From Streptantibioticus cattleyicolor NRRL 8057 = DSM 46488 (GTDB taxonomy: Bacteria > Actinomycetota > Actinomycetes > Streptomycetales > Streptomycetaceae), in contig NC_017585.1 in NCBI RefSeq assembly GCF_000240165.1, positions 1,488,001 to 1,552,000 on the forward strand: 64,000 nt of DNA, in the 5' to 3' direction. The notes under the pieces were generated by a model, which saw only the letters and a program-made list of their open reading frames with translations, did no database searches and had not been told where the DNA came from. This document shows positions 1 through 64,000 of this stretch, one piece after another (the stretch's first letter is position 1; every line of letters starts with the position of its first letter). Both the position numbers and the translations under genes were made by a program.

Positions 1-9
1 GAGAAACGC

Positions 10-17817
<17,808 letters not shown>

Positions 17818-17858
17818 CCGGCGCCCACCCCACCGACGACCACCAGGAGCCCCCGCCC

Positions 17859-18086
17859 ATGCCCCAGCAGATCACCGCCGACCTCCCCGGCAGCGTAGGA
17901 AAGGTCCTGGTCACCGAAGGCAGCACCGTCGCCCCCGGAGACACCCTGGCGATCCTCGAAGCCATGAAGATGGAGATCCCCATCGAGGCCGACACCGCCG
18001 GCACCGTCACCAAACTCGCCGTCCAGGAAGGAGACGTCCTCAAAGAAGGCAGCCTGATCGTGGAGATCTCGGCCACGGTCTCCTAA
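17859..18086 (+). CDS. Stand-alone biotin carboxyl carrier protein (biotinyl/lipoyl domain)
   Basis: A 75-residue single-domain biotin carrier. The biotinylation motif EAMKME is complete, with K37 as the predicted biotin site, and the glycine-rich flanks fit a biotinyl/lipoyl fold. AGGAG at 17845-17849 lies 9 bases before the ATG, and the gene begins 41 bases after the PKS stop, so the two are probably co-transcribed. Known relatives serve as the carrier subunit of acyl-CoA carboxylases that make malonyl- or methylmalonyl-CoA. An extender-supply role for the neighbouring PKS is inference, since no carboxylase or carboxyltransferase subunit is in view. Confidence 0.85.
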   Translation: MPQQITADLPGSVGKVLVTEGSTVAPGDTLAILEAMKMEIPIEADTAGTVTKLAVQEGDVLKEGSLIVEISATVS

Positions 18087-18245
18087 CCCGGGCTCGCGGC
18101 CCACCGCCCGCCCCGAATGGCCGAGGGAGGCATGCGGGTCACCCTGGCCTGACCCGGGACCGGCGAGCACGCCTCACGCGACCGCTGACGGGGCGAACAT
18201 GCCGAACTTTTGGTGCGGCGGCGTTGTTTGTGGTCACCTCGTGCA

Positions 18246-18713
18246 GTGGAAGCTATCTGGGCAAGTGCCGTGGCGGTGGTGGGAACGCTGCTGGGCTCGG
18301 TGATCACGCATACCTTCCAGCGCCTCGCGTCGAAGCGCAACGAGCAGTTCACGCGGTCCGAAGCGCTCCGCCAGGAGCGCATAGCCACGTACAGCGCGTT
18401 CGCCGCGGCGATGGAGGACTACCGGCGTGGCCAGGCGGACCGGTGGTACCGCAAGCAGGAAGACCCGGACGGCGAGGCGTTCGTCACGGCCCGGGACGAG
18501 GCGCACCGCCTTCGGACGGTCGCCCGGCAAGCGCTCTACCGGGTCAAACTCCTCACCGACGACCGGCAGGCCGTCCTCGCCGCCGAGCAGGCCTACCACC
18601 GCACGCGAGACATGTCGAACGCGCGGGACCAGACGGGCTGGACGACACGGGACGCCGAAGCCAAGCGGGCCATCGAGGCGTTCGTGTCCGAGGCTTCACC
18701 GCTGGTGCGCTGA
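18246..18713 (+). CDS. Hypothetical membrane-anchored protein
   Basis: A 155-residue protein of unknown function. Starting at the GTG gives an N-terminal hydrophobic helix (about residues 3-22, IWASAVAVVGTLLGSVI) followed by a charged, mostly helical domain rich in Arg, Glu and Ala. Coding is supported by strong GC bias at third positions. An in-frame start 36 bases upstream would add a poorly conserved-looking Arg-rich head, so the later GTG is preferred, although no clear ribosome site precedes it. It stands alone between the PKS operon and the opposite-strand VOC gene. Confidence 0.6.
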   Translation: MEAIWASAVAVVGTLLGSVITHTFQRLASKRNEQFTRSEALRQERIATYSAFAAAMEDYRRGQADRWYRKQEDPDGEAFVTARDEAHRLRTVARQALYRVKLLTDDRQAVLAAEQAYHRTRDMSNARDQTGWTTRDAEAKRAIEAFVSEASPLVR

Positions 18714-18835
18714 ACCGTCGGCGCGGTCGTGAGGAGGCCATGGAACGCGGTGCGTCACCTATCACCGAGTAGTGGGGGATGCGAGCGATCGGTGGACGCG
18801 GGCAGGGAGTTCGCGATCCGGCGTCAGGTCCGGGG

Positions 18836-19219
18836 TCAAAGGCGCGGGACCCGGGCGCGCAGGAGGCAGAACTCGTTGCCTTCGGGGTCGGCCAGGACGT
18901 GCCAGCTCTCGTTGCCGGTTTGGCCGACGTCGGCGGGCTCGGCGCCGAGCGCGAGCAGCCGCTCCAACTCGGCTTCCTGCTCGCGGTCGGTGGGGCTGAC
19001 GTCGAGGTGCAGCGGGAGCTTCCCGGACCGCGGATCGTCGCTGGGGCTGAGCACGAGCGTGGGCTGCGGGCCGCCGAAGCCGGTGTCGGGCGGCCCGATC
19101 ATGATGCTTCCGTCGTCCTCCCGGTCGAGTTCGACGTAACCGAGGACCTTGCTCCAGAACGCGGCGAGCCGTTCGGGGTCGGCGGCGTCGATGACCAACT
19201 CGGTGATGCGGCATGCCAT
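18836..19219 (-). CDS. VOC family protein (glyoxalase/bleomycin-resistance fold)
   Basis: A 127-residue protein with the vicinal-oxygen-chelate layout: a beta-strand start (ITELVIDAADPERLAAFW), a second half with HLDVSP, and the typical ending WHVLADPEGNEFCLL. Members bind a metal or a small molecule and act as lyases, dioxygenases or drug-binding proteins; the substrate cannot be inferred. This is close to the variant annotated in actinobacteria as glyoxalase-like domain protein. Two ATG codons lie near the 5' end; the outermost of the pair was chosen. No operon partner is evident. Confidence 0.8.
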   Translation of the reverse strand: MACRITELVIDAADPERLAAFWSKVLGYVELDREDDGSIMIGPPDTGFGGPQPTLVLSPSDDPRSGKLPLHLDVSPTDREQEAELERLLALGAEPADVGQTGNESWHVLADPEGNEFCLLRARVPRL

Positions 19220-19808
19220 GCCGGTCAGTGTACGGCGAGGGCCCGTAGTCGATCGGAGACTACTCGGCGTGCGTCGGACGGCCGCCGTCCTCAGCACGGG
19301 ACGCCTCTCCGCGGCGCGGCCGTCGGGTAGCGATGGGTTCGTCCTCCAGCCGGGAGATGTCGACGGGGTCGGGCACGGCGACGAGTCGGTGGACGAGGAG
19401 GTCCGTCGCGGAGACGACGAGGCGGACGGCGACGCCCCCCGTCCTGCCGATGCTCCGGTCGGCCGTACGCGTCGGCGTCCCGGCGTCACCGGCCGTCCGA
19501 GACGGAATGCGCCCGGTCCGGGAACACGGTGCGGGTGCCGCCCGACGCAACGTTGCTGGACGCGCTGATCCGGGCCGGACATCCGGTGACGTGCGGATGC
19601 CGCGAAGACGTCCGCAGGAGGTGTGAACTCACCGTCCTCGACGGCGATCCCGAGCACCGGGACGACATGGGCGCGCCCGCCGGTCGTGTGCCGTACGGTG
19701 CGGGTCGGTACGGCGTCGTGAAAGCGGTTCGCCGGCGTGGGGGCGCGGCGCTGCGCCCGGGCCATGGGGTCGGCCGGTCGGCGGCTCTACCGGAACGCGG
19801 CGATGGTA
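19220..19808. other. Gene-poor stretch with a ferredoxin-domain remnant
   Basis: Roughly 590 bases without a convincing intact gene. The only recognisable coding trace is the plus-strand [2Fe-2S] fragment listed separately. A 96-codon minus-strand frame (19260-19550) shows no familiar motif. Codon bias is weak on all frames, in keeping with decaying sequence. Confidence 0.5.
19529..19680 (+). pseudogene. Remnant of a [2Fe-2S] ferredoxin domain (phthalate dioxygenase reductase type)
   Basis: The frame reads VPPDATLLDALIRAGHPVTC, then CREDVRRRC, then VLDGDPEHRD. This matches the C-terminal ferredoxin domain of VanB/PDR-type reductases, where the cluster motif is normally CREGVCGTC followed by VLDGxPDHRD. 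Here the second cluster cysteine has become Arg, the later cysteine is missing, and the FMN and NAD domains are absent because the VOC gene occupies that space on the other strand. It is best read as a decayed gene fragment. The match was made by eye. Confidence 0.5.
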
Positions 19809-20012
19809 TCAGTGACGGCTGCCTTCCCGCCGGGTGAAGACGAGGAAGCCGGCGTGGTCGGGGTCGGTGTGGTTGGTGACGGGGAAGAAGCCACCTTCCC
19901 GCTTCTCCGCGCCGACCACGGTGACGACACACTCACCGTGCTCGTTGATCAGATGCAGCACCTCGTCCAGCCGGCTCGCCGGATAGACATAGTGAACAGC
20001 GTTGTCGGCCAT
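19809..20012 (-). CDS. Small hypothetical protein, 67 residues
   Basis: A short soluble protein beginning MADNAVHYVYPASRLDEVLH and ending with a basic tail. GGAG is well placed before the ATG (GAAGGAGAAGATCTC), and codon bias fits a real gene. It has no transmembrane segment and no motif I recognise; the mixed strand/helix pattern (ECVVTVVGAEKREGGFFPV) suggests a small folded domain. It lies alone between the ferredoxin remnant and the S53 peptidase, on the same strand as the latter. Confidence 0.6.
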   Translation of the reverse strand: MADNAVHYVYPASRLDEVLHLINEHGECVVTVVGAEKREGGFFPVTNHTDPDHAGFLVFTRREGSRH

Positions 20013-20179
20013 GAGATCTTCTCCTTCGATGCGGCCGTTGGTCCGTCCCCGCCTCCGCCGCCCATCGAGCGACGAACCATCCCGGCCCACGGGCGCGGAC
20101 ACAACACGCCCCCGCACACCCGGACGCGGAAACATACCCTCACCCCTCCTCCTGCCCTCCCCGACATCGTCCGTGCCCC

Positions 20180-22237
20180 CTACGAGCCCGACGGCGCCGG
20201 GCGAGCCGTCACTCGTCGTCGAGCTGCCGCGACACCGTCGACCCCTGCGCCGGGAACGGCGTGGGGGCCTCGGCGGAGGGCGGTGAGGAAGGCGGTGCCG
20301 TTGGGGGTGCCGAGGCCGGTCATGGTGTCGTAGCCCTTGGCGGTGACCTGGTTGGTGTCGGGGTGTCGCTGGGAGTCGAAGACGTCGAGGGCGGGGGAGT
20401 CCGAGGGGTTGGTCGGGGGGAGGTAGGCGGCCCGGTTCTGCTGGGGTGTGGCGGGGGTGACCGGGAGGACGTCGTGGAACGCCGGGGTGCCGGCGAGCCG
20501 GTAGAGCAGGGGGTTGATGAAGCCGAAGGGTGAGGTGCGGCCCTGTTGGGCGTCGGCGATCAGGCCGGCGACGAGCGGGCAGGCCAGGCTGGTGCCGGCG
20601 TTGGGGACGGTCCGGTAGGGGCCGGGTTTCCCGTTGCTGTCCGATGCGGTGTAGCCGGTCAGCAGGCCGGTGTCGGGGTCGGCGTCGGCGGCGATGTCGG
20701 GGACGGCGCGGCCGATGACCGTCCGTTTGCCGACGCGGACGTGGGACATCGACGCCGGGACGACGCCCTTCTGGTAGGCGGGCTGTCCGTGAACAAGGCT
20801 GGTGCCGCCGCCGGCCGCGCTGAGGCCCAGGCTGCTCCACTTGCCGTGGTCCAAGGAGACGTAGTCGCTGGACCAACCGGTCTCGAACACCCGGTTGCCG
20901 GCCGCCCCGATGCCGAGGGTGGTGCCGCCGACCGCGGTGACGTACGGGTCGGAGTCGGTCACCGTCAGCCCGGAGGTGTCACCGGAGGAGAAGTACATCC
21001 CCACGCCTTCGGAGGCGGCCCGCAGGGCGATCGCGTGCACGGTCCGCTCCGGGACCGAACCCAGCGGGATCTGCCAGGAGTTGGAGACGATCGAGGCGCT
21101 GGGGTGGCGGCCGTCGCCGGTCAGCACGGTGAGCGCGGCGTTGAGCAGTGCCTGGTTCTCGTCGCAGCCCTGTCCGACGACCATCAGCTGGTTGGCGTCG
21201 GGCGCCATCGCGTAGACGGCCTCGGCGTCCATCTCGGCCTCGTCGTTGACGGGTGCCGCATGCGCCGCGTGGTGCGAGGGGGCGGCGCAGGGCTTCCCGC
21301 CCTGGATCTCCCGGAACTGGGAGGGTTTGGGCGCGGGCAGATGGTTGGTCCGCGCGTACTCCGTCAGCGTCCGGAACATCGCCTCGGGCGCCTCGTCCTC
21401 GGTGAGGGCGACGGTCTGGCCCTTGCCGGTGTCCGTCCACGTCGCCCCGTAGGCGGCGCGGATCTGGGCGGCGGAGTAACCGCAGGCCGGCAGGGACGCC
21501 TTGGTCAGCCCCTGGTAGGCGGGGCGGAAGGACCGTACGTGCTGTGCCCAGTAGTGGGAGCACGTCGGGGCGTTGGCGGCCTTGCCGTGCGGGAGCGGCG
21601 CGGCGGCCCGGGGCACGGCCGGGGGGACGTCGTTGAGACCGGTCACGCCGATCACGTCGGAGGCGAGCGCGGCCGGCAGGGAGACGTCGCGGTCGTTGGA
21701 CCGGATCACCGTGGGCGTGCCGTCCGCGGCCGTGGTCCGGTACTGGTTGATCCGCACCCCGAACGCCGACTGCACCGCCGACACCGGTCCGGTCGCCGAG
21801 ACGTAGTCACGGCCGCTGCCGATCCGGACCTGGGTCAGGTGCCGGCTCCTCAGCCACGCCGCGAGGGCGGTGGCGTGGGCGGCGGAGGGGCCGAACCTGG
21901 CCGTGTAGGCGTCGGGGCTCAGGTAGTGGTGGAACTCGGGGCCGCCGGGGGTGGCGACCGCGTCGGCGAACGCGGCGGCGCCCGCCAGATCCGGCTTCAG
22001 CCACACCTGGACGGTCAGCTCCCGCGACGCCGGCACGGCACCCGCCACGGACGCGGCGCGCACGGCGGACGGTACCGAACCCGGCACCACAGCCGTGGCG
22101 GCGGCCTGCCCGGTGCCGGGCACCCCCACCACCGCGCCGGCCGCCAGCACGACCGCGCAGCCGGCCCGGACCGCGAGCCCACGGCGCCGTCCCGTCCCGG
22201 ACGCGCCCCCGTACCCTTGCGACAACGATCTCTCCAC
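20180..22237 (-). CDS. Secreted S53 family peptidase (sedolisin/kumamolisin type)
   Basis: A 685-residue secreted acid serine peptidase. An Arg-rich start and hydrophobic stretch (GLAVRAGCAVVLAAGAVVGV) form the signal peptide. A pro-kumamolisin activation domain follows (about 50-210, with FHHYLSPDAYTARFG). The catalytic domain has the sedolisin set: E333 and D337 spaced ExxxD, the oxyanion Asp in SSGDTSG, and Ser550 in GTSLACP. The C-terminal Ca-site region (YDTMTGLGTPNG) is present. The GTG start was chosen because it places the signal peptide near the N-terminus; an upstream in-frame extension is Pro/Gly-rich and unlikely. Probably extracellular protein degradation. Confidence 0.9.
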   Translation of the reverse strand: MERSLSQGYGGASGTGRRRGLAVRAGCAVVLAAGAVVGVPGTGQAAATAVVPGSVPSAVRAASVAGAVPASRELTVQVWLKPDLAGAAAFADAVATPGGPEFHHYLSPDAYTARFGPSAAHATALAAWLRSRHLTQVRIGSGRDYVSATGPVSAVQSAFGVRINQYRTTAADGTPTVIRSNDRDVSLPAALASDVIGVTGLNDVPPAVPRAAAPLPHGKAANAPTCSHYWAQHVRSFRPAYQGLTKASLPACGYSAAQIRAAYGATWTDTGKGQTVALTEDEAPEAMFRTLTEYARTNHLPAPKPSQFREIQGGKPCAAPSHHAAHAAPVNDEAEMDAEAVYAMAPDANQLMVVGQGCDENQALLNAALTVLTGDGRHPSASIVSNSWQIPLGSVPERTVHAIALRAASEGVGMYFSSGDTSGLTVTDSDPYVTAVGGTTLGIGAAGNRVFETGWSSDYVSLDHGKWSSLGLSAAGGGTSLVHGQPAYQKGVVPASMSHVRVGKRTVIGRAVPDIAADADPDTGLLTGYTASDSNGKPGPYRTVPNAGTSLACPLVAGLIADAQQGRTSPFGFINPLLYRLAGTPAFHDVLPVTPATPQQNRAAYLPPTNPSDSPALDVFDSQRHPDTNQVTAKGYDTMTGLGTPNGTAFLTALRRGPHAVPGAGVDGVAAARRRVTARPAPSGS

Positions 22238-22418
22238 GTGTTCCCACCCCTGCCCGATCGTCCCGGCGCCCGGGATCCCCGCCCCGGCTCCCGCTACGAC
22301 GCCGCCGAGAGGGTCGCGGGTTCCGGTGCGCCCCGTCGAATCCGGTGCGGGCGCCGTCGGGTTGGGCCGTATCCGGCCGCGCCGTCCGCGGCTTGACGGC
22401 ACCGGGCCGGCCCCGGGC

Positions 22419-23189
22419 TCACGTCCCGATGCGGGGCTGCCCGCTGGCGGCGCCGAGGCCGCCGTCGACCGGTATCTGCGCGCCGGTGACGTACCGTGCG
22501 TCGGGGCCGGCGAGGAAGGCGACGACCCCCGCGACCTCCTCGGGCCGGGCCACCCGGCCGAAGGGGATGCGTTCGGTGAAGGAGCGCACGGCGGGCGTGT
22601 CTTCGGTGAGGCCGGCGGTGATGCCGGTGTTGAGCGTGAACCCGGGGTGGACGGCGTTGACGCGGACCTCGGGGGCGTGGTCCACCGCCATCGCGCGCGT
22701 GAGGTTGACCATGCCGCCCTTGGCCGCGTTGTAGGCGGCCATGCCGTAGTCGCCGCCCAGTCCGCTCACCGAGCCGACGTTGACCACGCAGCCGTGCGTG
22801 CGGCGCAGGTGCGGGATCGCCGCCCGGCTGGTGTGGTAGACGGCGTCGAGGTTGACGGCCATCGCCGCTCGCCACTGCTCCGGGGCGACGGCTTCGACCG
22901 TACCGAACGCCGGCGCGCCCGCGTTGTTGACCAGGACGTCCAGGCGTCCGAGGTCGGCGGCGACGGAGGCGATCAGCGCCTCGGCCTCGTCCGGCACGGT
23001 GACATCGGCGGTGCGGGCGAACACGGTGGCGCCGTCCGGGGCCGCGGCCGCGGCCTCGCGGAGCTTCTCCAGCGTCCGCCCGACCAGCACGACGGTCGCG
23101 CCGTCCGCGGCGAACCGGTGCGCGACGGCGGCACCGATGCCTTCCCCGGCGCCGGTGACCACAACGACCCGGTCAGCGAAAACACTCAC
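22419..23189 (-). CDS. SDR family oxidoreductase
   Basis: A 256-residue classical short-chain dehydrogenase. It has the cofactor motif TGAGEGIG, the NNAG structural motif, catalytic Ser in VGSVSG and the YNAAK active-site tetrad, and ends with the usual VTGAQIPVDGG segment. An Arg after the second strand (VGRTLEK) suggests NADPH preference. The GTG start follows AAGGA by 8 bases. It is divergent from an AraC-type regulator across 141 bases, which probably controls it. The substrate is unknown. Confidence 0.9.
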   Translation of the reverse strand: MSVFADRVVVVTGAGEGIGAAVAHRFAADGATVVLVGRTLEKLREAAAAAPDGATVFARTADVTVPDEAEALIASVAADLGRLDVLVNNAGAPAFGTVEAVAPEQWRAAMAVNLDAVYHTSRAAIPHLRRTHGCVVNVGSVSGLGGDYGMAAYNAAKGGMVNLTRAMAVDHAPEVRVNAVHPGFTLNTGITAGLTEDTPAVRSFTERIPFGRVARPEEVAGVVAFLAGPDARYVTGAQIPVDGGLGAASGQPRIGT

Positions 23190-23248
23190 GACTACAGTCC
23201 TTCCAGAACGAGGGGGCTGCCGCACCGGTCCGTCCGGCTCCGGCCACG

Positions 23249-23271
23249 CTAGGCGGGGCCGCGCCACCTAG
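23249..23271. promoter_or_regulatory. Imperfect inverted repeat between SDR and AraC genes
   Basis: CTAGGCG at 23249-23255 faces CACCTAG at 23265-23271, giving arms with one mismatch around a 9-base spacer. Its place between two divergent starts makes it a candidate site for the AraC-type regulator. The repeat is short and could be chance. Confidence 0.3.
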
Positions 23272-23330
23272 GCTTGAACCACAGCGCCACACCGGCGGAA
23301 CGTCGGTGCCAGACGGAGAGCGAGGCGACC

Positions 23331-24305
23331 GTGACGGTGACGGTGACGAGCGGTACGTTCGCCCTGGACGTCACCGAGGAACACCCCGCGGCCCACGGCT
23401 ACGACCTCTTCCGGCGCGGATGGGAGAGGCAGGTCGGCGAGGCGTATCCCGCCCCCGCCTTCACCCCCGGCAGCACGGGTGAGTTCCGGATCAGCGCGCG
23501 TGCCGTCACGGCGTACGAATCGGTGATCGCCGACGTACGCAGTCGATCGCTGGTCGGCACCAACACCGGCGGTCTCCCGCCGGGTCTTGCCGACAAGGTG
23601 CTGATGCACGTGGTGCGGCGTGACGTGTGGAGCTTCGACCGGCGTGGCGAGGGCCGAGTCGCCGTCCCGGCCGGGCACTTCATGCTTCAGCGCAGCGGCC
23701 CGCCGACCTCCGAGACGGCGCGGCACACCGCGGCGACGATACTGATCCTGCCGTCGTCCGGCCTCGGGCCGCTGATCGGGGACCGGCTGATCACCGGGTC
23801 GGCGGCCTCCGCCGAGATGCGGCTGCTCCTCGGCCATGTGCACCTGGTCGAGCAGACCGCCCCCGCCCTCACCCCGGCCGGCGCCCAGGCCGCCCACCAC
23901 GCGCTGATCGAACTGGTCAAGGGGGTGCTCGGGCGGCGGGCGGACCCGGCCGAACCCTTGCTCGGCCCCACCCTGGCCCAGGCGGCGAAGGACCTCGCGG
24001 ACCGCCGGCTCACCGACCCCGGCCTCTCCCCGGCGGCACTCGCCCGTGAACTCAACGTCTCCGTCCGCACGTTGCACCGTGCCTTCGCGTGCACGGAGGA
24101 GACCGTCGCCGGATACATCCGCGGCCGCAGACTGGAACGGGCCCGGCTCGACCTGCTGGCGCCGACCGGACGGCGAAGCGTCTCGGAGATCGCCGCCCAC
24201 TGGCAGTTCGCCGACAGCAGCCACTTCATCCGGGCCTTCAAGAGCCGGTACGGCCGTACCCCCGCCGAGTTCGCCCGCCACCCGACGTCCGGCAGCCGCC
24301 GCTGA
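23331..24305 (+). CDS. AraC family transcriptional regulator
   Basis: A 324-residue regulator. The N-terminal two thirds resemble the AraC-binding-like domain found with this class (strands around GEFRISARAV, GHFMLQRSGP). The C-terminal 100 residues carry the paired helix-turn-helix of AraC/XylS proteins: LAQAAKDLADRRL, LARELNVSVRTLHRAF, and the second unit VSEIAAHWQFADSSHFIRAF followed by YGRTPAEF. GTG at 23331 follows GGAG and is preferred over an earlier frame opening. It is divergent from the SDR gene and likely regulates it. Confidence 0.9.
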   Translation: MTVTVTSGTFALDVTEEHPAAHGYDLFRRGWERQVGEAYPAPAFTPGSTGEFRISARAVTAYESVIADVRSRSLVGTNTGGLPPGLADKVLMHVVRRDVWSFDRRGEGRVAVPAGHFMLQRSGPPTSETARHTAATILILPSSGLGPLIGDRLITGSAASAEMRLLLGHVHLVEQTAPALTPAGAQAAHHALIELVKGVLGRRADPAEPLLGPTLAQAAKDLADRRLTDPGLSPAALARELNVSVRTLHRAFACTEETVAGYIRGRRLERARLDLLAPTGRRSVSEIAAHWQFADSSHFIRAFKSRYGRTPAEFARHPTSGSRR

Positions 24306-24369
24306 ACCGCCGTGCGCCCGGTCGGACACCAGCGGCCGGTGCCCGCGTCGCGAGGTGACCTGGAGACCG

Positions 24370-25512
24370 TCACCGGCCCGCCGGGCCGGTGGTGAACAGC
24401 TCGACCGTCCTCTCCAGGCCGCGCGGGCCGAACATGGCCTCCAGGCTCCCGGCGGACTCGGCGGCGGACGCCTCGGCGCGCGGGAAGAGCGCTTCCTCGT
24501 ACGCGGTCAGGGCGGCCTCGATGTCGCCGGGGTGGGCGGCGACGGCCTGGCCGAGTTCGGCGCCGTCGAGCAGAGCGAGGTTGGCGCCCTCGCCGGCGAA
24601 GGGCGACATCAGGTGGGCGGCGTCGCCGAGCAGCGTCACCCCCGGGACGCGGTCCCAGCGGTGGCCGACGGGCAGGGCGTGGATGCGGCGGGGTACCAGC
24701 GCGCCGTCGGCGTCGGCGACGAGGGCGCGCAGGCTCTCGTCCCAGCCGTCGAAGTGGGACAGGACCGCCGCCTTGGCGGCTGCGGTGTCGCCGAAGTCGA
24801 TGGTGTCGAGCCACCCCTCGTCGGCCCTGAGCGCGGTGTAGACGTGGAGGCTGCCGTCGGTCTCGCGGTGGCCGAGGAAGCCGCGCCGGTCACCGAGGGA
24901 GATGAAGAACCCGCCGCCGACGAGGGCGGCGCTGCGCGGGTGACGGGTGTCGGCGTCCAGCAGATCGGTCTCCACGAACGAGATGCCGGTGTAGGCGGGC
25001 TTGGCGTCCGAGACCAGCGGCCGGATCCGCGACCAGGCACCGTCGGCGCCGACGAGGAGGTCGGTGGTGATGGTGGAGCCGTCGGCGAAGGCCACCTCGT
25101 GGCGTCCGTCGCCCAGCGGGCGGGCCCCGGTCGCCTTCACACCCCAGCGGATCGTGCCGTCCGGCAGGGAGTTGAGCAGCAGGTCGCGCAGGTCGCCGCG
25201 GTCCACCTCGGGGCGGGGCGCGCTGCCGTCGTCCTCGTCGGCGAGGTGGACGGTGCCGTCCGGGCCCACCAGGCGCATGGCCTGGCCGCCGTCGTGGATG
25301 AGGGTGCGGAAGTCGTCGTGGAGTCCGGCGGCGTGCAGCGCCTTCTGCCCGTTCTCCTCGTGGATGTCGAGCATGCCGCCCTGGGTGCGGGTCCCGGCCG
25401 ACGCGTCCAGCTCGAAGACGGTCGCCTCGACGCCGGCCACATGCAGCACTCGGGCCGCGGTGAGGCCGCCGAGACCTCCGCCGATGATCGCGATGGGGTG
25501 GTGGGTGGTCAT
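24370..25512 (-). CDS. TetX-like FAD-dependent monooxygenase
   Basis: A 380-residue class A flavin monooxygenase. It has the dinucleotide motif IIGGGLGGLTAARVL, GADGAWSRIRP in the DG-motif region, and the second FAD motif GDAAHLMSPFAGEGANLAL. The layout and the GGMLDIHEENGQKAL, DRGDLRDLLLNSLPD and HFDGWDESLRAL segments closely parallel TetX-type enzymes that hydroxylate tetracyclines, but many relatives act on other aromatics. Length fits that family. The promoter upstream carries tandem palindromes shared with the TetR gene 2 kb away, which suggests inducible control by that repressor. Confidence 0.88.
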   Translation of the reverse strand: MTTHHPIAIIGGGLGGLTAARVLHVAGVEATVFELDASAGTRTQGGMLDIHEENGQKALHAAGLHDDFRTLIHDGGQAMRLVGPDGTVHLADEDDGSAPRPEVDRGDLRDLLLNSLPDGTIRWGVKATGARPLGDGRHEVAFADGSTITTDLLVGADGAWSRIRPLVSDAKPAYTGISFVETDLLDADTRHPRSAALVGGGFFISLGDRRGFLGHRETDGSLHVYTALRADEGWLDTIDFGDTAAAKAAVLSHFDGWDESLRALVADADGALVPRRIHALPVGHRWDRVPGVTLLGDAAHLMSPFAGEGANLALLDGAELGQAVAAHPGDIEAALTAYEEALFPRAEASAAESAGSLEAMFGPRGLERTVELFTTGPAGR

Positions 25513-25596
25513 CGGAGCCTCCAGAAGTGTCGCGCTTGACGCGGGCCCCAGCGTGGCGGACGGCCGTCGCGTGAAGCGATCCGATCGGACGACTCC

Positions 25597-25630
25597 AGCC
25601 TAGCGAACACGTTCGTTACGAACAAGTTCG
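25597..25630 (-). promoter_or_regulatory. Monooxygenase promoter overlapped by tandem TetR-type operators
   Basis: On the minus strand TTGTTC (25620-25625) and TAGGCT (25597-25602) form a promoter with exactly 17 bases between. Two palindromes of form CGAACNNGTTCG lie on it at 25604-25615 and 25619-25630, three bases apart. The 19-base core GCGAACACGTTCGTTACGA recurs with one change in the promoter of the TetR gene at 27744-27762. A repressor bound here would block RNA polymerase directly. Confidence 0.75.
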
Positions 25631-25669
25631 TCACTGTGTATGCGTCGAACCGCCGGGTGTGGGGATCGT

Positions 25670-26047
25670 TCAGGACCCGTCGGCGGGGCGGCGGTCGTAC
25701 GCCGAGCGCGCTTCGAGGACCCGGGAGGCGTTGGCCTTGGACCAGTCGGCGATCGCCGCGGTCAGGGCGCCCGCCTCGACGCCGAGGTCGGTCAGGGCGT
25801 ACTCGACGCGCGGGGGGATGGTCGGGTAGATGGTGCGGCTGACCAGGCCGTCGCGTTCGAGGTTGCGGAGCGCCTGGGTGAGGGACTTCTGGGTCACGCC
25901 CTCGATGTGCCGGCGCAACTCCGTGAAGCGCAGGGGGCGTTCGTAATGCCGCAGCAGACCGAGTACGTAGAGCGACCACTTGTTGGCGAGCACGCTCACC
26001 ACCGTGCGTGACGGGCAGTCCTTCGCGTAACCGTACTCGGTATCCAT
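25670..26047 (-). CDS. HxlR family winged-helix regulator
   Basis: A 125-residue regulator of the HxlR/DUF24 family. The family signature CPSRTVVSVLANKWSLYVLGLL is present near the N-terminus, followed by the winged helix (LRFTELRRHIEGVTQKSLTQ, then RDGLVSRTIYPTIPPRVEYAL). C10 is the conserved N-terminal cysteine that in several relatives senses electrophiles or oxidants. The start was chosen at the ATG directly beside the operator; upstream in-frame extension is unlikely. It is divergent from an NmrA-like gene, the usual arrangement for quinone/oxidant-responsive pairs. Confidence 0.9.
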   Translation of the reverse strand: MDTEYGYAKDCPSRTVVSVLANKWSLYVLGLLRHYERPLRFTELRRHIEGVTQKSLTQALRNLERDGLVSRTIYPTIPPRVEYALTDLGVEAGALTAAIADWSKANASRVLEARSAYDRRPADGS

Positions 26048-26084
26048 CAGGTACCTATATACCCGACAGGTGCCTACTTCACAA
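26048..26084 (-). promoter_or_regulatory. HxlR promoter with direct-repeat operator
   Basis: CAGGTACCTA (26048-26057) and CAGGTGCCTA (26067-26076) are direct repeats 19 bases apart, about two helical turns; each is a near-palindrome around AGGTRCCT. On the minus strand TTGTGA (26079-26084) and TATATA (26056-26061) make a promoter with a 17-base spacer, interlaced with the repeats. The first repeat abuts the HxlR start codon, so the transcript would be almost leaderless and probably autorepressed. Confidence 0.65.
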
Positions 26085-26181
26085 CGGGTACCGGACGTGC
26101 GCACCCTGGACGGGGCGCGCGGGGGTCCGGGGCCGCCGCGCCGCCGCCGTCCTGCTGATGGGCACTGTCGAGGGAGAACGC

Positions 26182-27075
26182 ATGATCCTGGTCACCGGAG
26201 CGACCGGAAACGTCGGATCGGAAGCCGTGCGCCTGCTGGCCGCGCGGCGGCACCCCACGCGGGCGCTGGTCCGTGACCCGGCACGCGCGTCCGCCGTGGA
26301 CGGCGTCGAGATCGCCGTCGGCGACTTCGGCCGCCCGGACACCCTCGACGCGGCCCTGTGTGGCGTCGACACCGTGGTGCTCGTCACCCCGTCCGTGCCG
26401 GAGCAGGAGATCGCGGTGATCGACAGCGCCCTCCGCCAGGGCGTGCGCCACATCGTGAAGATCACCAACCACAAGGCAGCGGCCGACTCCCCGGTCGACC
26501 GGCGGCGTGACCACGCGCGGATCGAGGCCCACCTGAAGGCCACCGGGCTCGGGCACACCCTGCTCGCGCCCAACCTCTACATGCAGAACCTGCTCGCCGT
26601 CGCGCCGGCGGTCAAGGAGACCGCAGGGTTCGTGATGTCGGCCGGCGACGGCCGGTTCGGGATGATCGACGCCCGTGACGTGGCCGCCACCGCGGCGGCC
26701 GTCGCCGCGGCGCCCTCCGGGCACGCCGGCCGCACCTACCTGCTCACCGGGCCCGAGCTGATCACCTTCGGGGACGTCGCGCGAGCGCTGACCGACGTCC
26801 TGGGGCACCCGGTCGCGTACCGCAGGATCTCCCCCGACGAGCACCGGGCCGCCATGATCCGGGCCGGGGTGCCCGAGCCCGTCGCGGCGTCCAACGCCCA
26901 GGTGTTCGGCCTCATCGCCGAAGGCGACGCGGCATGGCTCTCCGACGACGTGGCCTCCGTCACCGGCGAGCGCCCTCGTGACCTGCGTACCTTCCTCACC
27001 GAGCACGTGGCCGCCTTCCGCCGGGCGCCAGGGCTCGGCCTCACTCCGCCGGGCCGGGCACCGGGGTACTCGTGA
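26182..27075 (+). CDS. NmrA-like NAD(P)-binding oxidoreductase (QorB-type)
   Basis: A 297-residue atypical SDR. The N-terminus ILVTGATGNVGSEAVRLL is the NAD(P)-binding GxxGxxG motif, and the active-site Tyr/Lys pair of classical SDRs is absent, as in the NmrA/HSCARG group. The GRFGMIDARDVAATAAAV and YLLTGPELITFGDVA segments are typical of QorB-like quinone reductases and redox sensors. GGGAG sits 7 bases before ATG. It is divergent from the HxlR gene, in keeping with an oxidant- or quinone-response pair. Its last 35 bases overlap the convergent TetR gene. Confidence 0.85.
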   Translation: MILVTGATGNVGSEAVRLLAARRHPTRALVRDPARASAVDGVEIAVGDFGRPDTLDAALCGVDTVVLVTPSVPEQEIAVIDSALRQGVRHIVKITNHKAAADSPVDRRRDHARIEAHLKATGLGHTLLAPNLYMQNLLAVAPAVKETAGFVMSAGDGRFGMIDARDVAATAAAVAAAPSGHAGRTYLLTGPELITFGDVARALTDVLGHPVAYRRISPDEHRAAMIRAGVPEPVAASNAQVFGLIAEGDAAWLSDDVASVTGERPRDLRTFLTEHVAAFRRAPGLGLTPPGRAPGYS

Positions 27076-27736
27076 TGCCGTTGAGGAGAACGTCGAAGCC
27101 CCAGGTGAGCCGGGCCGTGGGGGTGCCGCTGAGCAGGGCGGGCATGTGCGCCTTGATCGCCGGGTGGGTGGTCGCCTCCACGGTGTCCAGGACCCTGGTG
27201 AGGGCGTTCCAGTCGTCCCGGGCCGTCGGGTCGTCCTCCTGCGTCGCGTGCTCGGCGGCGGTGGCGGTGGCGTGCTGGATCAGCTTGTCGACCCCCCAGG
27301 CGGCCTGCTCGCGGGTGGCCCCGCTGAGCGAGAGCAGCTCCAGGAGGCGTTCCACGAGGTTGAGGTAGTTCTCCCCGCTGGGACGGGCGACCACGGTCGA
27401 CCGGGCGAGCTGCGGGTGCTCGAACAGGACGGTGGTGTAGGAGGTCAGCACGGCCAGCAGGCGGTCGCGCCAGCCCTTCCCGGCGCCCTCCCCGGCCAGG
27501 TCGACCTCGCCGAGCAGCGCGTCGAGCACGGCCGCGTGGAGTTCGGCGGTGTTGGCCACGTAGACGTAGAGCGAGGCCGGTCCGGTGTCCAACTCCTGCG
27601 CCAGGCGGCGCATCGTCAGCTTCTCCAGCCCCTCGGCGCGCATGATCCGCACGGCGGTGTCCACGATGCCCTGCCGGGACAGGGCGGGCTTGGCGGGGCG
27701 CTCCCGGCGGCTGACCGGCTCTCGTTTCGCACTCAT
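27041..27736 (-). CDS. TetR family regulator (candidate repressor of the TetX-like monooxygenase)
   Basis: A 231-residue TetR protein: HTH in IVDTAVRIMRAEGLEKLTM then LAQELDTGPASLYVYVANTA, followed by an all-helical ligand domain. The ATG was chosen over upstream in-frame codons because a -10 box ends 5 bases before it, implying a leaderless mRNA. Its promoter carries a perfect 12-base palindrome and a 19-base sequence shared with the monooxygenase promoter, so it probably represses itself and that gene. The 3' end overlaps the NmrA-like gene tail to tail. Confidence 0.9.
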   Translation of the reverse strand: MSAKREPVSRRERPAKPALSRQGIVDTAVRIMRAEGLEKLTMRRLAQELDTGPASLYVYVANTAELHAAVLDALLGEVDLAGEGAGKGWRDRLLAVLTSYTTVLFEHPQLARSTVVARPSGENYLNLVERLLELLSLSGATREQAAWGVDKLIQHATATAAEHATQEDDPTARDDWNALTRVLDTVEATTHPAIKAHMPALLSGTPTARLTWGFDVLLNGITSTPVPGPAE

Positions 27737-27741
27737 ACCCC

Positions 27742-27770
27742 GATCGTAACGAACGCGTTCGCCACGGCAA
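27742..27770 (-). promoter_or_regulatory. TetR autoregulatory promoter/operator
   Basis: Minus-strand TTGCCG (27765-27770) and TACGAT (27742-27747) with a 17-base spacer. CGAACGCGTTCG (27750-27761) is a perfect palindrome inside the spacer. The reverse complement of 27744-27762 is GCGAACGCGTTCGTTACGA, one base different from the monooxygenase operator, and it sits in nearly the same position relative to the -10 box. The -10 is so near the ATG that transcription should start at or next to the start codon. Confidence 0.75.
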
Positions 27771-28353
27771 CGGCCCGTACGGATCCGGGTCGTCGGGTAC
27801 GACGGCATCGTGGTCGGCCATGGCGCCACACCTCCCGTATCGCGCGGGGCCGACCGGAACCCGTACGGGTTCTCACCGGGAACATGTCGTCGTTAAACCA
27901 CCGGCCATGTGCACGTAGTTGGCCGGAAAGACGTTCCACCCGGTGCCGTTCTGTCGTGGCGGGACTTCTCGCGGAATGCTGGGAGGAGAATCGGCCAATT
28001 GGTCAAGGAGGCGTGTCCGCAAGGCCCGTTACCGCTGCGGGACAGGCGTCCGGAATGGTCCGTAACCTGGCGTTGTCGCGGGTCGTTTCGCCGGGGCCTT
28101 CCGGGTGGCCGGTTTGGTGTGCGGGTGGATCCGGCCATGATCGGCGTACCGGCTCCTTGGCGAACCCCGGACGGCTGTGTAAAGGTTGACGCCCATGAGG
28201 GCCTTTCGGTCCGATGCCCAGTCGGGCGAGTCCGAACGTGGCGTGCGCGCCGGTCGGTTCGTGGCATACGAGTTCGCCGCGCGTGCGAATACTCGAGACC
28301 TTTACCGCTTTCTCCTGGAAGTCCGCATCTGCGGGACGGAAGGATTTTCGCGC
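27771..28353. other. Intergenic, lower codon bias, no gene seen
   Basis: About 580 bases between the TetR promoter and the truncated aldolase-like gene. Frames that are open here (for example 27909-28370 plus) lack GC bias at third positions, and no protein motif is visible. It may hold the promoter of the downstream remnant. It looks more AT-rich than its surroundings and may be decayed DNA. Confidence 0.5.
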
Positions 28354-29011
28354 GTGGATTCTTCGAGTGAAGCCGGACGTGAGTCGGCCGTGCCGGCGCG
28401 ACTGGGAACGGGCCCGATGTCACGCAACTCCGTCGACGCGTGCATAGCGGTGGCCCACCGCTTCGGCCAACCGCTGATGCTCATCCCCAGCCGCCGCCAG
28501 ATCGAGGCGGCCGAACTGGGCGGCGGTTACGTGGAAGGGTGGACGACCGAACAGTTCGCCCGTTACGTCCGCGAACAGGACCCCAAGGGCCTGGTGCTGC
28601 TCTGCCGCGACCACGGCGGCCCGTACCAGCTCCCCCGCGAGCGGTCGGACCGGATCGGCGCCGAGCAGGCCATGCGTTCCGCGCTGGACTCCTTCCGCGA
28701 GGACATCCGCAACGGGTTCGACCTGCTGCACATCGACACCTCCATGGACCGGCAGGGCCCCGCCCCGTTCGCGGTGGCGGCCGACCGGCTCGTGGCCCTG
28801 TACGGGGAGTGCTGGGAGGCGGCCCGAAGCGCCGATCGCCGAATCCTTTTCGAGATCGGCTTCGAGGACCAGGGAACCGACACCAACGACCCCGGGGAAT
28901 TCCGCGACCAGATCCGGGACGTTCTCGCCCGCCTCGAATCCGCCGGATTGCCCGCGCCGACCTTCGCCGTCGCCCAGACCGGCACCAAGGTCCTGGAGAC
29001 CGGAAACACCG
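28354..29011 (+). pseudogene. Truncated KbaZ/GatZ-like (tagatose-bisphosphate aldolase subunit type) gene
   Basis: About 219 codons of a TIM-barrel protein related to the KbaZ/GatZ family. Visible matches are the IEAAELGGGYVEGWTTEQFA strand-helix, CRDHGGPYQ (GDHLGPN in GatZ), FREDIRNGFDLLHIDTSM, and FAVAQTGTKVLETGN near the breakpoint. The family normally runs to about 420 residues; here homology stops near 29011 and the DNA continues as the tail of an unrelated transporter in another frame. The GTG start has AGGA 9 bases upstream; an earlier ATG at 28195 is possible but its codons are unbiased. The original frame stays open to 29619, so a junk-tailed protein could be made. The family call is by eye. 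Confidence 0.6.
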
Positions 29012-29281
29012 GCGGCCCTGGCCCTGGCCGGTTTCGCGATGGCGCCCGTCTTCCCCACCGCCATCGCCTGGCTGACCCGCCACCATCCGGCGCCGCAGCG
29101 CGCCAACTCGGTGCTCCTGGTCGCCGGTATGACGGGCAGCACCGTACTGCCCGCCCTGGTGATCGTGGTGGCCCAGGTGACGACCGCGCGCGGCATGCCC
29201 TGCCTGCTGGCCTCGCTCGCCGTGCTGATCGCCCCGGCCGCGCTGCTCGCCCGCCGGGCCACGTCCCGTGCCGGCGGATGA
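29012..29281 (+). pseudogene. C-terminal fragment of an MFS transporter
   Basis: Ninety codons reading ALAGFAMAPVFPTAIAWLTR, then a helix (NSVLLVAGMTGSTVLPALVI) and a last helix (LLASLAVLIAPAALLARR) to a stop. These are the last two to three membrane helices of a major facilitator transporter. There is no start signal of its own; the frame differs by one base from the aldolase remnant before it. The two make a deletion junction that removed the aldolase 3' half and most of the transporter. Confidence 0.75.
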
Positions 29282-29295
29282 CGGCCGCCGGGGCG

Positions 29296-29670
29296 TCAGC
29301 CTCCCTGCCCGTCCGCGCCGTGCCCGCCGTCCCACACCAGCCGCAGCACGAAGTTGCCCTCCCCGGCCGTCCTGGCGATCACCGCCCCCACCTCCGCGTT
29401 GAGCTTGACGCCGAGTTCCAGCTCGATCGAACTGGGGCTTACCGACATCGACTTGAGCCGGTCCAGCGCGACCTCGGCGGCGGCGCGCACCTGGTCGAAG
29501 CTCTCCGCGAGCGAACGCACCGCGGTGGCCGCGATCTCCGCCGGCCGGGAGGCGCGCACGATACCGGCATCGGCCTCCTCCACCTCGACCACCACCTCGG
29601 CCGCCCCCTGCCCCGTTGATCCGGACAGCGGGGTGAGCGGGGTGACGACGAGCCTGGTCTGCGGGGTCAT
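29296..29670 (-). CDS. CU044_2847 family protein (Trypsin-co-occurring domain 1)
   Basis: A 124-residue small beta-rich protein. The features of the Trypsin-co-occurring domain are clear: an N-terminal strand pair (EVVVEVEEADAGIV), a middle helix (SFDQVRAAAEVALDRLKSM) and the family hallmark IELELGVKLNAEVGAVIA followed by a final strand. Such proteins are known mainly from their genomic pairing with trypsin-like peptidases in NTPase-centred conflict systems; their biochemical role is unknown. The gene starts 46 bases after the stop of the trypsin/nSTAND gene on the same strand, so they form an operon. Confidence 0.85.
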   Translation of the reverse strand: MTPQTRLVVTPLTPLSGSTGQGAAEVVVEVEEADAGIVRASRPAEIAATAVRSLAESFDQVRAAAEVALDRLKSMSVSPSSIELELGVKLNAEVGAVIARTAGEGNFVLRLVWDGGHGADGQGG

Positions 29671-29716
29671 GGCGTTCCCTTCGGTACGTTCCCGGCGTGG
29701 CCGGCGCGTGGTCGGG

Positions 29717-32700
29717 TCAGGGGCACAGCGGACCGCGATAGGCGCCGGGCGGAAGCTTCCGTTCGGCGGCGGGCCGCAGGTTCGGGTCCGCGACGACACG
29801 GCAGAGCCGGTCCATCCACCGCGCGGGCGTGCCGCCGGGAGAGGCGGGGGCGTCCGGGTCGAGGGTGGGGAACCGGAACGGCGACGCGGTCGGCACCGCG
29901 GGCGGCGGCACGGCGGGGACCTTGGAGAGCGTGTCCCCGTCCCCCGAGGCGCCGACGAAGGCGTCGAGCCCCCAGTTGGCCAGGAGGACGGCAGAGGTGC
30001 CGGACCGCCCCAGCAACGCCACGCTCCGCCAGGGTGGCGCCAGTGCCAGCGAGCCGGGGGAGGGGTCCAGGATGACGCCGACGCCGGGGAGCTGGTCGGA
30101 CGTTCCCGGTGGTCCCAGGCGGCCCGGGGTGGTGTAGGCGACGTCCCGCCGGCCCCCGGGGGTCAGTACGATCCCGGTCGGCGACACCGTCTCCGTCCGG
30201 TCCCGGCGGATGAGCCAGCCGCTCGGCAGGGCGTACACCGAGACGTCCCCGGTGCTGGGCCAGCCGGCGTGGAAGCCGGCCACGGCCAGGGCGCCGCCGT
30301 CCGCGCTGACAGCCGTCTCGGCCGGGCTCGCCGTCCACGGCAGCGTCAGCACGATCCGGGGCCGGGGAGCGGCCTCGCCGAGGTCCCAGGTGGTGACCGC
30401 GTATCCGCCGCCGCCCTTCAGCAGGGCGCCGCCCGTCGGGATGACGGGGGAGAGGGTGATCAGGCTGCGGCCGTCCGGGCCGAAGAAGAACCGGTAGGTC
30501 TCCAGCGAGTTGGGGACCCGCATGATCTTCCCGATCCGGCCGTTCGCCAGGTCCCACACGATCAGGCGCCCGGCGGTGAGCGCGGCGAGCCGCGTGCCGC
30601 CCGGGTCGAAGGCCATCCCCTGGTAGGTGGTCGGAACGGTGGCGCCGGACGGGATCGGTACCGGGGGACTGGCGAGCGCGGAGGGGAGGGAGGTGGCGCC
30701 GGGGTCGCCCTGACCGGGTGACTGGAGCGTCCGCGTGGCGCGGGTACGGGTGTCGTACAGCGTCACCGTCGGGCCACCCTGCCCCTCCAGCATCGAGCCC
30801 GTCTCGGAGTAGCCGGTGCCGCGGGCCATCGCCACCAGCGACCCGTCCGGCGAGACGGCGGTGACCTCGGCGGACCGGCCGGTCGAGGTGCCCGACGGCG
30901 GCCGGGCGGCCAGCCGCCACACCTCCACCTCGCTCTTGTCGTCCCGGGTGATGGCGACGCGTCCGTCGGCGCTGACCGCCAGCGTGCTGCCCGCGTCGGT
31001 GGCCAGATCGCTCAGCGCGGCCACGGTATCGCCGGCCGCCGTGCCGTAGTCCGGCACGATGGCGTACGCCGCCCCGTAGACCGCGTACTCCTTCGCCAGC
31101 TGCGCCCTGGTGGCGGGGGTGTCCCAGGTGCGGTAGGCGCGCATGGCCAGCAGCAGCCCGGTGTACGGGTCGCCGCGCCCGCTGCCGGCCGCCGCCTCGC
31201 GTGACTGCTGCACCAGGGCCGCGGCGGCGGTGGCGGTGCTGTGGTTGCGTGCCGTCACCTCCGACTGGTGGCGCCAGGTGAAGGTACCGGCGGCGGCCAC
31301 CGTCATCAGCACGGTGACCGTGGTGAGCGCGTACCACCGGCGGCGTCGGGCTGCCGACCGGGCGGCGTCGACGAACTCCCGCTCCTCCGGCAGGAGTTCA
31401 ACGGAGCGGGCCTGCCGCCAGCGCGTCGCGTCCCGCAGGTCCGAGCCGCGCGGCAGCCGGTTGCGGGGGCGGCCCTCGGCACGCCAGCGCGTGATGCGCC
31501 CACGCAGCTCCTCCTGCCAGCGGCGGAACTCCTCGTCGGCGCCGACGAATTCGCTCAGCCGCGCCCACGCGGTCAGAAGGGTCTCGTGGGCCAGCTCCAC
31601 GCTCTCGACCACCCCGCCCGGGGTGACCTGGTCCGCCCCGGGCACCAGCAGCCGGGTGGTCATCAGACGCTGCGCCAACCGCCATTGGGGCACGGTCAGA
31701 CCGGTACGCGGCACGGTGCGGCGGGTCGGGGACTCGCCGGGGCCGCGCGGATCGGCGAGCTGCACCAGAAGGGTACGGGCGGTGCGGCGCTCCTCGTCGC
31801 GCAGTTGGTGCCAGACCCGCTCCGCGTGGTCGGCCAGGGCCTTGCCGAGCCCGCCCAGCGAGTCGTACTGGGCGTGGCCGATGAGCCCGTCCCGCTGGAG
31901 GTCCCACAGCGTGCTGAGGGTGAACTCCAGCAGGGGCAGACGGCCCGGCTCCGAGCCGAAGTCCGCGAGGAGCCTGTCCACCAGACCCGGTTCGTAGCGC
32001 ACCCCGACCCGCTCCGGGGGACGTTCGACGGCCGCGCGCACCTCCTCGCGCGTCATGGGGCCCAGGGTGAACAGCCGCCCGTCGTCCAGCAGCGGGGCCA
32101 CCCCGGGGTGGTTCAAGGCGGTGGCCAGGAAGTCGGCGCGCAGCGCGAGGACGACCTGGAGCGGGGAGCCCGGCTCGCGGCAGTGGGCCAGCACGGCGGC
32201 GAAGGCGTCCAGATCGGGGTCGTCGGGGCGCACCAGCGCCTGCTCGAACTGGTCGGCGAGCAGCAGCAGTTGGTGCTTCCGCCACCGGGCGAGCACCTGG
32301 CGCACCACCTCCGGCGCCCCGCCCGCGCGCAGCGTCCCGGCGACGCGTTCGGCCGCGCGCAGCCGGTCCGCCTCCGCCACGTCCGGCTCCAGCAGCGGCA
32401 GCAGAGCCCGCGACAGCGACTCCAGCGGCGAGGTGCCGGGCTGGAACACCACCACCGCCCGCCCCGCGTCCGCCCGCAGCGCCGGAAGCACCCCGGCGTA
32501 CAGCAGCGAGGACTTGCCCACCCCCGACGCGCCGACGAGCGTGACGCCCGACCCTGACCCGAGCCGCTCGACGATCCGGCGCGCCGGCTCCTCGCGGCCG
32601 TGGAACACCTCGGCGTCCGCCTCCTGGAACGGACGCAACGCCCGGAACGGGGAACGTTCCAGCACCGCCCGGCGCAGCGCCGGCCAGCAGTCGTGCAGTG

Positions 32701-33295
32701 TCTCGGTGGGGATCAGATAGCCGGTGCGGCGGCCGGCCCGGGCGTCCACGGCGACCACCATGCCGACCACACCACCGTGTTCCCGGTCCCACACCGGCGC
32801 CCCGGAGAAGCCGCGCCGCACCTCGTACTGGCTCGCCGGGTCGGCGTCGTACTGGAGCCAGCCGGTGGCCTGCCGGCCGCGCAGCACACCGGAACTCCAC
32901 ACCCCGTCCTGGTAGCCGAGCGGGAAGCCGAAGGTGCGCACCGTCAGCCCGGGCGCCGCGCCGTGCTCCACGAGGCGGGCCAGCGGCGCGGTGGCCGGCG
33001 GGTCGGAGAGCAGGCGCAGCACCGCGACGTCCCCCGACTCGTCCGGCCGGGTGGGCACCCACGCCAGGACGCGGGCCTGGACGAACCGTCCCGGCTCGGC
33101 GAGCGGGAAGTCCACCCGCAGCAGACCGGCCGGCGGCTCCGCGCTCTCGGGCACGCCCAGCGCGGCGGCCACCACGTGGGCGCAGGTCATCACGTGCCGG
33201 TCCACGGTGAGGAACCCGGCCCCCACCGGCCGGCCCGCCGGGTCGAGAACCCGGACCACCGCTTCGTCGCTGAGCACGGTGGTGCTCGGCCCCAT
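29717..33295 (-). CDS. Trypsin-like peptidase / nSTAND NTPase / membrane / beta-propeller fusion protein
   Basis: A 1192-residue multidomain protein. Residues 8-205 form a trypsin-fold peptidase with an intact triad: H40 (TCAHVV), D89 (GDVAVL) and S164 (GFSGAPV). FHGRE at 231-235 introduces an nSTAND NTPase with Walker A G255-S262 (GASGVGKS), Walker B around 340-350 (LLLLADQFEQ) and a winged-helix region ending near VELAHETLLTAW. A basic stretch and one transmembrane helix lie near 653-672. The rest is a WD40-like beta-propeller (repeats such as LIVWDLANGRIGKI, VSPDGSLVAMA). The architecture fits predicted signal-activated conflict proteins in which the propeller senses, the NTPase gates and the peptidase acts as effector. 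The trigger and target are unknown. Confidence 0.9.
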   Translation of the reverse strand: MGPSTTVLSDEAVVRVLDPAGRPVGAGFLTVDRHVMTCAHVVAAALGVPESAEPPAGLLRVDFPLAEPGRFVQARVLAWVPTRPDESGDVAVLRLLSDPPATAPLARLVEHGAAPGLTVRTFGFPLGYQDGVWSSGVLRGRQATGWLQYDADPASQYEVRRGFSGAPVWDREHGGVVGMVVAVDARAGRRTGYLIPTETLHDCWPALRRAVLERSPFRALRPFQEADAEVFHGREEPARRIVERLGSGSGVTLVGASGVGKSSLLYAGVLPALRADAGRAVVVFQPGTSPLESLSRALLPLLEPDVAEADRLRAAERVAGTLRAGGAPEVVRQVLARWRKHQLLLLADQFEQALVRPDDPDLDAFAAVLAHCREPGSPLQVVLALRADFLATALNHPGVAPLLDDGRLFTLGPMTREEVRAAVERPPERVGVRYEPGLVDRLLADFGSEPGRLPLLEFTLSTLWDLQRDGLIGHAQYDSLGGLGKALADHAERVWHQLRDEERRTARTLLVQLADPRGPGESPTRRTVPRTGLTVPQWRLAQRLMTTRLLVPGADQVTPGGVVESVELAHETLLTAWARLSEFVGADEEFRRWQEELRGRITRWRAEGRPRNRLPRGSDLRDATRWRQARSVELLPEEREFVDAARSAARRRRWYALTTVTVLMTVAAAGTFTWRHQSEVTARNHSTATAAAALVQQSREAAAGSGRGDPYTGLLLAMRAYRTWDTPATRAQLAKEYAVYGAAYAIVPDYGTAAGDTVAALSDLATDAGSTLAVSADGRVAITRDDKSEVEVWRLAARPPSGTSTGRSAEVTAVSPDGSLVAMARGTGYSETGSMLEGQGGPTVTLYDTRTRATRTLQSPGQGDPGATSLPSALASPPVPIPSGATVPTTYQGMAFDPGGTRLAALTAGRLIVWDLANGRIGKIMRVPNSLETYRFFFGPDGRSLITLSPVIPTGGALLKGGGGYAVTTWDLGEAAPRPRIVLTLPWTASPAETAVSADGGALAVAGFHAGWPSTGDVSVYALPSGWLIRRDRTETVSPTGIVLTPGGRRDVAYTTPGRLGPPGTSDQLPGVGVILDPSPGSLALAPPWRSVALLGRSGTSAVLLANWGLDAFVGASGDGDTLSKVPAVPPPAVPTASPFRFPTLDPDAPASPGGTPARWMDRLCRVVADPNLRPAAERKLPPGAYRGPLCP

Positions 33296-33589
33296 CGCTG
33301 CCCCCCGAAAACCCGCTCGTCACCGCGCGTCCCGCACCCCATTGTGCCGCCCGGGACCGGGCCGCCCGGGCGGAACGCCGAGTCGATCAGTAACGATGTC
33401 GTGGCCCGGCCCAGGGCCCCGGCCGCCTTCTCGTTGGGCACCGTTGTCTCCCGACACTCCGGAGAGCCTTTCCGGGTTGATTCCCGGTACCATGCGGAGA
33501 GGTTCTCCGTTTGGCCGGCCTTCGCGACCCAGGACCCACCCGGAGGCCGGACACGACGACCCGGGAGCGACCGGTGAGGAGCGGCACCC

Positions 33590-34171
33590 ATGACGCCAGC
33601 GGGACACGGGACCCGACGGCCGCGCACGGACGCCCGGCGCAACCGGGAACGACTCCTCGCCGCGGCCCGGGAGGTCTTCGCCGAGGCCGGCCCGGACGCC
33701 TCGCTCAACGAGATCGCCCGCCGCGCCGACGTCGGACCGGGCACCCTCTACCGCCACTTCCCGACCCGGCACGCCCTGCTCACCGCGGTCGTCAGGGACC
33801 GCGTCGAGACCCTGTGCGAGCAGGCCGCGGAACTGCTGACCGCCGACCGCGCCGACGACGGGCTCGACCGGTGGCTGCGGATCTTCCTCGCCCACGCCCG
33901 CACCAGCCAGGGCCTGACCGGCGCCTGGCTGGTCGAAGGGGCCGGGGAACCCGCCTTCGACTGCCACCGGATGATCCTGGACGCGGCCACCGCGCTGCTG
34001 ACCCGCGCCCAGCGCCACGGCACCGCACGCCCCGACCTCACCCCCGCCGACCTGCTCCAACTCGTCGTCGGCATCGCCTTGTCCACCGCCCGCGCCGAGG
34101 ACGACCCCGCCCGCTCCGAACGGCTCCTCGCCATCACCCTCGACGCCGTGCACAGCCCCGCACGCCGCTAG
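33590..34171 (+). CDS. TetR family regulator
   Basis: A 193-residue TetR protein. The DNA-binding part is complete: RERLLAAAREVFAEAGPDAS, LNEIARRADVGPGTLYRHFP and TRHALLTAVV. The C-terminal region resembles the domain found with this SCO-type subgroup (GLDRWLRIFLAHARTSQGLT). GAGGAG precedes the ATG by a suitable distance. It lies tail to tail with the FAD dehydrogenase gene, 15 bases apart; repeated GATACG/CGTATC motifs upstream of that gene are candidate binding sites. Confidence 0.88.
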   Translation: MTPAGHGTRRPRTDARRNRERLLAAAREVFAEAGPDASLNEIARRADVGPGTLYRHFPTRHALLTAVVRDRVETLCEQAAELLTADRADDGLDRWLRIFLAHARTSQGLTGAWLVEGAGEPAFDCHRMILDAATALLTRAQRHGTARPDLTPADLLQLVVGIALSTARAEDDPARSERLLAITLDAVHSPARR

Positions 34172-34186
34172 GTTCGACCCGACGTC

Positions 34187-35860
34187 TCAGGCCACCGCCG
34201 CTGCCGCGGCGCGGCCGGCCGCACGGCCGGAGAACAGGCAGCCGCCCAGGAAGGTGCCTTCCAGCGCGTTGTAACCGTGGACACCGCCACCGCCGAACCC
34301 CGCGACCTCCCCGGCCGCGTACAGGCCGCCGACGGGCCGGCCGTCCAGGCCCAGGGCGCGCGAGTCGAGGTCGGTCTGGATGCCGCCGAGTGTCTTGCGG
34401 GTCAGGACGTGGAGCTTGACGCCGATCAGCGGCCCGGCCGCCGGGTCCAGGATGCGGTGCGGTGCCGCGGTGCGGCTGATCCGGTCGCCCAGGTACCGGC
34501 GGGCGTTGCAGACGCCCTGGATCTGCGAGTCCTTGCTGAACGGGTTGGCGATCTGCAGGTCGCGGGCCTCGATCTGGGCACGCAGCGCCGCCGCGTCCAG
34601 CAGCGGCTCCTCGGTGAGGCCGTTCATCCTCGCCACCAGTTCCTCCAGCGAGGCGGCGACCACGAAGTCCGCGCCGTGCCGTTTGAACGCCTCGACCGGC
34701 CCCGGCGCCCCGCGGCCGAGGACGCGTTCGCGCAGCACCGCCTTGCGGTCACCGCTGGTGATGTCGGGGTTCTGCTCGGAACCCGACAGCGCGAACTCCT
34801 TCTCGATGATCTTCTGGGTGAGGATGAACCACGAGTGGTCGTATCCGGCGATGTCCTCGGTGGTACGCAGGTACGCGAGCGTGCTCAAGGTGTCGTAGCC
34901 GGGCAGGCAGGGGTCGGGCAGGCGCCGGCCCAGCGCGTCGAACCACATCGAGGACGGACCCGGCAGGATGCGGATCCCGTGGCCGGGCCAGACCGGGTTC
35001 CAGTTCTGGATGCCTTCGGTGTAGTGCCACATCCGGTCGCGGTTGACCAGCCGCACCCCGGCCGCCGCGCTGATGTCCAGCATCCGCCCGTCCACGTACG
35101 CCGGCACGCCGGTGACCATGCTCCGGGGGGGCGTGCCAAGGCGCGGCGGCCAGTAGCGGCGCACGATGTCGTGGTTGCCGCCGATGCCGCCGGTGGTCAC
35201 GATCACGGCCTGGGCGGTGAGCTCGAACTCCCCGACCGGCTCGCGGTTGGAGGCCACCCCGCGCGGCGCGGGGTCCTCCGCCAGCACGGTGCCGCGCACC
35301 CCGGTGACCGCTGCGTCCTGCACGGCGAGTTCGTCGACCCGGTGACGGTGGTGGAACGTGAGCAGTCCGGCGTCGGCCGCCTCGCGGGCGCTGCGCACGA
35401 ACGGCGCCACCACCCCGGTGCCGGTGCCCCAGGCGACGTGGAAGCGTGGTACGGAGTTGCCGTGGCCGTTCGCGCGCAGGTCACCGCGTTCGGCCCAACC
35501 CACCATCGGCGTCAGCTTGATGCCGTGGGAATCGATCCAGGAACGCTTCTCGCCCGCGGCGAAGTCCACGTAGGCCCGTGCCCAGCGCACCGCCCAGGAG
35601 TCCTCGTCCTCCAGCCGGTCGAACCGGGCGCTGCCCTGCCAGTCGTTCCACGCCAGATCGAACGAGTCCCGCACCCCCAGCCGCCGCTGCTCCGGTGTGT
35701 TGACCAGGAACAACCCGCCGAACGACCAGTACGCCTGACCCCCCAGATTGGCGGCGTTCTCCTGGTCCACCACCGCGACCTTCCGTCCCCGGCTGGTCAG
35801 CTCGTGCGCCGCGACCAACCCGGCGAGCCCGGCCCCGACGACAATGACGTCCGCGTCCAT
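34187..35860 (-). CDS. FAD-binding dehydrogenase (ketosteroid-dehydrogenase/fumarate-reductase flavoprotein type)
   Basis: A 557-residue flavoprotein. [20 protein letters not shown] binds FAD, followed by the GGQAYWSFGGLF loop, and the C-terminal GGLYAAGEVAGFGGGGVHGY with ALEGTFLGGCLFSGR closes the FAD site, as in the FAD_binding_2 family. Relatives include 3-ketosteroid delta-1-dehydrogenases and the large actinobacterial group simply named FAD-binding dehydrogenase; the substrate is not inferable. The ATG beginning at 35860 follows AGGGAG; a longer upstream frame lacks coding bias. Probably controlled by the neighbouring TetR. Confidence 0.85.
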   Translation of the reverse strand: MDADVIVVGAGLAGLVAAHELTSRGRKVAVVDQENAANLGGQAYWSFGGLFLVNTPEQRRLGVRDSFDLAWNDWQGSARFDRLEDEDSWAVRWARAYVDFAAGEKRSWIDSHGIKLTPMVGWAERGDLRANGHGNSVPRFHVAWGTGTGVVAPFVRSAREAADAGLLTFHHRHRVDELAVQDAAVTGVRGTVLAEDPAPRGVASNREPVGEFELTAQAVIVTTGGIGGNHDIVRRYWPPRLGTPPRSMVTGVPAYVDGRMLDISAAAGVRLVNRDRMWHYTEGIQNWNPVWPGHGIRILPGPSSMWFDALGRRLPDPCLPGYDTLSTLAYLRTTEDIAGYDHSWFILTQKIIEKEFALSGSEQNPDITSGDRKAVLRERVLGRGAPGPVEAFKRHGADFVVAASLEELVARMNGLTEEPLLDAAALRAQIEARDLQIANPFSKDSQIQGVCNARRYLGDRISRTAAPHRILDPAAGPLIGVKLHVLTRKTLGGIQTDLDSRALGLDGRPVGGLYAAGEVAGFGGGGVHGYNALEGTFLGGCLFSGRAAGRAAAAAVA

Positions 35861-35889
35861 GACAGCACTCCCTTCCCTCGGAGTCCCCC

Positions 35890-35976
35890 GGATACGCACC
35901 CGGACGCACCCGGCCTCCACTCCCCGATACGTCACCGTATCGAATGCATCCGCGTATCCCATACGTTCGCGTATCC
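35890..35976 (-). promoter_or_regulatory. Cluster of GTATCC/GGATAC elements upstream of the FAD dehydrogenase
   Basis: GATACG-TCAC-CGTATC at 35926-35941 is a perfect inverted repeat. GCGTATCC occurs at 35952-35959 and again at 35969-35976, and its complement GGATACGC at 35890-35897. Four related elements in under 90 bases, just upstream of the start, suggest multiple binding sites for a TetR-type repressor; the neighbouring TetR is the obvious candidate. Confidence 0.6.
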
Positions 35977-36062
35977 ATGTGAGGCCCGTCACGGTACCCC
36001 GGGCGGTACGCGGGTCCGGCGTCGCGTTGACGTGGCCTCAGGCCGCCATGACCATGGCCGTC

Positions 36063-36857
36063 ATGCGTTTTCTTCGGCGGTTGCGTGCGGATCTCTCGGC
36101 GGGGGAGAACCTGGAGATCTATACGACGGGGGCGCTTTCCCTGGTGCTGGCGGTCCTGGGGGTCCTCGGCACGGTCGGTGGCGAGGTGCTGGCGGCCGCC
36201 ACGCTGGCGACGCTGGCCGTGATGGCGGGCGGGATGCTGGGCAGCCGCCGGCAAGTGGCGGAGCTGGCCGCGGAGGTGCGCGCGCGGGGCGTCGGGGAGG
36301 CCTCCGTCCAGGACCTGTTGAGCAGGGACAAACCGGATGTCGTCGAGCATGTGCGAACGGCGCAGGACATCCGGATCGTCGGGGTGACGCTCTCGCGCAC
36401 CCTGCGCAACCTGGTGGACGAACTCCAGCGCAGGGTCGCCGCCGGAGCCGTGGTCAAGGTGGCGTTGCTGGATCCGGCCGGCTCGGCCCCGGAGGAGGCG
36501 GCACGCCGCAGCACCATCCCGGACCGGGCCGAGATGTACCGCAACAGACTGCGTTCGTCGGTGGACCTGCTCCGGGAACTGGCGAGCACGCCCGGCGCGG
36601 AGGGCCGGGTGGAGGTGCGCTTCCTGAGCTTCGTCCCGGCCTTCGGGCTGCTCCTGCTCGATCCGCGGCGCCCCGGCGGCCGTACCTACGTCGACATCTA
36701 CTCGCACAGCTCGGCCAGCGGCGACGCCGTCTTCACCGTGCTGCCGCACCGCGACGGCCACTGGTGCGACCATTTCCAAACCGAGTTCGACAGCGTCTGG
36801 CAGGACGGCCGGCCGGCCGACGCCTCGGACGGGTTCGCCACGGCCGCGGGGGTGTAG
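36063..36857 (+). CDS. Membrane protein with PLD-like C-terminal domain, function unknown
   Basis: About 264 residues. Two hydrophobic helices (TGALSLVLAVLGVLGTVGGE and VLAAATLATLAVMAGGMLG) follow a basic start. Then comes a soluble domain with strand-helix alternation (IRIVGVTLSRTLRNLVDELQ, VVKVALLDPAGS, VEVRFLSFVPAFGLLLLD, HWCDHFQTEFDSVW). The pattern resembles phospholipase-D-like domains used as binding modules, but no HKD catalytic motif is visible. ATG codons at 36048, 36054 and 36063 are all possible; none has a clear ribosome site. No operon partner. Confidence 0.65.
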   Translation: MRFLRRLRADLSAGENLEIYTTGALSLVLAVLGVLGTVGGEVLAAATLATLAVMAGGMLGSRRQVAELAAEVRARGVGEASVQDLLSRDKPDVVEHVRTAQDIRIVGVTLSRTLRNLVDELQRRVAAGAVVKVALLDPAGSAPEEAARRSTIPDRAEMYRNRLRSSVDLLRELASTPGAEGRVEVRFLSFVPAFGLLLLDPRRPGGRTYVDIYSHSSASGDAVFTVLPHRDGHWCDHFQTEFDSVWQDGRPADASDGFATAAGV

Positions 36858-36908
36858 TCGAGGGGCGGGAGGGCCACGGCCACCGCGCGGCCGGAGCGGG
36901 TCGCGGGC

Positions 36909-36952
36909 ATTGGTTCAGACCTATTGACGCCCTGTGGGGCCGCTCCTACGAT
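36909..36952 (+). promoter_or_regulatory. Chitinase promoter with DasR-like (dre) site
   Basis: ATTGGTTCAGACCTAT (36909-36924) matches the pattern of dre sites bound by DasR and of the direct repeats known before Streptomyces chitinase genes (TGGTCYAGACC). It touches TTGACG (36924-36929), which with TACGAT (36947-36952) forms a promoter with a 17-base spacer. DasR binding would block the promoter until aminosugar phosphates accumulate. Confidence 0.75.
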
Positions 36953-37061
36953 CCGAGCAGCACGCACGGCACTTGCGCGACCACGCGAACCCCCCACAGC
37001 TGCTCGTCATGGCCACCCCCACCCGCTCCGGCGGCAGGCCATGGCGGAAGGGAACCCCACC

Positions 37062-38114
37062 ATGGCCGTCCGTTTCGCACGCCTGCTCGCCCTCGCCGCC
37101 GCCCTCGCCGTCAGCTGGGCGTTACCCGCGCCAACTCCCGCCGCCGCAGCCCCGGCCGACACCTGCGCCCCGCAGCAGCGTCCGGCCGGCCCCGTCCTCC
37201 AGGGCTACTGGGAGAACTGGGACGGCGCCGCGGGCGGTGTCCACCCCGGACTCGGCTGGATCCCGGTCACCGACAGCCGGATCCAGGCCCACGGCTACAA
37301 CGTGCTGAACGCCGCCTTCCCGGTGATCCTCTCCGACGGCACCGTGGAGTGGAACACCGGCATGGACACCGGCGTCCAGGTCCCCACCCCCGCCGAGATC
37401 TGCCAGGCCAAGGCGGCCGGCCAGACGGTGCTCCTCTCCATCGGCGGCGCCGCGGCCGGCATCGACCTCAGCTCCAGCGCGGTGGCCGACCGCTTCGTGC
37501 AGACCGTGGTGCCGATCCTGAAGGCCGACAACTTCGACGGCATCGACATCGACATCGAGACCGGCCTGGTCGGCAGCGGCGACATCAACCAGCTCTCCAC
37601 CTCGCAGGCCAACCTGGAGCGCATCATCGACGGCGTACTGGCCCAGATGCCGCCCGGGTTCGGCCTGACCATGGCCCCCGAGACCGCCTACGTCACCGGC
37701 GGCAGCGTCACCTACGGTTCCATCTGGGGCGCCTACCTGCCGGTCATCAAGAAGTACATGGACAACGGCCGCCTGTGGTGGCTCAACATGCAGTACTACA
37801 ACGGCAGCATGTACGGCTGCGCCGGCGACTCCTACGGGGCGGGAACGGTCCAGGGGTTCACCGCGCAGACCGACTGCCTCGACGCCGGCCTGGTGGTCCA
37901 GGGCACCACCATCCGCGTCCCCTACGACCACCAGGTCCCCGGACTGCCCGCCCAACCCGGCGCGGGCGGCGGGTATATGACGCCGGATCAGGTAAGTCAG
38001 GCGTACGGCGGCTACAACGGCCGGCTGAAGGGCCTGATGGACTGGTCCGTCAACTGGGACGGTTCGAAGGGGTGGACCTTCGGCGACAACGTCAAGGCGC
38101 TCCAGGGCCGCTGA
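37062..38114 (+). CDS. Secreted GH18 chitinase
   Basis: A 350-residue secreted chitinase. The signal peptide (VRFARLLALAAALAVSWALP, then AAAAPA) precedes a GH18 barrel starting at LQGYWENWDG. The catalytic motif DxxDxDxE is complete in FDGIDIDIE, with E166 as the acid/base. Conserved QYYN and the final MDWSVNWD strand are present. No chitin-binding or fibronectin domain is attached. AAGGGA lies before the ATG. The dre-like site upstream places it in the chitin-utilisation response. Confidence 0.92.
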   Translation: MAVRFARLLALAAALAVSWALPAPTPAAAAPADTCAPQQRPAGPVLQGYWENWDGAAGGVHPGLGWIPVTDSRIQAHGYNVLNAAFPVILSDGTVEWNTGMDTGVQVPTPAEICQAKAAGQTVLLSIGGAAAGIDLSSSAVADRFVQTVVPILKADNFDGIDIDIETGLVGSGDINQLSTSQANLERIIDGVLAQMPPGFGLTMAPETAYVTGGSVTYGSIWGAYLPVIKKYMDNGRLWWLNMQYYNGSMYGCAGDSYGAGTVQGFTAQTDCLDAGLVVQGTTIRVPYDHQVPGLPAQPGAGGGYMTPDQVSQAYGGYNGRLKGLMDWSVNWDGSKGWTFGDNVKALQGR

Positions 38115-38703
38115 TCGCGGTGCCCGGTCGTTCGCCGGACTCCCCGCACGGGTCGAGGAGTTCGGCGACGAGCCGGTGCGCGTAGGCGGTGTCGAGCCCG
38201 GCGGGACGGAAGAGGATGCGGTACATCAGGGGGGCGACGACCCGGTCGACAACGGTCTCGGTGCGGGGGGTGTCCTCGTCGCGGCCGGCGGCGCGGGTGA
38301 GGATGGTGTCGATCTGCTCGGCGGCGTAGGCCGAGCACTGTCCGGCGTTGCCGCCGTCCGGATCGCCGAGGAGTGCGTCGCGGATGTAGGCACGGCCCGA
38401 CGGCGAGGCCATCTCGTCGAGGAACTGCTCGGCCCAGGCCGTCAGATCGCGGAACAGGTCGCCGTGGTCGTCGGGTGCGGTGTCGGGGCGGAGGCGTTCC
38501 ACGGCGACGTCCGAGAGCAGTTCTTGCAGGTCGCCCCAGCGCCGGTAGATCGTGGAGGGGGTGACCCCGGCACGCTGGGCGACGAGCGGCACGGTGAGCG
38601 CGTCGCGGCCCGCCTCGGAGAGCAGTTCGCGGACGGCGGTGTGCACCGACGCCTGGACCCGGGCGCTGCGCCCGCCGGGGCGGACCATCTGCTTGCGGCT
38701 CAT
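38092..38703 (-). CDS. TetR family regulator
   Basis: A 203-residue TetR protein: VHTAVRELLSEAGRDALTV, VPLVAQRAGVTPSTIYRRWG and LQELLSDVAVERL form the DNA-binding domain; the ligand domain resembles the TetR_C-type domain of AcrR-like repressors. Its 3' end overlaps the convergent chitinase by 23 bases. The promoter region shares TTGCGTTTA and TGCTTTA words with the divergent promoters of the amidase and MFS/MBL units, so it may control those and itself. Confidence 0.88.
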   Translation of the reverse strand: MSRKQMVRPGGRSARVQASVHTAVRELLSEAGRDALTVPLVAQRAGVTPSTIYRRWGDLQELLSDVAVERLRPDTAPDDHGDLFRDLTAWAEQFLDEMASPSGRAYIRDALLGDPDGGNAGQCSAYAAEQIDTILTRAAGRDEDTPRTETVVDRVVAPLMYRILFRPAGLDTAYAHRLVAELLDPCGESGERPGTAISGPGAP

Positions 38704-38710
38704 GACACCA

Positions 38711-38740
38711 CCTTAAAGCACAGTCCTTGCGTTTAAGGAC
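38711..38740 (-). promoter_or_regulatory. Inverted repeats upstream of TetR
   Basis: GTCCTT-GCGTTT-AAGGAC at 38723-38740 is a perfect 6-base inverted repeat. CCTTAAA (38711-38717) also pairs with TTTAAGG (38733-38739). TTGCGTTTA at 38727-38735 recurs at 40496-40504 near the amidase/MFS promoters. A likely autoregulatory operator. Confidence 0.55.
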
Positions 38741-38811
38741 CCTCGGGGCGGGCGTCGAACGGCGTGCGGGCCGGGCCGGCCGGAACGTCGGCCGGACCCG
38801 CATCCCGTCGT

Positions 38812-40191
38812 TCAGGCCACCGGCGCGAGCGCGCGGACGGGCTGCGTCCGCTCGTAGGCGTGGCCCACCCGCAGAAGCGCGCGTTCCCCGAGCGGCCGGC
38901 CGAGCAACTGCATGCCGATCGGCAGCCCTTGCGTGTCGTGGCCGACCGGAACCGACAGGGCGGGTATCCCGGTGATGTTGGCGGGGGCGGAAAGGCGCAC
39001 GTAGGCGTCGGAGACCGCCTCGATCGTGCCGTCGGACCAGGTGATCGTCTCCTCGCCGGCCTTCACCGCGGTCGTCGGGACCGTCGGGGCGGCGATCACG
39101 TCGACCTCCCGCAGCAGGCGGGCCCACTCCTGCCGCATCAGCGTGCGGGAGCGCTGGGCACGCAGGTAGTCCCCGGCGGACATCAGCTCGCCGGCCTCCA
39201 GCAGGACGCGGACGTCGTCCTGGTACAGCTCGGGGACGGTGCGCACGGTGCCCTCGTGGTAGGCGGTGGCCTCCGCCACCATCAGCCCCCACTGGGTCGC
39301 CTGGATGTAGCGGGTCATCGGGACGTCGATCCCGACGAGCCGTGCGCCGAGGTCCTCCAGCCGCCCGATGGCGTGCCGGACGGCGGCCTCCACCTCGGCG
39401 TCGACATGGTCGAAGTAGTAGTTGCGCGGCACCCCGACGCGTACCCCGGTCAGGTCCGTGGCCGTCCCCGGACGGTGGTCGACGGCGGGGACGGCCAGTG
39501 AGGCGGGGTCGCGCGGGTCGTGTCCGGTCAGGGCGTCGAGGACCAGCGCGGCGTCCTCGACGGTGCGGGTGATCGGGCCGACGTGGTCCAGCGACCAGGA
39601 CAGGGAGGTGACGCCGTGGCGGGGGACGAGGCCGTAGGTCGGCTTGAGGCCGACGACCCCGTTGAGCGCGGCGGGCACCCGGATCGAACCGCCGGTGTCG
39701 GTGCCCAGGGCGAAGGTCGCGGCGCCCGAGGCGACGGCGACGGCGGACCCGCCGCTGGAACCGCCGGCGACCCGGCCGTGGTCCCAGGCGTTGTTGGTCT
39801 GCGGGGTGGTCAGGCCGTAGGCGAACTCGTGGGTGTGCGCCTTGCCGACCAGGACGGCGCCGGCAGCCGTCAGGCGTGCGGCGACCGTGCTGTCGGCCTC
39901 CGCGCGGTGGCCGGCGCGGACCCGGGAGCTGGCCGTGGTGGCCGCTCCGGCCACGTCGATCAGGTCCTTCAGCGCCATGGGTATGCCGTGCAGCGGCCCG
40001 TGCGGACGGACCGCCCCGGCCTCCCGCGCCGCCTTCCGGGCGCGTTCCGCGGTGACGGTGACGTAGGCGTTGAGGTGCGGTTCCACCTGCTCGATGCGGT
40101 CCAGGACCGAGTCCACCAGCTCGACGGGGGAGAGCTTCCCCGCCCGGATCGCTTCGGCGGCTGCCGCCAGGGACAGTTCATACGGCCGCAT
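38812..40191 (-). CDS. Amidase (amidase signature family, AtzE-like)
   Basis: A 459-residue amidase-signature hydrolase. The Ser-cisSer-Lys triad is visible: Lys in ALKDLIDVAG, the Gly/Ser stretch VAGGSSGGSAVAVASG, and the nucleophile Ser in GTDTGGSIRVPAA. The C-terminus (ANITGIPALSVPVG, GLPIGMQLLGRPLGE) is also typical. The start overlaps the preceding small gene by 14 bases, suggesting translational coupling. The small partner resembles AtzG, which supports a heteromeric AtzE/AtzG-type amidase; the true substrate is unknown. Confidence 0.9.
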   Translation of the reverse strand: MRPYELSLAAAAEAIRAGKLSPVELVDSVLDRIEQVEPHLNAYVTVTAERARKAAREAGAVRPHGPLHGIPMALKDLIDVAGAATTASSRVRAGHRAEADSTVAARLTAAGAVLVGKAHTHEFAYGLTTPQTNNAWDHGRVAGGSSGGSAVAVASGAATFALGTDTGGSIRVPAALNGVVGLKPTYGLVPRHGVTSLSWSLDHVGPITRTVEDAALVLDALTGHDPRDPASLAVPAVDHRPGTATDLTGVRVGVPRNYYFDHVDAEVEAAVRHAIGRLEDLGARLVGIDVPMTRYIQATQWGLMVAEATAYHEGTVRTVPELYQDDVRVLLEAGELMSAGDYLRAQRSRTLMRQEWARLLREVDVIAAPTVPTTAVKAGEETITWSDGTIEAVSDAYVRLSAPANITGIPALSVPVGHDTQGLPIGMQLLGRPLGERALLRVGHAYERTQPVRALAPVA

Positions 40192-40387
40192 CGTGCTTCT
40201 CCTCTCCGGCGCGGTAGGCGGGGGCCGGCGGGGTGTCCCCGAAGTCCAGTTCTCGCAGGACCGAGACGACGGAGTGGATGTGATCGGCGACGGCGGCGAC
40301 CTGGGCCTGGCGGTCGGCCGGCAGCGGGAGCCCGGCACGGCCGGCCCAGCGGGCAGCCTCGGGCGGGGTGAGTTCAGCGGCGGACAT
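40178..40387 (-). CDS. AtzG-like small subunit (DUF4089 type)
   Basis: A 69-residue helical protein: LTPPEAARWAGRAGLPLPAD, then VAAVADHIHSVVSVLRELD and a tail ending in DTPPAPAYR. Length, the LPL...R...V hydrophobic pattern and position directly before an amidase fit AtzG-like proteins, which in the cyanuric acid pathway bind and stabilise the amidase AtzE. It overlaps the amidase start, so the two proteins should be made in balanced amounts. Confidence 0.75.
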   Translation of the reverse strand: MSAAELTPPEAARWAGRAGLPLPADRQAQVAAVADHIHSVVSVLRELDFGDTPPAPAYRAGEEKHDAAV

Positions 40388-40448
40388 GCGCGCTCTTTCC
40401 TGATCGGCGCGGGGCGGCGGAGCGGCTCCGCGCCCCAAAAGCTAACAG

Positions 40449-40504
40449 TTTGCTTTAGTCGACTGTAGGTCCTACGGTGCCTAAAGGCAAACCCGTTGCG
40501 TTTA
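40449..40504. promoter_or_regulatory. Face-to-face overlapping promoters of the amidase and MFS/MBL units
   Basis: Plus strand: TTGCTT (40450-40455), 17 bases, TACGGT (40473-40478). Minus strand: TTGCCT (complement of 40485-40490), 17 bases, TACAGT (complement of 40462-40467). The two -35 boxes lie in inverted-repeat arms TTTGCTTTAG and CTAAAGGCAAA, and the centre holds the palindrome GTAGGTCCTAC (40465-40475), overlapping both -10 boxes. TTGCGTTTA at 40496-40504 matches the TetR promoter at 38727-38735. One repressor could control both directions. Confidence 0.65.
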
Positions 40505-40518
40505 GCGAAAGGGGTCTC

Positions 40519-40842
40519 ATGCCCAGCGTCTTGTCCGACGCACCGTGGCGCGGCCCTGACCGGCGTCGCCTTCGGGGCCGTTTCCCAAGGGGCGCTGCGT
40601 ATGGTCCTCGTCTCGCTCGACGAGCGGGACCGCGCCGCCACCCTGGCCGCTTACCACCTCCTCAGCTACCTGTCCATGAGCCCGCCCGCGATCGCCGCGG
40701 GCGCCGCCACCCAGCGCTACGGGCTCGGAACCGCCGCCCACGCCTACGCCGTCACTGCCGCCCTGCTCGCCGTGGCGGGCTGGCCGCGCTCACCGTCCCC
40801 CGCCGCAAGGCGGCCCGCCCCGCGGACCACCGCCCGCGCTGA
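40519..40842 (+). pseudogene. Decayed MFS transporter gene (internal deletion and frameshifts)
   Basis: ATG follows a good GAAAGGGG site and reads MPSVLSDAPW, but the transporter homology that follows (ALTGVAFGAVSQGALRMVLV, then LSYLSMSPPAIAAG) is in another frame. Near 40780 a missing base returns the reading to the first frame, ending LAALTVPRRKAARP and a stop. Only the last two to three helices of an MFS transporter survive, so most of the gene was lost by internal deletion. The promoter and ribosome site are intact and now mainly serve the MBL gene downstream. Confidence 0.7.
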
Positions 40843-40877
40843 AGAAGACCGAAGAAGACCGAAGGGAACGACGAACC

Positions 40878-41783
40878 ATGCACAACAGCCCCCTCACCTC
40901 CTGGACCGTGGGCGACATCACCGTCCACCGCGTCGACGAGACCCCGCTGCCGCCCGCGACCGGACCCTGGCTGCTGCCCGACGCCACCCCCGAGGTGGTC
41001 ACCGCACAGGACTGGCTCCACCCCCACTTCGCCGACCACGAAGGCGTCCTGCGGATCGACAGCCACAGCTTCGCCTTCGTCACCGGCGGGCGGCGCGTCC
41101 TCGTCGACACCGGCATCGGCAACGGCAAGGAACGGGCCAACCCCGCCTGGCACGACCTGCGCACCGACTTCCTGGAGCGCCTCACCGCCGCCGGATTCCC
41201 CCCGGACTCCGTCGATCTGGTGATCCTCACCCACCTGCACGCCGACCACGTCGGCTGGAACACCCGTGAGGCGAACGGCGATTGGGTCCCCACCTTCCCC
41301 AACTCCCGTTACCTCACCTCCCGTACCGAGCGGGAGTTCTGGGCCGGGTACGACATGGACGAGGCGCGCGCGCAGATGTTCCGCGACTCGGTGATTCCGG
41401 TCGAGCGGGCGGGTCTGCTGGACCTCGTCGACGTCCCGGCCGAGGGCGTGGAGGTGGCACCCGGCGTGCGTCTGCTGCCCACCCCCGGCCACACCCCCGG
41501 ACACGTCGCCGTCGAACTGACCAGTCGGGGTGAGACGGCGCTGATCACCGGGGACTGCGTCCACCACCCGGTCCAGTTCGCCCACCCCGCCATCGGCGCC
41601 TGCGTCGACATCGACCCGCGGCGCTCCGAGGCCACCCGCCGTGAGCTGTTCGGGTCCCTTGCCGGTACCGGCACCCTCGTCCTCGGCACCCACTTCGCAC
41701 CGCCCACCGCCGGCCACGTCGTCGCCGACCAGGACACCTACCGGCTGCTGCCCTCCAACTCGGCCGAGGGCCACGACGGGTAG
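40878..41783 (+). CDS. MBL-fold metallo-hydrolase (lactonase-like)
   Basis: A 301-residue metallo-beta-lactamase-fold hydrolase. Metal ligands are in place: THLHADHVGW (HxHxDH), TPGHTPGHVAV, GDCVHHP and GTHFAPPTAG. The layout matches the subgroup that includes N-acyl homoserine lactonases and related lactone hydrolases, though many members have other substrates. It starts 35 bases after the decayed MFS gene and shares its promoter. The original unit was probably a transporter plus hydrolase opposite the amidase operon. Confidence 0.88.
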   Translation: MHNSPLTSWTVGDITVHRVDETPLPPATGPWLLPDATPEVVTAQDWLHPHFADHEGVLRIDSHSFAFVTGGRRVLVDTGIGNGKERANPAWHDLRTDFLERLTAAGFPPDSVDLVILTHLHADHVGWNTREANGDWVPTFPNSRYLTSRTEREFWAGYDMDEARAQMFRDSVIPVERAGLLDLVDVPAEGVEVAPGVRLLPTPGHTPGHVAVELTSRGETALITGDCVHHPVQFAHPAIGACVDIDPRRSEATRRELFGSLAGTGTLVLGTHFAPPTAGHVVADQDTYRLLPSNSAEGHDG

Positions 41784-41813
41784 GAGCCGCGGCGCACAGC
41801 GGGTCCCCCGCGG

Positions 41814-42359
41814 CTATCGCACCGAGGTCCCGGCGGCCGACCACACCGTGGCCTCGGTCACCATGCGCCACCCCTGGACGGCCGTGACGTGGAACGCGGC
41901 CAGCCCGCCGGCGCCGACGAGGGCGACACACACCACCGACCCGGCGTGCACGGTCAGTTGGCCGACCCCGTGCGCCGTGATCAGCTCGGCGCAGTCGCGG
42001 CGTGACGGCCCGGCCGACCCCGTCCACCGGCCCAGGTTCGCGTAACCGGGGCTCGCCGGACCACCACGGGCCCCTTGGAGCACCTGCGGCGCGAACCCGA
42101 TCCGTACGTCGTCGAGCCCGGCGAATCCGGACTGCGTGACGAACAGCTGCCCGTGCTGCCAGATGATGTCCGGGCCGGTGGCATCGACGCGCAGGCGAGC
42201 GGGGGGCATCGGGGACGACTGGGCGGTCCACGTCCCGTCCCGGCTCACGGGGGTGTCGTCGCCGATCTCGCCCAGGACCCCGTTGACGAACGACAGCAGC
42301 GCGGCCACGGTCGTCAGGGTGACGCGCACCGTCGCGCGGACGCGGTAGGGGAGTCTCAT
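41814..42359 (-). CDS. Hypothetical exported or membrane-anchored protein
   Basis: A 181-residue protein with a basic start and one hydrophobic segment (VRVTLTTVAALLSFVNGVLG), then a polar beta-rich domain (LRVDATGPDIIWQHGQLFVT, GHGVGQLTVHAG-like strands) and a hydrophobic stretch near SVVCVALVGAGGLAAFHVTA. No family recognised. Its ATG overlaps the stop of the D-amino-acid-oxidase-like gene (ATGA), so the two are translationally coupled. Confidence 0.65.
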   Translation of the reverse strand: MRLPYRVRATVRVTLTTVAALLSFVNGVLGEIGDDTPVSRDGTWTAQSSPMPPARLRVDATGPDIIWQHGQLFVTQSGFAGLDDVRIGFAPQVLQGARGGPASPGYANLGRWTGSAGPSRRDCAELITAHGVGQLTVHAGSVVCVALVGAGGLAAFHVTAVQGWRMVTEATVWSAAGTSVR

Positions 42360-43336
42360 GACACCGCCGTGCCGACCAGGGCGGCGGTGGTGTCGGCGCA
42401 CCCCCAGCACAGGGTGACCCCGGCGCCGCCGTGGCCGTAGTTGTGGACGAGGCGGGTGCCGGGCAGGGAGCAGAGATCGGTTTCGAGGCGGATGCCACCA
42501 CGGCGTGCGGGACGCAGGCCGCTGCGGTGGTCGATGACCTGGGCGTCGCGCAGTTCGGGGGCGAGCGCGGCGCAGCGGCGCAGGATGGCGCGGGAGACCT
42601 CCGGGTCGGCGGTGGCATCCCAGCGGTCGGCGTCGAACGTGCCGCCGAGGACGACATCGGTGCTGCGGGGGTGGACGTAGACGTAACCGGCGGGGTCGTC
42701 CTGGACCCGCAGCGAGCGGCGCAGACCGGGGTTGCGGACCAGGACGAGCTGGCCGCGTACCGGGTGCACCGCCGGGTCGCCGCACAGCTCCCGGGCGCCG
42801 AGCCCCGAGGCGTTGACCACGGCGGGTGCCCGACCGGAGGCCGCACCCAGCGAGCCGAGCCGCTGGAGGACGAGGACCCCACCGCCCTCGTGGAACCGGT
42901 CGAGCAGCCACGGCAGATACAACGGCATCTCCACGGCGGGGGCGGTGAACTCCCAGCCGTCCCGGTACGGCGGCGCCAACTCCGCGGAGCCGACCCGCCG
43001 CAGATCCGGTACGCCCGCCGCCCACCACGGCGCCTCCGCGCCCGCCCGGCGGTGCGCCAGCATACGCGTCGGACGCATCGACACCCCCGGCACGCCGTCG
43101 GCGGCCTGCCGCGTGAACTCGGCGAAGGTGGCCGCCGCCCACGCCGCCACCCGCGCGTCCTCGGCCATGCCGGACGGATACCACACGGCCGCCGCCACGG
43201 CCGATGTCGAGGCCAGCGGCGGATCGGCGGCCACCACCGCCACCCGCAACCCCCCGTGTTGCAGGCGCAGCGCCGAGGTCAGGCCGATCACCCCGGCGCC
43301 GATCACCACCACGTCAACGTCCATGTCGATGTCCAT
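42356..43336 (-). CDS. FAD-dependent oxidoreductase, D-amino acid oxidase family
   Basis: A 326-residue flavoenzyme. VDVVVIGAGVIGLTSALRLQ binds FAD, GLGARELCGD and VRGQLVLV follow in the usual order, and VHNYGHGGAGVTLCWGCA is the DAO signature. Length matches D-amino acid oxidases (about 320-345), which oxidise D-amino acids to 2-oxo acids with hydrogen peroxide. GGAGGAG precedes the first ATG. It is divergent from a LysR regulator with a T-N11-A palindrome between, so probably regulated by it; first gene of a two-gene operon. Confidence 0.88.
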   Translation of the reverse strand: MDIDMDVDVVVIGAGVIGLTSALRLQHGGLRVAVVAADPPLASTSAVAAAVWYPSGMAEDARVAAWAAATFAEFTRQAADGVPGVSMRPTRMLAHRRAGAEAPWWAAGVPDLRRVGSAELAPPYRDGWEFTAPAVEMPLYLPWLLDRFHEGGGVLVLQRLGSLGAASGRAPAVVNASGLGARELCGDPAVHPVRGQLVLVRNPGLRRSLRVQDDPAGYVYVHPRSTDVVLGGTFDADRWDATADPEVSRAILRRCAALAPELRDAQVIDHRSGLRPARRGGIRLETDLCSLPGTRLVHNYGHGGAGVTLCWGCADTTAALVGTAVS

Positions 43337-43435
43337 CGGAACCGCTCCTCCCGGCCGTCGCTCGGTCTCGTCGACGGCCCGACTCCAGGCAAGCCGCGGA
43401 TCCCCGAGGTGTCCAAGACGAGTTCTGCCGCCGCC

Positions 43436-43452
43436 GATAAGCGGCGCTTATC
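43436..43452. promoter_or_regulatory. LysR-box palindrome
   Basis: GATAAGCGGCGCTTATC is a perfect inverted repeat with 7-base arms, and its core TAAGCGGCGCTTA fits the LysR consensus T-N11-A. It lies 8 bases before the LysR GTG and about 100 bases from the DAO start, the usual place for the recognition site of a divergent LysR-regulated pair. Confidence 0.75.
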
Positions 43453-43460
43453 ATCTGCTG

Positions 43461-44348
43461 GTGGACCTGCGTCGGATGCGCTATTTCGCCGGTCTCGCCG
43501 AGGAGTTGAGCTTCACCCGCGCGGCTCGGCGGCTGCACATCGCGCAGCCCGCGCTGAGCCAGCAGATCAAGGCCCTGGAACGGCAGCTCGGCGTCCGGCT
43601 GGTGGAACGTGACAGCAAGGGGTGCGCGCTGACCGCGGTCGGCGCGGTGGTGGCCGCGGAGGCGCACCGGGTGCTGGAGCAGGTGGCCGCGGCCGACGCG
43701 CGGATCGCCGCCGCGGTCCAGGGGCGCCAGGGACGGCTGCGCATCGCGTACACCCGGTCCGCGCGCGGTGGTGTGGCCGACGCGCTGATCCTCGCGTTCC
43801 GCGACCGCCATCCCGAGGTGGAGGTGGGACTGCAGACCGGCTGGACCGCGCACAACGTCGCCGAACTCCTCGCCGGGCGGCTGGACGCCGCGTTCGTCCG
43901 GCCGCCGCTCGACGTCCCCGAACTCGCCTGCCACGTCCTGGCCGAGGAGGAGCTGCTGCTGGCCGTCCCCGCCGACCACCCGCTGGCCGCCACCCGTACC
44001 AGGGTCAGCCGGCGCCGCATCCGTGACGAACCGGTCGTCCTGTGGCCCCGGGAGAACGGCCCCGGCATGCACGACCGCATCACCGGACAGCTGTGGCCCG
44101 GCCATCGCCCCCGCATCGTCCGCGAAGAACCCGACGACGAACAGCTGTTGATGGCCGTGGCCGCCGGGTACGGCATAGCACCGATCCCGGAGGGCCGGGC
44201 CCGCACGTTCCGCATCCCCGGCGTCCGGCTGCGCCGGCTGACCGCGCCGACCCCCACCGTCGCCCTCGGCCTGGCCCACAACCCGGACACCGCCTCCCCG
44301 GCCGTACGGCTCCTGCTGGCCGTCGCCGGCCCGGACGGTGTGGGGTGA
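43461..44348 (+). CDS. LysR family transcriptional regulator
   Basis: A 295-residue LysR protein. The winged helix is typical: MRYFAGLAEELSFTRAARRL, HIAQPALSQQIKALERQLGV, LVERDSKGCALTAVG. The effector domain follows (LRIAYTRSARGGVADALI, LLAGRLDAAFVRPP, AVAAGYGIAPIPEG). GTG is directly downstream of the palindrome, so the mRNA leader is very short. It is divergent from the DAO-like gene and likely controls it. Confidence 0.9.
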   Translation: MDLRRMRYFAGLAEELSFTRAARRLHIAQPALSQQIKALERQLGVRLVERDSKGCALTAVGAVVAAEAHRVLEQVAAADARIAAAVQGRQGRLRIAYTRSARGGVADALILAFRDRHPEVEVGLQTGWTAHNVAELLAGRLDAAFVRPPLDVPELACHVLAEEELLLAVPADHPLAATRTRVSRRRIRDEPVVLWPRENGPGMHDRITGQLWPGHRPRIVREEPDDEQLLMAVAAGYGIAPIPEGRARTFRIPGVRLRRLTAPTPTVALGLAHNPDTASPAVRLLLAVAGPDGVG

Positions 44349-44361
44349 GGCGGCCTTTGGT

Positions 44362-45324
44362 TCAGGAGGTGCGGGCGGTCCGTGTGGTCGCCGTCCTCGG
44401 AGGTTCGCTGTCGCGTGCGTCCGGCGCCGTCGTGGTCTTCCGCCCGCGTTCGACCATGCCGAGGGCCACCCCGGCGATGATGACGGCACCGCCCGCCGCC
44501 TGGGCCGGCCGGATGGACTCACCGTTGATCGCCACGGCACCGATGACACCGAAGACCGGGACGAGGTTGAGGATGTTCACCGCGACGCTCGACGCCATCC
44601 TGCGCAGCCCGTAGTTGTAGAGCAGGAAGCCGCCGACCGAGCAGGCAACGGCCAGGTAGACCAGGAGCGCCGAGGCGGTCGCCCCCGGCACCCGCCAGTT
44701 ACCGGCCTCCAGCGGCGACGCGAGCAGAAAGCCGGCCGCGCCCGCCAGCGTCTGGTAGTACGTGACCCCCACGGCGTCCTGCCCGGCGCCCGCCCGCTTG
44801 CCGAGCACGTTGTATCCGGCCCACGCCAACCCGCCGAGCAGCAGCAGGACATCCCCAAGCCAGCGCGAACCACCGCCCTCCTGCGCGCCGTTGCGTACCA
44901 CGAGGAAGGCACCGACGGTCGCCATCAGCACGCCCGTCACCCGCGGCAAGGGCATCCGGACACGGAAGACGACAAGTTCGAGCACCATCGTCATCAGCGG
45001 GTACGTGGCCACGATCAACGACGCGTCGGACGCGGTGGACAGGTCGACGCCGATGTTCTCCAAGACGAAGTAGACGGTGATGCCGAGGAGCCCGCTCAGC
45101 AGCAACAGCCGCCGCTGACGGGCGTCCGGCCGGGCCGGGCGACGCCGCTTCAACCGCACGATCACACCCAGCAGCCCGGTGGCGAGGGTGAACCGGACGG
45201 CACCGATACCCAACGGCCCGACGTCGTCCAGCACCCTCTTGGTCACCGCGTACGAACTGCTCCAGAAAAGCGCGGCCGCCACCACAGCGCACACCGCCCA
45301 CACCCCGGGCCACCGCTGCCGCAT
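44362..45324 (-). CDS. EamA/DMT family transporter
   Basis: A 320-residue membrane protein with ten predicted helices in two EamA repeats (first from VWAVCAVVAAALFWSSSYAV, second from WLGDVLLLLGGLAWAGYNVL). Typical of drug/metabolite exporters that move amino acids or small metabolites out of the cell. ATG at 45324 is preceded by GAGAGGGG and preferred to a GTG 21 bases upstream. It is divergent from an Lrp/AsnC regulator, a common pairing for amino-acid exporters. Confidence 0.88.
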   Translation of the reverse strand: MRQRWPGVWAVCAVVAAALFWSSSYAVTKRVLDDVGPLGIGAVRFTLATGLLGVIVRLKRRRPARPDARQRRLLLLSGLLGITVYFVLENIGVDLSTASDASLIVATYPLMTMVLELVVFRVRMPLPRVTGVLMATVGAFLVVRNGAQEGGGSRWLGDVLLLLGGLAWAGYNVLGKRAGAGQDAVGVTYYQTLAGAAGFLLASPLEAGNWRVPGATASALLVYLAVACSVGGFLLYNYGLRRMASSVAVNILNLVPVFGVIGAVAINGESIRPAQAAGGAVIIAGVALGMVERGRKTTTAPDARDSEPPRTATTRTARTS

Positions 45325-45465
45325 CCGAAATCCGCCCCTCTCCACGTCCGCCGAACCCCACCCGGCCGAACGAACGTCGGCCGAGCGCGGCAGACGCTAG
45401 CAGGGTCGTCGAAAGCCATGTGTACGATCCGAACTACCTTCGGAAACCACCGAGATGGAGCGACC

Positions 45466-45918
45466 ATGGACGAACTAGATTCGGCGCTGCTGCGCATGCT
45501 CCAGGAAGACGGTCGGCGCACCAACCGCGAAATGGCCCAGGCCCTCGGCATCGCCCCGTCCACCTGCCTGGAACGCATCCGATCCCTGCGCCAACGCGGC
45601 ATCCTCACCGGCTTCCACGCCGACGTCGACCTCGCCGCCATAGGCCGCGGCCTCCAGGCCGTCATCGCCGTCCGCGTCCGTCCCCCGACCCGCTCCGCGA
45701 TCGAGGCCTTCCAAAGCTTCCTCGAACGCATGCCCGAGGTCATCTCCGTCTTCGTCCTCACCGGCAACGACGACTTCCTCATCCACGTTGCCGTCCGCGA
45801 CACCGACCACCTGCACGCGGTCGTCCTCGACAAGCTGACGAAACGCCCGGAGCTGGCGGATGTGCGGACGTCGGTGGTGTACGGGCACATGCGGAGGAAA
45901 GTCGTCGGTCCGGCGTGA
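45466..45918 (+). CDS. Lrp/AsnC family regulator
   Basis: A 150-residue feast/famine regulator: N-terminal HTH (LDSALLRMLQEDGRRTNREM, AQALGIAPSTCLERIRSLRQ, RGILTGFHADVD) and a C-terminal RAM ligand domain (AVIAVRVRPP, VISVFVLTGNDDFLIHVAVR, VRTSVVYGHMRR). GGAG lies just before ATG. It is divergent from the EamA exporter; short inverted repeats GGCCGA/TCGGCC (45364-45382) and CCGAA/TTCGG (45429-45443) lie between and may be its sites. Confidence 0.92.
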   Translation: MDELDSALLRMLQEDGRRTNREMAQALGIAPSTCLERIRSLRQRGILTGFHADVDLAAIGRGLQAVIAVRVRPPTRSAIEAFQSFLERMPEVISVFVLTGNDDFLIHVAVRDTDHLHAVVLDKLTKRPELADVRTSVVYGHMRRKVVGPA

Positions 45919-45992
45919 GGGGCACCGTGACAACCCCGCACCGACGGCCCGGCGCGCTGTACCCTCGCCGTGCGAGGACAACGGGGGGACCG

Positions 45993-46775
45993 ATGGAGTA
46001 CACCACGACGCACGACGGGGTGCGGATCGCGTACGACGTCCAGGGTGACGGGGCGTCGACGCTGGTGCTGCTGGCGGGGCAGGCGAACAGTCATCGCTGG
46101 TGGGACGGGGTACGTGACGACTTCCACGGTGTGCGCAGGACCGTCGCGCTGGACTACCGGGGTACGGGGGAGAGCGACAAGCCCGACACGCCTTACAGCA
46201 CCGAGGTGTTCGCGCGGGATGTGATCGCCGTGCTGGACGCACTCGGTGTGGACCGGGCCGATGTGTACGGTACGTCCATGGGCGGACGGGTGGCCCAGCA
46301 GTTGGCGGCGCGCCATCCGGACCGGGTGGGCGCGCTGGTACTCGGCTGCACGTCGCCCGGCGGCCCGCACGGCGTCGAACGCGGCGACGACGTCCGCAAG
46401 TCGCTGGCGCGACCGCAACCGCAGGCGCGGCGGGCCCTGTTGGAGCTGATGTACACCCCCGACTGGCTGGCGACCCGTCCCGGCCCGTACCACACGCTCG
46501 GCGACCCGGGCATGCCCGCCCACGCGCGCCGCCGCCACCTCGCCGCCAGCGACCGGCACGACACGTGGGACCTCCTGCCCGGCATCACGGCACCCACTCT
46601 CGTCCTGCACGGAAGCGACGACCTGCTCAACCCCACCGCCAACGCGCTCCTGCTCGCGCACCGCATCCCCGGCGCCCGGCTGCACCTGATCCCCGGAGCA
46701 CGCCACGCCTACTTCGAGGAGTTCCGGTCCGTCGCGAGCCCGCTCGTGCTGGACTTCCTCGCCACGGTGCCGTAG
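45993..46775 (+). CDS. Alpha/beta hydrolase
   Basis: A 260-residue alpha/beta hydrolase. The oxyanion region LAGQANSHRWW, nucleophile elbow YGTSMGGRVAQ (Ser), acid in VLHGSDDLLNP and His in GARHAYFEEF form a complete triad. It resembles the 3-oxoadipate enol-lactonase and haloperoxidase-like group; the substrate cannot be told. The gene lies 74 bases downstream of the Lrp gene on the same strand and may be co-transcribed. Confidence 0.88.
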   Translation: MEYTTTHDGVRIAYDVQGDGASTLVLLAGQANSHRWWDGVRDDFHGVRRTVALDYRGTGESDKPDTPYSTEVFARDVIAVLDALGVDRADVYGTSMGGRVAQQLAARHPDRVGALVLGCTSPGGPHGVERGDDVRKSLARPQPQARRALLELMYTPDWLATRPGPYHTLGDPGMPAHARRRHLAASDRHDTWDLLPGITAPTLVLHGSDDLLNPTANALLLAHRIPGARLHLIPGARHAYFEEFRSVASPLVLDFLATVP

Positions 46776-46811
46776 CGGACGGCTCTTCGCGGACGCGGCC
46801 GGGAGCCGGCC

Positions 46812-47717
46812 TCACCCGCCGCGTACGCGGCCTTCCGTACCGCAGGCCGCCGCCAACTGATCGAGCAGGACGCCCGCGGAGGGGTGCGGGTCGCGGTGTG
46901 GGGTGAGGACGTGGATGCCGCGGGTCGGGGCATCGACCAGGGACACCGTGGTCACATCGGCCCGCAGCGCGCACCGCAGCATCCCGGGCACCAGCGCGAT
47001 GGCGTGGCCCGTCGCGACCAGGGCCAGCTTGCCGTGGAGGTCGGCCGCGGTCAGGTCGATGCGGACGTCGACCCCCGCGCGGGCGGCGTGCTGGCGCAGC
47101 AGCGCCGCCGAGCCGTCGTTGTCCTCGACCCAGACCTCGTCGGCCAGCGCCTCGATGCGTACCGGGTCCTCTCCCGCCCGGGGGTGGCCGATAGGCAGCA
47201 CGACGACCATCTCGTCCAACGCCAGGAACCGTCGCTCGACCCGCTGGTCATGGGGTACCCCTGGTGGCGCGTCCGTGACGACGGCGACATCGAGGTTGCC
47301 GGCGATCACCTGGTCGTGCAGTCGGCCGCTGAGGCCGGGCAGCAGATTCCACCGGACGGGTCCCGCCTGCTCCAGCAGGCCGCGGATCGCCTGCGGGACG
47401 ACCCCGGCGGCCAGGGACGGCGTCGCGCCGACGGCCAGCGGACGGACGAACGCACCGTCGCGCACGTCCCGTACGGCGCGCACCGCGCGGTCGGCCTCCC
47501 TGAGCGTGGCCAGGGCGTGGCGCTGGAACACCTCACCGGCCGGGGTCGGCCGTATGCCGCGCGCGTGGCGTCGCACCAGCGGCACGCCGAGCCGTCGCTC
47601 CAGCCCGGCGATCTGCCGGGAGACCGCCGACTGCGTGTGATGGAGTTCGGCGGCTGCCGCGGACAGCGATCCGAGGCGGCAGACGGTCACGAAGGTCCGC
47701 CAGACAGTCAGGTCCAT
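46812..47717 (-). CDS. LysR family transcriptional regulator
   Basis: A 301-residue LysR protein: VWRTFVTVCRLGSLSAAAAE, LHHTQSAVSRQIAGLERRLG and LVRRHARGIRPTPAGEVF make the DNA-binding domain; the effector domain follows (LAVGATPSLAAGVVPQAI, AGNLDVAVVTDAPPG, LVATGHAIALVPGML). It is divergent from the dehydrogenase fusion gene across about 95 bases and converges on the alpha/beta hydrolase, so either neighbour may be its target. Confidence 0.9.
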   Translation of the reverse strand: MDLTVWRTFVTVCRLGSLSAAAAELHHTQSAVSRQIAGLERRLGVPLVRRHARGIRPTPAGEVFQRHALATLREADRAVRAVRDVRDGAFVRPLAVGATPSLAAGVVPQAIRGLLEQAGPVRWNLLPGLSGRLHDQVIAGNLDVAVVTDAPPGVPHDQRVERRFLALDEMVVVLPIGHPRAGEDPVRIEALADEVWVEDNDGSAALLRQHAARAGVDVRIDLTAADLHGKLALVATGHAIALVPGMLRCALRADVTTVSLVDAPTRGIHVLTPHRDPHPSAGVLLDQLAAACGTEGRVRGG

Positions 47718-47812
47718 GGCGGCAGTATGCCCGGCGGGTATGCGTGCTCCGCAGGGCACCCCTGCGACATCTGCGCTTGTCGCAACCGCCCGCCGTGCGC
47801 GACTGTGCGGGC

Positions 47813-48964
47813 ATGACCACATCGCACACGATCGCCGTGCTCGGTCTGGGCCGCATGGGCGGCGCGATCGCGGCCCGGCTCGCCGCTCAGGACTGGGACG
47901 TCGTCGGCTGGACGCGTTCGGGACGACACACATCGGGTGCCGTCGGGACGGCCGGCGACCCCAACGACGCCGTGGCCAAGGCCGACGTCGTGATCCTGGC
48001 GCTGTTCGACGGGCCGGCTTGCCGGCAGGTCACCGACGCCGTCCGCGACTCGTTGCGGACCGACACGGTCGTGCTGAACACCAGCACCATCGCCCCGGCC
48101 GAGGCGGCGCGGCTGGCCCGGGAGCTGGGCCCGTGCTACGTCCACGCGCCCGTCCTCGGCTCCGTTCCCGCTGCCGCCGCCGGGGCCCTGCGGATCCTCG
48201 CCGCCGCCGACCACGACACGTTCGGCCGGGTCGAACCGGTCCTCGAAGCACTCGGTGCCGTGCGCCGCGTCGGCGACGCCGCCACCGCCGCCGCGCTCAA
48301 GCTGATCGCCAACAACTCGCTCACCGGCACCGTCCTCGCCCTGCGTGACGCGTTGCGTCAAGCCGACGCCCTGGGCCTGCCCCGCGCCGAGGTGCTCGAC
48401 GTCCTCGAACTCGGCCCGCTCGGCGCGTTCGTCTCCCGCAAGCGGGCCTTCCTCGACGGTCAACACGCTTTGCCCCCAGCCGAGTTCACGATCGGCGCGC
48501 TCGCCAAGGACATGGAGCTGCTGGCCGGCGCGTCACACGTCCCGACGCGGAACGCCGCCGCCCCCGCCGACGATCCGGAAGCCGACATCGCCGTCGCCGC
48601 CACGGTCCCCGCCCCGCCGGACACCGTACTGGAACCCCTGCGCGCCTACATCCGAGGCCACGCCACGGGCGACCCCGGACACTTCCGCGACGCCTTCTGG
48701 CCCACCGCCCACATCGAGGGCGTCCGCGACGGTGCCTTCGTCTCCTGGCGCCTGGACGACTACTGCGCCCTCTTCTCCGGCCACCCCGCCCCCGACGAAG
48801 CGGCCCGCACCCGCCGCATCGACTCCCTCGACGTCCACGGCACCGTCGCCACCGCGACCATGACCCTCCACCACGGGCCGGACACCTTCACCGACGTCTT
48901 CCTGCTGGTGCGCGTCGACGACAAATGGCGCATCGCCAACAAGGCATACCACCGGCACGTCTGA
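47813..48964 (+). CDS. 6-phosphogluconate/3-hydroxyisobutyrate dehydrogenase-like protein fused to a lumazine-binding/SnoaL-like domain
   Basis: A 383-residue fusion. Residues 1-260 are a beta-hydroxyacid dehydrogenase: NAD motif IAVLGLGRMGGAIAARLA, substrate segment VHAPVLGSVPAAAAGALRIL, and the catalytic-Lys helix AAALKLIANNSLTGTV. From about residue 275 a second domain begins (LEPLRAYIRGHATGDPGHFR, DAFWPTAHIEGVRDGAFVSW) and ends FTDVFLLVRVDDKWRIANK, the pattern of the NTF2-like putative lumazine-binding family. Each usually occurs alone, so the fusion is unusual. ATG has no strong ribosome site; the gene is divergent from a LysR regulator. Confidence 0.85.
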   Translation: MTTSHTIAVLGLGRMGGAIAARLAAQDWDVVGWTRSGRHTSGAVGTAGDPNDAVAKADVVILALFDGPACRQVTDAVRDSLRTDTVVLNTSTIAPAEAARLARELGPCYVHAPVLGSVPAAAAGALRILAAADHDTFGRVEPVLEALGAVRRVGDAATAAALKLIANNSLTGTVLALRDALRQADALGLPRAEVLDVLELGPLGAFVSRKRAFLDGQHALPPAEFTIGALAKDMELLAGASHVPTRNAAAPADDPEADIAVAATVPAPPDTVLEPLRAYIRGHATGDPGHFRDAFWPTAHIEGVRDGAFVSWRLDDYCALFSGHPAPDEAARTRRIDSLDVHGTVATATMTLHHGPDTFTDVFLLVRVDDKWRIANKAYHRHV

Positions 48965-49009
48965 GCCGGCGCCCCGCCTGACGCGGGCCCCTGGCCACCT
49001 CCCCCGCCG

Positions 49010-50218
49010 TCACCCGCTCACCGCCGACGCCCGCTGCGCGCGGGCCGTGGTTCGGACGTGGGCGACGGCGGGGGAGGTGGCGAAGGCGGCGCCGAGCCCG
49101 GCGAGCCAGTCGGCTTCGGCGTCGAGGGGGTGGTGCGGTTCGTGGGGGGCCGGGGTGTCGGTACCGCGGGCGGTGGGGAGGGCGCCGACGGCGGCGCGTT
49201 CGAGGGCGCCGACCAGGGAGGCGGCCTCGGCGACGACCGAGGCGTGCTCCTCGGGCGGGGGGAAGCGGCGGGTCGCTTCGGCGAGCCAGTCGGGGGTGCG
49301 CGGGTCCGCGTAGTGCCGGAGGATCATCCGGGCGTCCTGGATCTCGATGACCCGCCGGTAGAGCGCGAAGTGCACATGGGACGGCCAGAGGTGTCCGCCC
49401 GGCCGGACCAGCGTGATCTCCGGCAGCACGGCGTGCAGTTCGGCCCACAGCGGGGTGAGCGCCCGATAGCGGCGACGCGCCCGGAGCCAGCCGCGCACCG
49501 TGCTGGAGACCGGTGTCCACAGCGTCGTGCTCGCCCCGGCCGCGATCAGCCCGACGCACAACGCCCCGAGCACCGCCGACAACGTGTCGTCCCCGCCGTC
49601 CTGCGCGCTGGTCGTCGCCGCCCGGATCATGTCGTCGACCGTCCAGGCGTTCCACACCAGACCGGCCAGCGTCCCGAGGACGAACAACCGCAGCGCGGTA
49701 CGCAGCAGCCCCGGCCCGGCCAGGCGGGCACGACGGGCCAGCGGGCGGACCAGCGCCGACAGGCAGTAACCGAGGTACAGCGTGATGGTCGCGTCGTAGG
49801 CGACGAGGTACCAGCGGTGCGACGGGCTGGAGACCAGATCGCTGCCGGCCAGGTGCGGCGCGGCGAGGAACTGGAACCCGAGCGAGGTCAGCAACGCCCC
49901 CGCCGCCAGGGCGAGTTCGCGGCGGACGGCACGTCGTGGCGGCTCGGCGGTGCGCAGCGCCAGGGCGAGCAGCCGGAACGCGCAGGCCGCGCTCACGTAC
50001 AGTGCGGCGCCCATCAGCACCGGCAGCGGGACGAGCCCCGCGCGCGAGGCGGTGGCGACGGTCAGCGGATCGAGCACGATCAGTTTGGCGCCCAGCGCCG
50101 CCGCCGCGACGGAGCCGTACCGGGTGGCCGCCGACAGGCCCTCCCAGCGGGCCCGGAGCAGGTGGCAGGCGCTCAGCAGGAAGACCGCGGCGATGAGGTA
50201 GAGGACGGTGTCAGTCAC
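49010..50218 (-). CDS. MAB_1171c family putative transporter
   Basis: A 402-residue membrane protein: about six hydrophobic helices in the N-terminal 230 residues (VLYLIAAVFLLSACHLLRA, LYVSAACAFRLLALALR, LALAAGALLTSLGFQFL and others), then a cytosolic helical domain (TPLWAELHAVLPEITL, YRRVIEIQDARMILRHY). This is the profile of the MAB_1171c proteins that accompany XRE and ImmA genes in Streptomyces; transport is presumed, not shown. GTG overlaps the end of the ImmA gene by 8 bases. Confidence 0.8.
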   Translation of the reverse strand: MTDTVLYLIAAVFLLSACHLLRARWEGLSAATRYGSVAAAALGAKLIVLDPLTVATASRAGLVPLPVLMGAALYVSAACAFRLLALALRTAEPPRRAVRRELALAAGALLTSLGFQFLAAPHLAGSDLVSSPSHRWYLVAYDATITLYLGYCLSALVRPLARRARLAGPGLLRTALRLFVLGTLAGLVWNAWTVDDMIRAATTSAQDGGDDTLSAVLGALCVGLIAAGASTTLWTPVSSTVRGWLRARRRYRALTPLWAELHAVLPEITLVRPGGHLWPSHVHFALYRRVIEIQDARMILRHYADPRTPDWLAEATRRFPPPEEHASVVAEAASLVGALERAAVGALPTARGTDTPAPHEPHHPLDAEADWLAGLGAAFATSPAVAHVRTTARAQRASAVSG

Positions 50219-50738
50219 GGTCGTCCTGGTCCGGCGGCGGAGCGAAGAAGACATCGATGCTCAACGGGCGCGCGGGGCGTGGTGACGTGGTGCCGGCTCG
50301 CGCCACCCGGCTCATGATCAGCGAGGCCAGCAGTTCGGCCTCCCGCTCCTGCGGCTCGTCGTAGCCGGTGCGGCCGAGTACCCGTCGTACCAGGTCGGTG
50401 GGCAGGTGCGGGAGGATGGCCTGGGAGGCGACCGGGGTCAGCGGCGCGGAGCCCGCGTGGTCGAAGAGCAGGTGGGCGGCCTCGTGGACGAGGATGTGTT
50501 CGCGGTGCAGCGGGGTGGTGTCGGCGGCGTAGAGGACGTAGTCGGCGCCGCCGGTGGACAGCAGCAGGCCGCAGGGGAGGTGGGGGCGGGAGGCCACCGG
50601 CACCAGCTCGATGTCCCGGCCGCGTTGGCGGCCGATGCGGGCCAGTAACTCCCCGGCGTCGAACGGCTCCGGCAGTTCGAGCCGTTCCGCCATCCGTCTA
50701 CATCGCCGTACCGTGGCCTGGTAGCCGTCTCGACGCAC
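50211..50738 (-). CDS. ImmA/IrrE family metallo-endopeptidase
   Basis: A 175-residue protein with the zinc motif HEAAH (EHILVHEAAHLLFDH) and a downstream Glu-containing helix (EREAELLASLIM) that supplies the third ligand. In ImmA/IrrE proteins this domain cleaves a partner repressor on stress or mobile-element signals. It lies between an XRE-type regulator (36 bases upstream) and a membrane protein (overlapping), suggesting it cleaves or controls the XRE protein. GTG start. Confidence 0.88.
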   Translation of the reverse strand: MRRDGYQATVRRCRRMAERLELPEPFDAGELLARIGRQRGRDIELVPVASRPHLPCGLLLSTGGADYVLYAADTTPLHREHILVHEAAHLLFDHAGSAPLTPVASQAILPHLPTDLVRRVLGRTGYDEPQEREAELLASLIMSRVARAGTTSPRPARPLSIDVFFAPPPDQDDRD

Positions 50739-50774
50739 CGCTGCCCCACCTCACTCAACGAACCCCGTACCCGG

Positions 50775-51227
50775 TCAGGACGACGCCGGCCTGGTGGCGC
50801 GGGCCGCGTCGCGGCGTGCGATCACGTCGATCAGCTCGCTCACCGTGTCCAGCCCCTCGGGCGAGAGGTTGACGGCTCGCAGGGCCAGGCTGCGTACCCC
50901 GGCGTCACGCAGCGCGCCGAGCAGCGCCAGCTCCCTGGCGATCTCCGCGCCCTCCTGCTCGTCGAAGAAGTACGCGGGCGGGACCTGGAAGAACTGCGCG
51001 AGCGCTTCCAGATGGCGCTTGGTGGGGTTGTCGCGGCGACCGGTGCGCAGCTGCCACAGGTACGTCGTGGAGAAGGACTCGCCCGTCGCCGCACGGCAGG
51101 CGGTGGCCACCTCCTCGTTGCTGTACTGCTCACGGTCGGGCCGGCGCACCGTCTGGAACAGCGCCTCGATCTTGGCGGCGAGCCCGGCCGGCTCGGCCGG
51201 CTCGCCCTTGCGGGCCGACTCCACCAC
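50775..51227 (-). CDS. XRE family helix-turn-helix regulator
   Basis: A 150-residue regulator. The HTH covers about residues 35-85: YSNEEVATACRAATGESFST, TYLWQLRTGRRDNPTKRHLE, ALAQFFQVPPAYFFD. The C-terminal helices (ELALLGALRDAGVRSLALRA) resemble the extension found in EspR-like and BldB-neighbour regulators. GGGAGGT is just upstream of the paired GTG codons. First gene of the XRE-ImmA-MAB_1171c operon. Confidence 0.88.
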   Translation of the reverse strand: MVESARKGEPAEPAGLAAKIEALFQTVRRPDREQYSNEEVATACRAATGESFSTTYLWQLRTGRRDNPTKRHLEALAQFFQVPPAYFFDEQEGAEIARELALLGALRDAGVRSLALRAVNLSPEGLDTVSELIDVIARRDAARATRPASS

Positions 51228-51405
51228 GTCACACCTCCCTTGCGTTCACGCGGGGTCGAGCCTGGATGAACGACGGATCCCCCGGCGGGTAACGATAGCT
51301 GCTGACCGGGGTGGTCTCCAGATGCCGGATGTCCCCGGTCGGCGCCGGACGGCGAGCGCCCCCGTGGTGCGCTCGCCGCCGCCGGTGGTGGTCAGGCCCC
51401 AGCCG

Positions 51406-51972
51406 TCACAGGTTGGGGTTGATGGGGGTGCTGCTGTCGGAGTGGTGCCAGTCGAACTGCTCCAGGAGGCCGGCGGATCCGGTGTGGCTCACGGTCATGA
51501 GGTGGTACGAGCCCCGCGGGCCGTTCATGCCGGTGGAGTGGAGGCAGGCGCCGGCGGCGTTGCACACGCTGCGGTTGCTGTCGAACGTCCACCGCTGGTG
51601 CGCGTCGCCGGCGTTGCACGGCTCGGCGATGACGTCCGGGCCGTCGGACGGTCCGCTGGCGACGTGGCCCCACAGGCACTGGCCGTCGTTGGTGCTGTGG
51701 ATCAGGCCGCTCTGGTCGACGAACCAGAACTGGTTCCAGGAGCCGTCGCACGGCTTGAGCACGACCGGTCGGCCGTGGCCGTTGATCTGCCGGTACTCGT
51801 CCATGCAGAAGTAGGTCCCGTTGTTGGACGGCGGCTTGTAGAGGGCGGCGAGGAAGCCGTAGGCGTAGGGCTGGGGGTTGATCGGGTCCGCCTGGGCGGG
51901 CGCGGAGCACAGGGGGAGCCCCAGGCCGACCGCGATCGCCAGGGCCGAGAGCGTCTTCCGTATGCGCCTCAT
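51406..51972 (-). CDS. Secreted ricin-type lectin-like protein
   Basis: A 188-residue secreted protein. The signal peptide (MRRIRKTLSALAIAVGLGLP, then SAPAQA) precedes a single beta-trefoil-like domain with QxW-type repeats: WNQFWFVDQSG, QCLWG, HQRWTFD, and cysteine pairs around each. It probably binds carbohydrate outside the cell; no catalytic domain is attached. The second of two ATG codons is preferred because GAAGGGA is correctly spaced from it. Not obviously linked to neighbours. Confidence 0.75.
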   Translation of the reverse strand: MRRIRKTLSALAIAVGLGLPLCSAPAQADPINPQPYAYGFLAALYKPPSNNGTYFCMDEYRQINGHGRPVVLKPCDGSWNQFWFVDQSGLIHSTNDGQCLWGHVASGPSDGPDVIAEPCNAGDAHQRWTFDSNRSVCNAAGACLHSTGMNGPRGSYHLMTVSHTGSAGLLEQFDWHHSDSSTPINPNL

Positions 51973-52195
51973 GGTCATGTCCCTTCTGCCGGTGGTCAGT
52001 TGGCGAAGCGTGCGCGGTCATGCTGGCGAAGGCGGCGGTGGCGGCGGGAGGATTCCGAACGATCCCGAACGGCGGCGCGTGAGCTGGCGTGGACGAGGAT
52101 GGTTGTTGCATTCATCTGGGTTGACGATCGTCGTCCGGGTCACGACACTACGAGCTGACACTGATGTTCCGGTCGCGGTGGCGAAGGGGTGGGGT

Positions 52196-52591
52196 GTGGT
52201 CACGTCACAGGTGACTGCGGTGGTGTCGTGCGCGTGCCGGGCGGACGAACCCCGTTCCGCCGCGGTGTCGCGACTCGACGGCGCCCGCACCCTCGACGTG
52301 GTGGCCGAGTGCCTGGCCCTGCTGAGGCAGGAGGCCGGCAACCCCTCGTACACCACGATCGCCCGACGCGTCAGCGCGGCCCGGGCCGCCCGGGGTGTGC
52401 CGGCGGAGGAGCGCACCCCGGGCCGGGTCACCGTCTACGACTGCTTCCGGGCGGGACGGCGCCGCATGGACGTCGAGCTGTTGTCGGACATCGTGCGGGC
52501 GTTGGGTGCGGACCCGACGCCGTGGCGCCGTGCCCACAGCGTGGCGTCCGGCTCCGCCCGGCCGCTGCCGGCGGTGGCGCGGCGCCGGTGA
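52196..52591 (+). CDS. Helix-turn-helix protein, possible regulator of the RiPP locus
   Basis: About 131 residues. The middle reads like an N-terminal HTH of Streptomyces XRE-type regulators: LDVVAECLALLRQEAGNPSY, TTIARRVSAARAARG, then VTVYDCFRAGRRRMDVELLS and DIVRALGADPTPWRRAH. GTG follows AAGGGG by about 7 bases. It is transcribed in the same direction as the RiPP genes and ends 213 bases before the precursor, so it may regulate them; this link is inference. Confidence 0.6.
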   Translation: MVTSQVTAVVSCACRADEPRSAAVSRLDGARTLDVVAECLALLRQEAGNPSYTTIARRVSAARAARGVPAEERTPGRVTVYDCFRAGRRRMDVELLSDIVRALGADPTPWRRAHSVASGSARPLPAVARRR

Positions 52592-52670
52592 GGCGACACC
52601 CGTGTGACCTCTTCCGACGTCCCTGATCAAACGGGCTGCCGGTGCCCTGGAACAGCGCGTGGCACAACCG

Positions 52671-52699
52671 TTGACACCACGTCAGCCCTGCGACATGCT
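52671..52699 (+). promoter_or_regulatory. Promoter of the RiPP operon
   Basis: TTGACA (52671-52676), 17 bases, CATGCT (52694-52699). A perfect -35 and a fair -10 box, about 105 bases before the precursor ATG. It is the only strong promoter-like element between the HTH gene and the precursor. Confidence 0.6.
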
Positions 52700-52804
52700 G
52701 ACGCCCACGCCAGCTCAGATGAATCGCTCGAAGGATTCCATCCAACTGAGTTGTCCGTGAGATCGCGTGCTCGTCTTCTCCAGTCACCGAGAGGAGGGAT
52801 CACC

Positions 52805-52915
52805 ATGGTCAGTTCCTGGATCAAGCCGGACATCACCTCGGCCGAGCCCCAGATGCTTCCGCCCGCCTGCAGTTGTGGCTGCGGCAGCGGCGGGGGAGGG
52901 GGCGCCGGTAGCTGA
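52805..52915 (+). CDS. RiPP precursor peptide (Cys-Ser-Cys-Gly-Cys / poly-Gly core)
   Basis: A 36-residue peptide with a very good ribosome site (GAGGAGGGATCACC before ATG). The N-terminal part MVSSWIKPDITSAEPQMLPP looks like a leader; the rest is C22-S-C24-G-C26-G-S followed by Gly29-33 and Ala-Gly-Ser. Three alternating cysteines in a Gly-rich tail, directly before a radical SAM/SPASM enzyme and a PqqD-like protein, make it the likely substrate for thioether or other carbon-centred crosslinking. I know no named family with this core. No dedicated leader protease is in the cluster. Confidence 0.82.
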   Translation: MVSSWIKPDITSAEPQMLPPACSCGCGSGGGGGAGS

Positions 52916-52969
52916 ACGCCGCCGCCCCGGCCACGGGTGCCCGCCCGGGGTCGTGGGCCGGGTTCCACG

Positions 52970-53007
52970 GTGCCGGGCGGGCGGGACCGTTCCCGTCCGC
53001 CCGGCAC
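52970..53007 (+). terminator. Strong stem-loop between precursor and maturase genes
   Basis: 52970-52986 pairs with 52991-53007: a 17-base-pair GC-rich stem (one G-T pair) with a 4-base loop, without a long T run. It sits between precursor and maturase, where RiPP operons often have partial terminators or processing sites that leave much more precursor than enzyme mRNA. It could also protect the 3' end of the short transcript. Confidence 0.7.
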
Positions 53008-53037
53008 CGGCCTTCTCCCACTCACTGAAGGTGGTCC

Positions 53038-54444
53038 ATGAAGCTGTTGGAGCAGTGGTCCGACCTGCTGGCCCCCGAGGACCTGGTCTACTTCACCTAC
53101 GGCGAACGCCGGCTGGTCGCCAACCCCGAGGTGTCCTCCTGGTGCGAACTCACGGTCGCCGAGACCGCGGTGCTGCGCGACCTCGTACGGGGCACCGGCC
53201 CGGTGGGCGAAGACCTCGCGCTGGAACGCACCCTGGCGAAACTCGTCCTCAACTGGCTGGTCTACCTGCCCGGTCGGCGTCCCGTCATGCGTGAACCCGA
53301 CCCGCCGCTCAAACTCGTCTACTACGCCATCACCGACGGCTGCAACCTGCGCTGCCCGTACTGCTACGCCTCCTCCGAGAAGGCACTGCCGGGCGAGCTG
53401 ACGCACGAGGAATCGCTCGGCCTCGTCGACCAGGTGGCCGCGATGAAGGCGAAGACCATCATCTTCACCGGCGGCGAACCGATGATGCGACGCGACCTGC
53501 TGACGGTGGCCGCGCACGCCCGCGACCTCGGCCTCACCGTCAACATGATCACCAACGGGACACTCATCCGCACCCCCGAGACGGCCCGCCGCATCGCCGA
53601 CATCTTCGACCTGGTCACCGTCAGCATCGACGGCGGCACCGCCGAACTCCACGAGAGGACCCGCGGCCGAGGCACCTTCGCCAAGACCGCCCGGGGGCTG
53701 CGCCTGCTCAACGAGGCCGGCGTCGTCCCCGTCATCAACCACGTGCTCACCCCGGACAGCGCCAACGCCCTCACCGAACTGTGCGAGTTCACCTCCGGCT
53801 ACCGGATCCGCACGGTGCGGCTGATGTACCACTCCGAACTCGGCCGGGCGAAGACCGACGACTACGACTTCGGCTGGCGCGACTACCAGAAGGCCCAGCA
53901 GTTCTACTGGACCAACCCCGCGGCGGCCACACTGCTGCCGGACGGCCCACGGCCGGAGAAGCCCTGCGTCGTCAAAGGCAACTGCGGGATGGGCGGCAAC
54001 GAGATCTACGTCAACTCCCTCGGCACCGTCTACCCGTGCAAACTCGTCACCGAACCCGCCCACCGCGCGGGCAACATCCGGCACAAACCCCTCACCGAGA
54101 TCTTCGCCGACCCCGCGCTCGCCGACATGCGCGGCAACAACGTGTTCAGCGGCGACAACCTCCAGGACTGCCGCCGCTGCTACATCCGGGGCGGCTGCGG
54201 CGGCGGCTGCCGCGCCTACCACATGGCCGAAAGCGGCGACATCCACCGCAACGGACGCCACCTGTGCCGGATCCTGCGCCACCAGATGGTCTCCAACTAC
54301 TGGCGGTCCCTCGGCGTCACCGGCCCCGAACTCAGCGCCCACCAGGACGAACTGTGCACTCCGCGCCTGGTCCGGGACGACAGCGTCCACCCCGTCCACG
54401 AAGACTGGCGCACCCAAGGACGCACCCTGCTGCCCCTCGTATGA
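53038..54444 (+). CDS. Radical SAM/SPASM peptide maturase
   Basis: A 468-residue radical SAM enzyme. An N-terminal segment of about 95 residues precedes the core and is likely substrate-binding. The SAM cluster motif is C102-x3-C106-x2-C109 (CNLRCPYCYA), followed by FTGGEPMMR. The C-terminal SPASM domain has the full seven-cysteine pattern: C316-x12-G-x4-C334, then C378-x2-C381-x5-C387-x3-C391 and C410, enough for two auxiliary 4Fe-4S clusters. Such enzymes install thioether or C-C bonds in peptides (sactipeptides, ranthipeptides, mycofactocin, PQQ). The preceding 36-residue Cys-rich peptide is the probable substrate. Confidence 0.93.
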   Translation: MKLLEQWSDLLAPEDLVYFTYGERRLVANPEVSSWCELTVAETAVLRDLVRGTGPVGEDLALERTLAKLVLNWLVYLPGRRPVMREPDPPLKLVYYAITDGCNLRCPYCYASSEKALPGELTHEESLGLVDQVAAMKAKTIIFTGGEPMMRRDLLTVAAHARDLGLTVNMITNGTLIRTPETARRIADIFDLVTVSIDGGTAELHERTRGRGTFAKTARGLRLLNEAGVVPVINHVLTPDSANALTELCEFTSGYRIRTVRLMYHSELGRAKTDDYDFGWRDYQKAQQFYWTNPAAATLLPDGPRPEKPCVVKGNCGMGGNEIYVNSLGTVYPCKLVTEPAHRAGNIRHKPLTEIFADPALADMRGNNVFSGDNLQDCRRCYIRGGCGGGCRAYHMAESGDIHRNGRHLCRILRHQMVSNYWRSLGVTGPELSAHQDELCTPRLVRDDSVHPVHEDWRTQGRTLLPLV

Positions 54445-54491
54445 CCCACGCGCCGGCCGTTCCCGACGACCTCCGTGAAGAAAGAGGCACC

Positions 54492-54818
54492 ATGCGGTAC
54501 GGGATCAGCGACAACGTCATCTGGACCCCGGGCGTCGACGAGGTCCGCCTCTACGACTGCGACACCCAGGAATTCCAGACCATGAACAGCACGGCTGCCG
54601 AGATCTGGACCCTCGTCGCGGACGGCCGGGAAGTGGACGACGTGGTCGCCACCATGGTCGACCGCCACACCGACGGCAGCCCCGAACAGGCCCGCCTCGT
54701 CGGCTCGGACGTCCGTGACTTCGTGCTCGACCTCGCCCGACGCGGCCTGCTGACCGACCACACCCCGACCCCACCGGCCCGGCCCGCCGCGACACCGCCG
54801 GAGAAGACGCTGACCTGA
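54492..54818 (+). CDS. PqqD-like RiPP recognition protein (RRE)
   Basis: A 108-residue protein with the PqqD fold pattern: strands NVIWTPGVDEVRLYDCDTQE and FQTMNSTAAEIWTLVADG, then helices DVVATMVDRHTDGSPEQARL and VRDFVLDLARRGLL, plus a Pro-rich tail. PqqD-type proteins bind the leader peptide and present it to the radical SAM enzyme. An in-frame ATG at 54441 overlaps the maturase stop (ATGA) and is also possible; the internal ATG has GAAGAAAGAGG upstream. Acts with the maturase on the precursor. Confidence 0.88.
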   Translation: MRYGISDNVIWTPGVDEVRLYDCDTQEFQTMNSTAAEIWTLVADGREVDDVVATMVDRHTDGSPEQARLVGSDVRDFVLDLARRGLLTDHTPTPPARPAATPPEKTLT

Positions 54819-54831
54819 AAGGGGAACCACC

Positions 54832-55776
54832 ATCGACGGCACACCGGCGATCGAGGCGGCAGACCTCGTCAAACGCTACGCCGGCATGGACGCCAACGCG
54901 GTCGACCACCTCTCCTTCACCATCGCCACCGGCTCGGTGGTCGGCCTGCTCGGGCCCAACGGAGCGGGCAAGTCCACCCTGACCAAACTCGTCTGCGGCA
55001 TCACCACCCCGGACGCCGGACACGTCAGGATCTTCGGCCGGGGGTTCCACGAGGCGGACGGCGCCGCCAAGGCCCAGATCGGCGTCGTCCACCAGTCCGC
55101 CACGTTCGACATGATGCTTCCGGTCCTGGACAACCTGCGGATCGCCGCCGCCTTCAAACGGCTGCGCTGGAAGGCGGTCGAACGCCACGTCCTCGCCATG
55201 CTGGAGGAGTTCGGCATCGAAAAACCCCTCACCCAGCTGGTCTTCACCCTCTCCGGCGGCGAGATGCGACGCCTGCAACTCGTCCGCGCCCTGATGGGCG
55301 GCCCGCGCCTGCTGCTCCTCGACGAACCGTCCGCCGGACTCGACGTCTCCGGCCGCCGCCGGCTGTGGCAGCACATCGAGCGGATGCGCCGCGACCACGC
55401 GGCCACCGTGTTGTGGACCAGCCACTACGTGGAGGAGCTGGAACGCAACTGCGGCCGGATCCTCATCCTCGACCACGGCCGCCTCGTCCGGTCCGGAACG
55501 CCCCGCCAGCTCGCCGACGACTTCGGCCGGCCCACCGCGCTCGTCCGCCCCGCCGCGGCGAGCGACCTCGGCGGCCTCGCGGCGGCGCTGGTCGAGCCCG
55601 GCCTGACCACCACCGTCGACGCGCGGAGCGTGCACGTCGCCGGCACCGGAGTCCGCGAACGCCTCCCCAAGCTGCTCGACCAGGCGCGACGGGCCGGCAT
55701 CCAGGTGTCCTCAGTCGAATACCGGGCGGCCTCGCTGGAGGACGCCTTCATGGAACTGGTGGGAGACAGCGCATGA
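54832..55776 (+). CDS. ABC transporter ATP-binding protein, apparently with an ATC start
   Basis: A 314-residue ATPase: Walker A GPNGAGKST at residues 41-49, Q-loop in IGVVHQSATFD, signature LSGGEMRRLQL and Walker B LLLLDEPSAG. The N-terminal strand IEAADLVKRYAG, found in essentially all such proteins, is encoded in frame only from ATC at 54832, with AAAGGGG seven bases before it. No ATG, GTG or TTG lies between the in-frame stop at 54811 and ATG at 54886, and starting at 54886 would remove that strand. So either ATC is a genuine rare start or an ATG has been lost. Exporter ATPase for the modified peptide. Confidence 0.85.
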   Translation: MDGTPAIEAADLVKRYAGMDANAVDHLSFTIATGSVVGLLGPNGAGKSTLTKLVCGITTPDAGHVRIFGRGFHEADGAAKAQIGVVHQSATFDMMLPVLDNLRIAAAFKRLRWKAVERHVLAMLEEFGIEKPLTQLVFTLSGGEMRRLQLVRALMGGPRLLLLDEPSAGLDVSGRRRLWQHIERMRRDHAATVLWTSHYVEELERNCGRILILDHGRLVRSGTPRQLADDFGRPTALVRPAAASDLGGLAAALVEPGLTTTVDARSVHVAGTGVRERLPKLLDQARRAGIQVSSVEYRAASLEDAFMELVGDSA

Positions 55777-56588
55777 GCACCGGATTCTCCTGGACCGACG
55801 CCGCCCTCCCGGCCCGCCGCTTCCCGCCGCCGGACCTGGTCGCCACCCTGCACCGCGAATACCGCCTGCTCACCCGCAACCGCACCAACCTCCTGCTGGC
55901 CGTCATCCCCAGCGCCGTCTACCTGCTGCTCTTCGCCACCTCCCTCTCCCACCTGGTGGGTACGGTCTCCTACGCCCACCGCGCCGTCGGCTACCCGGAG
56001 TTCTCGGTGCCCGCCGTCCTGATCTCCTCGATGCTGGCCGCCGCCACCACCGCGGGCACCTCCCTGTTCCAGGAACGCATGGGACGCATGGACGTCGAGC
56101 TGTGGTCCTACCGCCTGCGCCGCGGCAGTTATGTCGCCGGCAAGCTGATCGCCGGCACCGCCCTGGTGCTCCTGCAGAGCCTCGCCGCGCTCGCGGTCGC
56201 CGAGGCCGTCTTCGGCCTGGGCTGGCCCGCGACGCACTGGCTGGCCCTGCTGTGCGCGATCGTCGTCACCTCGGTGGCGTTCAACGGCCTCTACCTGCTG
56301 CTGGCCAGCCGGTTCAGCGACTTCCAGCGGTTCACCGTCACCATCAACATCCTCGCCCCGGTGCTCCTCTTCGCCAGCCCGTCGTTCTACCCGGCCGCCC
56401 TGATGTCGCCGCCGCTGCGCTGGCTGTCGTGGGCCGACCCGGTCACCTACGGCATCCGCTGCCTGCGTGACGCGGCGCTGCTCGGCTTCGCCGGCGCCTG
56501 GCCCTGGCTGCTCGGGCTGACCGCCGTCTCGGTCGCCACCTGCCTCCTCATCGGCCGGTCCCTGCTCGCCCGGGCCGCCGAGGTGTGA
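55773..56588 (+). CDS. ABC transporter permease (ABC-2 type)
   Basis: A 271-residue permease with about six membrane helices (NLLLAVIPSAVYLLLFATSL, GTALVLLQSLAALAVAEAVF, LLCAIVVTSVAFNGLYLLLA, NILAPVLLFASPSFYP, LLGLTAVSVATCLLIGRSLL). It has the ABC-2 layout typical of drug and peptide exporters such as DrrB. Its ATG overlaps the ATPase stop (ATGA), so the two are co-translated. With the ATPase it most likely exports or gives immunity to the RiPP product. Confidence 0.9.
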   Translation: MSTGFSWTDAALPARRFPPPDLVATLHREYRLLTRNRTNLLLAVIPSAVYLLLFATSLSHLVGTVSYAHRAVGYPEFSVPAVLISSMLAAATTAGTSLFQERMGRMDVELWSYRLRRGSYVAGKLIAGTALVLLQSLAALAVAEAVFGLGWPATHWLALLCAIVVTSVAFNGLYLLLASRFSDFQRFTVTINILAPVLLFASPSFYPAALMSPPLRWLSWADPVTYGIRCLRDAALLGFAGAWPWLLGLTAVSVATCLLIGRSLLARAAEV

Positions 56589-56692
56589 AACGCCGTCGGC
56601 CCCGCCCGGGCCGGAGCCCCGCCACTGTTCCGCCCAGGTAGCGCCGGATCGGCGCAGGCGGGCGCGGCGCACCTGGGCTACCCCCCCGACAA

Positions 56693-57634
56693 TCACCCCT
56701 CCCACCACGGCCGAACGCCCTCCTGGGCGACGAAGTCCTGGAAGTCCATGTTGGCGATCTCCAGGTTGCAGGCCATCGAGCCGATGTCGCGGCAGGGGAG
56801 GACGGCGCAGTGGCCCGGGGTGTCGTAGAGGTCCACGGCGGTCAGCGGGCGGCCGGGCTCGGTGAAGGTCCTGGCGTCGGCGAGCGCGACGAGCGTGGTG
56901 TGCTCGTCCGGCGGGACGAGCGCGGGGACCTGGGCCGGCAGCAGGCCCTCGAAGGCACGGTCGTCGACGACCAGCGCCGTCAACGGGTAGTGCTCCACGT
57001 CGATCTCGTCGAAGTCCAGGTCCGTGCCGACCCAGCCGTCCTCATCCGTCCCGCCGAGTTCGTCCAGCAGGGCGCGCCAGCCCTCCTCGTCGTCGAAGGA
57101 GGTCCGTACCAGGAGGGTCCCGTCGGTCGAGGGCAGGGACGGGAAGGACGGGCGCACGGGCGACGTCGGGGTGGGGAAGGCGGGCCGGCCGTAGTCACCC
57201 TGGTACATGCCGCGCGCGTCCATGCCGCGGACCAGGTCGTCGAAGGCCAACTCACCGCCCAGCACGGCGGAGAGGATCTCGCCGAGCCGCTCGGACGGGA
57301 CCCGCGCGCCGCGCCCGGGTATCCCGGCCAGGTCCACGAGCAGCGGCCCGTCCCCGCCGTGCACCACCGGGATGTCCGCCAGGACGGCCACCGGCGGCAC
57401 GTGGTCACCATCGGGGACGAGCGCGGGTATGTGGCCGCCGTGTATGAAGTCCCATGCGGGATCCTCGACCAGGCGGAGCCGTACCCCGCCGTCCCCGAGG
57501 GTGATCACGCCGCCTTCCCGGCGGCCCCCGATCTCGTTCGGCAACGCCCCCCACCGCGCTGTGCCGTTCTCGTAGGAGGTGCCGACCAGCAGTGCCTCGC
57601 CTGGCGCGGTCGGGGGCAGGAGCGGAAGGGACAT
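56693..57634 (-). CDS. Tandem DUF6924-type protein
   Basis: A 313-residue soluble protein made of two related halves. The first starts GEALLVGTSYENGTARWGAL; the second starts TLLVRTSFDDEEGWRALLDE and ends CNLEIANMDFQDFVAQEG, the usual end of this domain in single-copy proteins. Shared elements include IPALVPDGDHVPPVAVLADI in the first half and VPALVPPDEHTTLVALADAR in the second. Function unknown. ATG was chosen over an upstream in-frame start because of the AGCGGAAGGG sequence before it. Confidence 0.7.
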   Translation of the reverse strand: MSLPLLPPTAPGEALLVGTSYENGTARWGALPNEIGGRREGGVITLGDGGVRLRLVEDPAWDFIHGGHIPALVPDGDHVPPVAVLADIPVVHGGDGPLLVDLAGIPGRGARVPSERLGEILSAVLGGELAFDDLVRGMDARGMYQGDYGRPAFPTPTSPVRPSFPSLPSTDGTLLVRTSFDDEEGWRALLDELGGTDEDGWVGTDLDFDEIDVEHYPLTALVVDDRAFEGLLPAQVPALVPPDEHTTLVALADARTFTEPGRPLTAVDLYDTPGHCAVLPCRDIGSMACNLEIANMDFQDFVAQEGVRPWWEG

Positions 57635-57778
57635 GACTCTCCGTAAGGTGTCGGGCGGCCCCGCCGAGGGCCGGGTGTGGAGCACATTCTGCGGGGCCCC
57701 ACTGACAATCGGCCGTCACTGACGATCGGCCCCTACGGAGGTTCGGCCGCCGCGGACAGCGGCCGGCGGGACGACGGG

Positions 57779-58519
57779 TCAGGCCAGCGCGGGCTCGGGG
57801 GCGTCGGCTTCCTCGGTGAGGTGCCAGTGCAGGTCCCGCACGCCCGGTTCGAGGGAGAGGCGGGCGATGACCGGCTCCAGCGCCTGGGCGAGATCGCCGT
57901 TGACCGCGACGGTGGCGAGCACAACGATGGCGTCACCCTCGTGGTCCCGGCGGGCCCGCAGGGCGGAGGGGGTCAGCCCGGAAGCCGCCAGCGCCTGGAG
58001 CAGCAGCGCGCGGATGTGGGTCTCCTCGCCGCGGTCGCACACCAGGTGGACGGTGGCGCGCGTGGTGGCGTCGGGGTCGGAGCCGGCCGCCGGAGCCCGG
58101 TCGAGCAGGCGCCCCGCCGGGCGGAGCAGCAGGTGGACGAGGAGGACCGCCAGCGTGCCGAGAGCCGCCAGCTCAAGCCTGCCGGAGGCGGCCAGTACGC
58201 CCACGGCGGCCGAACACCACAGCGTCGCGGCCGTGTTGAGCCCGCGTACCCCGGCTCCGTCCCGCAGGATCACCCCGCCACCGAGGAAGCCGATGCCGGA
58301 GACGACGTACGAGGCGACCCGCGTGGGACTGCCCGCGTCACCGGCCGCCACGCTGTACAGGACGAACAACGTGGCGCCCGTCGCCACCAGGGCGTTGGTG
58401 CGCAGGCCCGCCATCCGGGCCCGCCACTGTCGCTCGACGCCGATCAGCGCTCCGCACGCCACACCGGTGGCGAGCCGGACGAGGAAATCGGCAGTGCTCA
58501 GACCGTGCACAGCCTGCAC
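57779..58519 (-). CDS. MgtC/SapB family membrane protein
   Basis: A 246-residue protein. Residues 1-140 are an MgtC domain with four to five helices and the family motifs LIGVERQWRARMAGLRTNAL, GIGFLGGGVILRDGAGVRGL and NTAATLWCSAAVGVLAASGR. The rest is the cytosolic ACT-like domain (THIRALLLQALAASGLTPSA, DAIVVLATVAVNGDL). MgtC proteins help cells cope with low Mg2+. GGAGGTG precedes the GTG start. It is the last gene of a unit headed by an M-box riboswitch, which supports a role in Mg2+ homeostasis. Confidence 0.9.
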   Translation of the reverse strand: MQAVHGLSTADFLVRLATGVACGALIGVERQWRARMAGLRTNALVATGATLFVLYSVAAGDAGSPTRVASYVVSGIGFLGGGVILRDGAGVRGLNTAATLWCSAAVGVLAASGRLELAALGTLAVLLVHLLLRPAGRLLDRAPAAGSDPDATTRATVHLVCDRGEETHIRALLLQALAASGLTPSALRARRDHEGDAIVVLATVAVNGDLAQALEPVIARLSLEPGVRDLHWHLTEEADAPEPALA

Positions 58520-58562
58520 AGGGCACCTCCTTCGACGGGACCGCTCGGGTCAACAGGGCTTG

Positions 58563-58931
58563 TCAGACGAGGGGTTCGAGGAACTCCAGCCGGTTGCCGA
58601 CCGGGTCCGTGCTGTAGAAGCGGCGGTGACCGGGCAGGTTGTCGTCCCACACCACCGGGGCGCCGTGCGCCGCGAGCCGTTCGGCGAGGGCGTCGATGTC
58701 CCGCACCCGCAGCCCCGGATGGGCCTTCGCGGCGGGGCGGAACGGGTCCTCGATGCCCAGGTGGAGCTGGACGCCGCCGTCCGCGGTCCCGAACCAGCAG
58801 CCGCCCCGCGCCGCGAGGACCGGCGGCTTGGGGATCTCACGCAGCCCCAGCGCGCCGATGTAGAAGCTCCGCAGCAGATCCTCGCTCGCGGGCGGCGCGG
58901 CGAGCTGGACGTGGTCGAGTGCGGCGATCAT
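58563..58931 (-). CDS. VOC family protein in the M-box operon
   Basis: A 122-residue VOC protein: LDHVQLAAPPASEDLLRSFY, LGLREIPKPPVL, GGVQLHLGIEDPFRPA and a C-terminal RFYSTDPVGNRLEFLEP. The three metal-ligand positions (His in LDHVQ, His in LHLG, Glu in LEFLE) are kept, so it is probably a metal-dependent enzyme or binder. It lies between the M-box and mgtC-like gene on the same strand, 43 bases from the latter, so it should be expressed at low Mg2+. Confidence 0.85.
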   Translation of the reverse strand: MIAALDHVQLAAPPASEDLLRSFYIGALGLREIPKPPVLAARGGCWFGTADGGVQLHLGIEDPFRPAAKAHPGLRVRDIDALAERLAAHGAPVVWDDNLPGHRRFYSTDPVGNRLEFLEPLV

Positions 58932-59095
58932 GGGGTTACGGCCTCCAGGAGACGTGTTTCGGCGCAGTCCGTCCCGGGACGCCGGGAGGGCTCGCTCGGC
59001 AGGGGCGGCCGTCACGCAGGACGGCGGCCCGCGACGGCGTGGGAGCCGTGCGGGTTCACAACAGCGCGGCGGGAAGGCCGCGCGGGAAAGGGTGG

Positions 59096-59170
59096 TTATC
59101 GCGTGCCGGAAGAACGCGAGGACACGCGGGGAAGGGGCCGATGATGGCTCGGACTACTACCGTAATCCAT
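59096..59170 (-). CDS. Small leader ORF downstream of the M-box (24 codons)
   Basis: ATG at 59170 is preceded by a near-perfect ribosome site (GGAAGGAGG, then CGGAAGAG). It encodes 24 residues beginning MDYGSSPSHH and including RPLPR before a TAA stop, in the leader between the riboswitch and the VOC gene. Its position, small size and Pro/Arg content recall the mgtL leader peptide of enterobacteria, where ribosome behaviour at prolines couples to Mg2+ levels. A regulatory role is inference. Confidence 0.5.
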   Translation of the reverse strand: MDYGSSPSHHRPLPRVSSRSSGTR

Positions 59171-59262
59171 CTCTTCCGCCTCCTTCCGGCCGGGACGCGA
59201 CCACGCGCGTCGTCATCGACTCGGCAAGGAGCGGCCGGTTCCGCGCCGACGCGACCGGCTCA

Positions 59263-59425
59263 CCCCAACTCGTCAGAGCTTTGGCACTCCACGGCGTGAT
59301 CCCCGTACCGGGGAAGCCACTTGGGGTCACCCCTTGGGCCGGGGAGACCTATCCTGACCCTGGGCGTCTCTCGACGTCGTGGGGTCAGTGGCCGGTGTCC
59401 GTGCAGACGCCTCACCGAACGAGGT
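59263..59425 (-). promoter_or_regulatory. M-box (ykoK) Mg2+-sensing riboswitch
   Basis: Read on the minus strand the RNA shows the M-box landmarks in order: GTTCGGTGAGGC, GCACGGACACCGG, the conserved core ACGTCGAGAGACGCCC with GGGTCAG, AAGGGGTGACCCC, GTGGCTTCCCC and the 3' AGTGCCAAAGCTCTGACGA. This follows the B. subtilis mgtE leader closely, with GC-rich helices. Mg2+ binding compacts the RNA and turns expression off. Downstream on the same strand are a leader ORF, the VOC gene and the MgtC/SapB gene. No U-rich terminator is obvious, so control may act on translation or by Rho. Confidence 0.9.
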
Positions 59426-59512
59426 GCCTCTTCAAACCCCCACGAGTGTAGACCCCCACGCGGGCGGCGAGGTGACTTCCTGGCGAACTCTTGACGCGCC
59501 CGGTGAGCCGGA

Positions 59513-59713
59513 TCACGTTCCGCCCCCGCGCCCGGGCGGATCCGCCGTCGGCCCGGCACCGGCCGCCACGCGGGCGATCGTCAACCCCAGACCCACGGCG
59601 CGCACCGGCAGCCCCACCCCGTAGGCGTCCGCCACGGCGAGGAGCACCGGCCGGGCCAGCGGCAGCAGGCGACGCGCCACCGGGGGGACGGGCAGTGCGG
59701 TGATGAACGTCAT
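59513..59713 (-). CDS. Small hydrophobic protein, 66 residues
   Basis: GGAGGTG lies four bases before the ATG. The peptide begins MTFITALPVPPVARRLLPLA and has a hydrophobic/amphipathic centre (VLLAVADAYGVGLPVRAVGL) and a Gly/Pro-rich tail; one membrane segment is possible. Not a family I recognise. A 23-codon ORF with an equally good ribosome site precedes it on the same strand. Confidence 0.55.
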   Translation of the reverse strand: MTFITALPVPPVARRLLPLARPVLLAVADAYGVGLPVRAVGLGLTIARVAAGAGPTADPPGRGGGT

Positions 59714-59764
59714 GACACACCTCCACCGGATCGGCACCCGAGGCCATACCGGCGAGGCGGTCCG

Positions 59765-59836
59765 TCAGACGACGCGATGCGTGCCGGGTGCCCCAGGTGC
59801 GACGGAATGGGAGCCGGGACTGGTGCAGGGACTCAT
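59765..59836 (-). CDS. Small ORF of 23 codons with strong ribosome site
   Basis: GAGGAGGTG followed by six bases and ATG. The product begins MSPCTSPGSHSVAPG and is rich in Ser, Pro, Gly and one Cys. The stop is 51 bases before the 66-residue small protein gene, so it may be a leader peptide or half of a two-peptide unit. Too short for homology reasoning. Confidence 0.4.
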   Translation of the reverse strand: MSPCTSPGSHSVAPGAPGTHRVV

Positions 59837-60098
59837 CCCGTTCACCTCCTCGCACGCTCGGCGAACACATCCGGACGGGGGCGTGACGTGCCCCTCGGTC
59901 CAGGTTACGACTGCCGGCGACGGGACGGTACGCCGGAGCCACCCCGCCGTGCCGTGCGGGCACTCGTCACCCTCCGTGACCGGCGTTCGGCGCCGGTGAC
60001 GACCGGCCGGGGGAACCCCGTGAACGGCGTCGTCCGCACGTCACCCGTTCGCCCGCCCCACCGGTACCGGCCGGGCCCGGCGGGGCACAAGGGAAGGC

Positions 60099-60194
60099 AT
60101 GACTCGGTACGGGCCCCGCACGGGACGGTGGCGTCCGGTGCGCCGGACGCCCCGGCGCCGCGCGCCGCGCCGTTCCGCGCCGGGGGAGCGGTGA
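60099..60194 (+). CDS. Arg-rich 31-residue ORF overlapping the crtI start
   Basis: ATG after AAGGGAAGGC encodes a very basic peptide (MTRYGPRTGRWRPVRRTPRR at its start; more than a third Arg) that ends in TGA overlapping the GTG of crtI (GTGA). The GTG has its Shine-Dalgarno-like GGGGGAG only two bases away, too near for normal initiation, so crtI translation may depend on termination of this ORF. Could also be chance in GC-rich DNA. Confidence 0.4.
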   Translation: MTRYGPRTGRWRPVRRTPRRRAPRRSAPGER

Positions 60195-61750
60195 CCGGGC
60201 CGCGCACGGTGGCGGGGCCCACCGGGGACGTGGTGGTGGTCGGCGCCGGTCTCGCCGGGCTGGCGGCGGCGCTCCACCTGCTGGGCGCCGGGCGCCGGGT
60301 GACCGTGGTGGAACGGGCCGCCGGACCGGGCGGCTGCGCCGGACGGGTGGAACGCGGCGGATACCACATCGACACCGGCCCGACCGTTCTGACCATGCCG
60401 CACCTGCTGGACGAGGCGTTCGCCGCGGTCGGCGACGCGTTGTCCGCCCGGCTGGAACTGACCGAACTCCACCCCGCCTACCGCGCGCGCTTCGCCGACG
60501 GCGGCGTCCTCGACGTGCACACCCGCGCCGACGCGATGGAGGACGCGGTCCGTGACTTCGCCGGGCCGCGCGACGCCGCCGGGTACCGGGAGCTGCGGCG
60601 CTGGCTCGAACGCCTCCACCGGGTGCAGATGGGCCGCTTCATCGACCGCAACTTCGACTCCCCGGCGCAGTTGCTCCACCCCGATCTGGCGCGGCTGGCG
60701 GCGCTGGGCGGGTTCGGCCGGCTGGAGGCCCGGATCGCGCGGTTCGTCGGCGACGAGCGGCTGCGCCGGGTCTTCTCCTTCCAGGCGCTCTACGCCGGGG
60801 TGCCGCCGGCCCGGGCGCTGGCCGCGTACGCCGTGATCGCCTACATGGACACCGTGGCCGGGGTGTACTTCCCGCGTGGCGGCATGCACGCGGTGCCCCG
60901 CGCGCTGGCCGACGCCGCCCGCGACCACGGCGCCGAACTGCGCTACCGCGAGCGGGTGACACGCCTGGAGTGGCGGGCCGGCCGGGTGACCGCCGTCGTC
61001 ACCGACCACGACCGCGTTCCGTGCGACGCGGTGGTGCTCGCCTGCGAACCGGCCGCCGCCTACGCGTTGCTGGGACGCGCCCCACGGCGTCCGCTGCCGC
61101 TGCGCCACTCACCGTCCGCCGTCGTGCTGCACGCCGGCACCGACCGGACGTGGCCCGAACTGGCCCACCACACCCTCTCCTTCGGCGCCGCCTGGCACCG
61201 CACCTTCGAGGAACTGACCCGCACTGGCACCGTGATGAGCGACCCGTCGCTGCTGGTGACCCGGCCCACCACGCACGACCCCGCTCTCGCACCATCCGGC
61301 CGCCATCTGCACTACATCCTGGCGCCCTGTCCCAACACCGCCGTCGGCCCGGGACCGGCCGCGTGGCACACGCTGGCGCCGCGCTACCGCGACGGTCTGA
61401 TCCGCGAACTGGAACGCCGGGGGCTGTCCGGACTCGGCGCCGCGATCGAGGAGGAGGTCATGGTCACCCCGGCCGACTGGACGGCGCTCGGACACCGCGC
61501 CGGAACGCCGTTCTCACTCGCCCACACCTTCCCCCAGACCGGTCCGTTCCGCCCCGCCAACCTCGTCCGCGGCGCCGACAACGTCGTGCTGGCCGGCAGC
61601 GGCACCACACCCGGGGTCGGCGTGCCCATGGTGCTGATCTCCGGCAAGCTCGCCGCCGAACGCATCACGGGACGACGCGTCACCACGGCACGCCGCCGGG
61701 CCGTGACCACCACGCCACCGGCACCGTCCCCCCAGGACGCGGTGCGATGA
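60191..61750 (+). CDS. crtI: Phytoene desaturase
   Basis: A 519-residue FAD-dependent desaturase of the CrtI family. [20 protein letters not shown] binds [23 protein letters not shown] is the family follow-on motif, and [20 protein letters not shown] is the C-terminal CrtI signature. It converts phytoene toward lycopene by repeated desaturation. The longer upstream frame has no coding character, so GTG at 60191 is used. The stop overlaps the crtB start (ATGA), and crtB overlaps the Rieske gene, so the three form a tight operon. No crtE is visible upstream. Confidence 0.92.
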
Positions 61751-62697
61751 GCGACCGGGAACTCGACGCGGCGGGCATCCACGACCCCCGACTGCGCGCG
61801 GCCTACCGACGGTGCCGTGCCCTCAACGCGGCGCACGGCAGGACCTACTTCCTCGCCACCCGGCTGCTGCCACCCGCCCGCCGCCCCGCGGTCCACGCGC
61901 TGTACGGCTTCGCCCGCTGGGCCGACGACATCGTGGACGGCCCCTCCCCGGCGGCCGGCCACCCACACCGGGCCACCCGGCTGACCGCACTCGCCGCCCA
62001 CCTCGCCGACGGCCTGCGCACCGGCCACAGCGACCAGCCGGTGGTCCGCGCCCTGGCCCACACCGCGGCCAACTACCGCATCGACCACCGCCACTTCCTG
62101 GACTTCATGGCCGCCATGCGGGCCGACCTGCGCGTCACCGGCTACGCCACCTTCCGGGAACTGCGCGGCTACATGCACGGTTCGGCCGCCGTCATCGGCC
62201 TCCAGATGCTGCCGGTGCTCGGCCACGTGGTCCCCCGCGACCAGGCCGAGCCGCACGCCGCCGCGCTGGGCGTCGCCTTCCAACTCACCAACTTCCTGCG
62301 GGACGTCGGCGAAGACCTCGACCGCGGCCGGGTGTACCTCCCCGCCGACCTGCTCGCCGCGCACGGCGTGGACCGCGAACGGCTGGCGTGGAGCCGGACC
62401 ACCGGACGCGCCGACCACCGGATCACCGCCGCGCTGGCCGACTTCGCCGCCCTCACCCGCGCCCACTACCGGCTCGCCCTCCCCGGCATCGCCATGCTCG
62501 ACCCCGTCGCCCGGCCCTGCATCCGCGCCGCCTGCGTGCTCTACGGTGGCATCGTCACCGCCGTCGAACGGGAGGGCTACCCGGTGCTCCAACGCCGTTG
62601 CGCCGTACCGCGCCGGGTCCGCGCCGCCGTCGCGGTGGACGGGCTCGGCCGGGTCGCCGCCGCCCGGGCCGCCTGCCGGAAACGGGGCCCGCGGTGA
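61747..62697 (+). CDS. crtB: Phytoene synthase
   Basis: A 316-residue head-to-head prenyl synthase. The first Asp-rich motif is in [10 protein letters not shown] and the second in [37 protein letters not shown] and the [14 protein letters not shown] segment are also typical. It joins two geranylgeranyl diphosphates to phytoene, the first committed carotenoid step. It overlaps crtI at its start and the Rieske gene at its end by four bases each, so expression is coupled. Confidence 0.94.
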
Positions 62698-63680
62698 CCG
62701 GACGCCGCCCGTCCCGCCCCCGCGTGCCGCTGACCGTACGGCGGCGTGCCGTGCCGTGGGAGCGCACGCGGCCCACCTGGCGGGAGGCCGACCCCGCGCT
62801 GATCGCCGAGGCGCTCGCCCGCGCCGAGGCACGCCCCACGGGCAACTGGTTCGTGCTCGCCGCCTCCCAACGCGTCACCGCCCGGCGCCCGTTGGGCCGT
62901 ACGGTGGCGGGCGTCGAGGTGGTGGCGTGGCGGGACGGCGACGGCCGGATCGCCGCCGGACCAGGTGCCTGCCCGCATCTGGGGGCGCCGCTGAAGGACG
63001 CGCGGATCTGCCACGGCACCCTGGTCTGCCACTGGCACGGGCTGGCGCTGGACGGCACCGCCCGCCCGGGATGGTCGCCGTACCCCGCCCACGACGACGG
63101 CGTGCTGGTGTGGGTACGGCTGGACCGGGCCGGCGGCGAGCCCCCGCTGGACCGCCCCGTGCTCCCGCCCCGTCCGGCCGCCGGCACCGCGCTGACCGCC
63201 GTGTACGACACCACCGGCACCTGCGAACCCCGGGACGTCGTCGCCAACCGCCTCGATCCGTGGCACGGCGCGTGGTTCCACCCGCACACCTTCGTCGATC
63301 TCACGGTCACCGAGGCGGGGCCGGAACGCGTCGTGGCCCAGGTGTCGTTCAAGGTGGCGGGACGCCTGGTGGTGCCGGTGCGGGCGGAGTTCACGGCGCC
63401 CGGGCCGCGTACCGTCGTGATGCGCGTCGCCGACGGGGAGGGGCGCGGCTCCGTGGTGGAGACGCATGCCACGCCGCTGGGCCGGGACGCGTCCGGGCGG
63501 CCCCGCACGGCGGTCGTGGAGGCGGTGGTCGCGGTCTCCGAGCGGCCCGGGTTCGCCGCGGTGCGCTCCGTGGCGCCGCTGGTGCGCCCGCTGGTACGGG
63601 CGGCGGCGGGCCGGTTGTGGCGGGACGACCTGGCGTACGCGGAACGCCGTTGGGCGCTGCGTGGTGGGGGGCGCGGCTGA
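62694..63680 (+). CDS. Rieske [2Fe-2S] protein of the carotenoid operon (DUF5914 type)
   Basis: A 328-residue protein. Residues 45-145 are a Rieske domain with both cluster motifs intact, ACPHLGAPL and VCHWHGL, two Cys and two His ligands. The C-terminal part ([20 protein letters not shown], then beta-rich strands) resembles Rieske oxygenase catalytic domains and the DUF5914 proteins that follow crtB in Streptomyces. A carotenoid-oxidising or electron-transfer role fits the context but is unproven. GTG overlaps the crtB stop. No standard reductase is nearby. Confidence 0.82.
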
Positions 63681-63692
63681 GCCGCCGTGCCG

Positions 63693-64000
63693 TCAGCCGC
63701 GAAGTCCGCGCCGGTGGTCCGCGAGCCGGTGCAGGGCACGCAGCGCGGCCGTGCGGCCCCGGCGCGGCACCGTCCACAGGGTGTGTCCGCGCACCCCCCA
63801 GCGTTCCAGCAGCGTGTTGGCGGCGAGGAAACCGGTGGTGGCGGCGCGTTCCATCAGGGCGACGGGCAGATCGGCGCGGACCAGGTCGCCGGCGAGGACG
63901 ACGGCCGGGTGCGGGGTGCGGACGGTGGGCCGCGCCTCGTACCCGCCGACCGGGAAGAGCGGGCAGTCGTCGTGCCACTCGTGCCGGGCGTCGACGATCC
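63693..64000 (-). CDS. crtU: C-terminal part of CrtU (FAD-dependent carotenoid desaturase/methyltransferase), cut by window end
   Basis: The minus strand encodes the last 102 residues of an FAD enzyme: LAGDLVRADLPVALMERAAT, TGFLAANTLLERWGVRGHTL and WTVPRRGR to a TGA stop. The AGD...LPVALMERA...G...AAN pattern is the FAD-binding end of CrtU, which makes aromatic end groups from beta-carotene in isorenieratene synthesis. It converges on the Rieske gene with 12 bases between stops. The N-terminal part lies beyond the window. Given crtI and crtB, an isorenieratene-type pathway is likely. Confidence 0.8.
   Translation of the reverse strand, partial: IVDARHEWHDDCPLFPVGGYEARPTVRTPHPAVVLAGDLVRADLPVALMERAATTGFLAANTLLERWGVRGHTLWTVPRRGRTAALRALHRLADHRRGLRG

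Follow-up and report, generated by a model that had tools for sequence, protein, structure and literature searches.

Does a peptide with three alternating cysteines and a poly-Gly tail, encoded beside a radical SAM enzyme, belong to a RiPP family of its own, and which rings might it carry? The question is raised by a five-gene set on the megaplasmid pSCAT of the soil bacterium Streptantibioticus cattleyicolor, located in a stretch of 64,000 nucleotides referred to here as the window. In tight order the genes encode a 36-residue CxCxC/poly-Gly peptide, a radical SAM/SPASM enzyme, a PqqD-type protein and the two components of an ABC exporter (Table 1). These components, including the cysteines at positions 22, 24 and 26 and the gene arrangement, had been listed in an earlier note on this DNA and were all confirmed. 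Its reading as a radical SAM RiPP locus, of a type that makes sactipeptides, ranthipeptides or cofactors, stands as well, with a sactipeptide as the probable product. The claim that the family is unfamiliar fails because the maturase matches the StsB model and because an StsA/StsC pair from actinobacteria has already been published (PMC12710340); on these two grounds a wholly new family was rejected, and NCBIfam models exist (NF045574, NF045558, NF045559). Judged by its sequence, the locus is a divergent, distant-looking member of a known family and not a new one, a filing based on the maturase clade, the synteny and the invariant residues. We consider it highly likely that it constitutes a compact StsA/StsB/StsC-family sactipeptide cluster following the course of maturation, ring formation and export proposed below, and its product is very probably a small thioether-stapled peptide. 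What looked like an oddity can now be tested as one member of a small family of sactipeptides.

Table 1. Features of the five-gene locus, in window coordinates
Feature	Position	Strand	Basis
Purine-rich RBS-like sequence before the peptide gene	52790-52799	+	read from sequence
StsA-like precursor peptide gene, 36 aa	52805-52915	+	like peptides beside StsB homologues; NF045558 24 bits
W5-I-K-P8, leader WxxP recognition motif	52817-52828	+	both residues unchanged across 16 aligned peptides; binding shown for homologue only
Proposed core, residues 21-36, ACSCGCGSGGGGGAGS	52865-52912	+	StsA numbering by analogy; cleavage position putative
Three proposed donor cysteines C22, C24, C26	52868-52882	+	invariant in alignment
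Invariant glycines G31, G33, G35, candidate acceptors or acceptors' neighbours	52895-52909	+	alignment
Hairpin between peptide and maturase genes	52968-53009	+	19-nt arms, 95% complementary, 4-nt loop
StsB-family radical SAM/SPASM maturase, 468 aa	53038-54444	+	NF045574, ten cluster Cys, tree
PqqD-type discrete RiPP recognition element (StsC-like), 108 aa	54492-54818	+	PF05402 43.4 bits
ABC exporter ATPase, DrrA-like	54832-55776	+	PF00005; start uncertain, ATC 54832 or ATG 54886
ABC-2 type exporter permease	55773-56588	+	PF01061; overlaps ATPase stop codon

Maturase and family assignment

The maturase matches NF045574 (StsB sactipeptide maturase) with 738 bits against a cut-off of 625 over profile positions 1-464 of 466, and contains the domains PF04055 (98.5 bits) and PF13186 (40.6 bits). 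Among the best 25 of its 89 matches, the rival models stay far below their cut-offs, namely heme b synthase (140.8/500 bits), TIGR04053 (129.9/395), mycofactocin (119.5/265), GeoRSP (101/400) and PqqE (83.2/381), such that the enzyme does not qualify as a mycofactocin, PQQ or GeoRSP maturase. The cluster cysteines C102, C106 and C109 as well as C316, C334, C378, C381, C387, C391 and C410 do not vary across 21 aligned homologues, counting the window's own, and the same is true of an eleventh cysteine, C310. A homologue from Streptomyces sparsogenes is 70% identical over the full length. In the maturase tree, whose outgroup (L002) is too distant for safe rooting, a branch supported at 100/100 has 16 enzymes associated with three-Cys peptides together on one side, that of the window being one of them. 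The earlier note had regarded a placement of the maturase in a known RiPP family with a different substrate as speaking against its reading; the family is indeed known, but the substrate is of the same kind.

An AlphaFold model of the maturase (mean pLDDT 80.4, with values below 50 at residues 101-105, 107-115, 268-275, 301-317 and 460-468) opens with a beta-beta-beta-alpha-alpha arrangement and aligns with TigE (8vpo) over 467 columns (TMq 0.67). The idea that this N-terminal part is an RRE-like domain found no support when its profile was compared with the PqqD-type proteins (probability 0.2%). A discrete PqqD-type recognition element (PF05402) accompanies the WxxP leader (W5-P8) at the locus, and a PqqD homologue was found in all 46 loci searched.

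Precursor peptide and conserved residues

At the locus, the gene just before that of the maturase specifies a CxCxC core with three X-Gly units after it. This pairing goes beyond chance: in 46 of the 46 loci scanned (L001, L005-L049), with patterns requiring W..P, C..C and a Gly-rich tail, the maturase has a CxCxC or CxC peptide nearby. The case that the earlier note had named as refuting its reading, a peptide without conservation beside maturase homologues, does not apply. Mining of such homologues for co-conserved CxCxC peptides, as had been suggested, yielded 13 three-Cys peptides by CxCxC alone; five more were picked by WxxP plus two cysteines, and glycine was never a selection criterion. 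A profile built from 16 peptides, including that of the window, matches the locus at E 3.2e-12 in a search of the 8.1-Mb genome, with no second match better than E 0.85 elsewhere in it.

With the StsA model NF045558 the window peptide reaches 24 bits, below the cut-off of 42 bits, which is a threshold for automatic naming. This cut-off is passed by 9 of the 13 three-Cys peptides scanned and missed by the window's, by both peptides of G049 (41.4 and 36.5 bits) and by that of Phytomonospora, which is not listed at E 0.001. Some precursors are overlooked by curated naming cut-offs, here 4 of 13 peptides with three Cys that lie next to maturases of the clade. The extended KPxWxxP recognition sequence is absent from the window peptide, which has VSSW instead; in StsA, K-18 and P-17 help StsC binding but are rated not well conserved (PMC12710340). 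The S. sparsogenes peptide agrees, in our reading, with the eight StsA residues given there (K-18, P-17, W-15, V-14, K-13, P-12, E-11 and M-10).

Among 16 aligned relatives, again including the window's, only W5, P8, C22, C24, C26, G31, G33 and G35 are invariant. As far as the alignment can tell, this set is the recognition motif plus three donors plus three evenly spaced glycines, and these eight residues yield a specific ring map open to testing. When the residues of 14 tails, which have three all-Gly columns, were shuffled 100,000 times within each sequence, no such column arose in 99,937 cases and a single one in 63; the test comprised 14 of 18 peptides, leaving out the near-copies L009, L044 and L120 and the shifted L123a, whose glycines are displaced by one residue, counter to the ladder. 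As G33 is encoded by GGC in 14 of 14 cases, likeness at the DNA level is possible at this position. A third X-Gly unit is present in 18/18 distinct three-Cys and 18/29 distinct two-Cys cores (Fisher p 0.003), a difference that is no independent evidence because the tree, with a scored peptide for 51 of 55 maturase rows (L124-L127 are without one), offers one independent pair. Likewise, the WxxP motif and the Gly at +5 of the two-Cys set arise largely by construction, because the selection patterns held W, P, C-x-C and WSG.

Proposed ring topology and competing readings

Biosynthesis would start with binding of the WxxP motif by the PqqD-type protein, as shown for the homologue (PMC12710340), which would present the precursor to the radical SAM enzyme. 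The 5'-deoxyadenosyl radical of the latter is expected to abstract an alpha-carbon hydrogen in the Gly-rich tail, and the resulting carbon would join a Cys sulfur; performed three times, this step would amount to a total loss of 6 Da. On conservation, the best topology appears to be a set of nested S-C-alpha rings, C26-G31, C24-G33 and C22-G35, which agrees with the links to Gly alpha-carbons envisaged in the earlier note. In an alternative register of the nested rings, the acceptors would lie one residue earlier, at G30, G32 and A34. The donors i, i+2 and i+4 would face equally spaced acceptors across a short turn, similar to the rungs of a beta-hairpin. Classical sactipeptides such as thurincin H likewise form a nested hairpin of S-C-alpha links but have a wider donor spacing than the strict i+2 found here. 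We tentatively generalize, at somewhat less than even confidence, that StsB-type enzymes might zip i+2-spaced donors and acceptors into nested hairpin rungs on one face, the required number of X-Gly units following that of the cysteines. If true, three Cys and three X-Gly units here would correspond to two Cys and at least two X-Gly units in the sister group, and the window's peptide, with no acceptors other than Gly or Ala for its rungs, would be the most pared-down case.

Unnested four-residue rings linking each Cys to residue i+3 would be a rather unlikely arrangement, although it has a precedent in streptosactin (GggA/GggB, Streptococcus thermophilus), another short, Gly-rich, SPASM-made sactipeptide with a Gly acceptor, for which the available text of PMC8172795 gives two such rings, Cys25-Ser28 and Cys31-Gly34. 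The window's core spacing differs, and an i+3 pattern would place the acceptors at G25, G27 and G29, whereas three other columns are invariantly Gly. The i+3 columns of relatives also contain D, E, R, N, S, A, H, V, Q, L and F. This variation is not decisive, as variable acceptors are known from other sactipeptides. The streptosactin cluster furthermore has its own protease and Rgg/SHP control (PMC8172795, available text). In the window genes scanned, no peptidase family was matched.

A ranthipeptide, with thioethers to beta or gamma carbons, is considered very improbable. Although related clusters of Sphaerisporangium, Microbispora and Herbidospora that encode a stand-alone PqqD receive this label from antiSMASH (PMC8120280, in the part available), a beta carbon is missing in Gly, and only Gly, Ala, Ser and once Gln occur in the candidate columns; moreover, the enzyme scores above the StsB cut-off, and its 86 bits against a cut-off of 340 for the ranthipeptide model PapB speak weakly against this class. 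Equally improbable would be a metal- or redox-active peptide using its closely spaced thiols, instead of a secreted antibiotic or signal. CxCxC could coordinate a metal and PqqD-linked SPASM enzymes make cofactors as well, but the exporter pair, the position of the maturase in the StsB clade and the occurrence of the FAD enzyme of two-Cys loci, the sole oxidoreductase looked for, in 0/9 three-Cys loci argue against it. The preferred stapled sactipeptide probably acts as a narrow-spectrum antibiotic or signal, a role that is putative.

Relatives and genomic surroundings

With StsA/StsB/StsC the locus shares the passed StsB cut-off, the CxCxC core with Gly tail, the WxxP leader, the discrete PqqD-type element and a gene order identical to that of the S. 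sparsogenes locus (L010). It differs in the low score of its peptide, the missing K-P before W, the degree of maturase identity and a tail that is almost pure Gly and stops one residue past the last conserved Gly. The StsA family was described in 2023 (Precord et al. 2023, as cited in the available part of PMC12710340) and goes unmentioned in the available text of PMC6511847, PMC9062424, PMC11002830 and PMC9484694.

The two-Cys "StsA-related" peptides (NF045559, with the aroma-sacti domain NF045560), whose clusters were reported in silico (PMC8120280, in the part available), have in common with the window's the StsB-family maturase, the stand-alone PqqD, WxxP and a C-x-C followed by at least two X-Gly units. 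They differ by a length of some 85-93 aa in those with a resolved start, by two core cysteines and by genes for YcaO, TfuA, P450 and FAD enzymes, which most of their loci carry; the window locus shows neither the long leader, nor a two-Cys core, nor YcaO-TfuA neighbours. YcaO occurs in 28 and TfuA in 29 of 33 two-Cys loci and both in 0/9 three-Cys loci in the flanks examined, which, together with the distance of ca. 92 kb to the nearest of two genomic YcaO matches, which has another radical SAM gene in its vicinity, makes an additional thioamidation, as proposed for the two-Cys relatives, extremely improbable. The sister groups provide a natural comparison of a ring-number change in one maturase family.

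The leader might be trimmed by a putative protease before the ABC pair would export the product. That no leader protease is encoded nearby, as stated earlier, holds in that no known peptidase family was matched in the flanking window genes scanned, with the caveat of an ORF at 50211-50738 (-) carrying an HExxH motif. Neither of the two further gene groups that L009, L010 and L044 share near the cluster encodes a peptidase; one is a Mut7-C RNase, the other a BrkB-like membrane protein. Position 52196, the left edge of the locus in the earlier note, opens a 131-aa ORF (52196-52588) outside the conserved set; its one match is a sub-threshold helix-turn-helix (13.9 of 27 bits), and none of the other loci searched has a homologue of it.

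The hairpin between the peptide and maturase genes is possibly an attenuator or mRNA-stability element and may favour the production of more peptide than enzyme. In all nine further loci that were folded, this intergenic gap likewise holds a hairpin, with z <= -2.3 in eight of them.

Gene content and family assignment

The sequence and domain matches bear out the five genes described in the earlier note and their order, with an StsA-like peptide of 36 residues followed by an StsB-family maturase, an StsC-like PqqD-type protein and a two-gene ABC exporter (Table). Gene content, homology and conservation at this locus are directly observed. The replicon carrying the window comprises 1,812,548 bases, and plasmid pSCAT of Streptantibioticus cattleyicolor NRRL 8057 is 100% identical to the 4,393 bases of the locus.

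Table. Features of the locus and its surroundings (window numbering)
Feature	Position	Strand	Remark
DUF6545 protein	49010-50254	-	family match
HExxH ORF	50211-50738	-	motif
XRE-like regulator	50775-51227	-	HTH_31, 19.6 of 27 bits
Ricin-B-type lectin domain protein	51406-51978	-	between XRE-like and peptide genes
131-residue ORF	52196-52588		left edge of the range in the earlier note; sub-threshold helix-turn-helix match; none of the other searched loci has a homologue
Peptide gene	52805-52915	+	StsA-like
Hairpin	52968-53009		19-nt arms; between peptide and enzyme genes
Radical SAM/SPASM enzyme	53038-54444	+	StsB family
PqqD-like gene	54492-54818	+	StsC-like
ABC ATPase	end 55776	+
ABC-2 permease	55773-56588	+
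Carotenoid-type genes	59777-63680		desaturase-like amine oxidoreductase, phytoene/squalene synthase, Rieske/DUF5914 protein

In the ATPase frame, the upstream stop lies at 54811 and the first ATG at 54886, with no ATG, GTG or TTG between them (region 54811-54888), and homologues aligned to the longer translation begin near its residue 7. An in-frame ATC at 54832, preceded by an AAAGGGG stretch, is possibly a rare start codon.

On the NCBIfam StsB sactipeptide-maturase model (NF045574) the window enzyme scores 738 bits against a cut-off of 625 and covers profile positions 1-464 of 466; three relatives tested reach 746, 897 and 804 bits. The peptide matches the StsA model (NF045558) weakly (24 bits, cut-off 42). 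The ten cluster cysteines of the maturase are invariant among 21 homologues. The solved structure scoring best by sequence is that of the sactisynthase SkfB, and the predicted structure of the maturase matches the folds of anaerobic sulfatase maturases, SkfB, TigE, SuiB and PqqE.

Precord and coworkers reportedly obtained StsB from Streptomyces sparsogenes, found its full-length sequence similar to mycofactocin MftC and established sactionine links by MS, mutagenesis and chemical degradation. This origin is supported by the peptide of the S. sparsogenes locus L010 which, on our own reading, matches StsA at each of the eight residues that PMC12710340 names; the L010 maturase is 70% identical to that of the window. 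PMC12710340 presents StsC as the discrete RRE of an Actinomycetota sactipeptide, with the WxxP motif of StsA as its binding site, and credits the StsA/StsB/StsC system to Precord et al. 2023. The proposal of an unfamiliar family is thus not sustained, as the enzyme exceeds the StsB cut-off and the StsA/StsC pair is described in PMC12710340. Judged by sequence, the window locus belongs to the StsA/StsB/StsC sactipeptides as a divergent member. What we infer beyond this concerns the chemistry, ring map, processing, export and role of its product.

Two groups of precursor peptides

The related loci, extracted around maturase homologues, contain peptides with either a CxCxC core (three-Cys group, including the window's peptide) or a CxC core (two-Cys sister group). 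The former comprises 18 upstream peptides of 36-45 residues, one to three per locus, and the latter 36 upstream peptides with 29 distinct cores and a long leader where the true start was found by script. The WxxP motif occurs in 47 of 47 entries compared, partly by construction owing to the way the peptides were sought. In a tree of 56 maturase rows, all three-Cys maturases fall on one side of a branch supported by 100/100. Several precursors, each with its own core, are present in L016 (three) and in L007, L123 and L048 (two each).

Neighbouring genes were counted in 33 two-Cys and 9 three-Cys loci with flanks of about 10 kb, some shorter. Within these flanks the FAD enzyme (33/33 versus 0/9), TfuA (29/33 versus 0/9), YcaO homologues (28/33 versus 0/9), O-methyltransferase (23/33 versus 0/9) and prolyl oligopeptidase (8/33 versus 0/9) were found solely beside two-Cys peptides, and P450 in 28/33 versus 1/9 loci. 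Clusters resembling the two-Cys kind are described in PMC8120280 under the antiSMASH label ranthipeptide. The Streptomyces two-Cys loci L024, L031, L034 and L038 lack YcaO in flanks of this size; in L024, and likewise in L026, which has YcaO, PqqD is followed by FAD and peptidase-like frames.

The gap between peptide and enzyme genes, which contains the hairpin, folds at z -4.25 in the window. Ten of the 16 available three-Cys gaps were folded, nine of them giving z -2.3 to -4.3 and L016 -0.9. Sequence likeness is found mutually among L009, L010 and L044 and in parts between L012 and L121, with no further similar pair among the gaps at E 1e-3. Because the gaps fold stably yet few resemble one another, the data support a hairpin that would be kept while its sequence changes, although intergenic hairpins of this kind are common in GC-rich actinomycetes.

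Glycine pattern and a proposed ring map

An alignment of 16 three-Cys peptides shows no invariant columns besides W5, P8, the proposed donors C22, C24 and C26, and G31, G33 and G35 (window numbering), a one-residue gap being required for peptide L123a. Within the nine residues that follow the last Cys, three columns are Gly throughout in 14 peptides; within-sequence shuffles of these 14 tails produced no such column in 99,937 of 100,000 cases and one in 63. The codons of G31 vary (9 GGC, 2 GGA, 2 GGG, 1 GGT), those of G35 vary little (12 GGC, 2 GGT) and G33 is GGC in all 14.

At least three X-Gly units are present in 18/18 three-Cys peptides (L123a in shifted register) and at least two in 29/29 two-Cys cores, 11 of which end at two. 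The three-Cys clade, which accounts for 5.28 of the 11.24 substitutions per site in total tree length, retains the third unit throughout, and at least three changes of this unit occur among the two-Cys rows. This pattern of invariant glycines, unit numbers and tree distribution fits a nested pairing, in which the innermost Cys would join the first X-Gly unit and the others would follow outward; the difference between the groups is a single evolutionary contrast and alone no proof. The acceptors may be the glycines at +5, +7 and +9 or the residue preceding each.

Distribution and genomic surroundings

A scan of genome contigs yielded 85 relatives, from which 79 loci were kept; 41 of them (L009-L049) encode homologues at least 52% identical, the other 38 at most 39%. 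The gene is rare in the drawn samples, the window's own genome being counted in each: 5/100 relatives at E 1e-60, and 9/394 genomes of the family and 5/394 of the class at E 1e-120. In the phylum sample the StsB cut-off is passed in 1/396, the window's own genome. The two-Cys cluster L047 (9384-15608) of the alphaproteobacterium Celeribacter persicus, with StsB, PqqD, FAD enzyme, YcaO and TfuA, and with transposase-like ORFs nearby (by eye), looks like a transfer between phyla.

The HExxH ORF upstream of the window locus, which we take to be ImmA/IrrE-like by its motif, had no family match in the domain scan. In locus L013, homologues of the regulator, the HExxH ORF and the DUF6545 protein (78, 49 and 34% identity) occupy the same divergent position, and the regulator is also present in G519, a near relative of L013, about 0.6 kb ahead of stsB. 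In the remaining three-Cys genomes searched, the XRE-like regulator is located elsewhere, has weaker matches only or has none, and it is common without stsB, a copy at least 67% identical occurring in 28/100 other genomes of a family sample (own count). The divergent genes may therefore represent a module for regulation or processing that two lineages acquired, or their position may be coincidental.

The same replicon carries a second radical SAM RiPP-like locus, L134 (G000:C1:1628000-1645000, 5912-13494), with an 868-residue frame combining a YcaO match and a TfuA-like start (by eye), a 517-residue radical SAM protein (31% to that of the window), a 596-residue protein that resembles cupins by eye, and a small ORF.
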